Position numbers and translations under genes: made by a program. A stretch of DNA of 64,000 nucleotides, taken from positions 124,001-188,000 of the forward strand of contig JNJD01000009.1 in NCBI GenBank assembly GCA_000702685.1, read 5' to 3'. Source of the DNA: Lachnospiraceae bacterium AC2028. Its GTDB lineage: Bacteria > Bacillota > Clostridia > Lachnospirales > Lachnospiraceae. The notes under the pieces were generated by a model that ran no database searches, was not told the DNA's origin, and was given only the letters and a program-made list of their open reading frames with translations. Shown piece after piece: positions 1 to 64,000 of this stretch (the first letter of the stretch is position 1; each line of letters starts with the position of its first letter).

Positions 1-1
1 A

Positions 2-994
2 CAGAGTGCTTCCAACGTCGGCAACGAACACAGACTCGGTGCGGATGAGGCACCTCCCGCGATCATCAGCGTGTTCCTCGGCGAACAGCTTGAGGATGTC
101 GTAAAGCAGCTTATCGAGACCGGAGCAGCGGATCATTCGATCCACGGCGGCAAGCTCATCACCGGTGTATCCACTCTTTCCGATATCGAGAAGGATGCAA
201 CCGACAGAAACCGTACCTCACCCTTCGCATTTACCGGTAACAAATTCGAGTTCCGTATGGTCGGAAGCTCGGATTCCATTGCCGATGCCAATACTACGAT
301 CAACACCATAGTTGCGGAGAGCTTCTGCGATGCCGCAGACATACTTGAAAAGGCTGACAACTTCGAACTCGCCTGCCACGACCTTATCAAGAAATATCTT
401 GCCGAGCACGTAAGGATCATATTCTCCGGCGACGGATATTCGGATGCGTGGGTGAAGGAAGCCGAAAAGCGCGGACTTCCCAATATCAGGAATATGGTCG
501 ATGCCGCAAGCGCACTTACAACCGACAAGTCCGTCGCGCTGTTCGAAAGATTTGGAATCTATACCAAGGTTGAGCTCGAGTCCCGTGAAGAGATCGTTTA
601 CGAGATCTATTCCAAGAGCATCAATATCGAAGCAAATACCATGATCGAAATGGCAAGAAAGCTCTATATTCCCGCTGTGGTTAAGTATGAGCGTATGCTT
701 GCCGATGCGATCAACGGTGTCAAGGCTGCCGGCGGAGATGCCGCTGCTGTATCCAGGATCCTTTCCGAAGTATCGGCTCTTCTTGCACAGACACTTGATG
801 CTGTCGAAAATCTTGAGAAGATAACCGGAGAAGCCAAGGCTATGAGCCGCGGCAAGGATCAGGCTGTTACCTACAGGGACAAGGTTGTTCCCGCTATGAC
901 ACTTCTCAGAACTCCCGTTGATAAGCTTGAAACAATGGTGGATAAGAGAATGTGGCCCGTTCCTACTTACGAAGATCTGATGTTTGAGGTATAA
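2..994 (+). CDS. glnN: Type III glutamine synthetase, C-terminal part (5' end outside window)
   Basis: Glutamine synthetase condenses glutamate and ammonia to glutamine with ATP in the cytoplasm. The reading frame is open from base 2 and gives 330 residues; full type III enzymes are about 700, so roughly the last half is present. The first visible residues read NEHRLGADEAPPAIIS, the highly conserved type III segment, followed by a long helical tail typical of GlnN rather than GlnA. The apparent GTG start near 71 is internal and is not a real start. The DUF815 ATPase gene follows after 6 nt, so the two may be cotranscribed. Family assignment is from recognised motifs; truncation is only the window edge. 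Confidence 0.93.
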   Translation, partial: QSASNVGNEHRLGADEAPPAIISVFLGEQLEDVVKQLIETGAADHSIHGGKLITGVSTLSDIEKDATDRNRTSPFAFTGNKFEFRMVGSSDSIADANTTINTIVAESFCDAADILEKADNFELACHDLIKKYLAEHVRIIFSGDGYSDAWVKEAEKRGLPNIRNMVDAASALTTDKSVALFERFGIYTKVELESREEIVYEIYSKSINIEANTMIEMARKLYIPAVVKYERMLADAINGVKAAGGDAAAVSRILSEVSALLAQTLDAVENLEKITGEAKAMSRGKDQAVTYRDKVVPAMTLLRTPVDKLETMVDKRMWPVPTYEDLMFEV

Positions 995-1000
995 ACCGCT

Positions 1001-2305
1001 ATGGACAGGATCACATCCAGATTCCTTATATACGGAGGACTTCCCGAAGATTCCGTTCTGATGCAGCTTGCAGAAGTCTGCAGGATTCTTCGCGCGGGTG
1101 AATATGATCCGAATGAGATAACCTCACATGTCTATGCCCAGATCAAGAAGATCCTGGTCATATCCACGGATTATAATTTTGACGGAAATCTCTGGCAGAA
1201 TTATCTTACATATCTTCTTGTCACAGCCGAAAATCCCTTTGCCCTGACCGCCGAAAAGACCGGCGGAAGCGAAGGTACGGTCAATCACTTCGCAAAGAGC
1301 GATTTTACCGCTTTCATGGAACTGTTCCGCTATGATTTTTCATGGATAGAAGAGCTTCTTCAGACGGATGTGTTCAGCTGCATCACGGATTATAAAGCGA
1401 TCGAAAAGCCTTCGCTCATGTACAACGGAAGCGTCAGTGAGAAGGTCAGGGCACTTTCCGACAAACTTGCCGCAGCGAAGGATGCGGATGAGTTCTTCCG
1501 CATCATGACCGGATTTTACAAAGATTACGGTGTAGGAATGTTCGGACTCAACAAAGCATTCCGTATCGCCGATGCACCTGACGGAAGTGTCATATTTAAG
1601 CCCGTCGCTAATATGGAGCATGTCGTTTTGTCAGATCTTCACGGATATGAGATCCAGAAGGCAAAGCTCATCGAAAATACCGAAGCTTTTGTCGAGGGAA
1701 GGAAGGCCAATAACGTTCTTCTTTTCGGTGACAGCGGAACCGGTAAGTCCACCAGCATCAAGGCCATAGTCAATGAATATTATGACAGGGGCCTTCGAAT
1801 GATAGAGATCTACAAGTATCAGTTCAGGTTCTTAAGCCAGCTGATCTCACAGATCAAGAACAGAAATTACAAGTTCATCATTTATATGGACGATCTTTCT
1901 TTTGAAGAGGATGAGTCCGAATATAAATTCCTGAAGGCGGTTATTGAAGGCGGACTTGAGACCAGGCCCGACAATATCCTTATCTATGCGACATCCAACA
2001 GGCGTCATCTTGTGCGCGAGATGTGGTCGGACAGGGATGACGTTGAACAGAATGCGGATATTCACAGGTCGGATACCATGGAGGAGAAGCTCTCGCTGGC
2101 AAACCGTTTCGGCGTGACCATCGGATATTACAAGCCCGACAGGCAGCTTTTCCATGATATAGTCAAGGCACTTGCCGACAGAAACGGCATCGAGATGGAT
2201 GAGAAGGAGCTGTATCTTCAGAGCGACAGATGGGAAATGAGCCACGGCGGTCTTTCGGGAAGATGCGCGGGACAGTTCATCAATCATCTTCTTTCGGAAA
2301 AATAG
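1001..2305 (+). CDS. DUF815-family AAA-type ATPase
   Basis: This 434-residue cytoplasmic protein has an N-terminal helical region of about 200 residues and a C-terminal P-loop ATPase domain. Walker A reads GDSGTGKST near residue 243, and a Walker B-like IYMDDLSFEE lies near residue 295. Further on come arginine-rich segments (TSNRRHLVRE) as in AAA proteins. Length and architecture fit the DUF815 family, whose substrate is unknown to me. It starts 6 nt after glnN with no strong ribosome binding site, suggesting translational coupling. The gene ends about 50 nt before the tRNA-Gln gene. Confidence 0.8.
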   Translation: MDRITSRFLIYGGLPEDSVLMQLAEVCRILRAGEYDPNEITSHVYAQIKKILVISTDYNFDGNLWQNYLTYLLVTAENPFALTAEKTGGSEGTVNHFAKSDFTAFMELFRYDFSWIEELLQTDVFSCITDYKAIEKPSLMYNGSVSEKVRALSDKLAAAKDADEFFRIMTGFYKDYGVGMFGLNKAFRIADAPDGSVIFKPVANMEHVVLSDLHGYEIQKAKLIENTEAFVEGRKANNVLLFGDSGTGKSTSIKAIVNEYYDRGLRMIEIYKYQFRFLSQLISQIKNRNYKFIIYMDDLSFEEDESEYKFLKAVIEGGLETRPDNILIYATSNRRHLVREMWSDRDDVEQNADIHRSDTMEEKLSLANRFGVTIGYYKPDRQLFHDIVKALADRNGIEMDEKELYLQSDRWEMSHGGLSGRCAGQFINHLLSEK

Positions 2306-2356
2306 TGCTTGCATTTTCAGGTCACTTTCATTATAATGTGTTTTCGTAACGCACAT

Positions 2357-2429
2357 AGGGCTATAGCCAAATGGTAAGGCAGCGGATTCTGATTCCGTCA
2401 TTTTCAAGGTTCGAGTCCTTGTAGCCCTG
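2357..2429 (+). tRNA. tRNA-Gln (anticodon CUG)
   Basis: A 73-nt cloverleaf can be drawn. The acceptor stem AGGGCTA (2357-2363) pairs perfectly with TAGCCCT (2422-2428), with G as discriminator. The D-arm contains AATGGTAAGG. The anticodon stem GCGGA/TCCGT encloses loop TTCTGAT with anticodon CTG. The T-arm has GGTTCGAGTCC. The 3' CCA is not encoded. CTG reads CAG codons, so it decodes glutamine. Confidence 0.95.
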
Positions 2430-2433
2430 CTCG

Positions 2434-2464
2434 AGGCCGAGGACACAGTCCTCGGTCTTATTTT
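2434..2464 (+). terminator. Intrinsic terminator after tRNA-Gln
   Basis: A 9-bp stem (2435-2443 with 2449-2457, one G-T pair) with a 5-nt loop is followed by a T-rich tract, directly after the tRNA gene. Confidence 0.8.
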
Positions 2465-2484
2465 ATACTTTTTCAGGAGTACTA

Positions 2485-3627
2485 ATGGACGGCAATAACC
2501 GGCAATTTTCACAACAGCCCGCACCGCAGCAGGCGCCACAGTACGGGTATAACCCTTATATGCAGCAAGCACCTCAGCAGGTTCCTGGGCAGGGGTATGA
2601 TCCCTTTATCCTGCCTCAGCAGGCCCCGTTTGATTCTAAGAGTGCGAAAAAGCACTTCAGCGGTGTGGGTCTCAGCTATTTTATATTCTCGATAGTTTCG
2701 GCAGCGATCCAGATCGGTGTATCGATAGCGGTGGACACTGTTAATCCCGATCTTTGGGACAATTATCTCTTTATGATACTGGCAAGCATTCTTCCGATGT
2801 ATCTGGTTGGTGCTCCGATATGCATACTTATGATGAAGAGACTTCCTTCCGAGAAGCCCGATAAGGCTTCCTGGGGATTCGGCAAGTTCATAGCCGGACT
2901 TATCATCGCTCTGGGTCTTATGTACATAGGCAGTTTTATAGGTACTTATATAGGAATGCTGATAGAGCAGTTTGCTCCCGAGGCCCAGGCTTCCACCAAT
3001 GCTGTTCAGGATCTTGTATTTAACGGAGATCTGATCGTCAATCTGATCATCATGGTCATCGTCGGACCGATCGTTGAGGAACTTCTTTTCAGAAAGCTTC
3101 TCTGTGACAGGCTCAGGATCTACGGAGAAGGTATAACCGTTGCGGTCACGGGTCTTATGTTCGGCCTGTTCCACGGAAATCTTACCCAGTTTGTTTATGC
3201 GGGTCTTCTGGGATGCCTTCTCGCTTATGTGTATCTTAAGTGCGGCAGGGTTTCCGTTACGATCGCATATCACATCATCATTAATTTCATCGGAAGCATT
3301 GTTCCCCTGATCCTGCTTCAGAATGTCGATATTGACGTATTGGGGGAGCTGCTGGAAGCCGGTGACAATGAAGTCCTGACAGAGTATGCGATGGAAAATT
3401 TCGCAGGTATATTGGGCTATTGTCTGTTTGCCGTTGCGGTATTCGGCTGTATGATCATCGGACTGATCCTTCTCATAGTCTTCGGCGCAACCGGCAAGAT
3501 CAGGTTCAGGCCCGGACGTTTTACGATTCCTTCCGGAAAGAGATTTACCGTAGCCCTGATCAATGTCGGAATGATCCTTTTCATACTTTCCGAAATAGGT
3601 GAGATTCTGATAAATATGTTTGCGTAA
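2485..3627 (+). CDS. CPBP-family intramembrane metalloprotease with Q/P-rich N-terminus
   Basis: This is a 380-residue multi-pass membrane protein. The first ~45 residues are rich in Q, P, Y and N, a likely disordered cytoplasmic tail. Several hydrophobic helices follow. The CPBP (CAAX protease/bacteriocin-processing, Abi) motifs are all visible: EELLFRKLL near residue 197, FGLFHGN near 226 and HIIINF near 262, which supply the catalytic glutamates and histidines in this family. The physiological substrate cannot be told from sequence. The start ATG is preceded by AGGAG. The 3' end lies 10 nt before the thioesterase start, so the genes probably share a transcript with cvfB. Confidence 0.85.
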   Translation: MDGNNRQFSQQPAPQQAPQYGYNPYMQQAPQQVPGQGYDPFILPQQAPFDSKSAKKHFSGVGLSYFIFSIVSAAIQIGVSIAVDTVNPDLWDNYLFMILASILPMYLVGAPICILMMKRLPSEKPDKASWGFGKFIAGLIIALGLMYIGSFIGTYIGMLIEQFAPEAQASTNAVQDLVFNGDLIVNLIIMVIVGPIVEELLFRKLLCDRLRIYGEGITVAVTGLMFGLFHGNLTQFVYAGLLGCLLAYVYLKCGRVSVTIAYHIIINFIGSIVPLILLQNVDIDVLGELLEAGDNEVLTEYAMENFAGILGYCLFAVAVFGCMIIGLILLIVFGATGKIRFRPGRFTIPSGKRFTVALINVGMILFILSEIGEILINMFA

Positions 3628-3637
3628 GGAACAGATA

Positions 3638-4339
3638 ATGTACGAATATGATATACGTATCGGTTACAGCCGGGTAGATGAACAGGAGAAGCTCAGCATT
3701 CCGGCTCTCATAGACATTCTTCAGGATTGCTCGACTTTTCAGTCGGAAGACCTCGGACTGGGCCTCTCATACTGCAGGGACAATAATGTATTCTGGGTGC
3801 TCAACAGCTGGCAGGTCGAGATAGACCGCCTCCCCGGACTGTGTGAGAAGGTTACGGTATTTACTTTTCCCGTCGATTTCAACGGCTTTGTCGGAAAGAG
3901 ATGCTTCGGGATAAGATCCGGAGATGAGGTTATTGTCAGAGCTTATTCGATATGGTCGCTTCTTGACACGGAGACTTTTAAGCCGACTCCCATGACCCGG
4001 GATATGCTTGACAGGTATAAGACCGAAGAACCGCTTCCAATGGGCAAGATCGTCAGAAAGATCCGCGTTCCGGAAGGCGGGGAGCAGGAGACACCGGTCA
4101 CCATAGAGCCCATACATCTTGATGCCAATCATCATGTAAATAACGGTAAATTCGTTCAGATAGCGGCCTCATACATTCCCGGAGGAAGAAACTGTTCCGG
4201 ATTCAGGGCCCAGTACCTTGCACAGGCATTTCTGGGTGATACCATTTATCCCAGAGTGTTCGATCTCGGAGATGAAGGCTGCATAGTTTCTCTTGAAAAC
4301 GGAGACGGCGCACCCTATGCCGTAATGGAATTCAAATGA
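3638..4339 (+). CDS. Acyl-ACP thioesterase
   Basis: The protein is predicted to hydrolyse acyl-ACP, releasing free fatty acids from the fatty-acid synthesis pathway in the cytoplasm. It has 233 residues and a double hot-dog layout typical of PF01643 thioesterases. The conserved N-terminal region around VDEQEKLSIPALIDILQD and the second-half motif NHHVNN (near residue 164, containing the catalytic Asn and His) are visible. I chose ATG 3638 because AAGGA lies 8 nt upstream; an in-frame TTG at 3620 would overlap the preceding gene. The stop overlaps the start of cvfB by 4 nt (ATGA), indicating coupling. Confidence 0.85.
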   Translation: MYEYDIRIGYSRVDEQEKLSIPALIDILQDCSTFQSEDLGLGLSYCRDNNVFWVLNSWQVEIDRLPGLCEKVTVFTFPVDFNGFVGKRCFGIRSGDEVIVRAYSIWSLLDTETFKPTPMTRDMLDRYKTEEPLPMGKIVRKIRVPEGGEQETPVTIEPIHLDANHHVNNGKFVQIAASYIPGGRNCSGFRAQYLAQAFLGDTIYPRVFDLGDEGCIVSLENGDGAPYAVMEFK

Positions 4340-5187
4340 TAAAAACCGGTTACAGACAAAAATTAAAAGTGGTAAAAAAAGTCGAGTTCGGAGTATATCT
4401 TTCCGAAGAGGGTCACGGCGATAAGGCTGAGGAGAGAGTCCTTCTCCCTTCATCGAGAGTGCCCGAAGGAGTCACCGTAGGCTCTGAGCTTGATGTATTC
4501 GTGTATCGCGATTCGGAGGACAGGCAGATAGCCACTCTCGAAACACCCCGTCTTACTATCGGTACCCTTGCAAGACTCAAGGTCGTGCAGGTCACCAAGA
4601 TAGGCGCGTTCCTCGACTGGGGCCTCGAAAAAGACCTTTTCCTTCCCTATGCCCAGCAGACCTACAGGGTACAGGAGGGTGACGAGATCCTCGTGACAAT
4701 GTATGCCGATAAATCCGACAGGCTCTGTGCCAAAATGGATGTCTACAAGAGCCTTGAAGACAGATCTGAATACAAAAAGGATGACACGGTTTCGGGAACC
4801 GTATATCTGATAAGTGAGAACTTCGGTGCATTTGTTGCCGTGGATGATAAATATTCCGCACTGATCCCCAAAAAGGAAATGTTCGGTGCGGCGGAGAAGA
4901 TCGTAGCCGGAAGTAAGATCACCGCAAGAGTTGCCAAAGTGATGGATGACGGAAGGCTCCAGCTTGCCGTTCGTGACAAAGGATATGTCCAGAGGAACGA
5001 AGATGCTGAGAAGATCTTCGATATGATCAAAGCATCCGGCGGAAAGATCGATTTTTACGATAAGAGCGATCCCGAACTTATCCGTGAGAAGACGGGCATG
5101 AGCAAGAACGAATTCAAGCGCGCCGTGGGCAAGCTTCTCAAGGAAGACAAGATCACCATAGGCGAAGGCTATATAAGTCTTAGATAA
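4336..5187 (+). CDS. cvfB: CvfB/YitL-like S1 RNA-binding protein
   Basis: This 283-residue protein matches the CvfB (YitL) family, made of several S1-type OB-fold domains followed by a winged-helix domain. The S1-like segment RLKVVQVTKIGAFLDWGLEK is characteristic, and a second S1-like strand set lies around residues 145-215. The C-terminal 65 residues resemble the winged helix. CvfB binds RNA and in Staphylococcus affects virulence gene expression; its role in clostridia is not known to me. It overlaps the thioesterase gene by 4 nt. Unusual palindromes follow its stop codon. Confidence 0.85.
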   Translation: MIKTGYRQKLKVVKKVEFGVYLSEEGHGDKAEERVLLPSSRVPEGVTVGSELDVFVYRDSEDRQIATLETPRLTIGTLARLKVVQVTKIGAFLDWGLEKDLFLPYAQQTYRVQEGDEILVTMYADKSDRLCAKMDVYKSLEDRSEYKKDDTVSGTVYLISENFGAFVAVDDKYSALIPKKEMFGAAEKIVAGSKITARVAKVMDDGRLQLAVRDKGYVQRNEDAEKIFDMIKASGGKIDFYDKSDPELIREKTGMSKNEFKRAVGKLLKEDKITIGEGYISLR

Positions 5188-5203
5188 CAAAGTCCACCGG
5201 ACC

Positions 5204-5253
5204 TTCAAGTACATCCGTGTACTTGAATTCAGGTCTATGCTGCATCGTGCAGC
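5204..5253 (+). repeat. Two consecutive perfect hairpins downstream of cvfB
   Basis: TTCAAGTACA (5204-5213) pairs perfectly with TGTACTTGAA (5218-5227) around a TCCG loop. It is followed by GCTGCA (5239-5244) and TGCAGC (5248-5253) around a TCG loop. Neither is followed by a T run, so they are not classical terminators. Confidence 0.7.
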
Positions 5254-5270
5254 GGGTGGCGCAGAAGCGC

Positions 5271-5299
5271 TTGCGAATTGTTTACATAAGTTGTATAAT
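5271..5299 (+). promoter_or_regulatory. Vegetative promoter for yjfB-like gene
   Basis: -35 TTGCGA (5271-5276), a 17-bp spacer and a perfect -10 TATAAT (5294-5299). The predicted start is near 5306, giving a leader of about 40 nt. Confidence 0.65.
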
Positions 5300-5345
5300 A
5301 TCTGTACTTAAAGGGAATGAGTTCTTTCTCCCTGGGGGGATACAT

Positions 5346-5543
5346 ATGGATATGAGCCTCGTGAATATGGCAGTAAACTTCAAACAGGCAATGACGATGA
5401 ATGACATCAGCACTGCGATCCTTGCCAAGACACTCAACACTTCCAAGGATATGGGACAGGGAATGGTCGAGCTCATCGATTCCGGTGCCATGGAATTAAG
5501 CGTCAATCCTTCTGTCGGCGCCAATTTCGATGTGTCTGTTTGA
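5346..5543 (+). CDS. YjfB-type putative motility protein
   Basis: A small 65-residue protein with no signal peptide or membrane segment. The sequence runs MDMSLVNMAVNF, then a helical middle, and ends with GAMELSVNPSVGANFDVSV, which matches the YjfB family (PF14070) annotated as putative motility proteins. I chose ATG 5346, with GGGGGGA just upstream; a second in-frame ATG at 5352 is possible. The longer open frame upstream runs through the promoter and is unlikely to be translated. It is monocistronic, flanked by its own promoter and terminator, and lies 25 kb from the flagellar operon. Function is not established. Confidence 0.75.
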   Translation: MDMSLVNMAVNFKQAMTMNDISTAILAKTLNTSKDMGQGMVELIDSGAMELSVNPSVGANFDVSV

Positions 5544-5563
5544 GCATAACATTACGTAATTTG

Positions 5564-5593
5564 CACCCCGGATATTCCGGGGTGTTATTTTTT
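5564..5593 (+). terminator. Intrinsic terminator after yjfB-like gene
   Basis: A perfect 9-bp stem CACCCCGGA/TCCGGGGTG with a 3-nt loop is followed by TTATTTTTT. Confidence 0.9.
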
Positions 5594-5615
5594 GCTAATT
5601 TTTACCATAGAATCC

Positions 5616-5644
5616 TTGTTTTTTTGTACATTTTTGTGTATATT
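5616..5644 (+). promoter_or_regulatory. Candidate promoter for the regulator-ftsEX operon
   Basis: -35-like TTGTTT (5616-5621), a 17-bp spacer and -10 TATATT (5639-5644) lie about 70 nt before the regulator's ATG. The region is AT-rich, so chance matches are possible. Confidence 0.45.
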
Positions 5645-5712
5645 ATCTATTGGGGTTTTATGAGCCCCGATGTGGGTTCGTTACAGTTTCATAGTTTTTG
5701 ACGGGGTTATTT

Positions 5713-6813
5713 ATGATATCTAATCAAATACTTCAGGCAACATTAGACGGATTAAAGCAGATCGCAAGGGTCGATCTTGCCATCACGGATCCGGAAGGCA
5801 GATGCGTTGTTTCCACGGGAGAAATAGCGGGTCTCTCCAAGGATGCCGTTGAATTTGCATCTTCGGGTGCGGATTCCCAGGAGATCAAGGGAAATCAGTA
5901 TTTTAAGATCTATGACGATCAGACCCTTGAATATGTGCTGGCTGTAGCCGGTGCGGGAGAGGATGTATATACTCTCGGCAAGATGGCGGCTTTCCAGGTG
6001 CAGAGCTTATCCGTTGCCTACAGGGAGAGATTCGACAAGGACAATTTCTTTAAGAATCTTCTTCTTGATAACCTTCTGCTCGTGGATATCTACAGCAGAT
6101 CCAAGAAACTCCACATCGCCAATGATGTTCCCAGGGTTGTGATCCTCACCGAGGCTTCCAATACCAAGGATATCAATATACTTGAGACCGTCAGGACATT
6201 CTGCTTATCAAGACCCAGGGATTTCGTCACAGCCGTCGATGAGACCGACGTCGTTGTTGTGATGGAATTCGAGCAGCCCATGACCAGACCCGATATGCAG
6301 GAATCAGAGATCGAAGAGACCACCGCAGGTCTCAGGAATGCTCTTGCTGAAGCAGGCGCGGTCGGAATAAAGATCGCATACGGAAGTGTTGCATCCGAGA
6401 TCAAGGAAGTAAGCCGTTCCTATAAGGAAGCCAGAATGGCAGCCGATGTCGGAAGGATATTCTTCGAGGAAAGAGAGATCATCTCTTACAGCGGACTCGG
6501 CATCGGAAGACTTATCTATCAGCTTCCCATCCCTCTTTGCAGACTTTTCATCAAGGAGATCTTCGACGGCAAGGATATCGATGAATTTGATGATGAGATC
6601 CTTCCCACCATCGATAAGTTCTTCGAGAATTCCCTCAATGTATCGGAGACTTCGAGACAGCTGTTCATACACAGGAATACGCTCGTCTACAGACTTGATA
6701 AGATCCAGAAGACCACAGGCCTTGACCTGAGGGTATTTGACGATGCCATCACTTTCAAGATCGCGCTCATGGTCGTCAAGTATATGAAATATATGAAGAA
6801 GAACGAATATTGA
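5713..6813 (+). CDS. CdaR/PucR-type transcriptional regulator
   Basis: This 366-residue protein has an N-terminal sensory region (residues 1-110, opening QILQATLDGLKQIARVDLAI, as in the CdaR sugar-diacid recognition domain). A GGDEF-like fold region lies in the middle. A C-terminal PucR helix-turn-helix is visible near residues 308-335, where NVSETSRQLFIHRNTLVYRL is the typical signature. ATG 5713 is preferred over an upstream in-frame TTG at 5698. It lies 13 nt before ftsE, so it may control or respond to the division operon; the ligand is unknown. Confidence 0.8.
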   Translation: MISNQILQATLDGLKQIARVDLAITDPEGRCVVSTGEIAGLSKDAVEFASSGADSQEIKGNQYFKIYDDQTLEYVLAVAGAGEDVYTLGKMAAFQVQSLSVAYRERFDKDNFFKNLLLDNLLLVDIYSRSKKLHIANDVPRVVILTEASNTKDINILETVRTFCLSRPRDFVTAVDETDVVVVMEFEQPMTRPDMQESEIEETTAGLRNALAEAGAVGIKIAYGSVASEIKEVSRSYKEARMAADVGRIFFEEREIISYSGLGIGRLIYQLPIPLCRLFIKEIFDGKDIDEFDDEILPTIDKFFENSLNVSETSRQLFIHRNTLVYRLDKIQKTTGLDLRVFDDAITFKIALMVVKYMKYMKKNEY

Positions 6814-6826
6814 CAGGTAGATTTAA

Positions 6827-7573
6827 ATGACCAGAAGAGAAAAGATAAGAGCCGAACGTGACAAGTTCATAGAAGAGAACGGAATAATCTTTCTTGACGA
6901 TGTCAGCATGAATTATCCCGAGAAAGGAAATCCGGCAGTCAAGAATGTCACGCTCAGGATAGACAAGGGTGAATTCGTATTCATCGTAGGAGACAGCGGA
7001 TCGGGTAAGTCAACCCTGATCAAGCTTCTGCTCAGAGAGATAGTACCGACCGGCGGCGATGTCCATGTAATGGGACAGAACACCAGAAAGCTCCGCCATT
7101 CACAGATACCGAAGTTCCGCAGGAATCTCGGAGTCGTATTCCAGGACTTCAGACTTCTGAAGGACAGGAACGTATACGAAAACGTTGCATTCGCACAGCG
7201 TATCATCGAAGTTCCCTCCAGGGAGATGAGGAGGAATGTTCCCAGCATCCTCTCCATGGTCGGACTTGCGGGAAAGTATAAAGCCAATGTAAGAAAACTT
7301 TCCGGAGGTGAGCAGCAGAGAGTTGCTCTTGCAAGAGCGCTTGTCAACAAGCCTTCGATCCTTCTTGCGGACGAGCCCACCGGAAATCTCGATCCGAACA
7401 ACGCATGGGATATCATGGATCTTCTTTCGGAGATCAACGAGCAGGGAACGACAGTCATTGTCGTAACCCACTCCCCCACGATAGTCAACTCTATGAAAAA
7501 GAGAGTTGTTGCGATGAAGCTCGGAGAGATCATAAGCGATGAGCAGGAAGGGGAATACGTAAATGAAGATTAG
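6827..7573 (+). CDS. ftsE: Cell division ATP-binding protein FtsE
   Basis: FtsE is the cytoplasmic ATPase of the FtsEX complex, which activates peptidoglycan hydrolases at the septum. The 248-residue protein has Walker A GDSGSGKST (about residues 55-63), signature LSGGEQQRVALARAL (about 158) and Walker [14 protein letters not shown]. It carries about 20 extra residues at the N-terminus before the usual start region. It overlaps ftsX by 11 nt. The downstream coiled-coil M23 hydrolase is the expected partner. Confidence 0.95.
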   Translation: MTRREKIRAERDKFIEENGIIFLDDVSMNYPEKGNPAVKNVTLRIDKGEFVFIVGDSGSGKSTLIKLLLREIVPTGGDVHVMGQNTRKLRHSQIPKFRRNLGVVFQDFRLLKDRNVYENVAFAQRIIEVPSREMRRNVPSILSMVGLAGKYKANVRKLSGGEQQRVALARALVNKPSILLADEPTGNLDPNNAWDIMDLLSEINEQGTTVIVVTHSPTIVNSMKKRVVAMKLGEIISDEQEGEYVNED

Positions 7574-8462
7574 AACCTTTCTGTACACATTATGGCAGGG
7601 CATCCGGAATATGTTCAAGAACGGATGGTACTCCCTCGCATCGGTAGCGACCATCGGAGCATGTCTTTTCCTCCTGGGTCTGTTCTACTCGATCGTTTCG
7701 AACGCACAGCACATACTCTATACGGTTGAAGAGGGTGTTTCGGTCACCGTATTTTTCAATGAAGATGTTTCGGATGCTTCGGTAGATGCATTCGGACAGG
7801 AGCTTCTCCAGCGCCCCGAAGTAAGGGATGTGATCTTCCACAGCGATGAAGAGATCTGGGCTACATTCGGCCCCAGCTATTTCGGAGAAGATTACCAGCA
7901 GGGATTCCCCGAGAATCCTCTCAAGGGCGAGCATAACTACGAGATCTTCCTTAAGAACGTAAATATGCAGGACCAGCTTGTAACATGGCTCCAGTCCAGA
8001 CCTGAGGTAAGACTTGTAAGGTACTCGGAAGTCACCGCTTCAACGCTTTCCGGATTCAACCTTATGCTCGTATACGTTTCCGCAGCGATCATACTGATCC
8101 TTCTTGCGGTAAGTATATTCCTTATAAGCAATACGGTACGTGTCGGTATTTCGGTCAGAGCCGAGGAGATCGGTATCATGAAGTACATCGGTGCTACGGA
8201 CTTTTTCGTAAGAGCTCCTTTCGTACTTGAAGGTATGATGATCGGACTTATCGGAGCGCTGATACCGCTGTACCTTATCTATTATCTCTATGACTATGTA
8301 CTTAATATGCTCACCACCAGATTCGAGATGCTCTCATCGATGCTGAGTTTCCTTTCTCTCGAAGAGATCTTCGGAGTTCTGATGCCGGTATCCATTCTCA
8401 TAGGTGTGGGCATGGGATTTTTGGGAAGTTATATAACTGTACGCAAGTACCTTAAAGTCTGA
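7563..8462 (+). CDS. ftsX: Cell division permease-like protein FtsX
   Basis: FtsX transmits ATP hydrolysis by FtsE to extracellular murein hydrolases. The 299-residue protein has the expected topology. A first membrane helix lies near residues 20-45, then an extracellular domain of about 120 residues (starting EEGVSVTVFFNEDV), then three membrane helices in the C-terminal half (about 165-190, 215-245, 270-295). The extracellular loop would contact the coiled coil of the next gene product. It overlaps ftsE by 11 nt and is 12 nt from the M23 gene. Confidence 0.95.
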   Translation: MKIRTFLYTLWQGIRNMFKNGWYSLASVATIGACLFLLGLFYSIVSNAQHILYTVEEGVSVTVFFNEDVSDASVDAFGQELLQRPEVRDVIFHSDEEIWATFGPSYFGEDYQQGFPENPLKGEHNYEIFLKNVNMQDQLVTWLQSRPEVRLVRYSEVTASTLSGFNLMLVYVSAAIILILLAVSIFLISNTVRVGISVRAEEIGIMKYIGATDFFVRAPFVLEGMMIGLIGALIPLYLIYYLYDYVLNMLTTRFEMLSSMLSFLSLEEIFGVLMPVSILIGVGMGFLGSYITVRKYLKV

Positions 8463-8474
8463 TACAGGTAAAAT

Positions 8475-9707
8475 ATGGCGAAAAAGAAACTACTGGCAAA
8501 AAGCATAGTCGCGGTTCTTGTCGCAGCGGTCGTTTCGGGGACCGTTACGATCCATGAGCAGACGCCGGTTTCCGCTGTAACATATACCAATGCACTCATC
8601 GAGGAAAAACAGCGTGAGATCGAGGCTGCGACCGCGGAAAGAGAAGCTCTTTCGGGACGTGTGTCCGACCTTACCGCAAGCCAGAACAGGCTTGCTTCGC
8701 TCAAGAGCGACCTAAATGCTTATGTTACGGAGCTTGATGCCGAACTGGTCGTAATGCAGGATAATATCTCCGCACTCAATGAGCAGATAATCGCAAAAGA
8801 AAACGAAATATCCCAGACCGAGGCGGAGCTTGCTCTTGCCGAAGAGACCGAGGCGATCCAGCATGATGCGATGATCGTCCGTATGAGGCTGATGTATGAA
8901 CAGGGCGATAAGAGCATGCTCGATATGCTCCTTTCCGCAAAGAGCCTCAACGATCTTCTCAACAGCGCCGAATATATCGAAAGAGTTGTTCAGGCAGACA
9001 GGAGTCTTTGGGAAGAATATAAGGCAAATGTCGAATACATATCCCTCTGCAAGCAGCAGCTGGATCTTCAGAAGGAGATCCTGGATGAGGCCAAGGCAAA
9101 TGCCGAAATTGAGGAAGCCAATCAGGAGACCCTGATCGCAGAGAAGAACAGTGAGATCTACAGCTATCAGCTCCAGATCAATGCCACACAGGCGGATATT
9201 GCCGCATACCAGGCACAGATCGAGCAGCGTGAAGCTGAGATAGAAGCAGCCCTCAAGGCTATCGAGGATGAGAGAAGACGTCTTGCGAGCCAGAACGGTC
9301 TTCACTATGACGGCGGACAGTTCCTCTTCCCTCTTGCTTCATATAAGTATGTTTCATCCGATTTCGGATACAGAAACGCTCCCACCGCAGGTGCAAGTAC
9401 TTACCACAGAGGCATCGACTTTGCGGCAAACTACGGAACGGATATTTATGCCGCATATGACGGAGAGGTCGCAGCTGCGGCTTATTCCGGAGCAATGGGC
9501 AATTATGTCATGATCGATCACGGCGGCGGGCTCTATACCGTATATGAGCATTGTTCCTCGCTGTATGTTAAAAAGGGCGACAGGGTTGTTATGGGCCAGA
9601 CCATAGCGGCCGTAGGATCGACCGGAATATCGACCGGTAACCATCTGCATTTCGGAGTAAGACTCAACGGTGAATATACTTCGCCCTGGCCTTATCTCGG
9701 TAAATAA
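8475..9707 (+). CDS. Secreted coiled-coil M23 peptidase (PcsB/EnvC-like murein hydrolase)
   Basis: The 410-residue protein starts with a signal peptide (KKK, then a hydrophobic stretch, likely cleaved near VSA at ~34). Residues 40-270 form a long coiled coil rich in E, A, Q and K. The C-terminal 130 residues are a LytM/M23 domain with both zinc motifs, HRGID near residue 309 and HLHF near 389. It is therefore likely catalytically active, unlike EnvC-type activators that lost ligands. The position directly after ftsEX matches the FtsEX-PcsB arrangement, in which the coiled coil binds FtsX. Confidence 0.92.
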   Translation: MAKKKLLAKSIVAVLVAAVVSGTVTIHEQTPVSAVTYTNALIEEKQREIEAATAEREALSGRVSDLTASQNRLASLKSDLNAYVTELDAELVVMQDNISALNEQIIAKENEISQTEAELALAEETEAIQHDAMIVRMRLMYEQGDKSMLDMLLSAKSLNDLLNSAEYIERVVQADRSLWEEYKANVEYISLCKQQLDLQKEILDEAKANAEIEEANQETLIAEKNSEIYSYQLQINATQADIAAYQAQIEQREAEIEAALKAIEDERRRLASQNGLHYDGGQFLFPLASYKYVSSDFGYRNAPTAGASTYHRGIDFAANYGTDIYAAYDGEVAAAAYSGAMGNYVMIDHGGGLYTVYEHCSSLYVKKGDRVVMGQTIAAVGSTGISTGNHLHFGVRLNGEYTSPWPYLGK

Positions 9708-9712
9708 ATCAT

Positions 9713-11026
9713 ATGGAAAATCAAGAAAATCTGACTGATATCTCTGCCGGTCTTCCGGAAGAGGCGCAGGCCGCGGGAACTGAAACTGCGGAAATTACTG
9801 AACAGCCTTCGCAGGAAGAGACGGACAAAAAACCCAAGAAGAAAAAGAAAAAGCATCCGTTCGGTGCGGGCTTTGCGCTCGGAATGATCCTTATGCTCCT
9901 GATCTGCGCGGCCGCAGTCTTTTTCCTGTGCATAGGAAGGGTGCTCTACGTATCGGGCGGACAGGGTCTGGCCGATGCCGAGATAATCGCCAAAGCAAAC
10001 ACTATCGCATCGTATCTGCAGCAATACTCGATCTACGATTATGACGAGACCGCTCTCAGGGAAGGCATGCTCGACGGACTTATGGATGCTACCGGCGATA
10101 AGTATGCGGAATACTATAATGCCGAGGAGCTTGCTGCGGTATTCAACGATTACGACGGAAATTTCTACGGCATAGGTGCTCTTATCAAGCAGAATCTGGA
10201 CGGAGAAGTATATATCTCCGGTGTTTATGAGGACAGCCCCGCGGAGAAATCAGGTCTGACGGCGGGTGATGTTATAGTCGCCGTTGACGGTGAAGATGTA
10301 AAGGGGCTCGACAGATACGAAGTTGCGGCCAAGATGAGAGGTGAAAAAGGGACCGAGGTTGTCATTACGGTCTACAGGGCTTCCACGGATGAGACAATCG
10401 AATGCAGGGCAGTCAGGGACAAGCTCAAAAAAATTGATGTCGAATACAGGATGGTGACCGATGATATCGGTTATATCCAGATCAAGGATTTTGATGATAT
10501 CGCGATAGACCAGTTCACCGATGCTCTTGCCACTCTTAAAGTTCTGGGCATGAAGGATATGATCATAGACCTGAGAGGCAATACCGGCGGACTTCTGAGA
10601 GCGGCTCTCGGAATAATACGTCAGATCATGTGCAAGGGCGTTATCTTTTCCACCGAGGATTCCGCAGGAGAAAAGACACTGTTTGAATGTGACGGAACCA
10701 AGGAGTTTCAGGGCAGGATCGTCATCCTTACGGACGGATATACGGCCAGTGCTTCGGAGATCATGACAGCCGCTCTGAGGGATAACGGAATGGCGGTTTC
10801 GATCGGAACCAACACCTACGGCAAGGGCCTTGTACAGGATTTCTTTTACCTCAGCGACGGATCGGGCATCAAGTTCACCACTGACCAGTACTTTACTCCG
10901 AACGGAGAAGCCATAAACGGAGTCGGAATAGCCCCCGATATCGAGGTTGAGTTTGACTATGATGCATATATGGAAGACGGTACCGATAATCAGCTGGATG
11001 CCGCGATAGAATATCTTGAAAAGTAA
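9713..11026 (+). CDS. Membrane-anchored S41 C-terminal processing peptidase (CtpA-like)
   Basis: The 437-residue serine protease begins with an acidic N-terminal tail and a lysine stretch. A membrane anchor follows (about residues 48-75). The extracellular part has a PDZ domain (about 140-220) and an S41 catalytic domain. The Ser-Lys dyad motifs are visible: TASASEI near residue 345 and GKGLVQ near 369. Ctp proteases in Firmicutes cleave envelope proteins, including cell-wall hydrolases, so control of the neighbouring M23 hydrolase is a reasonable inference. The gene ends the ftsE operon and is followed by a strong terminator. Confidence 0.92.
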   Translation: MENQENLTDISAGLPEEAQAAGTETAEITEQPSQEETDKKPKKKKKKHPFGAGFALGMILMLLICAAAVFFLCIGRVLYVSGGQGLADAEIIAKANTIASYLQQYSIYDYDETALREGMLDGLMDATGDKYAEYYNAEELAAVFNDYDGNFYGIGALIKQNLDGEVYISGVYEDSPAEKSGLTAGDVIVAVDGEDVKGLDRYEVAAKMRGEKGTEVVITVYRASTDETIECRAVRDKLKKIDVEYRMVTDDIGYIQIKDFDDIAIDQFTDALATLKVLGMKDMIIDLRGNTGGLLRAALGIIRQIMCKGVIFSTEDSAGEKTLFECDGTKEFQGRIVILTDGYTASASEIMTAALRDNGMAVSIGTNTYGKGLVQDFFYLSDGSGIKFTTDQYFTPNGEAINGVGIAPDIEVEFDYDAYMEDGTDNQLDAAIEYLEK

Positions 11027-11038
11027 AGCGCAAACTAA

Positions 11039-11074
11039 AAATCCTTCGGAAGTGATTCCGAAGGATTTTTTTAT
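11039..11074. terminator. Bidirectional terminator between S41 protease and CapA genes
   Basis: A perfect 11-bp stem ATCCTTCGGAA/TTCCGAAGGAT (11041-11051 with 11056-11066) has a T run downstream and an A run upstream. It can serve the convergent genes on both strands. Confidence 0.9.
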
Positions 11075-11086
11075 TTCATGAATATG

Positions 11087-12568
11087 TCAGCCGCCCGATG
11101 CGGTGCTGCCGAGGATATCTTCCTTGGTAAGTGAGAATCCTCCGAAGAGGTTGCTGTTCCACTGGTTAAGTGTATCGAGTGTCATGGCACCGCCGCCTCT
11201 GTAGTTGCTTGCATGCTTTGCTGCCATCTCCGCGGTGAAATCCTCGAGAGGATATACACCCTGGATGTAGAGAGGTCCCCATGTCTGGTATTCGACAAGA
11301 GGAAGTGCGCCGGAATTATCGAGATCGACATGTGCACCGTCTTCATCTACGTGGATCGATACCCATGCAAGTCCTTCGAAGCTTGTGTAGTTGGGAACCT
11401 GGCAGTGGATGAAGTTGCCGATCGAGTAATAGCAGAGTCCGGAGTTGCCCGCATCTGTGGTGATGTATTCGATGGGTTCGCAGATGTGAGGGTGGGCACC
11501 GATTATGACATCGGCTCCCGCATCTATCATCTGACGGGCAAAGTCCTTCTGGTAAGCGCAGGGCTCGAATGAATATTCATATCCCCAGTGGGGACAGACG
11601 ATGACGATGTCGGTAAGCTCCCTTGCGAGCTTAATGTCCTCGAGAACTTCGGGGTTGATCGTGTTGAAATCAAGTTCTCTTGTTCCGGGATCGTAGACAC
11701 AGAGCCTGTTCAGATATCCGTCGAGGCCGTTAGCCCAGGTTGCCCAGTTGTGGGAGTAGGTATAGTTGAGGATCGAGATCTTTACTCCGTCTATTTCCTT
11801 AATAATGAAGTTCGAAGTGTTTACCAGGTCTTCGGGCTCGAGCTGAAGGTCGTCGAACCTGGGTCTGTCGTTGGGGCTTACACCGTATTTGTCCAGCCAG
11901 TACGAACCGTTGTGGGAGGTCCTTGAATCCTCGCTTAAGCTGGAATGGGTTCCGACAACGCTTATCTGAGGGTAATGAGTCGTGAAATAGTCGTGGAAGT
12001 AGATGAGTCCGTTCAGTCCCTGGTCGTAGGTGTGGTTGGTCGCGGTAAGCACTACATCAAAGCCTGCCTTTGCGATCGCATCCGCAGCTTCCGTGGGTGA
12101 GTTGAATGCGGGATAGCCGCTGAAGCCTCTGTCATTGCCTGCGATGGGTGATTCCTGGTTTACTATGGCAATATCTGCCGCATCTATGAAATCGAGGATA
12201 TCCTCGAAAAGGAAATCGTAATTTCTGGTTCCGTCAGCCTGAACTCCCTGGTTTACAAGTCCCATATGGAGAAGATCGTCGCCGACCATCATAACGTGGA
12301 TGTCGAATTCGTCGAAGGGCTCGGGTTCAGGTTCGGGCTCTGCCATGTTCGCCGAGACGTCGATGGGCTGAAAGTCCGGGTCTGTCTCCGGCTCCTGTTG
12401 TTCCTGCGTATCCGCCGTGCGGGGGTCGTCATCCGCAAAGGCGGGTCTTATAAGGAAAGCGTATCCGAGTGCCAGACCGAGAGCCAGAACAGCCAGAAAT
12501 ACGCTGACCAGAAGAGCCCTTTTACGCTTTTTCTTCTTTAAATATGCTTTCATCTCGGAAGATGTCAT
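11087..12568 (-). CDS. CapA-family metallophosphatase-like envelope protein
   Basis: A 493-residue protein with a basic N-terminus (KKKKRKR), a signal anchor (about residues 17-38) and an acidic E/P-rich linker. The rest is a CapA (PGA_cap) domain. Motifs visible are MMVGDDLLH at the domain start, NQESPIAG, TATNHTYDQG and HPHICEPIEY, with the metal-binding Asp, Asn and His residues of calcineurin-like enzymes. CapA was named for poly-gamma-glutamate capsule synthesis, but no capB or capC is near, so the substrate is unknown. I chose ATG 12568 because GGAGG lies just upstream; a longer in-frame start lacks one. Confidence 0.85.
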   Translation of the reverse strand: MTSSEMKAYLKKKKRKRALLVSVFLAVLALGLALGYAFLIRPAFADDDPRTADTQEQQEPETDPDFQPIDVSANMAEPEPEPEPFDEFDIHVMMVGDDLLHMGLVNQGVQADGTRNYDFLFEDILDFIDAADIAIVNQESPIAGNDRGFSGYPAFNSPTEAADAIAKAGFDVVLTATNHTYDQGLNGLIYFHDYFTTHYPQISVVGTHSSLSEDSRTSHNGSYWLDKYGVSPNDRPRFDDLQLEPEDLVNTSNFIIKEIDGVKISILNYTYSHNWATWANGLDGYLNRLCVYDPGTRELDFNTINPEVLEDIKLARELTDIVIVCPHWGYEYSFEPCAYQKDFARQMIDAGADVIIGAHPHICEPIEYITTDAGNSGLCYYSIGNFIHCQVPNYTSFEGLAWVSIHVDEDGAHVDLDNSGALPLVEYQTWGPLYIQGVYPLEDFTAEMAAKHASNYRGGGAMTLDTLNQWNSNLFGGFSLTKEDILGSTASGG

Positions 12569-12688
12569 TTTTTGCCTCCAAATGTGCGTTTTAAAACCTG
12601 TGCACGCCAAGAAAATATAACATTTACGCGCATTAAACGCAAATAATTGCGGAAAATTATTAAATATTTCGAAATTGTTACGAAAATG

Positions 12689-12716
12689 TTGCATTTGATT
12701 TCAAAACGGGTATAAT
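12689..12716 (+). promoter_or_regulatory. Promoter for SH3/NlpC gene
   Basis: -35-like TTGCAT (12689-12694), a 16-bp spacer and a perfect -10 TATAAT (12711-12716). The transcript would start about 24 nt before the ATG. Confidence 0.6.
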
Positions 12717-12745
12717 GAAAAAGTCTTCCGAAAAAGAAAGAGATT

Positions 12746-14035
12746 ATGGATTTTAAGAAGTTTCTCATAAATGCATCAGTCGTTTTAGCCGGCACAGCAC
12801 TAGCTGTGCTTATTCCCGTTAATGCGCAGGCAGCGGGACTTGTTTCGGGCGGTGCATCCAGGGAACTCAATTCTTCTTCCTCCACTCTTTCCGAGACGGT
12901 GGGACGTACCGCTGCCAGGCAGGTAACCGTTCAGATCACCGAACCCTCGGATGTAATAGAAGAGGAATATCTTAATCTTTCGATCGCTCTCTTTTCCACC
13001 AATCCCAAGTATTGTAACGTCCGCTCCGGACCCGGAACGGAATATTCCATAGTAGGCCGTATGTATGACGGAAGCGTCGGTTCGGTCATCGATGAGATCG
13101 ATGAATCCCTTGCCGATGATCCGGATCCCGATGATGACAATGATCAGTGGATCAGGATCCGTTCCGGCGAAGTTGAAGGCTATGTGCTCAATAACTTCCT
13201 TGTAACGGGTGTTAATGCATATAACAGGCTTGAGGAGCAGACCCAGTATTATGCGGAGATCCTTGTAAGCCAGCTCAATGTAAGGAAGGAAGCATCGATC
13301 GATTCGGCATGCCTCACTTATGTAACAAGGGGTGAGAGATACCGCATCGTCATGGAGAACGGTACCGATCCCAGAGTTTATCTTGCCGCAAGGGAAGTCG
13401 AAGCCGGCGATGAGGAACTCGAAGATGACGGAATGGACTGGGTCAAGATCGTTTATTCCGAAGGCAAGACCGGATATGTTTCGGCAGATTATATAACCAT
13501 TACCGAAGAGTACAAGACAGCCAAGACTCTCGAAGAGATAAGGGCAGAGGAAGAAGCCGAGAGGGAGAGGAACTTAAGGGCCACCACTTCAAGCGGCACC
13601 TCTTCGACCGCATCGGCACCTGCTGAGAATCTTACCGTAATGCCCAACCTCAGCACCGACTATGCATCGATCTCCGAGCTCAGAATGGCGATAGTCAACT
13701 ACGGACTCCAGTTTGTTGGAAATCCTTACGTTCTCGGAGGCCAGAGCCTCGCAGGAACCGACTGCTCGGGATTCACCTGCTACGTATTCAGGGATTTCGG
13801 TATCAGCATCGCAAGAACTCCTTCCGGCCAGTATTCATCCGCGGGACGTTCGATAACCCTCGCTGAAGCACAGCCCGGAGACATCATTTGCTACGGATCG
13901 GGCGGATGCTCACACGTAGCTCTCTACATCGGAAACGGACAGATAGTTCAGGAATCCAATCCGAGAAGAGGACTTGAAGTAAATTCGGTATACTTCATGA
14001 GAAACATAATCGCAGTCAAGAACGTACTTGATTAA
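12746..14035 (+). CDS. Secreted SH3-domain NlpC/P60 endopeptidase
   Basis: A 429-residue secreted peptidoglycan hydrolase. A signal peptide covers about 30 residues (cleavage likely after NAQA). Two bacterial SH3 domains follow; the first contains NVRSGPGTEYSIVG and the second LNVRKEASIDS. An acidic linker precedes the C-terminal NlpC/P60 domain, with catalytic Cys in GTDCSGFTCYVF (about 339) and His in CSHVALYIG (about 388). NlpC/P60 enzymes cut the D-Glu/diamino-acid bond of stem peptides. It is transcribed alone, with its own promoter and a GAAA-loop terminator. Confidence 0.92.
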   Translation: MDFKKFLINASVVLAGTALAVLIPVNAQAAGLVSGGASRELNSSSSTLSETVGRTAARQVTVQITEPSDVIEEEYLNLSIALFSTNPKYCNVRSGPGTEYSIVGRMYDGSVGSVIDEIDESLADDPDPDDDNDQWIRIRSGEVEGYVLNNFLVTGVNAYNRLEEQTQYYAEILVSQLNVRKEASIDSACLTYVTRGERYRIVMENGTDPRVYLAAREVEAGDEELEDDGMDWVKIVYSEGKTGYVSADYITITEEYKTAKTLEEIRAEEEAERERNLRATTSSGTSSTASAPAENLTVMPNLSTDYASISELRMAIVNYGLQFVGNPYVLGGQSLAGTDCSGFTCYVFRDFGISIARTPSGQYSSAGRSITLAEAQPGDIICYGSGGCSHVALYIGNGQIVQESNPRRGLEVNSVYFMRNIIAVKNVLD

Positions 14036-14043
14036 AATAGGGG

Positions 14044-14080
14044 ATGACCCGCTCGGGAAACCGGGCGGGTCATTATTTTA
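14044..14080 (+). terminator. Intrinsic terminator after NlpC/P60 gene
   Basis: A 13-bp stem (14044-14056 with 14061-14073, one T-G pair) is capped by a GAAA tetraloop and followed by TATTTTATTT. Confidence 0.92.
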
Positions 14081-14127
14081 TTTGTAAGCGATATGTGATA
14101 GGATATTGCTTTGTAAGGAGGCAGGTT

Positions 14128-14778
14128 ATGGATATTGAAAAGATACTTTCGACATGCGATCATACTCTTTTGCATCAGGATGCGACCTTTGATGACATAA
14201 AGGCGCTCTGTGATGATGCGATCAAATATCATACGGCTTCCGTATGCATCCCTCCCTGCTATGTGAAGGATGCCAAGGCATATGTTGGCGATAAGATGAA
14301 GATCTGTACCGTCATCGGATTTCCCAACGGAAATATGACTACCACAGTCAAGATCCTTGAGACATTTGACGCTCTCGAAAAGGGCGCCGATGAGATCGAT
14401 ATGGTCATCAACATCGGAAGACTCAGGAGCAGGGATTATGACTACGTAAAGCAGGAGATAAGTCTCATAAAACAGGCATGCGGTGACCATATCCTTAAGG
14501 TCATCATTGAGACATGCATGCTCACCGATGAAGAGAAGATCAAAATGTGTGAGATAGTCACCGAAGCGGGAGCCGATTACATCAAGACATCGACCGGCTT
14601 TTCCACTGCGGGTGCGACCTTCGATGACGTAAAGCTTTTTGCGGAGCATGTCGGACCCGGGGTTAAGATCAAGGCGGCAGGCGGTATCTCATCACTTGAG
14701 GATGCCGAAAAATTCCTTGAGCTCGGTGCATCCAGACTCGGTACAAGCAGGATCGTAAAGATAGTAAAACAGGGATAA
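14128..14778 (+). CDS. deoC: Deoxyribose-phosphate aldolase
   Basis: DeoC cleaves 2-deoxyribose-5-phosphate to glyceraldehyde-3-phosphate and acetaldehyde in deoxynucleoside catabolism. The 216-residue protein is a complete class I aldolase TIM barrel. The Schiff-base lysine lies in YIKTSTGF (Lys153), and the second active-site lysine in KIKAAGGI (Lys182). The start at 14128 follows AAGGAGG; the longer open frame begins inside the upstream terminator. No other deo genes are nearby, so it is a single-gene unit bounded by terminators. Confidence 0.95.
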
Positions 14779-14782
14779 ATCT

Positions 14783-14818
14783 AAAACCCGGACCGCATAA
14801 AACGGCCCGGGTTTTAAA
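14783..14818. terminator. Bidirectional terminator between deoC and pyridoxal kinase
   Basis: A 13-position stem with one A-C mismatch (14783-14795 with 14803-14815), flanked by AAAA and TTTT, lies between convergent genes. Confidence 0.85.
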
Positions 14819-14837
14819 ATGGATAAGGATAAGAAGA

Positions 14838-15674
14838 CTATTTTCCGATGAGTTTGAGAAGATAGGGGATCTCGAGTTCGAAATTGACTGCGTAATTTAC
14901 TCTCTCGGGATCGTTAAAGGTATTCTTTATGCATGCGGTGGTGAAATCGGCTGCGATCACGAGGGAATCGTAGATGCTCTTTCCGCTCACAAGGCTTCCG
15001 GTGAACGCACTTGCGTAAACATCTCCCGTTCCGTGAGATTTATAGGGAACCTTCTCTGTGCCGTAGCTGATGAATTCGTCTCTTACTGAATCGTAACCGA
15101 TGAATCCGAAGGAACCGTCCCTAAGAGTTACGCCGGTTATGACGGGGAATTTTATTCCGGTGTCGGCAAGTTTTTTAAGGATATCCCTTGTAACATCCTC
15201 CGGAGCTTCTTCCCCGGGATAATCGATCCCGAGCATGAATGCGGCTTCCGAGATGTTGGGAAGGGCAATGTCGGATTCCCTGCAAAGACTGCCCATCTCG
15301 AGTGCGAAAGGCTTGTCGAAGCCGACATAGAGATTGCCGTTGTCGGCCATTGCGGGATCGACGATCTTGTAGGTGTTTTCTTTTCCGAAGGCTCTGAAAT
15401 AATCCTTTACTATCTCGATCTGCCTGAGGCTTCCGAGGTATCCGGTATAGAGGGCGTCGAATCTGAAGCCTTCTTTTAACCAGTGTTCCTTGATGGGTTC
15501 GAGATCGTCGGTCAGGTCACGGAAGGTGAATCCCTTGAACTGGGTGTGGGTGGAAAGGACTGCGGTGGGCACTATGGCCGTCTCGATGCCCATTGCCGAT
15601 ATTATGGGAAGCGCCACGGTCAGCGAGCACTTTCCTATGCATGAGATATCCTGGATCGTTGCAACTCTTTTCAT
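14838..15674 (-). CDS. Pyridoxal/pyridoxamine kinase (PdxK/PdxY family)
   Basis: The enzyme phosphorylates B6 vitamers at the 5' hydroxyl to feed the PLP pool. The 278-residue protein has a ribokinase-like fold, beginning VATIQDISCIGKCSLTVALP as in PdxY-type kinases. The catalytic motif GTGDVYASAFTG is near residue 220. It is divergent from a MocR regulator, a common arrangement for PdxR-controlled vitamin B6 salvage. The start has the good SD AGGAGG upstream on the minus strand. Confidence 0.88.
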   Translation of the reverse strand: MKRVATIQDISCIGKCSLTVALPIISAMGIETAIVPTAVLSTHTQFKGFTFRDLTDDLEPIKEHWLKEGFRFDALYTGYLGSLRQIEIVKDYFRAFGKENTYKIVDPAMADNGNLYVGFDKPFALEMGSLCRESDIALPNISEAAFMLGIDYPGEEAPEDVTRDILKKLADTGIKFPVITGVTLRDGSFGFIGYDSVRDEFISYGTEKVPYKSHGTGDVYASAFTGSLVSGKSIYDSLVIAADFTTACIKNTFNDPERVNYAVNFELEIPYLLKLIGK

Positions 15675-15746
15675 ATATCCTCCTCGGGGCTTTTATGTAA
15701 GTTCTGTTAAGCCCCGGTAAATAATTTATTAAATGGATTTTTTAAG

Positions 15747-15775
15747 TTGTATTTAACTTTTTTACAAAGTATAAT
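15747..15775 (+). promoter_or_regulatory. Promoter in divergent pyridoxal kinase/MocR interval
   Basis: -35-like TTGTAT (15747-15752), a 17-bp spacer and perfect -10 TATAAT (15770-15775) point toward the MocR gene. The whole 160-bp interval is AT-rich and includes another TATAAT at 15817-15822 that would give an almost leaderless transcript. Any MocR operator direct repeats are not obvious by eye. Confidence 0.55.
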
Positions 15776-15834
15776 CATAACCTGGCACTATTCATATACC
15801 CATTTTAAATATTTTTTATAATACCAGATAAAGA

Positions 15835-17280
15835 ATGCTCATATACGATACGGAGAAAAAAGGCGAGAAGCCGATATATGAATATATATATGAATGCATC
15901 AAGAGGGATATCCATTCCGGCAATCTGAAGAGCGGGGAAAAGCTGCCCTCCAGAAGACAGATGGCGCTTGATAACGGCATTGCGGAGATAACCGTCGCAA
16001 ATGCCTATTCCCAGCTGGTCACCGAAGGCTACATCGAGAGCCGTGAAAAGAGAGGATACTTCGTCTCCTCCGATATGGATTGCGTCTGTTCGGGCACCGG
16101 CAACGGATCTGTCGGGGAAAAGAAAACCTGCGACCTTAAAGGCGAGCTTTGTGAACCAAACGCCGGCACGCCGGATGCATCCGTCATTAATCTTACCGAT
16201 GCGAGCCTTCCCGAGGAGACATTTCCCTTCGACACCTGGTCGAGGATAGCGAGGAAAGTCTTCACCGAGGACAGGTCCGCCTGCATACGTACTCCCGAAG
16301 CAAGAGGGCTTTCGGAGCTGAGACAGGCGATAGCGGGATATCTTGAAAGGGCAAGGGGATTTTCCGCAGATCCCGATCATATCATCGTAGGTCCCGGATG
16401 TGAATACCTGAGCAATACGCTTCTTCAGCTCATCGGGGGAAGCGCCATGGTTGCCGTTGAGGATCCCGGATATATGTGCATCTGTAAGGTATATGAGTTC
16501 AGCGGACATAAATGCCTGCATATACCGATAGATGAAAACGGACTCATCACTGAAGGGCTTGCGGAAAGCAATGTAAAGATGATACATGTGTCACCTTCAC
16601 ATCATTTCCCTACCGGCTGCGTAATGAGTGCTGCAAGACGTGCGTCACTGGTATCATGGGCACGTGAGAACGGTGCATGGATAGTTGAAGACGATTATGA
16701 CTCCGAATTCAGGTTCGAGGGCAAGCCCGTTCCGCCTATAGCCGCATCGGATCCGGACAGAGTCATATATATGAATACGTTCACCAGGACCCTGTCACCC
16801 TCACTGAGGGTTGCATACATGGTGCTTCCCGATGAACTGTATGACATTTATTCAAAGAGGATGGATTTCGTGTCGGGTACGGTATCCACTTCCGAACAGC
16901 TGACACTTGCGTCATTTATTTCGGACGGATATTACGAAAGACATCTCAACAGGATGAGGAATTTCTACAGGAAAAGAAAGAAAGCTATCTTCGAAGAACT
17001 GGAAGGAAGCGGTCTTTCGGAGTTTTTTGACTGCGAAGGTGACGGAAGCGGCATGACCTTCATGCTGCGGGGAAAGCTTCCGTTTGATGATAAAAGGTTT
17101 ATCGCCGGCATCGGGGAAAAGGGACTGGCCCTTAATTCCCTGGATGAATACTGCTACAAGGAGCGGGTATATTCGCCGGTAAGGTATGTTGTTAATTTCG
17201 GTTCGTTAACGGAAGAACAGTTTGCACATGCGGCCGAGACCATGTGTGAAGTAATGAGGAATTGTTTATGTCTAAGATAA
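15835..17280 (+). CDS. pdxR: MocR/PdxR-family regulator (GntR HTH plus aminotransferase-like domain)
   Basis: The 481-residue protein joins an N-terminal GntR winged helix (residues 1-75; KSGEKLPSRRQMA and YIESREKRGYFV) to a fold-type I aminotransferase-like domain. PdxR proteins sense PLP and control vitamin B6 genes. Conserved aminotransferase motifs are present, including IVEDDYDSEFRF. However, the PLP-lysine motif that normally reads F-S-K-T-L-x-P is FTRTLSP here: codon 318 (AGG, 16786-16788) is arginine. An internal aldimine therefore cannot form at the usual place. Its 3' end overlaps the RND gene by 13 nt. The pdxR symbol rests on context and family. Confidence 0.8.
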   Translation: MLIYDTEKKGEKPIYEYIYECIKRDIHSGNLKSGEKLPSRRQMALDNGIAEITVANAYSQLVTEGYIESREKRGYFVSSDMDCVCSGTGNGSVGEKKTCDLKGELCEPNAGTPDASVINLTDASLPEETFPFDTWSRIARKVFTEDRSACIRTPEARGLSELRQAIAGYLERARGFSADPDHIIVGPGCEYLSNTLLQLIGGSAMVAVEDPGYMCICKVYEFSGHKCLHIPIDENGLITEGLAESNVKMIHVSPSHHFPTGCVMSAARRASLVSWARENGAWIVEDDYDSEFRFEGKPVPPIAASDPDRVIYMNTFTRTLSPSLRVAYMVLPDELYDIYSKRMDFVSGTVSTSEQLTLASFISDGYYERHLNRMRNFYRKRKKAIFEELEGSGLSEFFDCEGDGSGMTFMLRGKLPFDDKRFIAGIGEKGLALNSLDEYCYKERVYSPVRYVVNFGSLTEEQFAHAAETMCEVMRNCLCLR

Positions 17281-20200
17281 GTGTCAAAAAACCATTTACA
17301 GTGCTTGTCATGATAATAATCATGATCGTTCTGGGTACGGTAAGTATCATAAGGATGCAGCTGGATCTGCTTCCTCATATAAGCCTGCCTTATGTCATAG
17401 TGATCACGACATATCCCGGGGAGTCACCGGAATCGGTCGAGGAGACCATATCGAAGCCTCTCGAGCAGTCACTGGGTACCATTTCCGGAGTAAAGAATGT
17501 CTATTCGATAAGCAATGAAAACTACGGAATAGTCGAGCTTGAATTCGTAAGCGGAACGGACCTCGATTCCGTTATGGTCAAGATCTATACACAGATAGAT
17601 ACGGTAAGAGCCGGATGGCCCGATGAAGTCGGCATCCCCTCGATCATGGAGATCTCCACCGATATGCTCGCCAACCAGTATCTGGCTGTCTCCTATGAAG
17701 GCATGGATATCAACGATCTTTCGAGATTTACCGAAGAGACCGTCATCCCCGCTTTCGAAAGACTTGACGGCGTAGCCAGCGTAAGCCCCAGCGGACTTAT
17801 CGAAAAGACCGTACAGATAAGTCTCGACCAGGATAAGGTGGACATCCTCAACGAGAAGATCTATGCATACGCCGAGGAGAAGCTGGACGATGCGCTGGAA
17901 GATATCATGGCCAACCAGGATGATCTCGATGATGCAAGGGATCAGCTCCTGGAATCCCAGAGCGACTTAAATCAGTCCCAGCTTGACCTCAATCAGAGCA
18001 TTCAGGATCTGACCGATTCGTATGCGGAACTTATCCAGTCCCAGTATGACCTTGTTGATTCTATCGAAGAGATCGATGATGCCAGACGTGAACTTGATGA
18101 GAAGAAGCTTGAGCTTGAAGCCAAGAAGAATGAGACATATGCGATGCTTGCTTCTGCGGGTGATGCATTGAACATTCTTGAGCCTTATTGGCAGCTCAGG
18201 GAACAATATAATGCCCTGGCCGCTGCCGGTATGGACACATCTTCCGTTCAGGCTCAGATGACCGCAATGGAAGCCATGGTCTACGCCAATTCCGGAAAGA
18301 CGATAGCACAGATCGAGGCCGGCCTTGCGGCTGCGGGAGTTCATTCGGCGGCGGATCTCGAACGCCTTAAGATGGAAGCCGCAACCCAGTTCGGAGCTGC
18401 AAGTGCACAGATTGCCATTGCCCAGCAGCAGCTGGAAGCAGCCAGGGAACAGGCTGAAGGCGGCCAGGAACAGATCGAATCGGCTTATGACCAGATAATG
18501 GACGGATTCGAACAGCTTCAGGACGGCCAGGAACAGATCAACGATGCACAGCAGCAGATCAATGACGGATGGCAGTCATATTATGATGGGATCGAGCAGT
18601 TCAATGATGGTCTTGAGCAGTTCGAGGTCCAGAGAAGGGAAGCTCTCAAGAAAGCCAATTCCAACGAACTCCTCACTCTTCAGACTCTTTCACAGCTTAT
18701 CTACGCCCAGAACTTCGATATGCCCGTGGGTTATATCGATGATGAGGACGATAATTCATGGCTTCTTAAGATAGGTAACGAATTCGATTCCATAGAAGAA
18801 ATGGAGAACACTCCCCTTGTTGTCATAGACGGAGTGGGCACGGTTCTTCTTAAGGATGTGGCAAATATAACCATCATCGACAATTCCGACATCACATTTA
18901 CCAAGCTCGGTGTCAATGACGGTGTCATACTCAGCGTGTTCAAGAGCAGCGAAGCCGGTGCGAATGATGTTGCGAATACCTGTATCGATGAACTTAACAG
19001 ACTTGAGGAAAAATACCCCGGACTCGACATTACAGTCATCATGGACCAGGGCGCTTACATCGAGATGATCCTTTCGGTCGTTGTCAAGAACATGCTCATC
19101 GGTGCGGGCCTTGCGATACTGATCCTGGCACTGTTTTTGAAGGATTTCCTTCCTACCATAGTTGTTGCGATAAGCATACCTCTCTCCGTACTCACCGCAC
19201 TTGTTGCGATGTATTTCAGCGGTGTATCCATCAACATGATGAGCCTCTTCGGAATGAGCCTCGGAATAGGTATGCTCGTAGATAACTCGATAGTCGTCAT
19301 GGAGAATATATACCGATTGCGAGGGCGGGGTATAGAAGCCCCGCGTGCTTCGGTACAGGGTGCAAGACAGGTGTTCGGCGCGGTAACCGCATCAACCCTT
19401 ACGACCATATGCGTATTCTTCCCCATGGTATATACCGAGGGACTTATCAGGGAACTGATGATGCCCCTTGCACTTACCATCATATACACCCTGCTTTCAT
19501 CACTTCTTATCTCGATGACGGTGGTTCCCGCGGCCTGCTCAACTCTTCTCAAGAAGACCAAGCCCAAGCCTCATAAGCTCTTTGACAGGATACTTGATTT
19601 TTATGAGAAGATCCTCAGCTTCTGCCTGAGAGTTAAGATCGTTCCCCTCGGACTTGCCGTCGGACTTTTGGCGTTCAGTATCGTGATAGCGCTTCAGTCG
19701 GGAATTGTCATGATTCCCGATGCGTCATCACCCCAGATACAGGGTAATGTCACTCTCGATGAGAACCTCAGCAGGGAAGAGTGCTATGAGAAGATGGGCA
19801 CTCTTATTGAAAGACTCGGTCAGATCGACGGAATAGCTTCCGTCTGTGTCATGAGCGGAAGCTCCGACATGACACTTCTGGTCGGTGCATCTGACACCAG
19901 CTATGACAGCTATTCGCTGATGATCCTGTGTGAGAATGAAGAGGCGGGTGCCGCCGAGATATCGAAGATAACGGATTCGATGTATGCCGTTGCGGAAGAA
20001 CTCGGTCTTTCCGATACCTTCAGCATCACATCCGGAATGGACGCAATGGATCAGATGCTCGGAAGCGGCCTTTCACTTTCGATATTCGGAGATGACATCA
20101 ATGAGCTTAACAGGATCAGCGGCGAGATAATGGATATAGTCGGAAGCGTTCCCGGATATACCGATATCTCCAACGGCAATGAAGACGCCAAGCAGATCCT

Positions 20201-21311
20201 CCATATGTACATAGACAGGGATGCCGCTATCAACGACGGTCTTACCGTTGCCCAGATCTATCAGGCCGTATACGGAAAACTGACTACATCGAGCGTTGTA
20301 ACAAGCGTCAATCTGGCCGGTGAAAAGCTTGATGTAGAGATAGTTACGGGACTTGAGCCTCTCAATATGCAGAATCTCATGGACTATACGTTCACGATCG
20401 ATGACGAGGATGAAGACGGAAATGCCATAACCCGCGATGAGACTCTCGGCGAATATGCTTCGATCGTTACGGAGAACGGTCAGAAATCTATCAACAGACT
20501 TAACAGCAGCTATTACATCACCGTTACCGCGGGTGTTGAAGACGGATACAACAATGCCCTCCTTTCCAGAGAGCTCCTTCCCAAGCTTGAAAGCTACGAG
20601 CTTCCCAGCGGATATACCCTCGATATAGGCGGAGAGACCGAGACCACGACCCAGATGATCAGCCAGATGGCACTCGTCCTTGCACTCGGACTTGTCTTGG
20701 TGTATCTGATCATGGTCGCACAGTTCCAGAGCCTTCTTTCGCCCTTCATAATACTGTTTACGATACCGCTTGCATTTACCGGCGGATTCCTCGGACTCAG
20801 GTTTATGAAAGAGCCCATTTCGATGATGTGCCTGATGGGACTTATGGTTCTTATGGGAACGGTCGTTAATAACGGTATCGTATATGTCGATTACACGAAC
20901 CAGCTGCGAAAAGGAGGCCTTTCAAGGCATGAAGCCCTCATTGCCGCAGGTAAGACCAGAATGCGTCCTATCCTGATGACCGCAATGACCACCATTCTTG
21001 CGGAGGCCAGCCTCTGCATAGGTGATTCCCTTTCATCCCAGCTGGGAAGAGGAATGGGTATTGTCATCATAGGCGGTCTGGCATACGCAACACTCATGAC
21101 GCTGTTTATAGTTCCCGTGATTTATGATATCTTATTTAGGAAACAGCCGCTCGATATCGATACCGGATCTGAGAGCCTTGACGATATCCCCGATGATGCG
21201 GCGGAATTCCTTAAGGAGAAGAAAGAACGTGAGCAGATTGTACATCAAGAACGCCCTGCTGATGGACCCGAAGACGGAGACGCAGACGAAAGCGGACCTG
21301 ATAATATGTGA
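17268..21311 (+). CDS. RND-family efflux permease with long extracytoplasmic coiled-coil insert
   Basis: This 1347-residue protein has the RND layout: helix 1 near the N-terminus, a first large extracellular loop, helices 2-7, a second loop, helices 8-12. HAE-type motifs are clear, for example GMLVDNSIVVMENI in TM4, which retains the first of the two AcrB aspartates. TM10 reads GTVVNNGIVYVDY, without the AcrB lysine, as in many Gram-positive members. Residues of about 200-460 are a Q/D/L-rich coiled coil inserted in the first loop; typical RND pumps are ~1050 residues. No adaptor or outer-membrane gene is nearby. ATG 17268 follows GAGGA. Substrate unknown. Confidence 0.88.
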   Translation: MSKISVKKPFTVLVMIIIMIVLGTVSIIRMQLDLLPHISLPYVIVITTYPGESPESVEETISKPLEQSLGTISGVKNVYSISNENYGIVELEFVSGTDLDSVMVKIYTQIDTVRAGWPDEVGIPSIMEISTDMLANQYLAVSYEGMDINDLSRFTEETVIPAFERLDGVASVSPSGLIEKTVQISLDQDKVDILNEKIYAYAEEKLDDALEDIMANQDDLDDARDQLLESQSDLNQSQLDLNQSIQDLTDSYAELIQSQYDLVDSIEEIDDARRELDEKKLELEAKKNETYAMLASAGDALNILEPYWQLREQYNALAAAGMDTSSVQAQMTAMEAMVYANSGKTIAQIEAGLAAAGVHSAADLERLKMEAATQFGAASAQIAIAQQQLEAAREQAEGGQEQIESAYDQIMDGFEQLQDGQEQINDAQQQINDGWQSYYDGIEQFNDGLEQFEVQRREALKKANSNELLTLQTLSQLIYAQNFDMPVGYIDDEDDNSWLLKIGNEFDSIEEMENTPLVVIDGVGTVLLKDVANITIIDNSDITFTKLGVNDGVILSVFKSSEAGANDVANTCIDELNRLEEKYPGLDITVIMDQGAYIEMILSVVVKNMLIGAGLAILILALFLKDFLPTIVVAISIPLSVLTALVAMYFSGVSINMMSLFGMSLGIGMLVDNSIVVMENIYRLRGRGIEAPRASVQGARQVFGAVTASTLTTICVFFPMVYTEGLIRELMMPLALTIIYTLLSSLLISMTVVPAACSTLLKKTKPKPHKLFDRILDFYEKILSFCLRVKIVPLGLAVGLLAFSIVIALQSGIVMIPDASSPQIQGNVTLDENLSREECYEKMGTLIERLGQIDGIASVCVMSGSSDMTLLVGASDTSYDSYSLMILCENEEAGAAEISKITDSMYAVAEELGLSDTFSITSGMDAMDQMLGSGLSLSIFGDDINELNRISGEIMDIVGSVPGYTDISNGNEDAKQILHMYIDRDAAINDGLTVAQIYQAVYGKLTTSSVVTSVNLAGEKLDVEIVTGLEPLNMQNLMDYTFTIDDEDEDGNAITRDETLGEYASIVTENGQKSINRLNSSYYITVTAGVEDGYNNALLSRELLPKLESYELPSGYTLDIGGETETTTQMISQMALVLALGLVLVYLIMVAQFQSLLSPFIILFTIPLAFTGGFLGLRFMKEPISMMCLMGLMVLMGTVVNNGIVYVDYTNQLRKGGLSRHEALIAAGKTRMRPILMTAMTTILAEASLCIGDSLSSQLGRGMGIVIIGGLAYATLMTLFIVPVIYDILFRKQPLDIDTGSESLDDIPDDAAEFLKEKKEREQIVHQERPADGPEDGDADESGPDNM

Positions 21312-22524
21312 CAGCACTGTCGAAAAGATAATTCCGATAACTGACGACAGTGTCAGTGATTATAAGATCGAAGATACCGATGAAGTGATCGACGCTGCGG
21401 GACTTATCGCAGCGCCGGGACTCGTCGATGTGCATGTCCACTTCCGGGATCCCGGATTTACCGCCAAGGAAGATATCCATACCGGAGCCGCATCGGCTGT
21501 TGCCGGAGGATATACTTCGGTCGTAATGATGGGTAATACCGATCCCAGATGCGACAATATCGAAACTCTTGCGTATATGCAGGAAAAAGCGGCAGCAGAG
21601 CCGCTTCATATCTATGTGACCTGTAATGCGACCATGGGAATGAAGGGAGAGGAGCTTACCGATATTTCTGCCCTTCATAAAGCCGGAGCGGTGGGAGTCA
21701 CCGATGACGGCCTTCCGATAATGGATCACGGAATCCTTACACAGGTCTTTCTTAAAGCTGCAGCATGCGGCATCCCCGTAAGCCTTCATGAAGAGGATCC
21801 CTCACTTATAGAAAACAACGGTGTAAACCGCGGAAAAGCGTCCGATCATTACGGAATAGGCGGCTCTCCTTCGGAGGCTGAATATTCTCTTATAAAAAGA
21901 GACCTTCAGATAGCTTCCGGTACCGGAGTGTGCGTTGATATACAGCACATTTCAACTGCGGAAGGCGTGGAGGCCGTAAGACAGGCACGTAAGGAAGGTG
22001 TCAATGTCCACGCGGAAGCAACTCCCCACCACTTTACGCTGACCGATGACGCGGTGATAGCATTCGGCACGAATGCCAAGATGAATCCGCCCCTCAGATC
22101 CGAAGCAGACCGCATGGCGATCATCAGAGGACTGCAGGACGGCACCATAGATATGATCGCGACCGATCACGCTCCCCACACAGGTGAGGAAAAAGCACTT
22201 CCCATAACCAAGGCACCCAGCGGGATCATCGGACTTGAGACCGCACTCGGCCTCGGGATCACCGAACTTGTCAAAAAAGGATATCTGTCGATGATGGATC
22301 TTCTGCGTTTGATGACCACAGGTCCCGCACAGGTCTATAATCTCGATGCGGGATATATTGCGGAGGGCGGTCCTGCGGATATTGTTCTCATAGATCCGGA
22401 TATTGAGTGGACCGTCGAGGATAAATTTGCATCCAAGGCGCATAACACTCCCTTTGTCGGAAGGGTTCTCAAAGGCAAAGCAATTATGACGATCGCGTCA
22501 GGTAAGATCGTCTACGGAAAATAA
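21229..22524 (+). CDS. pyrC: Dihydroorotase
   Basis: PyrC cyclises N-carbamoyl-aspartate to dihydroorotate in pyrimidine synthesis. With the GTG start at 21229 it has 431 residues, the usual length for type I dihydroorotase. The metal-binding motif DVHVHFRDPG (near residue 65) and the later HAPH (near 313) are present. AAGGAG lies 10 nt before the GTG. This start lies inside the RND gene, so the two genes overlap by 83 nt in different frames; the RND tail there is hydrophilic. TTG 21238 is an alternative. Cotranscribed with pyrK and pyrD. Confidence 0.92.
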   Translation: MSRLYIKNALLMDPKTETQTKADLIICDSTVEKIIPITDDSVSDYKIEDTDEVIDAAGLIAAPGLVDVHVHFRDPGFTAKEDIHTGAASAVAGGYTSVVMMGNTDPRCDNIETLAYMQEKAAAEPLHIYVTCNATMGMKGEELTDISALHKAGAVGVTDDGLPIMDHGILTQVFLKAAACGIPVSLHEEDPSLIENNGVNRGKASDHYGIGGSPSEAEYSLIKRDLQIASGTGVCVDIQHISTAEGVEAVRQARKEGVNVHAEATPHHFTLTDDAVIAFGTNAKMNPPLRSEADRMAIIRGLQDGTIDMIATDHAPHTGEEKALPITKAPSGIIGLETALGLGITELVKKGYLSMMDLLRLMTTGPAQVYNLDAGYIAEGGPADIVLIDPDIEWTVEDKFASKAHNTPFVGRVLKGKAIMTIASGKIVYGK

Positions 22525-22544
22525 ACAGCACGGAGAAGCAGCAT

Positions 22545-23339
22545 ATGAAAAGAAAAACAGTCGGGAAGGTGCTCAGCCAGAAATGCCTCGCTCCCGGTAT
22601 CTATGATCTGGAGATAGCCACATGCCTTGCATCGGATGCGGCTGCGGGACAGTTCGTCGGCGTATATACGAAGGACGCATCGGCTCTCCTTCCCAGACCC
22701 ATAAGTATCTGCGGAGTTTCGGATGACCGTAAGAGCATAAGGCTTGTGTACCGCATTGCCGGAAAGGGTACGGATGAATTCTCCCGCCTGAAGGAAGGCG
22801 ATGAAGTAACCCTGCTCGGCGTTCTCGGAAACGGATACGATTTAGATAAGATAAAATCACTCGGAAATAATGACACTCCTGTCAGAGCTCTTTTGCTCGG
22901 CGGCGGCATCGGAGTTCCCCCGATGCTGGAACTTTCAAGGGAATTGGCGGCAGCAGGCGTAAAGGTGATATCGGTCATGGGCTACAGAAATTCCGATACA
23001 TTCCTGCTGGATGAATTCAAAAAATATTCTGACACATATGTCGCCTCGGAAGACGGCAGTGTCGGAACTAAGGGAAATGTACTGGATGCCGTAAGGGAGA
23101 ACACAATCGAATTTGATTGCATATGTGCCTGCGGTCCGCTTCCCATGCTCAGGGCGATCAAGGAGTTTGCCGGCGGCAAGCCCGCATTCATTTCACTTGA
23201 AGAGAGAATGGCCTGCGGAGTCGGGGCATGCCTCGGATGCGTAGTGAAGACCCGTGACATCGATCACCACTCACACGTCAACAACGCAAGGATATGTACG
23301 GACGGTCCCGTATTCGAAGCATCGGAGGTGGAGATATGA
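22545..23339 (+). CDS. pyrK: Dihydroorotate dehydrogenase electron transfer subunit
   Basis: PyrK is the FAD and [2Fe-2S] subunit that passes electrons from the class 1B dihydroorotate dehydrogenase to NAD+. The 264-residue protein has an FAD-binding barrel (LLPRPISICG near residue 45), a nucleotide-binding half (GGGIGVPPMLELS) and the C-terminal cysteine cluster ERMACGVGACLGCVV with a further Cys in ARICTDGPVF. Its stop overlaps the pyrD start by 4 nt, consistent with a stoichiometric complex. Confidence 0.95.
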   Translation: MKRKTVGKVLSQKCLAPGIYDLEIATCLASDAAAGQFVGVYTKDASALLPRPISICGVSDDRKSIRLVYRIAGKGTDEFSRLKEGDEVTLLGVLGNGYDLDKIKSLGNNDTPVRALLLGGGIGVPPMLELSRELAAAGVKVISVMGYRNSDTFLLDEFKKYSDTYVASEDGSVGTKGNVLDAVRENTIEFDCICACGPLPMLRAIKEFAGGKPAFISLEERMACGVGACLGCVVKTRDIDHHSHVNNARICTDGPVFEASEVEI

Positions 23340-24241
23340 TAAATACACAGGTCACCATAGCCGGTGTAACATTCAAAAATCCCGTAATGGAAGGATCCGG
23401 AACCTTCGGATCGGGTATGGAATATTCGGAATTCGTAGATCTTAACAGACTCGGCGCAGTTGTCACCAAGGGAGTTGCAAATGTTCCCTGGCCCGGAAAT
23501 CCCACGCCCAGGGTATGTGAAGTATACGGCGGAATGCTCAATGCGATCGGCCTGCAGAATCCCGGCATCGAGGTATTCTGTGAAAGAGATCTTCCTTTCC
23601 TTTCAAAATATGACACGAAAGTCATAGTCAATGTGTGCGGAAGATCCGTCGAAGATTATGTTGAGGTTGTTGAGCGGCTTTCCGATGAGCCGAGAGCGGA
23701 TATGCTCGAGATCAATGTCTCCTGTCCCAATGTCAAGGAAGGAGCGATCGCATTCGGAACGGATCCTGCGGCTCTTTCGAATATCACCAAAGAGATCAAG
23801 GCACACACCAAAAAACCCGTGATCATGAAGCTTACCCCCAATGTCACGAACATTGCCGAGATGGCCAGGGTTGCCGAAGAAGCCGGTGCCGATGCGATCT
23901 CACTCATAAATACCATCACGGGCATGAAGATAGACATAGAAAGAAGGCGCTTTGCCCTCGCCAATAAGACCGGAGGAATGAGCGGCCCTGCGATAAAGCC
24001 CATAGCCGTAAGAATGGTATACCAGGCTTCACATGCCGTAAAGATCCCCGTGATCGGAATGGGAGGTATCGCCACGGCGGAGGATGCGATCGAATTCATG
24101 ATGGCTGGTGCCACGGCGGTCAGCGTCGGAATGATGAACTTCGTCAATCCCTATGCGACCGCAGAATGTGTCGATGGCATCGAAAAGTTCCTTGAGAGCC
24201 ACGGCATCGCCGATATCAATGAACTGATCGGATGCGTATGA
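23336..24241 (+). CDS. pyrD: Dihydroorotate dehydrogenase class 1B, catalytic subunit
   Basis: This FMN enzyme oxidises dihydroorotate to orotate together with PyrK. The 301-residue TIM barrel starts VTIAGVTFKNPVMEGSGTFG. It carries the catalytic cysteine typical of class 1 enzymes in INVSCPN (about residue 131) and the FMN phosphate motif GMGGIATAEDAIEF near the end. ATG 23336 lies behind GGAGG and overlaps pyrK by 4 nt. The cluster lacks pyrF and pyrE within the window. Confidence 0.95.
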   Translation: MINTQVTIAGVTFKNPVMEGSGTFGSGMEYSEFVDLNRLGAVVTKGVANVPWPGNPTPRVCEVYGGMLNAIGLQNPGIEVFCERDLPFLSKYDTKVIVNVCGRSVEDYVEVVERLSDEPRADMLEINVSCPNVKEGAIAFGTDPAALSNITKEIKAHTKKPVIMKLTPNVTNIAEMARVAEEAGADAISLINTITGMKIDIERRRFALANKTGGMSGPAIKPIAVRMVYQASHAVKIPVIGMGGIATAEDAIEFMMAGATAVSVGMMNFVNPYATAECVDGIEKFLESHGIADINELIGCV

Positions 24242-24261
24242 TATAATATTTCCGTAGCCAC

Positions 24262-24289
24262 TAAAGGATCGGACAGGAAGTTCCGATAT
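24262..24289 (+). promoter_or_regulatory. Flagellar sigma (SigD/sigma28)-like promoter of orphan gene
   Basis: TAAA (24262-24265), 16 nt, then TCCGATAT (24282-24289), close to the consensus TAAA-N15-GCCGATAA. The same spacing is seen at 30101 before flgM. Expected transcript start is about 24298. Confidence 0.65.
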
Positions 24290-24298
24290 AGATAATGT

Positions 24299-24337
24299 AA
24301 TCATGGATGATTTGTTGTCCGGCCCCGGAAACCGGAT
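24299..24337 (+). promoter_or_regulatory. Leader with two GGA-loop hairpins (possible CsrA sites)
   Basis: AATCA/TGATT (24299-24303, 24308-24312) encloses loop TGGA. GTCCGG/CCGGAT (24317-24322, 24332-24337) encloses a 9-nt loop containing CGGAA. CsrA prefers GGA in hairpin loops. The stems are short, so this is suggestive only. The SD AAGGAG follows at about 24346. Confidence 0.35.
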
Positions 24338-24357
24338 AACGGCGAAAGGAGAGAAGT

Positions 24358-24966
24358 ATGAATGTAAACGGAGTTACATCCTCTCAGGCGGCAAACGCGT
24401 ACTCGGCTTATACTTCCCAGACAAAGGCAAAAGAAGTCGCAAAGGACGCTACCACTAATGAAGAGGCAGCAGCGGTTTACGAACCTTCGGGCCAGACCGC
24501 TGAGACAGGCAAGACATATACCACCAATACCGAGCTTGTAAATAAGCTCAAGGCGGAAGCCGATGCCAGGACAGAGAGTCTCCGCAGCCTCGTGGAGAAG
24601 CTTCTGGGCCAGCAGGCCACTAAATACGGAGAGGCTACCGATATCTGGTCATTCCTTAAGGATGGCAATTTTGAGGTTGATCCCGAGACTAAGGCGCAGG
24701 CACAGGCTGATATCGCTGAGGACGGTTATTGGGGAGTCGAAAAAACCAGCGACCGTATAGTTCAGTTCGCTACAGCACTTACAGGCGGAGATCCGGACAA
24801 GTTAGACAGTATGATCGAAGCCTTCAAGAAAGGATATGCGCAGGCAGAAGAGACCTGGGGCGGCAAGCTTCCGGAGATCTCACAGAAGACCTACGACGCG
24901 GTTCTTGAAAAATTCGAAAAGCTTAAGAGCGGCGAAACAGATCCTTCCGAGTATCTTAACAGATGA
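24358..24966 (+). CDS. Uncharacterised protein, likely flagellum-associated
   Basis: A 202-residue protein without signal peptide, membrane helix or cysteine. The N-terminal ~60 residues are S/T/A-rich and probably disordered, resembling the start of flagellar export substrates. The C-terminal half is more ordered, with TALTGGDPDKLDSMIEAF followed by an A-E-x-x-W-G-G-K-L-P-E-I segment. I recall similar C-terminal segments in unnamed proteins of motile clostridia but cannot verify this. The flagellar-type promoter, strong SD and own terminator make it a separate unit between pyrD and ispE. Function unknown; a link to motility is inferred from the promoter. Confidence 0.6.
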   Translation: MNVNGVTSSQAANAYSAYTSQTKAKEVAKDATTNEEAAAVYEPSGQTAETGKTYTTNTELVNKLKAEADARTESLRSLVEKLLGQQATKYGEATDIWSFLKDGNFEVDPETKAQAQADIAEDGYWGVEKTSDRIVQFATALTGGDPDKLDSMIEAFKKGYAQAEETWGGKLPEISQKTYDAVLEKFEKLKSGETDPSEYLNR

Positions 24967-24988
24967 TCCTTACATCCATTGATTACAG

Positions 24989-25020
24989 GCTCCTCCCACC
25001 TACCCGGGAGGAGCTTTTTT
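24989..25020 (+). terminator. Intrinsic terminator after orphan gene
   Basis: A perfect 9-bp stem GCTCCTCCC/GGGAGGAGC (24989-24997 with 25006-25014) is followed by six T. Confidence 0.9.
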
Positions 25021-25086
25021 ATGCCCGTATGAAAAAAGCCCAAGTCAGTTTATAATGTTTACAGTAACTTTGCCGGAGGAAACGAT

Positions 25087-25956
25087 ATGATCACGGAAAA
25101 AGCATATGCCAAGATAAACCTGAGTCTTGATGTGACCGGAAAAAGACCGGACGGATATCATGAGGTCAGGATGATAATGCAGACCGTGGATATTTATGAC
25201 ACGCTTGTCTTTGAAAAGCAGCCCGAAGGGATCAGTCTGGATGTGGGCGGAAGCAATCTTCCGATCGATGCCGATAACCTGATCTATAAGGCAGCGAAGG
25301 CTGTTATTGATAAATGCGGTATCTCCGGAGGGGTGAAGATCTCTCTCGAAAAGCATATCCCGATAGCTGCGGGAATGGCGGGCGGAAGCTCCGATGCGGC
25401 CGCTGCCCTCAGGGGCGTGAACAGGCTTTATGATTGCGGACTCACCTTTGATGAACTAAGAGAGTTGGGAGTTAAGATCGGAGCCGATGTTCCGTACTGC
25501 GTTGAGGGCGGAACGGTCCTTGCGGAAGGAATAGGCGAAAAACTGACACCGTTGTCACAGCTTCCGGAGTATACCGTTGCCGTGGCAAAACCCGAAGCGG
25601 GTGTATCCACGGGCAATATCTATAAGGCTCTTGATGAGATATTCGATACGATCACGCACCCGGATGTGGACGCTATGCTGAGCGCCATGAAGACGTGCCC
25701 GGGAACGGGATTTTTAAAATATCTCGGAAATGTCCTGGAATACGTCACCGAGCCCGCTTGCCCCGAGATAGGCAGGATAAAGAAGATATTTGATGATGGC
25801 GGATCTGCCGGAACCCTTATGACAGGATCGGGTCCGACTGTTTTCGCATTCTTTGAGGACCCGGACAGGGCTTCCGAAGCCGTGAAGGCCGTAAGAAGCG
25901 CCGGACTGTCCTCCGTGAGCGAAAGTTTTGTCACGACATTAAAGAAATTGTATTAA
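25087..25956 (+). CDS. ispE: 4-diphosphocytidyl-2-C-methyl-D-erythritol kinase
   Basis: IspE phosphorylates CDP-ME in the MEP isoprenoid pathway. The 289-residue GHMP kinase begins with AYAKINLSLDVTGKRPDGYH, diagnostic for IspE. The ATP loop PIAAGMAGGSSDAAAALRG lies near residue 95, and a third motif MTGSGPTVFAFF near 240. SD GGAGGA is upstream. TATAAT at 25051-25056 may be its -10, but no good -35 is seen. It is followed by a gntR-type gene with its own promoter. Confidence 0.95.
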   Translation: MITEKAYAKINLSLDVTGKRPDGYHEVRMIMQTVDIYDTLVFEKQPEGISLDVGGSNLPIDADNLIYKAAKAVIDKCGISGGVKISLEKHIPIAAGMAGGSSDAAAALRGVNRLYDCGLTFDELRELGVKIGADVPYCVEGGTVLAEGIGEKLTPLSQLPEYTVAVAKPEAGVSTGNIYKALDEIFDTITHPDVDAMLSAMKTCPGTGFLKYLGNVLEYVTEPACPEIGRIKKIFDDGGSAGTLMTGSGPTVFAFFEDPDRASEAVKAVRSAGLSSVSESFVTTLKKLY

Positions 25957-25974
25957 AATCAGTACAATCCGTGG

Positions 25975-25987
25975 TATTATGTATACA
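25975..25987 (+). promoter_or_regulatory. -10 box and palindromic operator upstream of GntR gene
   Basis: TATTAT (25975-25980) is immediately followed by TGTATACA (25980-25987), a perfect palindrome of the kind bound by FCD-type GntR regulators. The position over the transcription start suggests autorepression. Confidence 0.4.
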
Positions 25988-26013
25988 ATCATGATATTTC
26001 GGAGGACGAATTT

Positions 26014-26718
26014 ATGCCCAAGGCCAAGGAAGAGGATTTCCTGCCCTTAAGAGATTCCGTATATAACAAGCTCAGACAGTCCATCCTTACCGGAGAGCTT
26101 CCCGCGGGTGAGAGGCTTATGGAAGTGCACCTCGGCGACAAGCTCGGGGTCAGCCGTACTCCCATAAGGGAAGCCATCAGAATGCTTGAGCTCGAGGGAC
26201 TTGTGACCATGATACCCAGAAAGGGTGCCATGGTTGCCCAGATAACCGAGAAGAATATGTCGGATGTCCTGGAGGTAAGGCGTGCGCTTGACATACTCTG
26301 CGTACAGCTTGCCTGTGAAAGGATAACTTCCGAAGGCATCACCGAACTCAAGAAAGCCAGGGACGCCTTTGAAAAAGCCGTCGAGACCAACGACAGCAGG
26401 GTCATAGCCCAGGCGGATGTGGAATTCCACAATGTCATAATCAGCGCCACCGGTAATGACAGGCTTATCAGCCTTGAGGATTCCCTTTCCCTTCCGATGT
26501 ACAGATACAGATATGAGTACATCAAGGATTCATCGGGGCATGACAATCTCGTCAAAGAGCACAGAAGGATCGTTAATGCGATCGAAAAGAGAAATGCCGA
26601 GATCGCAGCCGAAGCTGCGGGAGAGCATATAGATAACCAGCGCAGGTCCATCATCCGCCAGATCCGTATGGAGCGTGAGGAAGAGACGATGAATGCGCTC
26701 TACGGAAAAAGAAAATGA
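26014..26718 (+). CDS. GntR-family regulator, FCD (FadR) subfamily
   Basis: The 234-residue DNA-binding regulator has a winged helix at residues 10-80 (GERLMEVHLGDKLGVSRTPI and AIRMLELEGLVTMIPRKGAMV). A helical FCD effector domain occupies residues 90-225 (EVRRALDILCVQLACERI; NVEFHN-like metal-binding region; EHRRIVNAIEKRNAE). FCD regulators usually bind organic acids or metals; the ligand here is not evident. It is flanked by ispE and a terminator, so its targets are not indicated by context. SD GGAGGA precedes the ATG. Confidence 0.88.
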   Translation: MPKAKEEDFLPLRDSVYNKLRQSILTGELPAGERLMEVHLGDKLGVSRTPIREAIRMLELEGLVTMIPRKGAMVAQITEKNMSDVLEVRRALDILCVQLACERITSEGITELKKARDAFEKAVETNDSRVIAQADVEFHNVIISATGNDRLISLEDSLSLPMYRYRYEYIKDSSGHDNLVKEHRRIVNAIEKRNAEIAAEAAGEHIDNQRRSIIRQIRMEREEETMNALYGKRK

Positions 26719-26749
26719 AGAAAAGCGGGCGGGCAATCCCGCCGGACAA

Positions 26750-26781
26750 AAAAGGAGAATCCGTTCGGATTCTCCTTTTCT
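26750..26781. terminator. Bidirectional terminator after GntR gene
   Basis: A 14-bp perfect inverted repeat AAAAGGAGAATCCG/CGGATTCTCCTTTT (26750-26763 with 26766-26779) between convergent genes. Confidence 0.9.
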
Positions 26782-26792
26782 TATGTCTGTAC

Positions 26793-27266
26793 TTATTTGA
26801 TGGGCTTTGCTCCCGCTTTTTCCTGGAGCTTATCCACCCAGGCCTTGAAGCCCTTCTTCTGGACCTTCTCGGTAGCGGTCTTGCCGTGGAGTCCCTTTAC
26901 TTCGAGGATGTAGATACCGCTGACTGCGGCCTTGACCTCTTTTTTCACGGGAACGTCTTCGAAGATCTTCTCATCACAGATAAGGGACATAATCTGGGGA
27001 CCTATCTTGGCCTTTACGATGGGCATCTTTGAACCTCTGAGCGCCTTGGGCGTCTGGTCTATGACTGCCTGGGGAAGTCCCGCATCCCTTATCTTCATAC
27101 GCTTCTTATCTATTATCAGCATGGAAACATACTGTTTATTGGCCTGAAGCATGGCATTGTTCTCGTCCTGCCTCTTCTGCATCTTCTTGCCGACAAAATA
27201 CAGGACAATGAGAACTGCTATAAGTACTACAAGTAATATGATTGCGATTATTGCTGCTTTACCCAT
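26793..27266 (-). CDS. Uncharacterised single-pass membrane protein
   Basis: A 157-residue protein with one N-terminal membrane helix (about residues 4-26), then KKMQKRQDE as a positive stop, and a hydrophilic basic domain. The domain contains IIDKKRMKIRDAGLP and ends in K-rich KAWVDKLQEKAG. I do not recognise the family. The positive-inside rule suggests the soluble part is cytoplasmic. It is monocistronic, convergent with the GntR gene and divergent from the PPIase lipoprotein gene. No function can be inferred. Confidence 0.65.
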   Translation of the reverse strand: MGKAAIIAIILLVVLIAVLIVLYFVGKKMQKRQDENNAMLQANKQYVSMLIIDKKRMKIRDAGLPQAVIDQTPKALRGSKMPIVKAKIGPQIMSLICDEKIFEDVPVKKEVKAAVSGIYILEVKGLHGKTATEKVQKKGFKAWVDKLQEKAGAKPIK

Positions 27267-27325
27267 AAGTCACCTCTTTCAAAAATGCATTGTAGCAAAC
27301 AAAGGCTCTGTTATCAATATTTTGT

Positions 27326-27354
27326 TTGTATGCAAGGCTCTTAGGTGGTACAAT
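27326..27354 (+). promoter_or_regulatory. Promoter for PPIase lipoprotein gene
   Basis: -35-like TTGTAT (27326-27331), a 17-bp spacer and -10 TACAAT (27349-27354). Confidence 0.5.
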
Positions 27355-27408
27355 TGCGTGTTGTACGCATTAATTTAAGAACGTATTTTTTTAGAAAGCG
27401 ATCATGTT

Positions 27409-28545
27409 ATGAAAAAAAGACTTATTGCACTGTTGACCGTACTGGCTCTTACAAGCCTGACCGCATGCCGCGGAGATGAGAACGTATTCAATAACGGCAC
27501 CTCAACTGCGACGCCTTCTTCGGATGTTTCGGGCAATTTCGTTAGCTTAGCCGACGGAGATTCCATAACCATCTTTGACTATGATATGAGTCAGTATGTT
27601 GAGGTTGGCGATTATCATGCCATTCCCATCGATTACGAGCCCTATGACCTTACCGATGAAGACATCGATTACGCATATATGACCTTCATCCGGGATTATG
27701 CAAGTGCGGTGGATGCTTCGAATTATGAGACCGGAAGAGCCGTTCACGACGGAGATACCGTAAGCCTTGATTATTGCGGCAAAAAGGACGACGTGGCTTT
27801 TGACGGAGGAACCGCTGAAGGGTATATTCTCGAGATCGGATCCGGCACATTCATTCCCGGATTTGAAGAAGGACTTATCGGAGTGATGCCCGGCGAGGAA
27901 GTGGATCTTCATCTCACCTTCCCCGAGGAGTACCATGCGGAAGAGCTTGCCGGACAGGAAGTTGTCTTTACCTGTACCGTAAACGGTATCATCACCATAG
28001 ATTCGATCATTGCCACAGCCAATGAAAACCGCGACGAGGGAACCGATCCCATTGAGAGCGAAGATGACTTAAGAGAAATGTGCCGTCTTGAGCTTATCGA
28101 GCAGGTCAAGGCATATGACAGGGAGAACATACAGACGCTCATTTCCCAGAATCTTTCCCAGATAGTTACCGAGAAGCAGTCCTTCCCCCAGGAGCTAGTG
28201 AATGCATATGACGAGCTGGTCACAAGATCCGTAACGAGCAGTGCAACAATGTACGGGGTTGATGCTGATACGCTCCTTTCATATTACGGATATACCCTTG
28301 AGAGCTATATCGCAGAGTACAGCCGTCCCCAGCTTTTGAATGACGCCGCACTTTACGTCATAGCATCCGAGAACGGACTTCTCCAGACCGATGAGGAATT
28401 CGAGAAATCACTTCAGGAGTATGCCGACAGCTATGGCGTTTCGGTAGAAGAGCTTCTCACTCAGCTTACCAGGGAAGAGTACAGGGTATATTTCCTTGAG
28501 GAGAATACACTTAACTTCCTTACAGACCTTTATACCGTTGAATGA
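27409..28545 (+). CDS. Trigger-factor-like FKBP peptidyl-prolyl isomerase lipoprotein
   Basis: The 378-residue precursor has a lipoprotein signal peptide (lipobox LTAC, Cys about 20), so it is attached to the outer face of the membrane. A FKBP-type domain (about residues 105-205) contains VHDGDTVSLDYCGK and IPGFEEGLIGVMPGEEVDLHL. The C-terminal 160 residues are helical and resemble the trigger factor C-terminal chaperone arm. The trigger factor ribosome-binding domain is absent. A role in folding secreted proteins is inferred. It has its own promoter and precedes asnS by about 54 nt. Confidence 0.82.
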   Translation: MKKRLIALLTVLALTSLTACRGDENVFNNGTSTATPSSDVSGNFVSLADGDSITIFDYDMSQYVEVGDYHAIPIDYEPYDLTDEDIDYAYMTFIRDYASAVDASNYETGRAVHDGDTVSLDYCGKKDDVAFDGGTAEGYILEIGSGTFIPGFEEGLIGVMPGEEVDLHLTFPEEYHAEELAGQEVVFTCTVNGIITIDSIIATANENRDEGTDPIESEDDLREMCRLELIEQVKAYDRENIQTLISQNLSQIVTEKQSFPQELVNAYDELVTRSVTSSATMYGVDADTLLSYYGYTLESYIAEYSRPQLLNDAALYVIASENGLLQTDEEFEKSLQEYADSYGVSVEELLTQLTREEYRVYFLEENTLNFLTDLYTVE

Positions 28546-28599
28546 TCCTTGACCCTGCCCCAAGGTAACGGTTTAGGATGAAAATACGAGGTGATTGAT

Positions 28600-29991
28600 A
28601 TGAAACTTACAGAGATCAGAGATTTATACAAGGATGCGTCTTCTTTTGCGGGAAAAGAAGTCACCGTAGGAGGATGGCTCCGCTCAAACAGGGATTCCAA
28701 GAGCTTCGGCTTCATCACATTGAGTGACGGAACCGATTTCAGGACTCTCCAGATAGTTTACGGCGACGGACTTGCCAACTTCGATGAGATCGCTCATCTC
28801 GGAGTGGGAACCGCCATCGTTGCAAGGGGTGAGATCGTAGCCACTCCCGATGCAAAGCAGCCTTTTGAGATGCAGGCTAAGGAGGTATGTGTCGAGGGAA
28901 TCTCTCCTTCCGACTATCCTCTCCAGAAAAAGCGCCATACCCTCGAGTATCTGCGCACCATGACCCATCTCAGAGCCCGCACCAACACCTTCCAGGCAGT
29001 GTTCAGGGTAAGATCCGTCATCGCGTTTGCGATCCACAGCTTCTTCCAGGAGAAGGGCTTCGTTTATGTGCACAGCCCCATCATTACCGGAAGCGATTGC
29101 GAGGGCGCGGGTGAGATGTTCCAGGTTACCACCCTCGATCTCAACAACCTTCCCCTGACCGAGGACGGAAAAGTCGATTATTCCAAGGATTTCTTCGGAA
29201 AGGCAACAAACCTTACCGTATCCGGACAGCTCGATGTCGAGACCTATGCATTCGCATTCAAGAAGGTTTATACCTTCGGTCCCACATTCCGTGCCGAGAA
29301 TTCCAACACAACCCGCCATGCCGCGGAGTTCTGGATGATCGAGCCCGAGATCGCATTTGCCGACCTTGCCGACAATATGGAGATCGCCGAGGAGATGCTC
29401 AAATATGTCATCAAGTACACCATCGAGCACTGCCCCGAGGAAATGGCATTCTTCAACCAGTTCATCGACAAGGGTCTTCTTGAAAGACTTGAGCATGTAA
29501 TGAACTCCGATTTCGGAAGAGTCACCTATACGGAGGCCATTAAGCTCCTTGAAGAGCACAACGATAAATTCGATTACAAGGTAAGCTGGGGATGCGACCT
29601 TCAGACCGAGCACGAAAGATACCTCACCGAGGAGATCTTCAAGCGTCCCGTTTTCGTTACCGATTATCCCAAGGAGATCAAGGCTTTCTATATGAAGCAG
29701 AATCCCGACGGCAAGACCGTTGCCGCTATGGACTGCCTCGTACCCGGTATCGGCGAGATCATCGGCGGTTCCGAGAGAGAAGCCGACCTCACCAAGCTTG
29801 AGACCCGTATGGAGGAGCTCGGACTTAATAAGGAAGATTACGAATTCTATCTTGACCTCCGCCGTTATGGCTCGGCCCGTCACTCAGGATTCGGCCTCGG
29901 ATTCGAAAGATGCGTAATGTACCTCACCGGAATGGGCAATATCCGTGATGTACTTCCTTTCCCCAGAACCGTAGGTACCTGTGAACTTTAA
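28600..29991 (+). CDS. asnS: Asparagine--tRNA ligase
   Basis: AsnRS charges tRNA-Asn with asparagine. The 463-residue class IIb synthetase has an N-terminal OB-fold anticodon-binding domain ([15 protein letters not shown]). The catalytic core has motif 2 near [20 protein letters not shown] and motif 3 [15 protein letters not shown] at the end. [17 protein letters not shown] marks AsnRS rather than AspRS. ATG 28600 is preceded by ACGAGG; the GTG 9 nt upstream is less likely. No T-box leader is visible in the 54-nt gap. Confidence 0.96.
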
Positions 29992-30100
29992 TTTCACCCC
30001 CCACAGGGACACGGATGCCCCGGATCAGGTCAAAACCGGGCAATAAGTGGTATTTACATAAAGTATTAGCGGGATTTTGTTAAATATTTATAAACAAGTG

Positions 30101-30128
30101 TAAAGTTTTAACTGCCTCATTCCGATAA
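30101..30128 (+). promoter_or_regulatory. Flagellar sigma (SigD/sigma28)-like promoter of flgM operon
   Basis: TAAA (30101-30104), 16 nt, then TCCGATAA (30121-30128). Position before flgM is where a flagellar sigma promoter is expected. A perfect 6-bp hairpin GGCATA-AAA-TATGCC follows in the leader (30141-30155). Confidence 0.75.
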
Positions 30129-30185
30129 AGTAGGTGTAAGGCATAAAATATGCCCTGCAATACTACGAAAAGGAGGCAAAACCGG

Positions 30186-30464
30186 ATGCGTATAGAAAGT
30201 TATTCGCAGATCCAAAGCCTGTATCAGACTTCAAGGGTTTCGAATACACAGAAGACCAGGAACGCAGGTGCGGTAACCGACAAAGTATCTATCAGCAGCA
30301 TTGGAAAAGACATGAAGACTGCTAAGGATGCTCTTGCAGCTACTCCCGATGTCAGAAATGATCTTGTGGATTCGATCAAGTCTAAGATCCAGGACGGAAC
30401 TTACAACGTCAGCGCAGGCAGCTTTGCTGACAAACTTCTTCAGAAATATCAGGAATTGGGGTAA
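30186..30464 (+). CDS. flgM: Anti-sigma factor FlgM
   Basis: FlgM binds and inhibits the flagellar sigma factor until the hook is complete and FlgM is exported. The 92-residue protein has a disordered N-terminus (RIESYSQIQSLYQTS) and a C-terminal helical segment, DVRNDLVDSIKSKIQDGTYNV and ADKLLQKYQELG, typical of FlgM. ATG 30186 follows AAGGAGG; the longer open frame upstream is not needed. It is the first gene of the flgM-flgN-flgK order common in Firmicutes. Confidence 0.9.
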   Translation: MRIESYSQIQSLYQTSRVSNTQKTRNAGAVTDKVSISSIGKDMKTAKDALAATPDVRNDLVDSIKSKIQDGTYNVSAGSFADKLLQKYQELG

Positions 30465-30467
30465 AGC

Positions 30468-30983
30468 GTGGCGAGTCTCGTAGAGAATCTAATCAGTGTG
30501 CTTTCGCAAGAATGTGATGAAATTGAGACGGTTCTCGGACTTGCGCGCGCAAAAACCCCGGTGATCGTTGCCGGGGATCTCGATGCGCTTGGTAAGATCA
30601 CGGAGGATGAACAGTCGCATGCCGACAGGCTGCAGAACCTTGACAACGCAAGGTCCAAGGTAACTGCCGACATCGCGAATGTAATTAACAGGGATGTTAA
30701 CGAACTTAAACTGAAGACTCTCATCGGCCTGCTCGACAGGACACCGGCGGAACAGAAGGCTCTGTCAGAAGTATATGACAGGCTTACCGCAGTGACCCAT
30801 GAGCTTGCCAGAGTGAATGAGCAGAACAGCGAACTCCTTAAGAGCTCACTTGAATTGGTGGATTTTGAACTCAATCTTCTTAATTCACTGAAGGCAGCCC
30901 CCGAAACGGCTAATTATTCAAAGGGAGCTTATACCGGAGGAACCCTCGGAGTGACCAGAGGTAACTTTGACGCTAAGCAATAG
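30468..30983 (+). CDS. flgN: Flagellar export chaperone FlgN
   Basis: FlgN is the cytoplasmic chaperone for the hook-associated proteins FlgK and FlgL. The 171-residue protein is almost entirely alpha-helical with coiled-coil heptads, as expected. The C-terminal tail is glycine/threonine-rich. It starts at GTG 30468, 3 nt after the flgM stop, and ends 12 nt before flgK. Assignment rests on helical character, the FlgN-like stretch near residues 25-60 and gene order. Confidence 0.85.
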   Translation: MASLVENLISVLSQECDEIETVLGLARAKTPVIVAGDLDALGKITEDEQSHADRLQNLDNARSKVTADIANVINRDVNELKLKTLIGLLDRTPAEQKALSEVYDRLTAVTHELARVNEQNSELLKSSLELVDFELNLLNSLKAAPETANYSKGAYTGGTLGVTRGNFDAKQ

Positions 30984-30995
30984 GAGAGATCATAT

Positions 30996-32888
30996 ATGTC
31001 CCTGTGGAGTGACCTTTCCCTGGGTGTCTCGGGACTTCAGGCCAGCAACAACGCGTTAAATACCGTTGCGCACAACATAACCAATGCTGATACCGAAGGC
31101 TATACCAGACAGCAGGTAGAATTAGACGACAGAAGATATATAACGATCTCCAAGACAGGCAGTGCGATATCTTATCAGCAGTCAGGTCTTGGAGTTTATT
31201 ATTCTAATGTAAAACAGGTCAGGGATTACTTCCTTGACAAAACATACCGCACCGAACTCGGAAGACAGGAATTCTATGAGGTTTCCAAGAATACCTTAAA
31301 TGAGATAGAAGACCTTCTCGGAGAACTTAACGGTGCTTCTTTCCAGGAATCCTTATCCGATCTGTGGACCGCGGTCCAGGAGCTGACCAAGGATCCCTGC
31401 AATTCCGTTACTCAGGGTGCTCTGGTAAGCGAGGCCGCTGAGTTTCTTGAGAGAGCCCAGTCCGTATACAATGACCTGGCGGGTTACCAGGACAATATCA
31501 ACTATCAGGTACTTCAGGATGTCAAGACCATCAACGAGTATGGCAAGCAGATCCTGGAGCTCAATACCACTATCCAGAAAATAGAACTTGGACAGGAAAA
31601 GGCTAACGATTTCAGGGACCAGAGGAATCTGATCCTTGATAAGCTTGCGTCCATGTGTAATATATCTTATACCGAAGACCAGTACGGTGCAGTATCCGTC
31701 CAGATCGAGGGCGAGGACTTCGTAAAGGGTTCCCTTTGCTTCGAAATGTGGATAGATATCGATTCACAGACCGGTTTCTATACCCCTTACTGGCCCCAGA
31801 ACTCCAATTACACCGTAGCACCCGGCGGAAATCCCAAGAATACCGACGACACAATCTTTTCCTACGACGGCAAAAAGGGAGACCGTATCTATAATATCGA
31901 AGCTGCGCATGTTTTCGACCTCAGCAGGGAAATCTCCGCAGAGAACGGAACCGATGTGGGCAAGCTCAGAAGTCTTCTTTACGCAAGGGGCGATCACAGG
32001 GCGGATTATACCGACATCAGATTCTACAACGATATCAAGGACTCGGTCCTTATGAACATAGAGGCTGAGTTCGATCAGCTGATCCATAACGTCATCACCG
32101 CAGTCAACGGTGTTCTCGAGACGGCAGCAGGCGTAAAGACCGTTACCGAGAATTCCACCGGTGCCGACCTTGCGATCTACAATGCCATCAAGGCTCAGGA
32201 CCCCAAGGCATATGACGGAAAAGAATACAAGGTCTACGAAAATGTCGATGACGGCTTCAATTATATGGAAAGCGCGGACGGTTCACCCCTCCAGCTTTTC
32301 GAGAAGTCAACTACCGACGGATGGACCGAATATGACCTGAGCTCATCGGGACTCGGATCATACTGGGTATTCAATGAAGAGGAAATGCCCAAGTTTAACA
32401 GCCGCGGACAGGTTGTCGATTCTAACGGAAACGTTGTGGATCAGTCGGCTCTTGCGGACCTTAAGTACAGCCTTTATTCCACTTCCAATACCCGTATCAA
32501 CCAGAAGCTCCTTCAGACTCCTTCGCTTCTCGGCTTCAGGCTCAAGGACGGATCTGAGGATACGGCTACGATGGTGGCCCTCAAGAAAGTGTTCACCGAC
32601 GAGTCCTATACCCTTAACCCCACGGTCATCAAGAGGGTAAACCTCAACGATTACTACAGCGATCTGGTATCTCAGGTATCCAATTCCGGATATATGTACA
32701 ACAGCATCTACGAGAACCAGGCCAAGACCGTATCCGCTGCCGAAAGTGCCAGGGATCAGGTTGAAGCCGTATCGAGCGACGAGGAACTCAGCAATATGAT
32801 CAAGTACCAGAGTGCCTACAACGCTTCATCCAGATTCATCAACGTAGTAAATGAGATGATCTCGCATCTTCTCAACAGTCTGACCTGA
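30996..32888 (+). CDS. flgK: Flagellar hook-associated protein 1 (first FlgK)
   Basis: FlgK forms the first hook-filament junction ring. The 630-residue protein has the conserved N-terminal rod/hook motif GLQASNNALNTVAHNITNADTEGYTRQ-like region (residues 13-40) and the C-terminal helix ELSNMIKYQSAYNASSRFIN. The central region is variable. It is cotranscribed with flgM and flgN. A terminator follows at 32940, yet a second flgK-type gene starts just after it. Confidence 0.93.
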   Translation: MSLWSDLSLGVSGLQASNNALNTVAHNITNADTEGYTRQQVELDDRRYITISKTGSAISYQQSGLGVYYSNVKQVRDYFLDKTYRTELGRQEFYEVSKNTLNEIEDLLGELNGASFQESLSDLWTAVQELTKDPCNSVTQGALVSEAAEFLERAQSVYNDLAGYQDNINYQVLQDVKTINEYGKQILELNTTIQKIELGQEKANDFRDQRNLILDKLASMCNISYTEDQYGAVSVQIEGEDFVKGSLCFEMWIDIDSQTGFYTPYWPQNSNYTVAPGGNPKNTDDTIFSYDGKKGDRIYNIEAAHVFDLSREISAENGTDVGKLRSLLYARGDHRADYTDIRFYNDIKDSVLMNIEAEFDQLIHNVITAVNGVLETAAGVKTVTENSTGADLAIYNAIKAQDPKAYDGKEYKVYENVDDGFNYMESADGSPLQLFEKSTTDGWTEYDLSSSGLGSYWVFNEEEMPKFNSRGQVVDSNGNVVDQSALADLKYSLYSTSNTRINQKLLQTPSLLGFRLKDGSEDTATMVALKKVFTDESYTLNPTVIKRVNLNDYYSDLVSQVSNSGYMYNSIYENQAKTVSAAESARDQVEAVSSDEELSNMIKYQSAYNASSRFINVVNEMISHLLNSLT

Positions 32889-32939
32889 TAAAGGGCCCTT
32901 TGCCCGCCGGAAAAGACACACAAATGCCTAATTTATAGC

Positions 32940-32967
32940 GGGGAGACCTTAAGTCTCCCCCTTTTTT
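32940..32967 (+). terminator. Intrinsic terminator between the two flgK genes
   Basis: A perfect 8-bp stem GGGGAGAC/GTCTCCCC with loop CTTAA is followed by CTTTTTT. Confidence 0.88.
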
Positions 32968-32976
32968 AACCGATAT
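32949..32976 (+). promoter_or_regulatory. Flagellar sigma-like promoter of second flgK, overlapping terminator
   Basis: TTAA (32949-32952, in the terminator loop), 16 nt, then ACCGATAT (32969-32976). Spacing equals that of the two other SigD-like sites. A TATAAT at 32974-32979 overlaps but has no -35. Confidence 0.55.
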
Positions 32977-33006
32977 AATAATTGTGAAACCGTAGGAGGA
33001 CTTTGC

Positions 33007-34992
33007 ATGAGTTCACAATTCTTTGGATTAAATATCGCATATTCCGGATTGCTCGCAGCAAATGCGAATCTGAATACCACAGCCAATAATATAGCCAATG
33101 TGCAGACGGAAGGTTACAGCAGACAGGCGGTCGATACCCAGGCGGCCTTCCCTATCCGTACATTCCAGACTTACGGATGTGCCGGCGCGGGCGTCGACAC
33201 TCTTTCCGTTGAGCGTATAAGGGACGGTTTCTACGACCAGAAATACTGGAACAACAACTCCAAGCTCGGTGAATACAACATGAAGCAGTATTACATGAGG
33301 GAGCTTGAAGATTATTTCTATGACAGCGGAACGAACGGCGGCTTTTCCCAGATCTATGACAAGCTTATGACCACGGCACTCCAGGAGCTTATGAAGGATC
33401 CCGGATCATCCAGTGCCAAGAGCCAGTTCGTAGGATATGCCGGACAGCTTACCGATTATTTCAACCAGATCGTCGGAAACCTCCAGAATGTACAGAAGGA
33501 TGTAAACGCCGAGATCAAGATCAAGATAGACGATATCAATTCCATCTCCACCGAGATCGCAACTCTAAATGAGCAGATCACCACGATCGAGATGGGCGGC
33601 CAGAAGGCCAATGAACTCAGGGACAGAAGAGACCTCCTCGTCGACAGACTTTCGGAGATAGTGGATGTCGAGACCGAGGAACTCCCCGTGTATGATAAGA
33701 ACGATCCCGACAGAGAGACCGGTGCTTACAGATTCATAGTAAAGATCGCCGGCGGACAGTCGCTCGTAGATGCCAAGGAGCATAACGATCTTACCTGTGT
33801 GGCAAGAGAGGATTTCGAGAAGGTCAATATGACCGATATAGACGGACTTTACGATGTATATTGGGAGAACGGCGAGAAATTCAAGCTTTCCAATGCAAGA
33901 CTCGGCGGAGAACTCAGGGGACTCGTAGAGCTCAGGGACGGAAATAACGGAGAATTCTTCAACGGTACCGTTATCGATACCCAGGTTAACGGATATCACG
34001 ATACGGAAACCGGTGATCATGATACGGTAACCGTTCAGGTCACCAACGATTACCTTACCGACCTGAATAAATGTAATCTTTCCGACCAGGGCGGAATCAT
34101 AAATCTCGGTAACACCGAATTCTACTATGACTCCTGGTCGTACAGCGTAGATATCGATTCGAGCGGCAATGCAAAGTATACCTACAAGTTCGTTCTCAGC
34201 AACGAATCTCAGCTCAATCCCAGGCACGTCACCAACGACCGTGTCGGAAAGCCTGCCAAGATAGGCGAAAATATCAAGTACGAAGGAATTCCCTACTATA
34301 TGAACCAGCTCAATGAGTGGGTAAGAACCTTCGCAGAGAAGTTCAACGATATTCTCAAGAGCGGAAATCAGACCGCTACAGATCTGGATGGAACCGGAAT
34401 GATAATGTTCACCGGCGACATGCCCACGGACGATCAGCAGTACTTCTTCCCGGATCAGAATGCGAGCGGCTGGAGAGCGGATACACTCCTCAGAGCGTAC
34501 AATTCCAGGGAAGATTCGGTTAAGGCTTCCACTTACGGTGAGTCGATAACCATAGATGTTACGGATGATTCGTATTACAAGCTTACCGCAGAGAATTTCT
34601 CGATCCTGACCGCAATGGTCAACGATCCGACTCTTATGACCAATAAGTTCAAGGCGGGAGACGGAGTGGAGCAGAACGATCTTCTCGAAGCTCTCAAGGA
34701 TATGACGAGCGAGAAGGATATCCTTTCCTTCAGGGGAAGCACGGCATCCGGATTCCTCGAGGGAGTTCTCTCGGACGTAGCTCTCGGTGCGGCAGCGGCA
34801 AATACCGGAGTTGCAAGTTACGAAACGGTACAGCAGGCAATAGGAAATGTAAGACTTTCCGTTTCGGGAGTAGATGAGGACGAAGAAGCAGTCAACCTGG
34901 TCAAGTTCCAGAATGCATTCAACCTCTCCTCCAAGATGATCTCCGTATTCCAGGAAATATACAAGAGACTGATCCTCGAAACCGGAGTATAA
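33007..34992 (+). CDS. flgK: Flagellar hook-associated protein 1 (second FlgK paralogue)
   Basis: This 661-residue protein is a second FlgK. The N-terminus GLLAANANLNTTANNIANV and the C-terminal helix EAVNLVKFQNAFNLSSKMIS are conserved HAP1 features. The central 400 residues differ clearly from the first copy, so the pair is old rather than a recent duplication. It has its own candidate flagellar sigma promoter and SD GTAGGAGG. Followed after 84 nt by flgL. Possible roles are a specialised junction ring or alternative filament attachment; this is inference. Confidence 0.9.
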   Translation: MSSQFFGLNIAYSGLLAANANLNTTANNIANVQTEGYSRQAVDTQAAFPIRTFQTYGCAGAGVDTLSVERIRDGFYDQKYWNNNSKLGEYNMKQYYMRELEDYFYDSGTNGGFSQIYDKLMTTALQELMKDPGSSSAKSQFVGYAGQLTDYFNQIVGNLQNVQKDVNAEIKIKIDDINSISTEIATLNEQITTIEMGGQKANELRDRRDLLVDRLSEIVDVETEELPVYDKNDPDRETGAYRFIVKIAGGQSLVDAKEHNDLTCVAREDFEKVNMTDIDGLYDVYWENGEKFKLSNARLGGELRGLVELRDGNNGEFFNGTVIDTQVNGYHDTETGDHDTVTVQVTNDYLTDLNKCNLSDQGGIINLGNTEFYYDSWSYSVDIDSSGNAKYTYKFVLSNESQLNPRHVTNDRVGKPAKIGENIKYEGIPYYMNQLNEWVRTFAEKFNDILKSGNQTATDLDGTGMIMFTGDMPTDDQQYFFPDQNASGWRADTLLRAYNSREDSVKASTYGESITIDVTDDSYYKLTAENFSILTAMVNDPTLMTNKFKAGDGVEQNDLLEALKDMTSEKDILSFRGSTASGFLEGVLSDVALGAAAANTGVASYETVQQAIGNVRLSVSGVDEDEEAVNLVKFQNAFNLSSKMISVFQEIYKRLILETGV

Positions 34993-35000
34993 TTGAAGCA

Positions 35001-35071
35001 TAATGAAGGAAGGAACCTTCATTAACAGTTCGACAAGGATGTCTGACCAAGAGCGGGGGACCCGCAGGAGG
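35001..35071 (+). promoter_or_regulatory. flgL leader with three GGA-loop hairpins (predicted CsrA-binding region)
   Basis: Three successive hairpins precede the SD. The first is TAATGAAGG/CCTTCATTA (35001-35009, 35016-35024), loop AAGGAA. The second is GTTCGACA/TGTCTGAC with one mismatch (35028-35035, 35040-35047), loop AGGA, containing ACAAGGATGT (35033-35042), which equals the last ten bases of the CsrA consensus RUACARGGAUGU. The third is GCGGG/CCCGC (35053-35057, 35061-35065), loop GGA. The SD AGGAGG (35066-35071) follows at once. TATAAT at 34988-34993 could start a transcript at the first hairpin, but its -35 is weak. Confidence 0.6.
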
Positions 35072-35076
35072 CAGAT

Positions 35077-36675
35077 ATGCGTATTACCAATAAGATAATG
35101 CAGAGGAACAACCTCTCCAATATCAACACCAATAAGATCCTCGAAGATAAACTCACCAGCCAGCTTTCATCGGAAAAAAAGATCATAAGACCTTCCGACG
35201 ACCCTGTTATAGCTATCAGGGCTCTTAGGCTGCGCAGCAATGTTACCGAGGTTACTCAGTACTATTCCAAGAACATCCCCGATGCCACCAGCTGGCTGAA
35301 AGTTACCGAGGATGCCCTTTCTTCACTTTCTTCCATAATCACCTCATGCCAGAACGACTGTACCAAGGGCGCAAACGGCGATCTTACCAGTTCCGACAGA
35401 AATACCATCCTCGAAGAGCTCAAGGCATTTTCGAGTGAGATCTACAAGACCGGCGATGCGGACTATGCCGGAAGATATGTATTTACCGGATACAGGACCG
35501 ATACCTCTCTTTCTTTTCAGAAGCAGACCTATATGAGATATCAGATGACCGAGCAGGTAGACCGTACCGCCATCGATACCGTGACCCATGTCAACCAGGG
35601 AGAGATTGCAACCTGGACGGCTGCAAACTTTAATGATGCAACTCATTCCGGTATCACTGAGCTGCCCATCGAACAGTCCACATGCTACAGATTCAGGCTT
35701 TCATATGACGATCTGGATGATTTCGATGATTATGAGACGGGAATGCTTGAGAGTGAGCCCGTCATCCAGTATTACAATTCGAGCAACACCCTTACCACGC
35801 TGACATGCACTCAGCATATCAATTCCACCGCGGATCCCTATTCCCAGGTAGGCGATAACGATATCATCTATGTAGCCGACACCGGAGAAATGCTCCTCGG
35901 CAAGAATATCTACGACAACCTGATGGCAACCAAGGATGATCCTACTACCGGAGGCCAGGATGAATCCCAGATCCTCATCACCTATCAGAAGACCGAATTC
36001 AGGGCTGAGGATCTCCGCCCCCAGCACTTCTTCAGAAGCGCATCCATGGAAGGCGAGATCGATCCCGTATCGGGTAAATTTAATGTGGAACCCGCTTCAT
36101 ACATAAGTTATAATGAAGATTACTTAGATACGACTCTCGAAAGACAGTCCATCGAGTATGATGTAGGCTTCAACACCACCATCAGAGTCAATTCCACCGC
36201 CGACGAATGCTTCAAGCTCGGCATCGGAAGAGAGATAGATGACCTTGTAAACGCAATGCAGGCAGTTGTAGACCTCGAGACGACCATCGCCGATATCGAA
36301 AAGAAGCTCGAGACCACCACGAATGCCGCCGACAGAACCATCCTTCAGAACCAGCTCGATGCCGCCAACAAGGCATTCACCTATCAGAAGGATATCGCAC
36401 AGAAGCGTTTTGAACAGGGCATCACCGCAATGCAGGGCTATCTGAACGACACCAGCCTTGCGATCACCAATAACGGAACCAGATCTTCAAAGCTCGCTCT
36501 CATCGAGTCCAGGCTTCAGAACCAGAAGACCACGTTCGAGACCCTTCAGAGCCAGAACGAAGATATTGATATCACCGAAGTTGCGATCGGATTGGAAAGC
36601 GCAAGCGTTACTTATGAGGCGGCCCTTATGGCTACAAGCAAGATAATGCAGAATACTCTGCTTAATTATCTGTAA
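35077..36675 (+). CDS. flgL: Flagellar hook-associated protein 3
   Basis: FlgL forms the second junction ring between hook and filament. The 532-residue protein begins MRITNKIMQRNNLSNINTN and carries the flagellin-like N-terminal helix pair (SEKKIIRPSDDPVIA). The C-terminal region TEVAIGLESASVTYEAAL is conserved in FlgL and flagellins. The length is larger than the ~300 residues of many FlgL proteins because of a central insertion (about residues 150-330). It is followed by fliW after 14 nt. Confidence 0.92.
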   Translation: MRITNKIMQRNNLSNINTNKILEDKLTSQLSSEKKIIRPSDDPVIAIRALRLRSNVTEVTQYYSKNIPDATSWLKVTEDALSSLSSIITSCQNDCTKGANGDLTSSDRNTILEELKAFSSEIYKTGDADYAGRYVFTGYRTDTSLSFQKQTYMRYQMTEQVDRTAIDTVTHVNQGEIATWTAANFNDATHSGITELPIEQSTCYRFRLSYDDLDDFDDYETGMLESEPVIQYYNSSNTLTTLTCTQHINSTADPYSQVGDNDIIYVADTGEMLLGKNIYDNLMATKDDPTTGGQDESQILITYQKTEFRAEDLRPQHFFRSASMEGEIDPVSGKFNVEPASYISYNEDYLDTTLERQSIEYDVGFNTTIRVNSTADECFKLGIGREIDDLVNAMQAVVDLETTIADIEKKLETTTNAADRTILQNQLDAANKAFTYQKDIAQKRFEQGITAMQGYLNDTSLAITNNGTRSSKLALIESRLQNQKTTFETLQSQNEDIDITEVAIGLESASVTYEAALMATSKIMQNTLLNYL

Positions 36676-36689
36676 GGAAAGGAGACCAT

Positions 36690-37148
36690 ATGCTTATCAA
36701 GACTAAGATTTTCGGAGAAGTAGAGATCAGTGATGAGAAGATCCTTACATTTGAGAACGGAATCATAGGATTCCCCGAACTCAAACATTTCACCCTTATC
36801 CATGACGAGGAGAAGGGAACCGATGCAGGTATCAGATATTTCCAGTCCATAGAGGAGCCCGCATTTGCAATGCCCGTAATGAATCCCCTTATGGTATGTG
36901 AGACTTATAATCCCCAGGTCAGCGAAGAACTTCTTTCCGACCTCGGAAACCTGAGCGATGAGAACATCGTAGTGCTCGTTACCGTTACCGTTCCCACCGA
37001 TCTCACCAAGATGACCGTTAACCTTCAGGGCCCCATCATCATCAATTCCGATGAGAAGATGGGTGCCCAGATAATCGTCGAGGGAAGTGACTATCCCGTC
37101 AGATTCCCTATTTATGACATCCTCAAGGCAAGAAAGGAGGGCAACTAA
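36690..37148 (+). CDS. fliW: Flagellar assembly factor FliW
   Basis: FliW binds flagellin and, when free, binds CsrA and prevents it from repressing translation. The 152-residue protein has the typical opening KIFGEVEISDEKILTFENGIIGFPEL and the later segment NLQGPIIINSDEKMGAQIIV. SD AAGGAGA is well placed. Its stop is 2 nt before the csrA start, matching the conserved fliW-csrA pair of Gram-positive bacteria. Confidence 0.95.
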   Translation: MLIKTKIFGEVEISDEKILTFENGIIGFPELKHFTLIHDEEKGTDAGIRYFQSIEEPAFAMPVMNPLMVCETYNPQVSEELLSDLGNLSDENIVVLVTVTVPTDLTKMTVNLQGPIIINSDEKMGAQIIVEGSDYPVRFPIYDILKARKEGN

Positions 37149-37150
37149 AG

Positions 37151-37369
37151 ATGCTGGCACTTTCCCGTAAAAAAGGAGAGGCACTGGTCATCAATAACAA
37201 CATCGAAGTGACCATCCTCGAAATAAAGGGAGATCAGGTTAAGATAGGAATCTCGGCTCCCAGAGAAGTACCCGTATATCGTAAAGAGATATACCTCCAG
37301 ATCCAGGACTCCAACAAAGCCGCTACGGACGTTTCCGGAATGCAGGCCCTCAAGGATCTCCTTGGTTAG
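37151..37369 (+). CDS. csrA: Carbon storage regulator CsrA
   Basis: CsrA is a dimeric RNA-binding protein that represses translation by binding GGA-containing hairpins near Shine-Dalgarno sites. The 72-residue protein has the canonical start MLALSRKKGEALVI, the region VKIGISAPREVPVYRKEI with the RNA-contacting arginine, and a longer C-terminal tail as in FliW-regulated homologues. Located directly after fliW. A GGA-hairpin leader two genes upstream (flgL) is a candidate target. Confidence 0.95.
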   Translation: MLALSRKKGEALVINNNIEVTILEIKGDQVKIGISAPREVPVYRKEIYLQIQDSNKAATDVSGMQALKDLLG

Positions 37370-37385
37370 TTTTAAGAAACCCATT

Positions 37386-37416
37386 CGGGGCGGTCTTTCG
37401 GGCCGCCCCGTTTTCT
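37386..37416 (+). terminator. Terminator of the flagellar operon
   Basis: Stem CGGGGCGG/CCGCCCCG (37386-37393, 37403-37410) extended by two pairs, then TTTTCTT. The tail touches the -35 box of the greA promoter. Confidence 0.9.
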
Positions 37417-37444
37417 TGACAATTACCGATTTTACCGATAAAAT
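37416..37444 (+). promoter_or_regulatory. Strong vegetative promoter of greA-lysS
   Basis: Perfect -35 TTGACA (37416-37421), a 17-bp spacer and -10 TAAAAT (37439-37444). Predicted start is near 37451, exactly where the following palindrome begins. Confidence 0.8.
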
Positions 37445-37451
37445 GACTACT

Positions 37452-37563
37452 TGCACAAAAGTAAACTCAATAAGAAATTGCAGTTCTTTTATTACATAAA
37501 GGCATATATGAAACCTTTATGTAATAAAAGAACGCAATTTCTATATTTCGTTAACTTTGTGCA
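37452..37563 (+). repeat. 112-nt near-perfect palindrome in greA leader
   Basis: The inner stem has 29 pairs with one bulged A: 37473-37481 and 37483-37502 pair with 37534-37542 and 37514-37533, around an 11-nt loop. An outer stem (37452-37459 with 37556-37563, then GT/AC and AAC/GTT) is separated by a small internal loop. The sequence is AT-rich, unlike a terminator, and ends about 38 nt before greA. It could be an RNA leader or a MITE-like element; no flanking direct repeat was recognised. Confidence 0.85.
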
Positions 37564-37601
37564 TATTCTTCTTATAAGGCATAGAAAGGGGACACCTAAT
37601 A

Positions 37602-38045
37602 ATGGAAGATACTAACAAGCTTACAAAAGAAGGACTCAGACAGTACGAAGACGAACTTCATGATCTCAAGGTAAACCGCCGTCAGGAGATCGCACAGAAG
37701 ATCAAGGAAGCTCGTGAGCAGGGAGACCTTTCCGAGAACGCTGAGTATGATGCAGCCAAGGACGAGCAGGGCAAGATCGAGGATCGTATCGCCGAGCTCG
37801 AGGAACTCCTTAAGAACGCCGAGATCATCTCCGGTACCTTCGTTAAAGTCAAGAACATGGAGTCCGGCGACACCATCGAGTACAAGATCGTTGGATCTTC
37901 TCAGGCAGATTCCCTCAATTTCATGATATCGGATGAAAGCCCTGTAGGACGTGCTCTTAAGGAGAGCAAGAAAGGCGAGACCGTTAAGGTTGAGACTCCC
38001 GCAGGCGTACTTAAGTTCAAGATCTTAGACATTTGGAAGGATTAA
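37602..38045 (+). CDS. greA: Transcription elongation factor GreA
   Basis: GreA rescues backtracked RNA polymerase by stimulating transcript cleavage. The 147-residue protein has the N-terminal coiled coil with tip acidic residues ([20 protein letters not shown]) and the C-terminal FKBP-like domain ([20 protein letters not shown]). SD AAAGGGG is upstream. It is separated from lysS by 10 nt, so both are read from the promoter at 37416. Confidence 0.96.
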
Positions 38046-38055
38046 GGTAAAAACC

Positions 38056-39690
38056 GTGTCAGACGTAAATCAGCAGAATGAAAAGAATGCTCCCCAGGAG
38101 GATATCGGACAGCTCCTCAAGGTAAGAAGACAGAAGTTAGCAGACCTTCAGGCAGCCGGAAGAGATCCCTTTGTGATCACCAAGTTCGATCAGACCCATC
38201 ACACCGACGAAGTGATCCGCCTCTACGAAGAGCATGAAAAAGAGATACTCAAGGACTATACAGAGCCCGAACTTGTCGAGCCCGCAGAAGGTGCGGATAA
38301 TGAGACTATCTCAGCATACCGCCAGGCTAAGAAGGAAGCATATAACAAGCGCCGTGAGCTCCTTGATGCATCACCCATCACCGTATCCATTGCGGGAAGG
38401 ATGATGTTCAAGCGTGTCATGGGCAAGGCTTCTTTTGCAAATATTCAGGATCTTAAGGGCAGAGTGCAGATCTATGTTTCACAGGATGCACTTGGCGAAG
38501 AGTCCTATGCTGATTTCAAGAAGTCCGATATCGGTGACATCTTCGGAGTTGAAGGATATGTCTTCAGGACCATGACCGGCGAGATTTCCGTTCATGCGAC
38601 GAAGATGACTCTCCTTTCCAAGAGCCTCCAGATTCTTCCCGAGAAATTCCACGGACTTACAGATACCGATACCAGATACAGACAGAGATATGTCGACCTC
38701 ATCATGAACCCCGAGGTCAAGGAGACATTCGTAAAGAGATCAGCAATACTCAAGGAGATCAGGAACTTCCTCGATACCAGGAACTTCATGGAAGTCGAGA
38801 CTCCCACCCTCGTATCAAATGCGGGCGGCGCTGCCGCAAGACCTTTCGAGACTCACTACAACGCACTCGATGAGGACGTTAAGCTGAGAATCTCACTCGA
38901 GCTTTATCTCAAGAGGCTCATCGTAGGCGGACTTGAGAGAGTTTACGAGATCGGAAGAGTTTACAGGAACGAAGGTGTCGATACCAGACACAATCCCGAG
39001 TTCACCCTGATGGAGCTCTATCAGGCATATACCGATTACTACGGAATGATGGAACTCACCGAGTCCATGTTCAAGTATGTAGCACAGAAGGTTCTCGGAA
39101 CCACCAAGATCAATTACCAGGGAACCGAGATCGACCTTGGACAGCCTTTCGCCCGAATGACCATGAACGAGGCCATCAAGAAATATGCCGGTGTTGATTT
39201 CGATACCGTTGACGGAGATGATGCAGCCAAGGCACTTGCGAAGGAGCATCACATCGAATTCGAAGACCGTCACAAGAAGGGCGACATCATCAATCTCTTC
39301 TTCGAAGAGTATTGTGAGAAGGAGCTGATCCAGCCCACATTCATCATGGATCATCCCATTGAGATCTCGCCTCTTACCAAGAAGAAGCCCACAGATCCCA
39401 CCAAGGTTGAGCGTTTCGAGCTCTTCATCAATACCTGGGAAATGTGCAACGCATATTCCGAGCTCAACGATCCCATCGATCAGAGAGAAAGATTCGCAGC
39501 TCAGGATGCACTTGCTGAGGCAGGTGACGACGAAGCACAGCACACCGACGAGGATTTCCTCAATGCTCTCGAGATCGGTATGCCTCCCACCGGCGGAATC
39601 GGATACGGCATCGACAGACTTGTTATGCTCCTTACCGACTCGCCTTCGATCCGCGATGTGCTCCTCTTCCCGACGTTAAAAAGTCTGTAA
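38056..39690 (+). CDS. lysS: Lysine--tRNA ligase, class II
   Basis: The 544-residue class II LysRS has an OB-fold anticodon-binding domain after an N-terminal extension, and the class II core. Motif 2 region is [20 protein letters not shown], and the C-terminal motif 3 region is [20 protein letters not shown]. It is slightly longer than the usual ~500 residues because of an insertion in residues 65-105. Starts at GTG 38056; AAGG lies 9-12 nt upstream. Downstream of greA, as in many Firmicutes. Confidence 0.96.
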
Positions 39691-39762
39691 GGACGGATTA
39701 AAAGGGAAAGAGAGACAAATGGTTGACTTTTGCCATATAAGTCGGGATAGGCTATTTTTCAG

Positions 39763-39798
39763 ACTGTACCTTGAAGAATTTTCAGGGTACAGTTTTTT
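39763..39798 (+). terminator. Terminator after lysS
   Basis: A 13-bp stem with one T-G pair (39763-39775 with 39781-39793) and a T run ends the greA-lysS unit. Confidence 0.88.
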
Positions 39799-39861
39799 CT
39801 TCGATTGTCTATAACATAATGTAATGACTAAAGATTTTAGGAAAAGAGTGAGGTGGTTGCG

Positions 39862-40338
39862 ATGTTTAGGAAAATGAGAAGGTTCAAGCAACAGATTTCT
39901 GATGCGGAGTGCATTGAGGTTTTGAAGAATACTAAAAGAGGCGTTCTTTCACTGATAGGCGACGATGGGTATCCTTATGGTCTTCCTATAGACCATTGGT
40001 ATTGTGAAGAGGATGGAAAGATCTACTTTCATGGAGCGAAAGAGGGACATAAGATCGACTCTATAAAAGCCTGCGATAAAGCCAGTTACTGTGTATATGA
40101 CGAGGGCTATCGGAAGGAAGGCGATTGGGCTCTTAATATAAAAAGTGTCATTCTGTTTGGCAGGATCTGCCTTGTTGAAAATGAAGATAAGGCAAGAGAT
40201 ATATGTACTGCGCTGACCGGGAAGTTTACTGATGATGCAGAGTATCTAGAGAAAGAACTTAAGAATGCATTTCCAAGAGTTCAATGTCTGGAGTTTTCTC
40301 CTGAACATATGACGGGAAAACTGGTTAATGAGTCATGA
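39862..40338 (+). CDS. Pyridoxamine 5'-phosphate oxidase-like flavin protein (NimA-like)
   Basis: A 158-residue split-barrel flavoprotein of the PF12900 type. The opening FKQQISDAECIEVLKNTKRG and the strand GVLSLIGDDGYPYGLPIDHWY are typical, and so is the heme/flavin-site region IYFHGAKEGHKIDSI. Members include nitroimidazole reductases and unknown oxidoreductases, so substrate is not given. ATG 39862 follows GAGGTGG. Codon usage here shifts toward AT-rich third positions compared with lysS, marking the start of the accessory stretch. Confidence 0.82.
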   Translation: MFRKMRRFKQQISDAECIEVLKNTKRGVLSLIGDDGYPYGLPIDHWYCEEDGKIYFHGAKEGHKIDSIKACDKASYCVYDEGYRKEGDWALNIKSVILFGRICLVENEDKARDICTALTGKFTDDAEYLEKELKNAFPRVQCLEFSPEHMTGKLVNES

Positions 40339-40376
40339 CAAGTAAGTAAACTCGGAAATATCCGGTAGGTATGGGG

Positions 40377-41252
40377 TTAGTGAAACGATGTTTTGATCTG
40401 AGCTAGGAATTTTTCGGCTATAGGTGTAAAGGATGGGAATTTGTGCCAGATCAAGTATAGCTCAGATGTCTGCTTCGGAGATAATGGACGAAATACCAGA
40501 CCATTCTCCTCTGAGCATTCGACCAAATGCTTAAAAGTCAGGAGGATTCCGAGACCTTCCTGTGCAAAAAGAGATCCGTTATAAGACAGGCGGAATGAAC
40601 CTTCAAGATGCAGTCTTTCAAAATCATCACCGGCCCAGGCAGGTATTTCATTGTTCCAGCTCTGCTCGGAACAGAAGAGAGGCTGCCCGATGAGATCTTT
40701 TACCTTAATGGATTTCTTCATGGCAAGAGGATGGTCTGTTGACATGACGGCACCCCATATATCAGCTTCCGGAAATTTGACATAATCGTATTTTGCCGTA
40801 TTTGGCTTTTCGCATAAAACTGCAAAATCAAGAAGCCCTTTATCCAGTTTTTCCGTAACCTGTTCTGTATCGCCGCTGGTGATGTGATAGGTAAATCCGG
40901 GATATCTGCTTTTTAATATGCGGATTTCCCGTGCAAGGTATTTTATCTGATAGCTTTCGGCTAGTCCTAAGTAGATATCACCGCCGGTGATATCGTCAAG
41001 GGTGATGAATTCCTGTTCTATACGGTCGGCCATGGCGATGAGATCTTCCGCACGGTCGCGAAGAAGCATTCCCTCATCTGTCAGAGAAATGCTGAAGCTG
41101 TGACGTGTGAACAACTTCTTCCCAAGCTCATCTTCAAGCGTTTTTAATGTTTTTGAAAGCGTAGGCTGCGTGACATGAAGCATGTCCGCAGCTTTTGTCA
41201 TATTCTCTTCCCTTGCGACGGCAAGGAAGTATCGCAGGCTTTTGATCTCCAT
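40377..41252 (-). CDS. LysR-family transcriptional regulator
   Basis: A 291-residue LysR regulator. The N-terminal helix-turn-helix reads LRYFLAVAREENMTKAADML and HVTQPTLSKTLKTLEDELG. The C-terminal effector domain (residues 90-290) has the usual two-lobe pattern. ATG 41252 has AAGGTG upstream; an earlier in-frame start is less likely. It is divergent from an operon of redox and hydrolase genes, and two palindromes with T-N11-A form sit between them, so it probably controls that operon. The effector is unknown. Confidence 0.9.
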   Translation of the reverse strand: MEIKSLRYFLAVAREENMTKAADMLHVTQPTLSKTLKTLEDELGKKLFTRHSFSISLTDEGMLLRDRAEDLIAMADRIEQEFITLDDITGGDIYLGLAESYQIKYLAREIRILKSRYPGFTYHITSGDTEQVTEKLDKGLLDFAVLCEKPNTAKYDYVKFPEADIWGAVMSTDHPLAMKKSIKVKDLIGQPLFCSEQSWNNEIPAWAGDDFERLHLEGSFRLSYNGSLFAQEGLGILLTFKHLVECSEENGLVFRPLSPKQTSELYLIWHKFPSFTPIAEKFLAQIKTSFH

Positions 41253-41269
41253 AAGCACCTTCTTATGAC

Positions 41270-41296
41270 ATTCCATTTTGGAATATCACGATATTC
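41270..41296. promoter_or_regulatory. Two overlapping LysR-type operator palindromes
   Basis: ATTCCATTTTGGAAT (41270-41284) is a 6-3-6 perfect inverted repeat containing T-N11-A. GAATATCACGATATTC (41281-41296) is a 7-2-7 perfect inverted repeat sharing its first bases. Confidence 0.6.
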
Positions 41297-41307
41297 ATTT
41301 TATTCAT

Positions 41308-41336
41308 TAGCGAAGAATACGTCAAGTAAATATAAT
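41308..41336 (+). promoter_or_regulatory. Candidate activator-dependent promoter of the LysR-linked operon
   Basis: Perfect -10 TATAAT (41331-41336) with a poor -35 (TAGCGA, 41308-41313), as expected for a promoter needing a LysR activator bound just upstream. Confidence 0.5.
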
Positions 41337-41356
41337 GAGGGTACGAGGTAAGGCAG

Positions 41357-41581
41357 ATGGAAATAAAGGCACTGATAGAAAATCTTACAGACAATGGATG
41401 CAGCAGAGAAGGAACTTTGAGGGCAAAGGCTCTTTATGAAGCCGGAGACATCGACGGACTCATAAAGCATCTTCGTAGATGCCGATGCGATCTGGTGGAG
41501 GAAATGCACGACAGTCAGAGGAAGGTTGATCGGATGGACTATCTGATCAGACAGACACAAAAAGAAGCGGATAAACAGTGA
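41357..41581 (+). CDS. Small uncharacterised helical protein
   Basis: A 74-residue soluble protein, predicted all-helical. It opens MEIKALIENLTDNGCSREG, has the segment LYEAGDIDGLIKHLRRCRCD, and ends with a charged coiled-coil-like helix. The C-R-C spacing is notable but there is no zinc-ribbon pattern. SD AGGTAAGG precedes the ATG. It is first in the LysR-linked operon, 22 nt before an alpha/beta hydrolase gene. I do not recognise a named family; homologues beside LysR genes would be worth checking. Confidence 0.7.
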   Translation: MEIKALIENLTDNGCSREGTLRAKALYEAGDIDGLIKHLRRCRCDLVEEMHDSQRKVDRMDYLIRQTQKEADKQ

Positions 41582-41603
41582 CAAGAGAACGGAGGATGAA
41601 ATC

Positions 41604-42605
41604 ATGATCAAAAAGGAAGAACTGAAACTGGTAACTGAATGGGACAAAACATTCCCTAAGAGCGATAAGGTAGACCACAGCAAGGTGACCTTTGTGAACC
41701 GATATGGGATAACACTTGCAGCAGATATGTATGTACCGGGGGATAAAGAGGGCAGACTTCCCGCAATCGCAGTATGCGGTCCTTTTGGTGCGGTTAAGGA
41801 GCAGTGCAGTGGATTGTATGCACAGACCATGGCAGAGAGAGGCTTTCTGACAATAGCGTTTGATCCTTCTTTTACCGGAGAAAGTGGCGGGAACGTAAGA
41901 TATATGGCTTCCCCGGATATCAATACTGAGGATTTCATGGCGGCGGTTGACTTTCTTTCCCTGAATGACAGAGTTGATCCTGACAGGATAGGGATCATAG
42001 GTATCTGCGGCTGGGGCGGAATGGCGATCAATACGGCGGCGCTTGATACTAGAATAAAGGCAACCGTGGCATCCACCATGTATGATATGACCAGGGTGAA
42101 CGCAAAAGGTTACTTTGACAGTGAGGACAGTGAAGAGGCACGTTATGAGAAGAAGAAAGCTATGTGTGCTCAGAGGCTGGAGGATCTGAAATCGGGTGAT
42201 TATAAGCTTGGCGGTGGAGTTGTAGATCCACTTCCTGAGGATGCCCCTTTCTTTGTGAAAGATTACTATGACTATTACAAGACCGACAGAGGTTATCACA
42301 AGAGAAGTCTTAATTCCAACGGAGGCTGGAATGTGATCGGTTGTGAGTCTTTCGTTAATCAGCCAATCCTTAAGTACAGCAATGAGATCAGAAGTGCAGT
42401 GTTACTTGTTCACGGAGAAAAGGCTCATTCGTGCTATTTCTCAAAGGATGCTTATGCTGATATGACAAAGGACAGCAAGTTTTCGGATAACAAGGAGCTC
42501 ATGATCATTCCTGATGCTGTACACACAGATCTGTATGACGGCGGAGACAAGGATTATATTCCGTTCGATAAGATAGAGAGTTTTATGAGTGAGCATCTTA
42601 AATAA
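41604..42605 (+). CDS. Alpha/beta hydrolase family protein
   Basis: A 333-residue cytoplasmic hydrolase with the fold of dienelactone-hydrolase/YcjY-type enzymes. The strand and oxyanion region ADMYVPGDKEGRLPAIAVCGPFG is followed by FDPSFTGESGG. The nucleophile-elbow region reads GIIGICGWGGMAI (near residue 134), with Cys where Ser is more usual. A late Asp/His pair (HGEKAHS, DAVHTDLYD) could complete the triad. Substrate unknown. Second gene of the LysR-linked operon. Confidence 0.75.
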   Translation: MIKKEELKLVTEWDKTFPKSDKVDHSKVTFVNRYGITLAADMYVPGDKEGRLPAIAVCGPFGAVKEQCSGLYAQTMAERGFLTIAFDPSFTGESGGNVRYMASPDINTEDFMAAVDFLSLNDRVDPDRIGIIGICGWGGMAINTAALDTRIKATVASTMYDMTRVNAKGYFDSEDSEEARYEKKKAMCAQRLEDLKSGDYKLGGGVVDPLPEDAPFFVKDYYDYYKTDRGYHKRSLNSNGGWNVIGCESFVNQPILKYSNEIRSAVLLVHGEKAHSCYFSKDAYADMTKDSKFSDNKELMIIPDAVHTDLYDGGDKDYIPFDKIESFMSEHLK

Positions 42606-42615
42606 AGGTGGATGA

Positions 42616-43188
42616 ATGAAAAGATCAAAGAGTGTTATTTGCACGATCATGATGATGTTTATGATCTCAGCGTGCGCAGGGAGAACGTCAAACGATAGTG
42701 CGGTTTCAATGAGCGGGCAGGAAGAGATTTCCAAAGAAACAGAAGAGATGACTTTGACTGCTTCGCCGGAGAATTGCAGCGATGAAATGCCGGAACAGGA
42801 AGGATCAAAAGAAGAGGTAGCAGCTATGGATGAGTTATGCCTTTCGGTTGGGGATAAAAGATTATCTATTGAATGGGAAGATAACGAGAGTGTGGATGCG
42901 CTCAAAGATCTTGTCGGATACGGTATGAATATCAATATGTCCATGTATGGGGGATTCGAACAGGTCGGAAGTATTGGTACTTCTCTTCCGCGAAATGACA
43001 GTCAGACGACTACGAGTCCGGGTGACATTGTACTTTATTCAGGAAACCAGATAGTCATCTTTTACGGTTCAAATTCCTGGGCATATACGAGGCTGGGAAA
43101 GATCACGGGACTTGATGAAAAAGAACTTGAAGATACTTTCGGAAACGGTGACGTTACGATCAGTTTAAGTGTCGGAGGAAGGTCTTAA
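42616..43188 (+). CDS. Cyclophilin-like-fold lipoprotein
   Basis: A 190-residue lipoprotein. The signal peptide ends in lipobox MISAC (Cys 20). An S/E-rich linker to about residue 70 leads to a compact domain with LSVGDKRLSIEWEDNES, the glycine-rich YGGFEQVGSIGTSLPRND and QIVIFYGSNSWAYTRLG. This matches the cyclophilin-like domain (PF18050). Such domains are often encoded beside alpha/beta hydrolases and flavin reductases in clostridia, as here. Isomerase activity is not established. Confidence 0.8.
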   Translation: MKRSKSVICTIMMMFMISACAGRTSNDSAVSMSGQEEISKETEEMTLTASPENCSDEMPEQEGSKEEVAAMDELCLSVGDKRLSIEWEDNESVDALKDLVGYGMNINMSMYGGFEQVGSIGTSLPRNDSQTTTSPGDIVLYSGNQIVIFYGSNSWAYTRLGKITGLDEKELEDTFGNGDVTISLSVGGRS

Positions 43189-43241
43189 GGCTATGGAGAA
43201 CTGGATGAGAAAGATTGGTGTCGCAAACGGAGGACGAACGA

Positions 43242-43868
43242 ATGAATAAAGTGCTCATCTTAAACGGGAGCCCACATCAACACGGTTGTACAGCGACTGC
43301 ACTTGATGAAATGATCAAAGTGTTTGAAGAGGAAGGAGTCGGGACAGAACTGATCCAGGTAGGAACAAAAGATATCAGAGGCTGCATTTCCTGTAACAAA
43401 TGCAGCGATACCGGAAAGTGTGTGTTTGATGATCTCGTAAATGAAGTCGCACCCAAGCTTGAAGAAGCGGATGGTCTGGTTGTGGGAAGTCCGGTATACT
43501 ATGGATCTCCAAATGGAAATATCATTTCCTTCATGGACAGGTTGTTCTACAGTACACATTTTTCAAAGCATATGAAGGTAGGAGCTGCAGTAGTAAGCTG
43601 CAGAAGAGGAGGCAATACGGCAAGCTTTGATGTATTGAACAAATACTTTACCATCAGCGGTATGCCGGTGGCGTCTTCAACTTATTGGAATCAGGTACAT
43701 GGATTTACCGCGGATGATGTCAAAAAAGATCTGGAAGGACTTCAGACCATGAGAAACCTTGCACGGAATATGAGCTTTATGATCAAGGCGTTTTCTGATG
43801 CCAAGGTGAAATACGGTTATCCGGAAGTTGAGAGAGGATGCTTCACCAGCTTCCCGGATGGCAAGTGA
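43242..43868 (+). CDS. NADPH-dependent FMN reductase/flavodoxin-fold oxidoreductase
   Basis: A 208-residue flavodoxin-fold protein. The FMN phosphate loop is LNGSPHQHGCTATAL at residues 6-20. A cysteine set CISCNKCSDTGKC (near residue 48) is typical of iron-sulfur flavoprotein-like NAD(P)H reductases. GSPVYYGSPNGNIISFMDRL contains the second flavin loop. ATG 43242 follows GGAGGA. Belongs to the LysR-linked operon; likely reduces small aromatic or quinone substrates, but this is family-level inference. Confidence 0.85.
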   Translation: MNKVLILNGSPHQHGCTATALDEMIKVFEEEGVGTELIQVGTKDIRGCISCNKCSDTGKCVFDDLVNEVAPKLEEADGLVVGSPVYYGSPNGNIISFMDRLFYSTHFSKHMKVGAAVVSCRRGGNTASFDVLNKYFTISGMPVASSTYWNQVHGFTADDVKKDLEGLQTMRNLARNMSFMIKAFSDAKVKYGYPEVERGCFTSFPDGK

Positions 43869-43965
43869 TCGGCGGTATAGAAGAATGGTTGAAAATATAG
43901 AATACATAATAGTAAGTAAACCTTTTCGTCAAGGAGCAGGTGCATGAAGAGAGGAGAGAAATAAG

Positions 43966-44721
43966 ATGGCAGAAAAAATCGTACAGACAGCAGGAAGAGA
44001 TCAGCTTGGTGAGTTTGCGCCGATGTTCGCACACTTAAATGATGACGTACTCTTTGGTGAGGTATGGAATGAAGAAGCAATAGATGTTAAGACAAAATGC
44101 ATCATTACGGTAGTTTCACTTATGGCTTCCGGTATTACAGATTCATCGCTTTCATATCATCTTCGGAATGCGAAGGCTCATGGCGTTACAAAGGAAGAGA
44201 TTGCTGCAATTATAACTCATGCCACCATGTATGTAGGATGGCCAAAGGGATGGGCGGTATTTCGTCTGGCTAAGGAAGTATGGAATGAAACGACAGAGTC
44301 TGTTACAGAGAAGGATAAGTATCAGAATACTATTTTCTTCCCTATCGGAGAAGAGAATCCTTATGGAGAGTTCTTCGTAGGACAGAGCTATCTTGCTCCT
44401 GTATCGAAAGACCAGGTACCGGTGTTCAATGTAACCTTTGAGCCGGGATGCAGAAACAACTGGCATATCCATCATGCAAAGAGTGGCGGCGGTCAGATGT
44501 TGATCTGCGTTGGTGGAAGAGGATACTATCAGGAATGGGGTAAAGAAGCCGTGGAGATGACTCCCGGTAAAGTAATAAACATTCCTGCTGAAGTAAAACA
44601 CTGGCACGGAGCAGCACCGGATTCATGGTTCTCGCATCTTGCGATCGAGGTTGCAGGTGAAGAGACAAGCAATGAATGGCTGGAAGCTGTATCTGATGAA
44701 GACTACGGCAAACTGAAATAG
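43966..44721 (+). CDS. Carboxymuconolactone decarboxylase-cupin fusion protein
   Basis: A 251-residue fusion. Residues 1-110 form an AhpD/CMD-like helical domain (VKTKCIITVVSLMASGITDSS; HLRNAKAHGVTKEEIAAIITH). The thiol pair CxxC of AhpD is absent. Residues 130-245 form a cupin with metal ligands in NNWHIHHAKSGGGQML and a later HWHGAAPDSW. The family often accompanies flavin reductases, so a detoxification or aromatic-compound role is likely. It ends the operon and is followed directly by an SD and an ATG-TAA. Confidence 0.85.
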   Translation: MAEKIVQTAGRDQLGEFAPMFAHLNDDVLFGEVWNEEAIDVKTKCIITVVSLMASGITDSSLSYHLRNAKAHGVTKEEIAAIITHATMYVGWPKGWAVFRLAKEVWNETTESVTEKDKYQNTIFFPIGEENPYGEFFVGQSYLAPVSKDQVPVFNVTFEPGCRNNWHIHHAKSGGGQMLICVGGRGYYQEWGKEAVEMTPGKVINIPAEVKHWHGAAPDSWFSHLAIEVAGEETSNEWLEAVSDEDYGKLK

Positions 44722-44749
44722 GAGGATCCGCAGATGTAATGACAGACAG

Positions 44750-44777
44750 TTGCCCATCCGATATAATGGGTGGGCAA
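44750..44777 (+). repeat. Inverted repeat with TATAAT in its loop
   Basis: TTGCCCATCC (44750-44759) pairs with GGGTGGGCAA (44768-44777, one T-G pair) around GATATAAT. No T run follows. It may be a hairpin or an operator over the promoter of the next small gene. Confidence 0.6.
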
Positions 44778-44803
44778 CCAAATATACTATGGAGGTAATA
44801 GTC

Positions 44804-45019
44804 ATGAACAAGTATGTTTCGCTGGATAAGCGAAGTAAGAAGGCGCAGCGCGAGTATCACGCAAAACAGAGACGCACCTGGGGAGAACTTAATCCCGTGA
44901 CAAGAAGCGTACCGAGCGGAAAGACTTACAATCGAAGGAAGGAAAAGCAGAGGATCGGCAAGGAATTCAGAAATGGATTTGATGCCGATCTTTTTTTGAA
45001 AAAAGTAGGTTTTCGGTAG
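44804..45019 (+). CDS. Small basic uncharacterised protein
   Basis: A 71-residue very basic soluble protein. It contains KRSKKAQREYHAKQRRTW and NPVTRSVPSGKTYNRRKEKQ. The charge suggests nucleic-acid or ribosome contact, but no known domain is evident. I believe similar short proteins occur widely in clostridia, without known function. ATG 44804 follows GGAGG; an upstream in-frame start would read through the inverted repeat and is rejected. It has its own terminator. Confidence 0.72.
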   Translation: MNKYVSLDKRSKKAQREYHAKQRRTWGELNPVTRSVPSGKTYNRRKEKQRIGKEFRNGFDADLFLKKVGFR

Positions 45020-45066
45020 GTTTCTGGTAAATCTTTATCATAAGAATGATATGATCAATAAAAAAT

Positions 45067-45098
45067 AGAATTCCTGATTTCGGGAATTCTTTTTTTTT
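45067..45098 (+). terminator. Intrinsic terminator after small basic protein
   Basis: Stem AGAATTCC/GGAATTCT (45067-45074, 45083-45090) plus a T-G pair, followed by an eight-T run. About 130 nt of unassigned sequence follows before the rhomboid gene end. Confidence 0.88.
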
Positions 45099-45226
45099 AT
45101 AGTTATTTGATCCTTATTCTTCAGGATAAAAATATCCGCCCAACCGGATCTTCAGCCGGCACGGCAGGTTCTTCGGAAGTACCGCATCCGCAAAGCACTG
45201 CTGCATTTTACGGTTGCAGCCGGATT

Positions 45227-45931
45227 TTATGAATCCATTACATCAAAAAACTCGTTTATAGTCTTTCGAAAAACAACCGCAAATATCACTCCTATGATGA
45301 TCCCCAGCAGGTGAATGATCATCGATGGAATGCCTGTCACTCCTTTTACGTTGGGCGATAAAGCAATTATCAGCGTCGGTATGGACATACCCATCAGAAA
45401 GTAGAACGATATCTGCGTGAACAGCTTTCCGAATCCGTACCTTTTTCCGAGCACGAACAATATGTATAACACTACCGGCATGAAGCAGAATGCCAGACCA
45501 GATGCTCCGTGAACGCCAAACTGTTCACCGTCTTTTAGATATTTCGAAGTATAGACGGCACCCATTATCAGACTGGCGATCACATCCGCAACCCAGGATG
45601 CGGCAAACAGGATAAGAGTCTTTTTTGTTCCGGTGACCTTTTCTACAAGGATTCCGAAGGGAAGTATCAAAAGCAGATTATATCCGAGATGACCGAGCGT
45701 CATATCCATCGCAGAATACGGAAAATCGGGAGGGATCAGTTCTTTCGGTATTCCCTGAAGGAAAATATATGTAACGAGCTGCCAGGGATATTCAATCGGA
45801 TACATAAGCCTGAGGGCCATGAAGGTCGAGGGGATAAGCTGCGATATCATTGTCACGATGATACATAACAATGCGGCAGTCATACTGAAAAACGGAATGC
45901 CTTTTCCCAAATAAATGTTTCTGATCTTCAT
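45227..45931 (-). CDS. Rhomboid-family intramembrane serine protease
   Basis: A 234-residue protein with about six membrane helices. Rhomboid features are visible: GHLGYNLLLILPFG (the loop/TM2 His-Asn region), FGVHGASGLAF with the catalytic Ser in GASG, and a late helix with the catalytic His in IHLLGIIIGVIFA. These place the Ser-His dyad in the bilayer. Substrate unknown. It lies 24 nt downstream of an XRE-TPR regulator gene and is probably cotranscribed with it. Confidence 0.8.
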   Translation of the reverse strand: MKIRNIYLGKGIPFFSMTAALLCIIVTMISQLIPSTFMALRLMYPIEYPWQLVTYIFLQGIPKELIPPDFPYSAMDMTLGHLGYNLLLILPFGILVEKVTGTKKTLILFAASWVADVIASLIMGAVYTSKYLKDGEQFGVHGASGLAFCFMPVVLYILFVLGKRYGFGKLFTQISFYFLMGMSIPTLIIALSPNVKGVTGIPSMIIHLLGIIIGVIFAVVFRKTINEFFDVMDS

Positions 45932-45955
45932 TACCCTATTCCTCCCAATGTATGT

Positions 45956-47041
45956 TTATGCATTGTTTAATTCATCCCAGAGCCGCTTTATCTTTTTGGA
46001 TGCTTTGTTTTTCGGAACTCTGTCAAACACGAGATTATTTATGACTTCGCAGGCTGTCTTTCCTGAGTAAATGACTGATACGACATCGGTTCCGCTGATG
46101 AATCTCAGATCGCTCATTTCATTAGCAGGAGTATTATCAAATCTGACTGCGAGTTCATATGCTTCTTTTATGTGATCTTTTGCCTGATCGGAATGGCCGA
46201 ATCTTTCTTCCCATACCGCAAGCAAAGCCAATGTCATGGCTTTTGATTCATCGGTATGAGATATGGATTTCGGATCATTCTTCATCGAATCGAGGAATCC
46301 CATAAGCCATTCCAAAGCGGATATACAGGTGACATCGTTCTTATGCGCATATGCGAACGAAGCGGCAAAGGCTGTAGCAAAAGCTTTGTTCAAAACTTCA
46401 CCCATTGAAGGCTCAACATATTTCATTGCCTCATCCGGCTGCCTCAATCCTATGGCATAAACGGATGCGATCATGCTACTGTTTATGTTGCAGATATTGT
46501 TTTTCTTTAATATCTCAAGCCCCCGGTTCATATCGCCTGATATCATGTAATTATTTGCCATAAGATTTAATATGGTCACTTCGTTTACGGAGCTGTTCGT
46601 ATTCTGATCCAAAAGCGTGATGGCCTGTTCAAACAGTTCATTTGATCTGACAATTGCCTCTTTGCTCATCTCCTCCATGGCTTTGGCCATATATATCTGC
46701 GCACAGGTATAGACTATCCGAAAATCGTTGGGATATTTGTTCAGCGCCTTTTCCGATTCGGCAACCGCATTTTCATAATCCTTTATTACAAGATAAGACG
46801 TAAGGCGATCAATCATGCTCTGAACATTACCGCTTTGCATGGTGTATCCAAGAAGAGAGTCCACGGATACTTCAAACAGATCGGCAAGTTCTATCAAAAG
46901 CCTGATCTCGGGCATGGAAAGACCTGCCTCCCATTTATATACGGCACCGACAGTAACACCCAAAGCATCTGCCAGCTGCTCCTGCGTCATTGAATGCTGT
47001 TTGCGCAGGCTTCTGATATTCTCGGATAATCTTATCTGCAT
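45956..47041 (-). CDS. XRE-type regulator with TPR-like C-terminal domain (copy 1)
   Basis: A 361-residue protein. Residues 1-65 are an XRE/Cro helix-turn-helix (SENIRSLRKQHSMTQEQLAD and VTVGAVYKWEAGLSMPEI). The rest is helical, with TPR-like units such as DYENAVAESEKALNKYPNDF. This layout resembles Rap/PlcR-like peptide-sensing regulators, but no peptide gene is obvious nearby. Upstream lie two 15-bp direct repeats that are probable operators. Cotranscribed with the rhomboid gene. Confidence 0.82.
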   Translation of the reverse strand: MQIRLSENIRSLRKQHSMTQEQLADALGVTVGAVYKWEAGLSMPEIRLLIELADLFEVSVDSLLGYTMQSGNVQSMIDRLTSYLVIKDYENAVAESEKALNKYPNDFRIVYTCAQIYMAKAMEEMSKEAIVRSNELFEQAITLLDQNTNSSVNEVTILNLMANNYMISGDMNRGLEILKKNNICNINSSMIASVYAIGLRQPDEAMKYVEPSMGEVLNKAFATAFAASFAYAHKNDVTCISALEWLMGFLDSMKNDPKSISHTDESKAMTLALLAVWEERFGHSDQAKDHIKEAYELAVRFDNTPANEMSDLRFISGTDVVSVIYSGKTACEVINNLVFDRVPKNKASKKIKRLWDELNNA

Positions 47042-47091
47042 ATCATTGATTTCCTTTCATCAACTTATCATTTTGAACATGAAACTTGAAG

Positions 47092-47138
47092 ATACCGCTA
47101 ATATGAATTGTATAATATTTTTTATACCGTTAGTATGA
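47092..47138 (-). promoter_or_regulatory. Pair of 15-bp direct repeats upstream of XRE copy 1
   Basis: ATACCGCTAATATGA (47092-47106) and ATACCGTTAGTATGA (47124-47138) differ at two bases and start 32 bp apart, about three helical turns. Each contains an ATAC/GTAT-like inverted core. AT-rich -10-like sequence lies between them. The second copy overlaps the 3' end of XRE copy 2. Confidence 0.6.
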
Positions 47139-48224
47139 GAAAAGAACTTTATATCGCGGGTCTTTCATAATTCCGGACTTTATTTTCTTCGTGAAGGAAC
47201 TGATGGCGTTTTCGAAGAATTTCGGTTCACACATATAGATGGTTCCGTTTGATGCATCCACTCCCTTCAGCAACCCGGTTTGGAAGAGATCGCCGTTTTG
47301 ATGCTCCCGTGTGTCACTCCACTTTTGAGCCCTGTCATCACTCCACTTTTTGAACTTCACATATTCTTTGAAGGCTGATTCGAAAAACTTAAGTGCCTTA
47401 TCATAGTCCTTAATGTTTCCTGCAATTCTTACACAGCATAAATCTATAAAACACAGATCACTTCCGTAACCGAAGTGTTCTTTCCCCAAAACCAGTTCGA
47501 ACAGGCGCCGCTCCGATAAAAGAATATCCAGAGTGTCGGCAGAATTTAACAGCTCGCTGCTTCTGTAAATGGTTTCCTCAACATATCGCCGCAGTTCGTG
47601 AAGCAGTGAAAGGACGGCTTCCCCGCAATATGGTTTTTCGTCTTTTATTCCGGTTATCTGAGCCAGGAGCACTTCACGGCATATGCGAAGACCCGGCTGT
47701 TCACAGGCCTTCTTTATCGCTTTGTCCGCATCTCCCAGTTCTGAATAGATCGGCAGAAGAGTGGTTATGCATTCCGGGTCGTAAGGCAAAAGCTTTTCGT
47801 AGAGACCGACTGCCTCATTAAAGAATGCTTTCCTTTTCTCATCCGTGCTTTGCCAGCCTTGTATGGTCAGTGCTAATGCCAAAGGCTGAAGCAACTTGGG
47901 TTCGCCGGGGAATTCTTCAATGCCTTCCCTTAACAGGTCGATGCATTCCGTCATGTCCTGCCCGCGGTTTATTAATTCCTGAGCTTTATCCGCATATTCC
48001 CGGATTCTTTTATCCCTGTCATTGTCATAACCGAATAATGAATCTATCGTCACGTGAAAATAGTTCGCGATGGCGGGAATCATATTCATATCGGGATATC
48101 CGCCGTTTGCTTCCCATCTGGAAACTGCCTGGGCTGTAACTCCGAGTGCGGTGGCAAGATCTTCCTGTTTTCTGCCGTCCCTTTTTCTCAGTTCACGTAT
48201 TTTTTCTCCAATGTTTACCTGCAT
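47130..48224 (-). CDS. XRE-type regulator with TPR-like C-terminal domain (copy 2)
   Basis: A 364-residue paralogue of the neighbouring XRE-TPR regulator. The helix-turn-helix reads GEKIRELRKRDGRKQEDLAT and VTAQAVSRWEANGGYPDM. The helical remainder contains IDLLREGIEEFPGEPKLL and similar repeats. A short internal repeat, KKWSDDRAQKWSDTRE, is near residue 305. It is divergent from the MarR gene across an interval with three inverted repeats. Target genes unknown; XRE copy 1 and the rhomboid lie just downstream. Confidence 0.8.
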   Translation of the reverse strand: MQVNIGEKIRELRKRDGRKQEDLATALGVTAQAVSRWEANGGYPDMNMIPAIANYFHVTIDSLFGYDNDRDKRIREYADKAQELINRGQDMTECIDLLREGIEEFPGEPKLLQPLALALTIQGWQSTDEKRKAFFNEAVGLYEKLLPYDPECITTLLPIYSELGDADKAIKKACEQPGLRICREVLLAQITGIKDEKPYCGEAVLSLLHELRRYVEETIYRSSELLNSADTLDILLSERRLFELVLGKEHFGYGSDLCFIDLCCVRIAGNIKDYDKALKFFESAFKEYVKFKKWSDDRAQKWSDTREHQNGDLFQTGLLKGVDASNGTIYMCEPKFFENAISSFTKKIKSGIMKDPRYKVLFSY

Positions 48225-48281
48225 CTTTTTCCTCCGTATGGTTTATTCACCGGTGTAGGGAAAGCATATCAGGATGTAGAT

Positions 48282-48348
48282 CCCAAAACAATTATCAATT
48301 TATTGTTTATAAAACAAGTATTGCTTGATTTGAAATCCTTGTTTTGGG
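48282..48348. repeat. Nested inverted repeats between XRE copy 2 and MarR genes
   Basis: CCCAAAACAA (48282-48291) is the reverse complement of TTGTTTTGGG (48339-48348). Inside lies TTGTTT-ATA-AAACAA (48303-48317), a perfect 6-3-6 palindrome. The shared AAACAA/TTGTTT core suggests several binding sites for one regulator. Confidence 0.55.
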
Positions 48349-48351
48349 GAA

Positions 48352-48402
48352 TTGACAGAAAATAAGTAATATATTACATTATTTGCATAGGTAATATGTT
48401 AC
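48352..48402 (+). promoter_or_regulatory. marR promoter with twin palindromic operators
   Basis: -35 TTGACA (48352-48357), a 17-bp spacer and -10-like TACATT (48375-48380). GTAATATATTAC (48366-48377, perfect palindrome) covers the spacer and -10. GTAATATGTTAC (48391-48402) lies 25 bp downstream. Binding would block initiation. Confidence 0.65.
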
Positions 48403-48422
48403 ATATTATGAAAGGGACATAT

Positions 48423-48902
48423 ATGAATTACGATGGAGCAATGAATATCGAAAAAGTACAGTTTGGGGACATGCCTCCGCAGCCCTTTCTGCTCGGACTT
48501 CTCAGTGCTTTTGACAACAGGTATCAGGCGGCGGCCGATGCATATCTGAAGGAGATCACATGGAAACAGTTCTTTGCAATAATCTGTATCAACTTATGCA
48601 AGGAGCCTCCGACCCTGAATGAGCTTTCGGATGTTATGGGCAGCTCTCATCAGAATGTGAAGCAGATATTGCTGAAACTTGAAAAAAGAGGGTTTGTTTC
48701 GACTACACCCGATGAAAAGGATAAGCGAAAGCAGCGCATATTTGTTACGGATAAATGCAGGGCATTTTTGGAACAGAACGACAATAACGGTCAGCAGAGC
48801 CGGGACATCATCGGAAAGATCTTTGACGGGATCGGTGAAAAGAGCCTGCAGACTACGATACAAACTATCATGACGATGGAAAGGAATCTTAGTAAACTAT
48901 GA
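48423..48902 (+). CDS. MarR-family transcriptional regulator
   Basis: A 159-residue winged-helix regulator. The MarR core shows WKQFFAIICINLCKEPPTLN, then LSDVMGSSHQNVKQILLKLE (recognition helix), and wing GFVSTTPDEKDKRKQRIFVT. ATG 48423 follows AAAGGG. It overlaps the next gene, a flavodoxin, by 4 nt, and two palindromic operators overlap its promoter, so autoregulation of a MarR-flavodoxin-hydrolase operon is likely. The effector is unknown. Confidence 0.88.
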   Translation: MNYDGAMNIEKVQFGDMPPQPFLLGLLSAFDNRYQAAADAYLKEITWKQFFAIICINLCKEPPTLNELSDVMGSSHQNVKQILLKLEKRGFVSTTPDEKDKRKQRIFVTDKCRAFLEQNDNNGQQSRDIIGKIFDGIGEKSLQTTIQTIMTMERNLSKL

Positions 48903-49462
48903 AGACATTGATCATTTATACCTCACAGACAGGATTTACGAAAAAGTACGCGCAGTGGATTGCAGAGAAAGTGAGCGGCGATCTGCTTGATCAGAAGGAC
49001 GCCCGGAAGAAGAGCGGGGAATTCTTTGATGAATATGATGCGATCTGCTATGGCGGATGGGCTATGGCGGGAAGCATTGTAAAATCAAAGTGGTTCCTGG
49101 AAAAAGCCGCAGACCTGAAATCAAAGAGGCTTGCCATGTTCTGTGTGGGTGGCAGCCCAAGCGATAATCCGGACGTGGATGCATATCTTCAAAACGCTCT
49201 CACTGAAGAGGAGAAGAAGTATATAAAACTGTTTTACTGCCCCGGCGGGTTCAACTATGAGAACATGAAGGCGCCGTCCAGGATCGCAATGAAGATGTTT
49301 ACCTCCATGCTGAAGAATAAAAAAGATGCGACTGAAAAAGAAAAAGTTATGGCCGAGAAAATGTCTTCGTCCTATGATATCTCTGATATAAAATACATAG
49401 AACCGATCGTTTCGTATCTGGAAGATGCAGGCAATGAAAAAACCGAGAAGGATGTCGAGTGA
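48899..49462 (+). CDS. Flavodoxin-domain protein
   Basis: A 187-residue protein with flavodoxin fold. The FMN loop is YTSQTGFTKKYAQWIAE at residues 7-23, and the glycine-rich YGGWAMAGSIVKSKWFL is near 50-66, resembling HemG/flavodoxin_5 proteins. The C-terminal 60 residues are charged and helical. It may serve as a redox carrier or quinone/protoporphyrinogen-type oxidoreductase. Translationally coupled to marR by a 4-nt overlap. Confidence 0.82.
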   Translation: MKTLIIYTSQTGFTKKYAQWIAEKVSGDLLDQKDARKKSGEFFDEYDAICYGGWAMAGSIVKSKWFLEKAADLKSKRLAMFCVGGSPSDNPDVDAYLQNALTEEEKKYIKLFYCPGGFNYENMKAPSRIAMKMFTSMLKNKKDATEKEKVMAEKMSSSYDISDIKYIEPIVSYLEDAGNEKTEKDVE

Positions 49463-49468
49463 AGGATA

Positions 49469-50395
49469 ATGAAATATAAGATAAATGATGAATTGAAAAG
49501 TCTTTCAAGGATCAGTGGATCGCTGATAGGCCGGTTTTATCCCTTGATAAATAAGGGATATTCGCGGTACAAATGCGATTCGGATGAGAGCGTTAAGGTT
49601 ACCTGTTATCTCACTCCGGGGTACAGGGATGAGAAACTGTCGACTCTTGTTATCGAGCCTAAGGAATGCAGCGGCACCCTTCCCTGTATCATGTTTTACC
49701 ACGGCGGCGGATTCCTGCTTAAAGCTTCCCAGGCGTACTATAAGCTTGCCAAGCAGTATGCGGCTCAGGCAAACTGCAAGGTTGTATTTGCCGATTACAG
49801 GCTGCTTCCGGAGAACAGATATCCCGTTGCCATAGAAGATTGTTACTGCACATATATGTGGGCTCTGGATAACGCGGAAAAGTTAGGTATAGATCCCGAC
49901 AGGATCATAGTTACCGGTGACAGCGCGGGCGGAAATATTGCATGCGCTGTCCCTATGATGCTTAAGGACAGAGATGTTCCGCTTCCCAAAGGTGCTCTGC
50001 TTATTTATCCCGTACTTGATAAAAGAATGCAGACGGAATCGATGAAGAGATTTACCGATACTCCCATATGGGATTCAAAGTGCGAAGAGATGTTATGGGA
50101 TATGTATCTGAAAGGCACAAAGGCCGGGGATGCAAAATATGCTTCAATCTCCGAAGCACCTTCTTTGGATTATTTTCCGGAGACATATATGGAAGTGGCG
50201 GAATTTGACTGTCTTCATGATGAAGGAGTTGAATTCGCAAAACGCCTGGAAACCGAAGGCGTGCCTGTGGAAATTCATGATATCAAGGGAGCATGCCACG
50301 GATTTGAATCTGTTTTAAAAAGCTCCATGGTTAAGGAATGCATCGAAAGACGGATTTTATGGATCAAAAAGATTTTTGAACCAACCGAAAAATGA
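49469..50395 (+). CDS. Alpha/beta hydrolase, hormone-sensitive-lipase type
   Basis: A 308-residue esterase-like protein. The HSL oxyanion motif HGGGF is near residue 76, the nucleophile motif GDSAGG near 152, and late Asp and His in EFDCLHDEGVEFAKRL and KGACHGFES complete the triad. Acts on short-chain esters in this family; the true substrate is unknown. It follows the flavodoxin gene after 6 nt and ends the MarR operon with a terminator. Confidence 0.9.
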   Translation: MKYKINDELKSLSRISGSLIGRFYPLINKGYSRYKCDSDESVKVTCYLTPGYRDEKLSTLVIEPKECSGTLPCIMFYHGGGFLLKASQAYYKLAKQYAAQANCKVVFADYRLLPENRYPVAIEDCYCTYMWALDNAEKLGIDPDRIIVTGDSAGGNIACAVPMMLKDRDVPLPKGALLIYPVLDKRMQTESMKRFTDTPIWDSKCEEMLWDMYLKGTKAGDAKYASISEAPSLDYFPETYMEVAEFDCLHDEGVEFAKRLETEGVPVEIHDIKGACHGFESVLKSSMVKECIERRILWIKKIFEPTEK

Positions 50396-50415
50396 TTTTG
50401 TGATCCCCTATGATT

Positions 50416-50453
50416 AAAAAGGAGTTCCCGAGAAGTCGGAAATTCCTTTTTTT
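50416..50453 (+). terminator. Terminator of the MarR operon
   Basis: A 16-position stem with one mismatch (50416-50431 with 50436-50451), loop GAAG, and T run. Confidence 0.88.
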
Positions 50454-50591
50454 GTGATAAAAAGGCGGTTTGCAACGGCTTTTAACATAATTGTCAGCCT
50501 TGGTTGACAGATTGCCAAGCAAGGTTGGTAGTGTTCTGCGGGTCAAAATATTACGATTTTTTCATCAAATCTGATTTCCAAAAGGAGGAAA

Positions 50592-51473
50592 ATGATGAAA
50601 AAAAGTAATGAAAATGGTTTGAGCAGGAAAAAAGCAATTATCTGTTCGGTAATGGCAATAGTAATACTCCTTGTATCCGAGTTCCTTTCGAGCATTCCGG
50701 CGCTTTTGCTCCAAATTGCGGGAATTCCCTCAATGATAGGGATCGTTTTGAACGGATTTCTCTACATTTCCTTAACTCTGGTACTGGTTAAGCTGTTTTT
50801 TGGAAAGATAATGCACCTGGATATGGCCGGACTCGGCTTAACAAGGTTTTCCGTAAAGCCAAAGTGGCTGCTGGCCGGATTTTTGCTCCCGATAGCGGTG
50901 ATGGCGGTATATCTGCTTCTGCTCCCCGGGGAATATGTATCATCGGATATGGGAAGGGGCGAGATCCTTGAAACTCTCGGGATCGGTGTTTTCTGCACCG
51001 GATTCGGTGCCGGATTTGTCGAAGAGATCGTCTTCAGGGGCGTGATCTTTAATTCACTTCGGAAAGCATTTAATACTAAGGTCGGAGTCATCCTTCCGTC
51101 CGTGCTTTTCGGGATCGTACACATCCTGGGAATGGACTTTTCTCTCGGAAGCTGTCTGCTTGTCATACTTGCAGGAACGGCTGCGGGCATCATGTTTTCG
51201 GTCATAACCATCGAATCCGGCTCTGTCTGGAGCAATGCCCTTGTTCATTCCCTGTGGAATATCATTGTCATCGGCGGTGGAGTGACCGTGGCACTGCAGC
51301 CAAGCGAGAGCTCGGCAATGACATATATCCCCGCAAATAAGTCTTTTATCGTTACCGGAGGGGATTTCGGAATAGAATCTTCGGCAATATCTCTTGTAGC
51401 CTATATCGCAGTAATTGTGATAGCATTAATGATGATGAAAAAGAAAACGGGGGCTGAGGAAAATGGAATTTAA
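50592..51473 (+). CDS. CPBP-family intramembrane metalloprotease
   Basis: A 293-residue membrane protein with about eight hydrophobic helices. CPBP motifs are FVEEIVFRGVIFNSL near residue 140, FGIVHILGM near 175 and HSLWNIIVIG near 217. This is the second CPBP protein in the window and lacks the Q/P-rich tail of the first. Upstream, TTGACA (50504-50509) sits in the loop of the inverted repeat CTTGG/CCAAG, but a good -10 is not seen. It overlaps an XRE gene by 11 nt; the regulator may act with the protease. Confidence 0.85.
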   Translation: MMKKSNENGLSRKKAIICSVMAIVILLVSEFLSSIPALLLQIAGIPSMIGIVLNGFLYISLTLVLVKLFFGKIMHLDMAGLGLTRFSVKPKWLLAGFLLPIAVMAVYLLLLPGEYVSSDMGRGEILETLGIGVFCTGFGAGFVEEIVFRGVIFNSLRKAFNTKVGVILPSVLFGIVHILGMDFSLGSCLLVILAGTAAGIMFSVITIESGSVWSNALVHSLWNIIVIGGGVTVALQPSESSAMTYIPANKSFIVTGGDFGIESSAISLVAYIAVIVIALMMMKKKTGAEENGI

Positions 51474-51858
51474 CAATAAATTATATGAACTGCGTAAGCA
51501 AAAAGGATTTTCCCAGGAAGAACTTGCAAGCCGCCTGAATGTTTCCCGCCAGACCGTATCCAAATGGGAACTCGGCGAATCCTCACCCGATATGGAAAAA
51601 CTGATCGCAATGAGCGATCTGTTCGGGATAACCCTGGATGAGCTGGTATTGGATAAAGCACCCGCCCGGCCCGATTCCGCGCCTGCATCCGCTAAGGCTG
51701 ATATTGCGGGAGAGATAAAAGAAAAAGTATTGACCGAGGACAACAAGAAGAAGGCCAAAAAGGGTCTTAAGATCGCAGGGATAATTATCGGCACGATCGT
51801 GATAATAGATCTGCTTTCAATGATCATATACTTCGTGTTATTCGGAGCGCCGGCATAA
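51463..51858 (+). CDS. Membrane-anchored XRE-family regulator
   Basis: A 131-residue protein with an N-terminal helix-turn-helix (NKLYELRKQKGFSQEELASR; VSRQTVSKWELGESSPDM, residues 5-60). A linker rich in A, P, K and E follows, with one C-terminal membrane helix (about residues 105-128). Such membrane-tethered XRE proteins are common in Firmicutes. The 11-nt overlap with the CPBP gene suggests functional pairing, perhaps release by proteolysis, which is inference. Confidence 0.85.
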   Translation: MEFNNKLYELRKQKGFSQEELASRLNVSRQTVSKWELGESSPDMEKLIAMSDLFGITLDELVLDKAPARPDSAPASAKADIAGEIKEKVLTEDNKKKAKKGLKIAGIIIGTIVIIDLLSMIIYFVLFGAPA

Positions 51859-51916
51859 AGGGGCCGAGCTTCGTATTTCTGTCAAAAAAGACCATCGGGA
51901 CGAAAAGGAGTTTCGT

Positions 51917-52360
51917 ATGAGATCAGTTATCATTTATGCATCGACACATCACGGAAATACCAAAAAGGTAGTGGAAACAATCGCACAGAATTGCGGTGTG
52001 GAATTGGTCGATGCAACCAAAGTACATGAGAAGGATCTGTCGGAGTATGATCTGATCGGATTTGCTTCCGGTATCTTTTTTTCAAAGTTTGCGGAGCCTG
52101 TATTGAAGTTCGCAAGGGAGAATCTTCCGGAAAATAAGGATGTGTTCTTCATTGCTACCGCAGGAAATCCGATCCAGCTCAATTTCAAATCGATATCCGA
52201 TATCGCCGAGGAAAAGAAGTGTAACGAGCGCGGCAGATACCAGTGCAAAGGCTATGACACATACGGCCCGTTCAAGCTTGTCGGTGGAATCCAGAAGGGC
52301 CATCCGAATGAGGAAGAACTGAAGGCGGCGGTAGACTTTTATAAGAGTATTGATAAATAG
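51917..52360 (+). CDS. Flavodoxin
   Basis: A 147-residue flavodoxin. The FMN phosphate loop is YASTHHGNTKKVVETIA (residues 7-23), followed by LIGFASGIFFSKFAEPVLKF. The third flavin contact region is FIATAGNPIQL. Near the end KCNERGRYQCKGYDTYGPF has two cysteines. It would carry low-potential electrons in place of ferredoxin. SD AAAGGAG is good. It is transcribed between the XRE gene and an acyltransferase gene; no clear operon partner. Confidence 0.88.
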   Translation: MRSVIIYASTHHGNTKKVVETIAQNCGVELVDATKVHEKDLSEYDLIGFASGIFFSKFAEPVLKFARENLPENKDVFFIATAGNPIQLNFKSISDIAEEKKCNERGRYQCKGYDTYGPFKLVGGIQKGHPNEEELKAAVDFYKSIDK

Positions 52361-52462
52361 TATTCATAACTGCGATTAGTCGGGATTAAATACCGGGAGA
52401 TCATACTGTGAGCACTGCCTTGGAACCGGCATTATACATGAAACGAAGGTTCACGGAGAAAA

Positions 52463-53635
52463 ATGGAACGCAGAAGCAAATCCAATAAGAAATTCATGGT
52501 ATTGTCGGCAATCGGCATACTGATGGTTGTCGATCATCATACGTTCACGGCACTGAATCTGTTCGGAGATTATATCCCTTACAATTCGTTCTTTATGCCG
52601 ATGTTCGTCTTTATTTCCGGCTATTTCAACAGGGTGGACAGGAACACAAAGCTTCTCCCCTATATCGGAAAGAAGATAAAAAATCTCCTGCTTCCTTATC
52701 TGGGATTATCTGTATTCGTATTTTTGATCGAGCAGCTGATCAACTTCTATAAAGCGGGTGAGCCGTTCTCACTTCCCGGGTGGTATCTGCAATATATGCT
52801 CGAAAGGATCGTGACAATAGGATCGTTTGGCTCTATTGTCGAACCGATGTGGTTTGTTATCGCACTGTTTTCGACACTTCTGGTCTATGCAGTCTTTAAA
52901 AAACTCCTTTGCCGGATATGGAACAGCTATGTGATGTTGGTATTATTCTGCGGAATGAACGTGCTTGTGGTTTATCTTGCACAGAACACGGATCCGGAGG
53001 CACTGTCTCCTTACCTTGTTCCGCTGAAGGTTCTCTTTTTCCTGCCGTTCCTTGAGTTCGGTATCATATACAGAGATCATCTGGAGAAAAAGCATGAAGC
53101 TCTTCCGGTTGGCGGAAAGATCGCAATCCTTGCGCTGATGCTTGGAATTAATGCAATCCGCACAATGTATCTTCCGAGTTCCTATGATGTTGCATTTGAC
53201 AGCATCGATGATCTGTCCGGATTTACCAGTCCATACCTTGTCACGCCGCTTGTTTCATCGATCATCGGTATCCTTTTCTGGCTGACATTAACGGATCTTA
53301 TAGAAAAACCGGTATCCGGAAGCAGGTTTGTAAATTATATGTCCTGCAATACCTTCTGGATAATGGGCCTGCATATCCTATTTTTCAATATCCTCAACTG
53401 CATCCTTCTTGCGATTGATGAGAATATTGTCGGGCTGCTGTATTTCGATACGGAATTTTTCCGTGAATCTGAGTGGTACTATTGGGAAATCAGTCCGGAT
53501 TTTAAACTGATCTATGTTGTTTTCGGTATCCTGGGACCTCTTTTCATTAAGCGGATATGGGATATGATATATTTGCTGATAAGAAAGCCGTTTGCCAAAA
53601 AACAGCCGTCTGTCGGTGACCGGTCCGAAGCTTGA
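52463..53635 (+). CDS. Acyltransferase 3-family membrane protein
   Basis: A 390-residue protein with about ten membrane helices. The first helix carries the acyltransferase_3 (OafA/WecH-like) signature, ILMVVDHHTFTALNLFG, with the active-site His region, followed by FFMPMFVFISGYFNR. Members transfer acyl groups to sugars or polymers on the outer membrane face. No glycan genes are adjacent, so the acceptor is unknown. A terminator follows. Confidence 0.85.
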   Translation: MERRSKSNKKFMVLSAIGILMVVDHHTFTALNLFGDYIPYNSFFMPMFVFISGYFNRVDRNTKLLPYIGKKIKNLLLPYLGLSVFVFLIEQLINFYKAGEPFSLPGWYLQYMLERIVTIGSFGSIVEPMWFVIALFSTLLVYAVFKKLLCRIWNSYVMLVLFCGMNVLVVYLAQNTDPEALSPYLVPLKVLFFLPFLEFGIIYRDHLEKKHEALPVGGKIAILALMLGINAIRTMYLPSSYDVAFDSIDDLSGFTSPYLVTPLVSSIIGILFWLTLTDLIEKPVSGSRFVNYMSCNTFWIMGLHILFFNILNCILLAIDENIVGLLYFDTEFFRESEWYYWEISPDFKLIYVVFGILGPLFIKRIWDMIYLLIRKPFAKKQPSVGDRSEA

Positions 53636-53694
53636 AATCAGACAGGCAGCCGGACATGAATAATTGTATACATGCATAATCGGCATGAGATGTT

Positions 53695-53735
53695 AAAAGA
53701 GTCAGAAATGTACGATTTTCGGGCTCTTTTTTCTT
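53695..53735 (+). terminator. Terminator after acyltransferase gene
   Basis: An imperfect stem, with AAAAGAG/CTCTTTT at the base (53695-53701, 53724-53730) and GAAA/TTTC inside, ends in a T-rich run. Confidence 0.75.
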
Positions 53736-53808
53736 TTTATAACAGATTAAATGTGGTAAAATTTACTTTTGTGATTGACTGAATCTTTAAGTCTTTTAGG
53801 AGGTTTTT

Positions 53809-54294
53809 ATGGCCGGATTACAGGAAGCAGCCGTAAAGCAGATCGAAGAGATCTGTGACAGGTACTGCGACGAAAAGACCCCGCTCATGATGATCCTGAG
53901 CGACATCCAGAATGAATACGGATACATTCCGCTGGAAGTTCAGGAGATAGTGTCGGCAAAGACCGGAATATCGGTCGCTGAGATCTACGGGGTTGTCACT
54001 TTCTACTCTTTCTTTTCACTTACTCCCAAGGGAAAATACGTCATTGGCTGCTGCCTCGGAACGGCATGCTATGTAAAGGGCGCCCAGAATGTCATCGACA
54101 GATTCTCTGAGCTTCTCGGCATACGTCCCGGTGAGACTACCGAAGACGGACTTTTCACCCTGGATGCGCTCAGATGCATCGGAGCCTGCGGTATCGCCCC
54201 TGCGGTAAGCATTAACGGCAAGGTTTACCCCAAGGTTGAGACCGGACAGGTTGAAGGCATCATCGAATCCTACAGAAAGGAGGCATCGGCGTGA
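53809..54294 (+). CDS. hydC: Hydrogenase NuoE-like subunit (HydC)
   Basis: HydC is the thioredoxin-like [2Fe-2S] subunit of NADH- and ferredoxin-linked trimeric [FeFe] hydrogenases. The 161-residue protein has the NuoE pattern: YGVVTFYSFFSLTPKGKY, then four cysteines in CCLGTACYVKGA and LDALRCIGACGIAPA. SD AGGAGG precedes it. It overlaps hydB by 4 nt. In HydABC complexes this cluster links the NADH module to the hydrogenase chain. Confidence 0.93.
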   Translation: MAGLQEAAVKQIEEICDRYCDEKTPLMMILSDIQNEYGYIPLEVQEIVSAKTGISVAEIYGVVTFYSFFSLTPKGKYVIGCCLGTACYVKGAQNVIDRFSELLGIRPGETTEDGLFTLDALRCIGACGIAPAVSINGKVYPKVETGQVEGIIESYRKEASA

Positions 54295-56180
54295 ACAGGA
54301 TCAATACTGTTGAAGAACTTGAACAGAAGATAGCTGGCTGTACGGGATGCGTCGATTCCAAACTTACCGGTGCGGATGAAAAGAGACATATCGTTCTTTG
54401 CGGCGGTACCGGATGTCTTTCGAGCAATTCAAAAGAGATCATGGAAAAGTTCAGGACCGTCCTTGAAGAAAAAGGCCTCTCGGATAAAGTGACCGTCAAT
54501 CTTGTCGGATGCTTCGGTTTCTGTTCTCAGGGACCTTTCGTCAAGATCTATCCCGAGAACACTCTCTACCGCATGGTCAGTGAAGCTGATGTCGAAGAGA
54601 TTGTCGAGCAGGATATCATTAACAATAAGATAGTGGAACGGCTTCTTTATGTTGAACCCGTTACGGGAGACAAGGTTTCAAGCCAGGAAGACATCAACTT
54701 CTATAAGAAACAGCGCCGCGTAGCACTTCACGGATGCGGTGTCATCAATCCCGAAGAGATAGACGAAGCGCTCGGAATGGGTGCATTCCAGGGACTTAAG
54801 AAGGCGCTCTCAATGACTCCTCAGGAAGTTGTACAGGAGATCCTTGAATCCGGACTCCGCGGAAGAGGCGGCGGCGGATTCCCTGCAGGCCGTAAGTGGT
54901 CCTTTGCACAGGCTTCCGTAAGCGATGAAAAGTATGTCGTATGTAACGGCGACGAGGGTGATCCCGGAGCATTCATGGACCGTTCCATCCTCGAAGGAAA
55001 TCCTCTTGCGGTAATAGAAGGCATGATGATCGCAGGATATGCGATCGGTGCTTCGAACGGATATTTCTATGTACGCGCCGAGTATCCCATCGCGGTAAAC
55101 AGACTCAAGATCGCCATAAAGCAGGCGCGTGAGATCGGACTTCTCGGAGAGAACATCCTCGGAACGGGATTCAACTTCGACTGCCATATCAGACTCGGCG
55201 CAGGTGCATTCGTCTGCGGAGAAGAGACAGCTCTTCTCAATTCCATCGAAGGAAAGCGCGGAATGCCCAGACCCAGACCTCCTTTCCCCGCAGTAAAGGG
55301 ATTGTGGCAGAAGCCCACCATAGTTAACAATGTCGAGACTCTCGCATGTGTTCCCTTCATCATGAGAGAAGGAGCTGCGGAGTTTGCCAAGGTCGGAACC
55401 GAAGGCTCCAAGGGAACCAAGGTATTCGCTCTCGGCGGAAAAGTAAATAATGTAGGTCTCGTCGAGGTTCCCATGGGAACGACCCTCAGGGAACTTGTTT
55501 ACGATATCGGCGGAGGCATCCCGGGCGGAAAGAAGTTCAAGGCGATCCAGACCGGCGGTCCTTCCGGCGGATGCCTTACGGGAAAATATCTTGATGAGCC
55601 CATTGATTTCGATAACCTCGTACAGAAGGGATCGATGATGGGATCCGGCGGTGCGATCGTAATGGATGAAGACAACTGCATGGTCGACGTTGCAAAGTTC
55701 TATATGGAATTCATCTGCGATGAGTCCTGCGGTAAGTGTTCACCCTGCCGTATCGGTACCAAGAGAATCCTCGAGATACTCACCAAGATCACCGAAGGCA
55801 AGGGCACCATGGAAGACCTCGATGTCCTTGAAGAACTCAGCACCACCATCCAGAAGAATTCACTCTGCGCTCTGGGACAGACTGCGGCAAACCCCGTAAA
55901 CTCTACCCTCAAGCATTTCAGAGACGAATATATCGCACACATCGTAGATAAGAGGTGCCCCGCACATGTCTGCAAGAGCCTTATGCAGTACAAGATCGAT
56001 CCCGATAAATGTATCGGATGCGGAATGTGTGCAAGAAACTGCCCTGCGGGTTGTATCGAAAGAACGGATTACATTCCCGAAGGACACAAGCTTGCTTCGT
56101 TTAAGATCGATCCCGAAAAGTGCGTTAAGTGCGGCCTGTGCATGAGCAACTGTAAATTCAAGGCGATCGACAAGGAATAG
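54291..56180 (+). CDS. hydB: Hydrogenase NuoF-like NADH-binding subunit (HydB)
   Basis: A 629-residue subunit. Residues 1-120 are a thioredoxin-like [2Fe-2S] domain (CGGTGCLSSN; VGCFGFCSQGPFVK). The NuoF core holds the NADH/FMN site (SGLRGRGGGGFPAGRKW; CNGDEGDPGAFMDRS). The NuoF [4Fe-4S] ligands are CGKCSPCRIGTKR and a later Cys. Two C-terminal ferredoxin-type [4Fe-4S] motifs follow (CIGCGMCARNCPAGC; CVKCGLCMSNCKF). This matches HydB of electron-bifurcating hydrogenase. Starts at GTG 54291. Confidence 0.95.
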   Translation: MNRINTVEELEQKIAGCTGCVDSKLTGADEKRHIVLCGGTGCLSSNSKEIMEKFRTVLEEKGLSDKVTVNLVGCFGFCSQGPFVKIYPENTLYRMVSEADVEEIVEQDIINNKIVERLLYVEPVTGDKVSSQEDINFYKKQRRVALHGCGVINPEEIDEALGMGAFQGLKKALSMTPQEVVQEILESGLRGRGGGGFPAGRKWSFAQASVSDEKYVVCNGDEGDPGAFMDRSILEGNPLAVIEGMMIAGYAIGASNGYFYVRAEYPIAVNRLKIAIKQAREIGLLGENILGTGFNFDCHIRLGAGAFVCGEETALLNSIEGKRGMPRPRPPFPAVKGLWQKPTIVNNVETLACVPFIMREGAAEFAKVGTEGSKGTKVFALGGKVNNVGLVEVPMGTTLRELVYDIGGGIPGGKKFKAIQTGGPSGGCLTGKYLDEPIDFDNLVQKGSMMGSGGAIVMDEDNCMVDVAKFYMEFICDESCGKCSPCRIGTKRILEILTKITEGKGTMEDLDVLEELSTTIQKNSLCALGQTAANPVNSTLKHFRDEYIAHIVDKRCPAHVCKSLMQYKIDPDKCIGCGMCARNCPAGCIERTDYIPEGHKLASFKIDPEKCVKCGLCMSNCKFKAIDKE

Positions 56181-56193
56181 GAGGAAACCTAAA

Positions 56194-57966
56194 GTGGCAC
56201 TTATCAATATAAAAATAGAAGGTCTCCCCTATCAGGTAGAAGAGGGCCTTACAATACTTGAAGCCGCAAAAAAGTGCGGCTATGAGATCCCTTCACTCTG
56301 TGCATATAACCATGGAGAATGTAACCAGGGATCCTGCCGTGTCTGCCTTGTAGAGGCAACCGGCGCAAGAGGACTCGTAGCAAGCTGTGTTTATCCCGTT
56401 GCTGAAGGGATGGAGATCACCATCTCATCTCCCACCGCAACCGCAGCAAGAAGGCACAGCGTAGAGCTTCTTCTTTCCAATCACAACCAGAACTGCCAGC
56501 AGTGCGACAAGAACGGAAAATGTGAGCTTCTTCACGTGGCCAACATCACCGGCGCAAGGGAAAATGCATTCGGCGGAGTTCACAGCGAGACCCATTATGA
56601 TGAGATCGCACCCGGACTGGTAAGAGATACTTCAAAATGTATCCTTTGCGGAAGATGTATCGAAAGATGCAAGAATGCACACGGACTCGGAATTCTCGGA
56701 TACGAGAACAGAGGCTTCAATGTATTCGTTTCACCCGCACAGGACAGATCGTTTGCGGAATCTCCCTGCATCCAGTGCGGACAGTGCGTAAACGTATGTC
56801 CCACCGGTGCTCTTATGGAGCATTCGGAGATCGACAAGATCGATGAAGCATTTGCCGCAGGCAAGGTTGTCATCGCCCAGGCAGCTCCCGCAGTCAGGGC
56901 AGCTATCGGTGAGGAATTCGGTTACAAGATCGGAACTCCGGTCACCGGCAAGATGATCGCCGCTATGAGAAGACTCGGATTCAAGAGAGTATACGACGTC
57001 AACTTCGGTGCAGATCTCACCATCATGGAAGAGGGAACCGAGCTTCTCGGAAGGATCAAGAATAACGGAGTTCTTCCGATGATCACATCCTGTTCACCCG
57101 GATGGATCAATTATGCGGAGTATAACTACGCAGATCTTCTTCCCCATCTTTCATCCTGCAAGTCACCTCACCAGATGCAGGGTGCGATCATCAAGTCATA
57201 CTGGGCCGAGCAGAACGGAATAAAGCCCGAAGATATCTTCGTTGTGTCCGTAATGCCCTGCACGGCTAAGAAGTACGAAAGACAGAGAGAGCAGATGAAG
57301 GTGAACGGCAACTGGGATGTTGACGCAGTTATCACCACCAGAGAACTTGCCCGCATGATCAAGAGAAGCGGTATCATGTTCAACAGACTTCCCGATGAAG
57401 ACTGGGATCAGGATATCATGGGCGATTATTCCGGCGCTGCTGTCATCTTCGGTGTTACCGGCGGTGTTATGGAAGCCGCACTCAGGACCGTTTATTACAA
57501 GCTTACCGGCAAAGAGTCCGATCCCATTGAGTTCACGGCTGTAAGAGGTCATGATGCGGGAATCAGGGAAGCATCCGTGGATGTTAACGGAACAACGATC
57601 AATGTAGCGATCGCATCCGGCATGAAGTCTGCCAAGGTTCTTCTTGATGAGATCAAAGAAGGAAAGTCCAAGTATCATTTCATCGAGATCATGGGATGTC
57701 CCGGAGGATGTATCAACGGCGGCGGCCAGCCTTACGTCCGTGAGTTCTTCCTTCCCAATGAGGATGATGATATCGTCGACACCTACAAGGAAAAGAGGGC
57801 ACAGGCTCTTTACAGCGAGGATGAGAGACAGACATTAAGACAGTCTCACAACAATCCCCAGATCAAAGAGCTGTATGAGAAGTTCCTCGGCGAGCCCAAT
57901 TCACACAAGGCGCATGAGCTCCTTCACACCACATATGCGGGAAGAGAGCGTTTCCCCGCAAAGTAA
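56194..57966 (+). CDS. hydA: NADH-linked [FeFe] hydrogenase catalytic subunit (HydA)
   Basis: HydA reduces protons to H2 at the H-cluster, using electrons from ferredoxin and NADH via HydBC. The 590-residue protein has an N-terminal [2Fe-2S] domain (ECNQGSCRVCLV), a His-Cys cluster (NHNQNCQQCDKNGKC), two [4Fe-4S] motifs (CILCGRCIERC; CIQCGQCVNVCP) and the H-cluster motifs TSCSPGW, MPCTAKKYE and EIMGCPGGCINGGGQP. L1 reads TSCSPGW rather than TSCCPGW, a variant I recall in NADH-linked enzymes. Starts at GTG 56194 after GGAGG. Hydrogenase maturases are not in the window. Confidence 0.95.
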   Translation: MALINIKIEGLPYQVEEGLTILEAAKKCGYEIPSLCAYNHGECNQGSCRVCLVEATGARGLVASCVYPVAEGMEITISSPTATAARRHSVELLLSNHNQNCQQCDKNGKCELLHVANITGARENAFGGVHSETHYDEIAPGLVRDTSKCILCGRCIERCKNAHGLGILGYENRGFNVFVSPAQDRSFAESPCIQCGQCVNVCPTGALMEHSEIDKIDEAFAAGKVVIAQAAPAVRAAIGEEFGYKIGTPVTGKMIAAMRRLGFKRVYDVNFGADLTIMEEGTELLGRIKNNGVLPMITSCSPGWINYAEYNYADLLPHLSSCKSPHQMQGAIIKSYWAEQNGIKPEDIFVVSVMPCTAKKYERQREQMKVNGNWDVDAVITTRELARMIKRSGIMFNRLPDEDWDQDIMGDYSGAAVIFGVTGGVMEAALRTVYYKLTGKESDPIEFTAVRGHDAGIREASVDVNGTTINVAIASGMKSAKVLLDEIKEGKSKYHFIEIMGCPGGCINGGGQPYVREFFLPNEDDDIVDTYKEKRAQALYSEDERQTLRQSHNNPQIKELYEKFLGEPNSHKAHELLHTTYAGRERFPAK

Positions 57967-57976
57967 AACAGGGTAG

Positions 57977-58021
57977 AGGCTTACGCTGTTTCAAAAGTAG
58001 TCAGCAGGCTTACGCTGTTTC
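57977..58021 (+). repeat. 16-bp direct repeat downstream of hydA
   Basis: AGGCTTACGCTGTTTC occurs at 57977-57992 and again at 58006-58021, 29 bp apart, between the hydA stop and the terminator. Confidence 0.8.
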
Positions 58022-58033
58022 GGAAGATGAAAA

Positions 58034-58069
58034 AATATCCCCGGATACCGCACGGTATTCGGGGATATT
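58034..58069. terminator. Bidirectional terminator between hydA and ABC permease
   Basis: A stem of about 16 pairs (58034-58050 with 58053-58069, one G-T pair) is flanked by A and T-rich ends between convergent genes. Confidence 0.88.
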
Positions 58070-58084
58070 CTTATATATGGAAGA

Positions 58085-60598
58085 TCATCTTTTTCGTATG
58101 ACTGCGACGGGAACGATCGCCGATATGATCAGGAATGCGGGGATGCAGGCTATGATCGGCCAAATAACGAATTTATAGGAGAACATGATCATTCCACCCG
58201 CAAGTGCATTTACGATCAGGTAATTTAAGAACAGTCCGACGGTAAGTACAAGGGTAAAAGTCAGGATCACATGTATGATTCCTTCTCCTATGAGCATTTT
58301 GGTCTGCTGCTTTCCTGTCATTCCGATCGCTCTGAGAACTTCAAGCTCTTTCTTGCGTTCATGGATGGATGTGTAGGTGAGGTTTACGAAGTTCATGACA
58401 CCGATCAATGCAAGGATCAGGCTCAGCGCTCCGCCTACGACCAGAAATACCCTGACCATATCCTCAAAGGATTCGAGATAAGTCTCTCTTGATTCATAAC
58501 CGAGCATGGGGCTTATCTCCGAGCAATACTCAGCAACCTTTTCTTCCGCATTGGCATATGCTTCTTCGTTCACATTGAAGAACAGTTTCATGGCTCCGTC
58601 GGAATCGGCGTGCTCCAGATATTCATCACTGGGAAGGGTGAAATAAGTATCCATTCCGTGACCGTGCTTGGGACCCATTGAATATATCAGATCTCCTATA
58701 GCCATAACTTCATATTCTTCGGTGCTTCCGTCCTGAAAGCATACACTTACCTTATCACCGACCCTGTACAAGGCGTACTCGGTATCGTCCTTACTTGATT
58801 CGAATAAGGATGATACGATCACGTAATTGCCCGAGGAAAACTTCTCCCAGTCGGGATCTCCCGAATCGATATCCATATTGTCAAAGACGAACTCATCAAC
58901 GCCATACACATGAGAAGATATAACTTGATTTTCATACACCAATCTGTCGTAGGATTCCTTTGCATCTTGGTCATACACAAACCTGTCCGTATAAGCTTCA
59001 TATAGATCCTTCATTCTTTCATACGGCGTGCCCTCAACATGCTGAAGGGATTCACTCATGTATACCGCACCGATATCTGTGATGCCGGGGATAGCTGACA
59101 GCTCAGCAATGTCGGATTGCAATACTCCGTCGTATATTTCGCCCCCAAGGTTTCTGTTTAACATCGAACCGTCGCATACGGTAAAATCGGAACTTGCAAA
59201 GTTTCTTATAAACTTGTTTCTGTCGAAGCTTTCAGTGATCGAAACCGTGACATTTATCATGATCACACTGAGTGCCAGTGACAGTACAACAACAAATGAC
59301 TTTTTCTTATTTCTCTTTAAATTTTCTCCGGCCATGGAAAAAGGAGTGACTTTTCTGCTCTTTTTTTTCTTTGACAGATGTGACCCCGTATATTCACTGT
59401 ATCTGACTGCTTCAACGGGAGAGATCTTCTTCACGACTTTACAGGGCTTGATGCAGCTTATTCTTATGGTGATCCACGAGAAAAGCGCGCTCAGTGCGAA
59501 GATCAAAACTCCGGGATGGATCTCGCAGTCAACGTCCAAAAAGCCTTTTGTTATGAAGGGAAGCAGGACAACGGACACCAGGTATCCTGCGATCATTCCC
59601 AAAGGAATGCCGGCAAGTCCGAGAATGGCAGCCTGTCTGATGATAAGCCTCTTAAGCTGTTTGTTTGTGGTTCCGACAGTCTTCAGCAGTCCGTAATATC
59701 TGATCTCCGATGAAACGGCAATGTAGAAAATATTATAGATGATCAGATATCCCGAACCCATTATGAGTATGAGGATGAATGTTATCATGATCACCGAAGT
59801 GGGATCTGCTTTTGCCGAAACATATGCCCAGTTAATTCCTTCGTTAACCTCGGGACCAAAACCCAGTCTTTCCTTAAGGTTATTCATCTGTCCCTGCAGA
59901 TCGAAGGTCCGGGGGAAATTAAAATCCGGATTAATGGAGCCGGCATAGCTCTGATTCATAAGATGAGCTTCTTTATCTGCGGCATCCTTCCATGCCGGGG
60001 CATATGCTTCCTGAAATGCTTTCGAAACATAGATCTGGTTTGCCATTACGGCGGAGGGTTTTTCCCAATATCCGCTCACAATGAAATCAAATTCACGGAC
60101 TGTTACTCCGTCGCATATGATCAGGTGTATAGACTGTCCGATCTCATGAGGCACACCGAAATCATCAAGCACCTGTGTGCATGTTGCGATCTCGTTCATT
60201 TCTTCCGGCAATCTTCCCACGCTCGGAAGGCTGAATGATGTCTCTGCACTTTCCGGTGTTGTGTACCTTATTTCGGTATAGTCTTCATACAACTCTTCGT
60301 TAGCTACAGATCCTACGATGATATTGTAGGATAGGTCCCTGATAACTATATCTGTTTTGAGGACTTCGAATTCTTCCTCGGTCAGGAACTTGAAGCCTGC
60401 ATGAGAGCTTGTTCCGACCTGGAGCAGTGTGCTTTGTTCAATTGACTTAATGATGCTTCCCGAGACGGTAAAGAGAGTGGTCAGCATCATTGTGGAGAGA
60501 ATGATCGCAGCCGTAAGGATCACATTTCTCCGCATATTTGCGAACATGCTCTTCCTGCAGAGATTGTCTATGCATTTTTTGTTCTTAACATTACGCAT
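58085..60598 (-). CDS. ABC transporter permease, FtsX/MacB type
   Basis: An 837-residue permease with one N-terminal helix, a large extracellular domain, three helices (about residues 270-385), another single helix (near 440), a second extracellular domain and three C-terminal helices. This is the duplicated FtsX-domain layout of peptide or lipoprotein transport systems. ATG 60598 is preferred since AAAGGA lies upstream; an in-frame GTG at 60607 lacks spacing. It overlaps the ATPase gene by 8 nt. Linked to a two-component system, which suggests response to envelope stress or antimicrobial peptides. Confidence 0.85.
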
Positions 60599-61277
60599 TT
60601 TCGGCACCGTCCTTTGTGATCACATGTCCGTCTTCAATGCGGATGATCCTGTCCGCCATCTGGGCAATCTCTTCATTATGCGTGATCATGATCATTGTCT
60701 GCCGGAACTTTGCACTTGTAGTCTTGAGGAGCCCAAGAACATCCTGGCTTGTCTTGGAATCGAGATTTCCGGTGGGTTCGTCCGCGAGGACAAAGGAAGG
60801 CTTTGTTGCGAGTGCCCTTGCGATCGCAACTCTCTGCTGCTGTCCTCCCGAGAGCTGATTGGGCATGCTGTTTACCTTCTCGGAAAGGCCGATGATATTT
60901 ATGATCTCTTTGACGAATTCTTCGTCAACATCATTTCCGTCGAGCTGGATAGGAAGAACGATGTTCTCATATACATTGAGGACCGGTACCAGATTGAATG
61001 CCTGGAATACGAAACCGATCTTTCTTCTTCTGAAAATGGTGAGTTCCTCATCCTTGAGGGAGAAGATGTCCTTGCCGTCCACGAATACTTTGCCTTCGGT
61101 GGGGCGGTCGAGTCCGCCGAGCATGTTGAGAAGTGTGGATTTTCCGCTTCCGCTCGTTCCGACTATCGCAACGAACTCGCCCTGCTCAATGCTTATGTTT
61201 ACACCGTCTATGGCTTTAACGGGTGCGGTGCCCTGTTCGTAGTATTTTTTCAGATTTTCGGTTCTTAAGATTTCCAT
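60591..61277 (-). CDS. ABC transporter ATP-binding protein (MacB/LolD type)
   Basis: The 228-residue ATPase belongs to the LolD/MacB group. Walker A is GTSGSGKST (about residues 36-44), the signature [15 protein letters not shown], and Walker [17 protein letters not shown]. It pairs with the downstream FtsX-type permease. SD GGAGG lies just upstream. An inverted repeat followed by T residues on this strand sits between the histidine kinase gene and this SD, so expression may be separated from the upstream regulators. Confidence 0.93.
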
Positions 61278-61290
61278 TTATGACCTCCAT

Positions 61291-61327
61291 AAAAAATATG
61301 CTAAGCACTTTGATGTACTTAGCATAT
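61291..61327 (-). promoter_or_regulatory. Terminator-like hairpin between kinase and ABC genes
   Basis: ATATGCTAAG (61296-61305) and CTTAGCATAT (61318-61327) form a perfect 10-bp inverted repeat with a 12-nt loop. On the minus strand it is followed by six T, then the SD of the ABC gene. It could be a terminator, an attenuator or a response-regulator operator. Confidence 0.65.
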
Positions 61328-61359
61328 CAATACAATCTAACGAGGGTCTTTCCGAAATA

Positions 61360-62202
61360 TTACAGTTCTGACACATTTGGGAAAAATATCTCAAATGTGC
61401 TTCCTTTTCCCGGAGCCGACTTAACCTTTATATATCCGCCCTGCTCCTCCGCAAGCTGCCTTGCAAGGTATAAGCCTACGCCGATTCCTTCATTATCACT
61501 GGCCTGCCTGCTTCTGTAGAATCTTGCAAAGAGCTTGGGGATTTCCTCTTCCCCGATACCGATCCCGTGATCTTCGACGCTTATACAGGAGAACATTTCA
61601 AAGGTATTGATCCTAAGCTTAATATCTGTTCCCTCACCCGAATACTTGATCGCATTATCGATTATGTTAAAGACAGCTTCGGTCGTCCACTTAAGATCGA
61701 TATTTGCCTTTGCATCCGTACCTTCGGACAAAATGAGTTCTATGTTCTTAAGCTTTGCTTTGGGAAGAGCCTGATCATATGCTCTTTTCAAAACGGTCAT
61801 AAGGGAATTTGTTTCGGGCTGAAGCCTGAAGATGCCCGTTTCAAGTCTCGACATCTTGACCAGTGCGGTTATGAGATCCTCGAGCTTCCTGCTCTGTGAA
61901 TGGATCTCCTCCGCATATTCCTTCAGTTCTCCGTCCGCTTTTTCTCCGAGCAGTTCGGAGTACATCATTATATTGGTAAGAGGAGTCTTGGTCTGATGCG
62001 AAATATTGGTGATAAGCTCTTCGATGTTTTCCTTTTCCTCACGCAGTTTCTTCTCGGAGATTGAGGAGGTGGTGAGGTAACGCATAAGCTTGCTCTGAAG
62101 CTTTGAAAGCTCGCTCTCATCAAAGTTTTTTTCTTCGAACTCACCGCTTATCGCATCATCGAGCATCTTATTCAGGAGATTGTATTCCGTGTATCTGAAC
62201 AT
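61360..62202 (-). CDS. Sensor histidine kinase without membrane segments
   Basis: A 280-residue kinase. It starts with a ~60-residue helical linker, then the H-box NISHQTKTPLTNIMMYSE (phospho-His), N-box NIIDNAIKYSG, and ATP-binding boxes DHGIGIGEEEIPK and GIGVGLYLA. No membrane helix is present, so it senses from the cytoplasm or through a partner, possibly the ABC permease. It starts 1 nt after the response regulator stop. Confidence 0.88.
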   Translation of the reverse strand: MFRYTEYNLLNKMLDDAISGEFEEKNFDESELSKLQSKLMRYLTTSSISEKKLREEKENIEELITNISHQTKTPLTNIMMYSELLGEKADGELKEYAEEIHSQSRKLEDLITALVKMSRLETGIFRLQPETNSLMTVLKRAYDQALPKAKLKNIELILSEGTDAKANIDLKWTTEAVFNIIDNAIKYSGEGTDIKLRINTFEMFSCISVEDHGIGIGEEEIPKLFARFYRSRQASDNEGIGVGLYLARQLAEEQGGYIKVKSAPGKGSTFEIFFPNVSEL

Positions 62203-62203
62203 A

Positions 62204-62869
62204 TCACTGCTCCTGTTTAAATACGTAACCGATGCCGTAAACGGTATGGATAAGCTTCTCGTTCTTATCTTCTATCTTACCTCGAAGTCTCTTGACTGAA
62301 ACTGTCAGCGCATTCTCATCAACGAACTGCTCATTCTGCCAGACATATTCTATGAGCCTGTCTCTTGAAAGAGTTGTTCCCTCGTTTTCGACAAAGCATC
62401 TGAGGAGTCTTATCTCCGTCTTGCTAAGTTCGATCTCGCTTCCGTCTTTCAGGAACCTTAATCCGTCGAAATCCAGGCTGAGTCCGTTCTTTTCATATGC
62501 GATGCCGCTTGCGCTCCGTCCGATGAGCTTTTCGACTCTCAGTCTCAGTGCCATAAGCGAAAAGGGCTTGGTCACGTAATCATCCGCACCGAGGGATAAT
62601 CCGGTCACTTCGTCGAGTTCGGTATCGTTGGCCGTGAGGATGAGAACAGGCACGCGGGAAGTTTGTCTGAACTTTCTCAGAAAATCAAATCCGCTTCCGT
62701 CGGGCAGGTTTACATCCAGTATGATCAGATCTGCCGATTCCGCATCCTTTACGTCCTTCAGACAAAAGAAGGAAGAGAAGTCATAGAGGTCATTTCCGAG
62801 TGACAGCTCTATTCCGTGGTTGATCGAGGGGTCATCTTCAATTATCATGATTCTTTTTTTCATTGCCAT
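62204..62869 (-). CDS. OmpR-family response regulator
   Basis: A 221-residue regulator. The receiver domain (residues 4-115) has IIEDDPS, phospho-acceptor Asp in LIILDVNLPDGSG, and the Lys of KPFSLMAL. The C-terminal winged helix (130-220) shows LSKTEIRLLRCFVENEGTTL and IHTVYGIGYVF. It is cotranscribed with the kinase and probably controls the ABC genes. A TATAAT on the minus strand lies at 62871-62876, only 1 nt before this ATG, so ATG 62863 may be used on a nearly leaderless transcript. Confidence 0.9.
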   Translation of the reverse strand: MAMKKRIMIIEDDPSINHGIELSLGNDLYDFSSFFCLKDVKDAESADLIILDVNLPDGSGFDFLRKFRQTSRVPVLILTANDTELDEVTGLSLGADDYVTKPFSLMALRLRVEKLIGRSASGIAYEKNGLSLDFDGLRFLKDGSEIELSKTEIRLLRCFVENEGTTLSRDRLIEYVWQNEQFVDENALTVSVKRLRGKIEDKNEKLIHTVYGIGYVFKQEQ

Positions 62870-63020
62870 ATATTATAGCATAAGCATTTCCTGCCATTTA
62901 TGAAAAAATGTGACTTTTGTCATACTCAAATGATTTCTTTTTTCACTACAGGAAAAAGAGCGCAATTGGTATTGTATAAATGCAGACAGGTAATGCGTTA
63001 TGCGGAAACGGAGAATAGAA

Positions 63021-63773
63021 ATGGAAACGATCTTAAAAACCGTCGATCTGACCAAGAAATATGATAACAGGACCGTGGTGGATAATCTGAATCTCGAGAT
63101 AGGAAAGGGAGAGGTGTTCGGACTGCTCGGACCGAACGGCGCAGGCAAGAGTACCACCATGAATATGATCTGCAATCTGATAAAGCCCGATTTCGGAACC
63201 GTTGAGTTCATGGGTAAGGATTTCAGAAAGAATAAGAAGGAACTCAGCGGAAAGCTCGGATACATCCCCCAGCATCTTGCAATCCACGGAAATCTCAAGG
63301 CATGGGAGAACGTCGAGCTCTTTACTTCCCTGTACGGGATAAAGGGTGCGGAGCTTAAGGAGAGGATAAATGAGTCTCTTGAATATGTCGGACTTTCCGA
63401 AAGAAAGAACGATTATGCGAAGACCTTCTCCGGAGGAATGAAAAGAAGACTCAACATCGCATGTGCGATAGGCCATCATCCGGATCTTCTTATTTTTGAC
63501 GAACCCACGGTCGGCATAGATCCGCAGTCCAGAAACTTCATCCTTGAAAAGATCAGGGAATCCAATAAAAGCGGAGCAACGGTCATTTATACAAGCCATT
63601 ACATGGAAGAGGTTGAAGCGATATGCACCAGGATCGCCATCATGGATAACGGCAAGATTATCGCAAGCGGAACAAGTGAGGAGCTTAAAAAGCTCGTTTC
63701 GGATGATACGAATTCGATCACACTTGAAGAAGTATTCCTTACTCTTACCGGAAAGAAACTGAGGGACATGTAA
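63021..63773 (+). CDS. ABC-2 type transporter ATP-binding protein
   Basis: A 250-residue ATPase with Walker A GPNGAGKST (about residues 40), signature FSGGMKRRLNIACAIG, and Walker B LLIFDEPTVGIDPQSR. The C-terminal part resembles ABC-2 drug/lantibiotic exporters (CcmA/NatA-like). I chose ATG 63021, behind CGGAGA; ATG 63000 in frame is possible. It is divergent from the two-component system and starts an operon with the following permease. Confidence 0.9.
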   Translation: METILKTVDLTKKYDNRTVVDNLNLEIGKGEVFGLLGPNGAGKSTTMNMICNLIKPDFGTVEFMGKDFRKNKKELSGKLGYIPQHLAIHGNLKAWENVELFTSLYGIKGAELKERINESLEYVGLSERKNDYAKTFSGGMKRRLNIACAIGHHPDLLIFDEPTVGIDPQSRNFILEKIRESNKSGATVIYTSHYMEEVEAICTRIAIMDNGKIIASGTSEELKKLVSDDTNSITLEEVFLTLTGKKLRDM

Positions 63774-64000
63774 TGATCGGATATCTGATAAAAAACAATT
63801 TCAAGATCATGTTCAGAAGCGGCGTGAACCTCCTGATCTATATCATCGGTCCCGTCATCATCTCCGCAGTGCTTGCAAGTGCGTTTTCCGCACTGTTCGA
63901 AAGCTATGAAGCCGCCGGTGATTTCAAGGCCGGATACAGCATAGAGGAAGACAGCGAACTTATTCCTTATGTCGATATCCTCAAAGAGATCGGAGAAGAA
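63773..64000 (+). CDS. ABC-2 type permease, N-terminal part (runs off window)
   Basis: The first 76 residues of a membrane protein. It begins MIGYLIKNNFKIMFRSGVN, typical of ABC-2 permeases, with one membrane helix visible (about residues 20-42) and an extracellular segment after it. The ATG overlaps the ATPase stop (TAATG), which supports coupling. The remainder lies beyond base 64000. Confidence 0.82.
   Translation, partial: MIGYLIKNNFKIMFRSGVNLLIYIIGPVIISAVLASAFSALFESYEAAGDFKAGYSIEEDSELIPYVDILKEIGEE

Follow-up and report, generated by a model that had tools for sequence, protein, structure and literature searches.

A double hairpin ahead of flgL as a candidate CsrA-dependent translational switch in the flgK-flgL intercistronic region

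In the gene run flgM-flgN-flgK-flgK-flgL-fliW-csrA (Pfam matches to flgM, flgN, two flgK, flgL by its Flagellin_N domain, fliW and csrA), the flgL leader reaches from the stop codon of the second flgK copy (34990-34992) to the flgL start, an ATG at 35077. The question raised by this locus is whether this leader is a target of the CsrA encoded at the end of the run and, if so, in which direction flgL would be controlled. A sequence-only reading of the window, that is, of the whole 64-kb stretch of DNA analysed here, had described three GGA-loop hairpins in the leader and had pointed to a repression resembling that of hag. The features discussed below are collected in Table 1.

The presence of fliW and csrA downstream of flgL, also part of that reading, was corroborated by Pfam and PDB matches. 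The csrA product carries VYRKEI aligned with VHREEI/IHRKEI of its PDB matches, and it has the conserved arginine at position 44, which we take to be the RNA-binding residue of CsrA. Transcription of flgK2-flgL-fliW-csrA may start at 32940-32980, which would make flgL the second gene of a late transcript; the sigma-28 reading of CCGATAT was made by eye, and an exact sigma-28 consensus search did not have this site 5' of the second flgK among its matches. No conserved promoter was found within the flgL leader, and a sigma-70-like match at 34976-35004 was discarded as being at chance level (9 found versus 9.4 expected).

Table 1. Features of the flgL leader and of its gene run (positions in the window)
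Feature	Position	Strand	Description
Terminator-like hairpin, then sigma-28-like -10 (CCGATAT)	32940-32980	+	Just 5' of second flgK; -10 assigned by eye
Second flgK copy	33007-34992	+	Pfam; upstream neighbour of flgL in the run
H1	35001-35024	+	9-bp stem TAATGAAGG-AAGGAA-CCTTCATTA; hexaloop AAGGAA at 35010-35015; candidate upstream CsrA site
H2 core	35032-35043	+	GAC-AAGGAT-GTC; loop 35035-35040; candidate downstream CsrA site; weak extension 35028-35047
Anti-SD strand ATGTCTG.CC	35039-35048	+	Overlaps H2 3' arm; predicted pairing with 35070-35078 (MFE and centroid)
H3	35053-35065	+	GCGGG-GGA-CCCGC; abuts SD; apical hairpin of predicted SD-sequestering rod; GGA loop not conserved
flgL Shine-Dalgarno (SD) AGGAGG	35066-35071	+	Context CAGGAG, not ANGGA
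GGCAGAUAU	35070-35078	+	Last 2 SD bases, spacer and first 2 start-codon bases; predicted partner of anti-SD strand
flgL	35077-36675	+	532 aa; Flagellin_N domain; FlgL assigned from gene order
fliW	36690-37148	+	CsrA antagonist family; Pfam; PDB match 5dmb chain A
csrA	37151-37369	+	Pfam PF02599; PDB matches 5dmb chain D, 1t3o, 2jpp
Intrinsic-terminator-like site	37386-37410	+	3' of csrA

The hairpins of the flgL leader

H2 had first been described as a stem of 7 of 8 bp around AGGA (35028-35047) and is better read as the GAC-AAGGAT-GTC core. That the middle hairpin holds ACAAGGATGT is correct at the sequence level, and this element was compared with the end of the CsrA SELEX consensus. The loops of H1 and H2 are both of the form ANGGAN and lie 25 nt apart, at positions -67 and -42 relative to flgL; H2 ends 22 nt 5' of the flgL SD, and neither hairpin touches it. 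ANGGA is given as the CsrA motif in a passage of one study (PMC4894983). H3 does abut the SD, as had been reported.

A strict scan for hexaloops ANGGAN on stems of at least 3 bp with at least two G-C pairs, tandem hairpins being those 15-60 nt apart, returned 14 single hairpins when both strands of the window were read. H1 and H2 are among them, and these two form the sole tandem pair. When the flgL leader was shuffled 20,000 times with its dinucleotides preserved, single hairpins arose in 340 shuffles and a tandem pair in none; a 131-nt fold of this region has a z of -4.6. The leader had no Rfam match at E<=5 in a search of positions 28000-40000. A two-hairpin model (R1), whose training set includes the leader itself, found one strong match in its own genome, namely the flgL leader (E 2.9e-10), the next one having an E of 0.48.

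Distribution and covariation among relatives

The FlgL searches covered 97 whole genomes, 77 of which gave a match, and yielded 80 named loci, almost all of them carrying the name Lachnospiraceae or that of kin. Counting the own genome, the flgL leader was readable in 28 genomes of the genus. The H1-H2 pair precedes flgL in 19 of these, comprising 14 own-clade genomes and five at 57-64% FlgL identity, and is absent from the other nine; G001, G015 and G023, also of the genus, gave no full FlgL match and fall outside the 28. Every one of the 14 own-clade genomes has both hairpins, the H2 loop reading ANGGAT throughout. In the flgK-flgL gap of L069 and L070 (the same places as L022 and L023), which lack the pair, a terminator-like hairpin was seen by eye.

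One partial locus (L120) was dropped from the 80, and the strict scan of the remaining 79 (1.13 Mb, both strands counted) yielded 37 tandem pairs, distributed over 17 flgL leaders, 17 flaG starts, one flagellin leader (L106) and two places inside csrA; the flaG assignments were made by sequence pattern in 16 cases and by eye in L087, and two were checked by Pfam. Mapped onto an 82-row FlgL tree, the pair requires four changes, which implies repeated gain or loss outside the own clade.

Covariation was assessed in an alignment of 17 rows with no gaps inside the hairpins, H1 and H2 being aligned apart from the whole leaders; 13 rows were chosen by FlgL homology only and four came from the scan for ANGGAN hairpins. 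Across the 17 rows, 87.7% of the cells pair, both sides changed in 9 of 12 pairs, and the two-hairpin covariation score was 0.469 versus 0.156±0.030 in shuffled and at most 0.117 in slid alignments, almost all of it coming from H1. The 13 homology-chosen rows scored 0.330 versus 0.130±0.030 when shuffled, all from H1, while H2 is invariant in them; the number of pair types in these rows does not exceed that of shuffles (191 of 500). In H2, the stem GAC/GTC becomes GCC/GGC in four distant rows, a single pair passing from AU to CG. H1 is therefore strongly conserved with compensatory changes, and H2 by one pair only; both loops keep ANGGA in 17 of 17 rows while the H1 stem varies. These data answer the check by covariation in relatives that accompanied the sequence-only reading in its favour, with H1 and H2 kept in 14 of 14 own-clade genomes and compensatory changes in H1. 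Its claim of three GGA-loop hairpins stands as a description of the sequence and for the conserved H1 and H2, and fails for H3 as a CsrA site: the stem of H3 is kept in close genomes, and GGA occupies its loop in only 5 of 14, most others having GGA only across the paired stem GG. On the basis of the folds presented below, H3 is probably better read as the tip of an SD-sequestering rod.

Run on 31 same-genus genomes, R1 gave 17 strong matches, each 5' of flgL; none is independent, given that 16 are rows of the model alignment A2 and the 17th (G018) has hairpins identical to row L057. The genus matches listed do not include the flgL leaders of G017 and G025, whose spacers are longer. Weaker matches in the genus, of which part were read, included fliD leaders (L221, L222), a DUF6033 leader (L216), an intergenic pair before an unnamed gene (L220), Y-shaped repeats (L215, L217, L218), a site before a permease-like gene (L223) and several sites in reading frames, such as L214, L219, L224 and L225. 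With stricter filters, seven of 396 family genomes, own included, had matches with E<=0.01. Among the eight matches outside the own genome, L227 lies within a long reading frame, L229, L230 and L234 are palindromic intergenic repeats, and the motif scan showed no ANGGAN pair in L228 and L231-L233.

The Y-shaped intergenic palindromes (L215, L217, L218, L229, L230 and L234) have two hairpin arms, most with CsrA-like loops, ATGGAT or alike. Several are flanked by long inverted repeats and resemble mobile elements; they could act as CsrA sinks. A reading of these repeats as CsrB-like sRNAs was dropped, since the long flanking inverted repeats suggest mobile palindromes.

Related hairpins in other leaders

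The own genome has five other Flagellin_N genes, and the leaders of three of them (L001, L002, L003) were analysed. L001 and L002 are identical in the leader, with GCCGC-AGGGAA-GCGGC at -37 and ATTTC-AAGGAG-GAAAT at -14, the latter holding the SD; no such hairpins were found in the L003 leader. The own flagellin mRNA thus appears, from its sequence, to have the classic repressing layout of one hairpin followed by an SD-holding hairpin. Among 16 same-genus genomes (L143-L158), compared where a flagellin of about 70% identity or more lay in the loci read, 14 have one or more flagellin leaders in which an ANGGAN hairpin lies upstream of an SD-holding hairpin, the exceptions being G007, with neither, and G003, with the upstream hairpin only. 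The spacing of the ANGGAN loops is 21-25 nt in these flagellin leaders (23 in the own one) versus 25 in the flgL leader. The two kinds of leader differ in that the second flagellin hairpin holds the SD (AAGGAG), whereas in the flgL leader the module is shifted upstream by some 28 nt and is clear of the SD. The flgL SD is without ANGGA in all 12 leaders checked, reading CAGGAG, or CGGGAG in G019.

Similar elements were seen before other genes. The own fliD leader (L226; G000:C7:278652-278731) has AGGGG-AAGGAT-CCCTT at -71 and TTTC-ATGGAA-GAAA at -22, with similar leader sequences in two relatives, so that fliD is a further candidate CsrA target; its identity was taken from a relative of the own gene that matches Pfam FliD. 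In 17 loci (L083, L100, L130 and others), some 2.4-2.9 kb past the flgL start, a short ANGGAN hairpin, frequently CAC-AYGGAG-GTG, encloses the flaG SD region, and the early flaG codons hold a second hairpin of this type. A DUF6033 gene (L216:2490-2540) has an ANGGAN hairpin and an SD-holding hairpin, CTAC-AAGGAG-GTAG, in the flagellin-type layout, and a flagellin whose terminal helices flank a von Willebrand A domain (L106:6220-7533, Pfam) is preceded by a tandem ANGGAN pair, like flgL.

Predicted folds, direction of control and known systems

The claim that the flgL leader is a CsrA target in a FliW-CsrA organism gains support from the conserved ANGGAN hairpins, the covariation of H1, the location of fliW and csrA in the same run and the CsrA-type hairpins of the flagellin leader, and CsrA binding to H1 and H2 is, judging from these sequences, very likely. 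The direction of control is suggested by the folds. In the predicted minimum free energy fold of the free leader H2 is missing, its 3' arm and flank pairing with the SD end, spacer and start codon (35039-35048 with 35070-35078). The predicted probability of H2 in free RNA is 0.00 in 13 of 13 own-clade leaders folded, and the anti-SD pairing appears in 12 of these 13, in an extended form in three leaders with an insert; in G019 both strands have changed and other pairs are predicted to hide the SD fully (SD unpaired 0.00 free and 0.74 with H1 and H2 locked). Within the own clade the anti-SD helix hardly varies, with no covariation support beyond this replacement in G019.

Forcing H1 and H2 lowers the predicted cost of opening positions -14 to +3 in 14 of 14 own-clade leaders, by 2.4-8.1 kcal/mol. 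For the own leader the predicted cost falls from 15.0 to 10.9 kcal/mol, a gain of 4.1 reached by 5 of 400 controls with shuffled linker and random spacer, and among 47 heuristic gene starts in the window only one is more closed than this flgL site (15.0 versus a mean of 6.5 kcal/mol). The fliW site, with a predicted cost of 2.8 kcal/mol, is the sixth lowest of the 47. With an open ribosome site at fliW itself, a change in flgL expression would not have to reach fliW-csrA, and the feedback on the CsrA-FliW operon suggested by the sequence-only reading stays conjectural. The predicted gain in accessibility lies mostly in the spacer and start codon, not in the SD hexamer, whose predicted unpaired fraction moves from 0.67 to 0.69 in the own leader and from 0.66-0.67 to 0.67-0.78 in 9 of 13 leaders. 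Locking H1 and H2 is predicted to cost 5.0-11.0 kcal/mol in the own clade, which CsrA must pay. Six distant relatives with the pair showed no clear gain on locking (-1.8 to +1.8 kcal/mol, predicted), which ruled out the switch as a property of every pair-bearing leader; the double site would thus be the wider feature and the switch, as modelled, a feature of the 14 own-clade genomes. In the flgL leaders of L071, L078 and L080, the sequence of the H1 5' arm (GCATTGCGGG) is similar to that of the SD segment (AATGCGGGG), and the 3' arm of H1 could act as an anti-SD, with a small predicted folding gain of 0.2-1.8 kcal/mol.

Based on these models, we propose that the region between flgK and flgL works as a translational switch through a double CsrA site and that CsrA activates flgL, a reading to which we give an even chance. 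The free RNA would form H1 and a rod, capped by H3, that pairs the H2 3' arm with the SD end, the spacer and the start codon, and flgL would be poorly translated from this form. One CsrA dimer would bind H1 and H2 together, their loops being 25 nt apart, and lock H2; this would remove the anti-SD strand and expose the ribosome site, so that free CsrA would activate flgL. The direction of the effect is suggested by the folding models, in which H2 is unformed in free own-clade RNA and locking eases opening of the site in 14 of 14 leaders, which favours activation over a hag-like repression.

A repressing CsrA at H1-H2, either trapping a ribosome-blocking form or recruiting a further CsrA dimer to the SD GGA, is in our view rather unlikely. 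Repression is the common outcome of CsrA binding according to part of one paper (PMC7492729), C. jejuni CsrA represses downstream genes of polycistrons in a passage of another (PMC4894983), and within the genus the flagellin leaders combine a hairpin with an SD-hairpin and the second fliD hairpin, at -22, is near the SD. Against it stand the 22 nt between H2 and the SD, an SD that reads CAGGAG (CGGGAG in G019) and not ANGGA, the H3 loop GGA kept in only 5 of 14 genomes and the predicted opening of the site on locking. The hag-like repression first suggested for flgL therefore does not agree with hairpins that lie off the SD, with an SD devoid of ANGGA and with a site predicted to open when H1 and H2 are locked.

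The pair might instead serve mainly as a CsrA sink or an mRNA-stability element, titrating CsrA on the fliW-csrA transcript or shielding the flgL-fliW-csrA segment against degradation, and leave flgL initiation free of direct control. Distant relatives for which no ribosome-site switch is predicted retain the pair, the site lies ahead of csrA itself, and flaA mRNA titrates CsrA in C. jejuni (PMC4894983, in the passage cited). We regard such a role as unlikely, as it accounts neither for the unusually closed flgL ribosome site of the own leader nor for the way this site is coupled to H2 in each of the 14 own-clade genomes. Sequestration of the ribosome site could also regulate flgL by itself, and the leader would then be a structured intercistronic RNA unrelated to CsrA, such as a ribosome-site thermometer or a processing site, with coincidental GGA loops; this is very improbable in view of the ANGGA kept in both loops of 17 of 17 rows over a varying H1 stem (four of these rows having been found by the ANGGAN scan itself) and of the confinement of the 37 pairs in 79 loci to flgL, flaG, flagellin and csrA.

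Under the activation reading, the same CsrA would repress flagellin by covering its SD, and FliW, released on flagellin export, would reverse both effects. We tentatively suggest, with less than even confidence, that one CsrA-FliW circuit has two signs, flgL on and flagellin off, depending on whether the module lies off or on the SD, so that the hook-filament junction would precede the filament and the release of FliW would flip both. The control of flgL by FliW would be a consequence of this scheme. If true, the order of junction and then filament would be set post-transcriptionally by the position of an RNA module relative to the SD, and flgL would be the counterpart of ymdA-type activation in a system with a protein antagonist of CsrA. 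The papers cited here present CsrA-FliW control chiefly as a loop of flagellin homeostasis, with the flagellin-FliW-CsrA partner switch treated in part of one of them (PMC6529632). The literature searched, in which subscription papers were mostly outside the scope, held no study whose title or abstract treats the flgL leader as a CsrA-FliW switch.

In C. jejuni, a passage on CsrA co-immunoprecipitation shows flgL hardly enriched, at 0.9-2.3x versus 45-325x for flaA (PMC4894983), which counts against the activation reading. In an H. pylori csrA mutant flgL was lower, as stated in part of a paper on CsrA/RpoN control (PMC5368276). In P. fuliginea, flgL is among the CsrA-associated transcripts in sRNA mutants, a point of resemblance to the locus described here; the Csr system of that organism is of the sRNA type, and the passage in question does not deal with the structure of the flgL leader (PMC11882849).

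Among the known leaders, those of hag (B. subtilis), fliC (C. difficile) and flaA (C. jejuni) share with flgL two leader CsrA sites and a system with fliW and csrA. At flgL, ANGGA is found in short hairpin loops at no fewer than two sites, and fliW and csrA lie next to the target, as in the hag type. The predicted C. difficile fliC BS1, TGACAAGGATGT, is nearly the H2 sequence, CGACAAGGATGT (PMC8523840, in the part cited). The second site of hag, fliC and flaA overlaps the SD and CsrA represses, whereas both flgL sites are upstream of the SD, and no CsrA site covers the flgL SD (CAGGAG, without ANGGA in 12 of 12; H3 GGA in 5 of 14). A precedent for the proposed mechanism is the E. coli ymdA leader, where CsrA activates translation (PMC7492729). 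The ymdA and flgL leaders are alike in having two CsrA sites, one just upstream of and one inside an SD-sequestering structure, in an SD GGA that is no CsrA site, and in the opening of the SD by CsrA, which was shown by experiment for ymdA and is predicted for flgL; as in the ymdA type, the structure predicted to hide the SD and start overlaps a CsrA site in the own clade, where locking brings a predicted gain in 14 of 14 genomes. Unlike ymdA, flgL belongs to a FliW-type system, its leader is intercistronic and precedes a flagellar junction gene, and its H2, lost in the closed fold, is a hairpin of the CsrA type.
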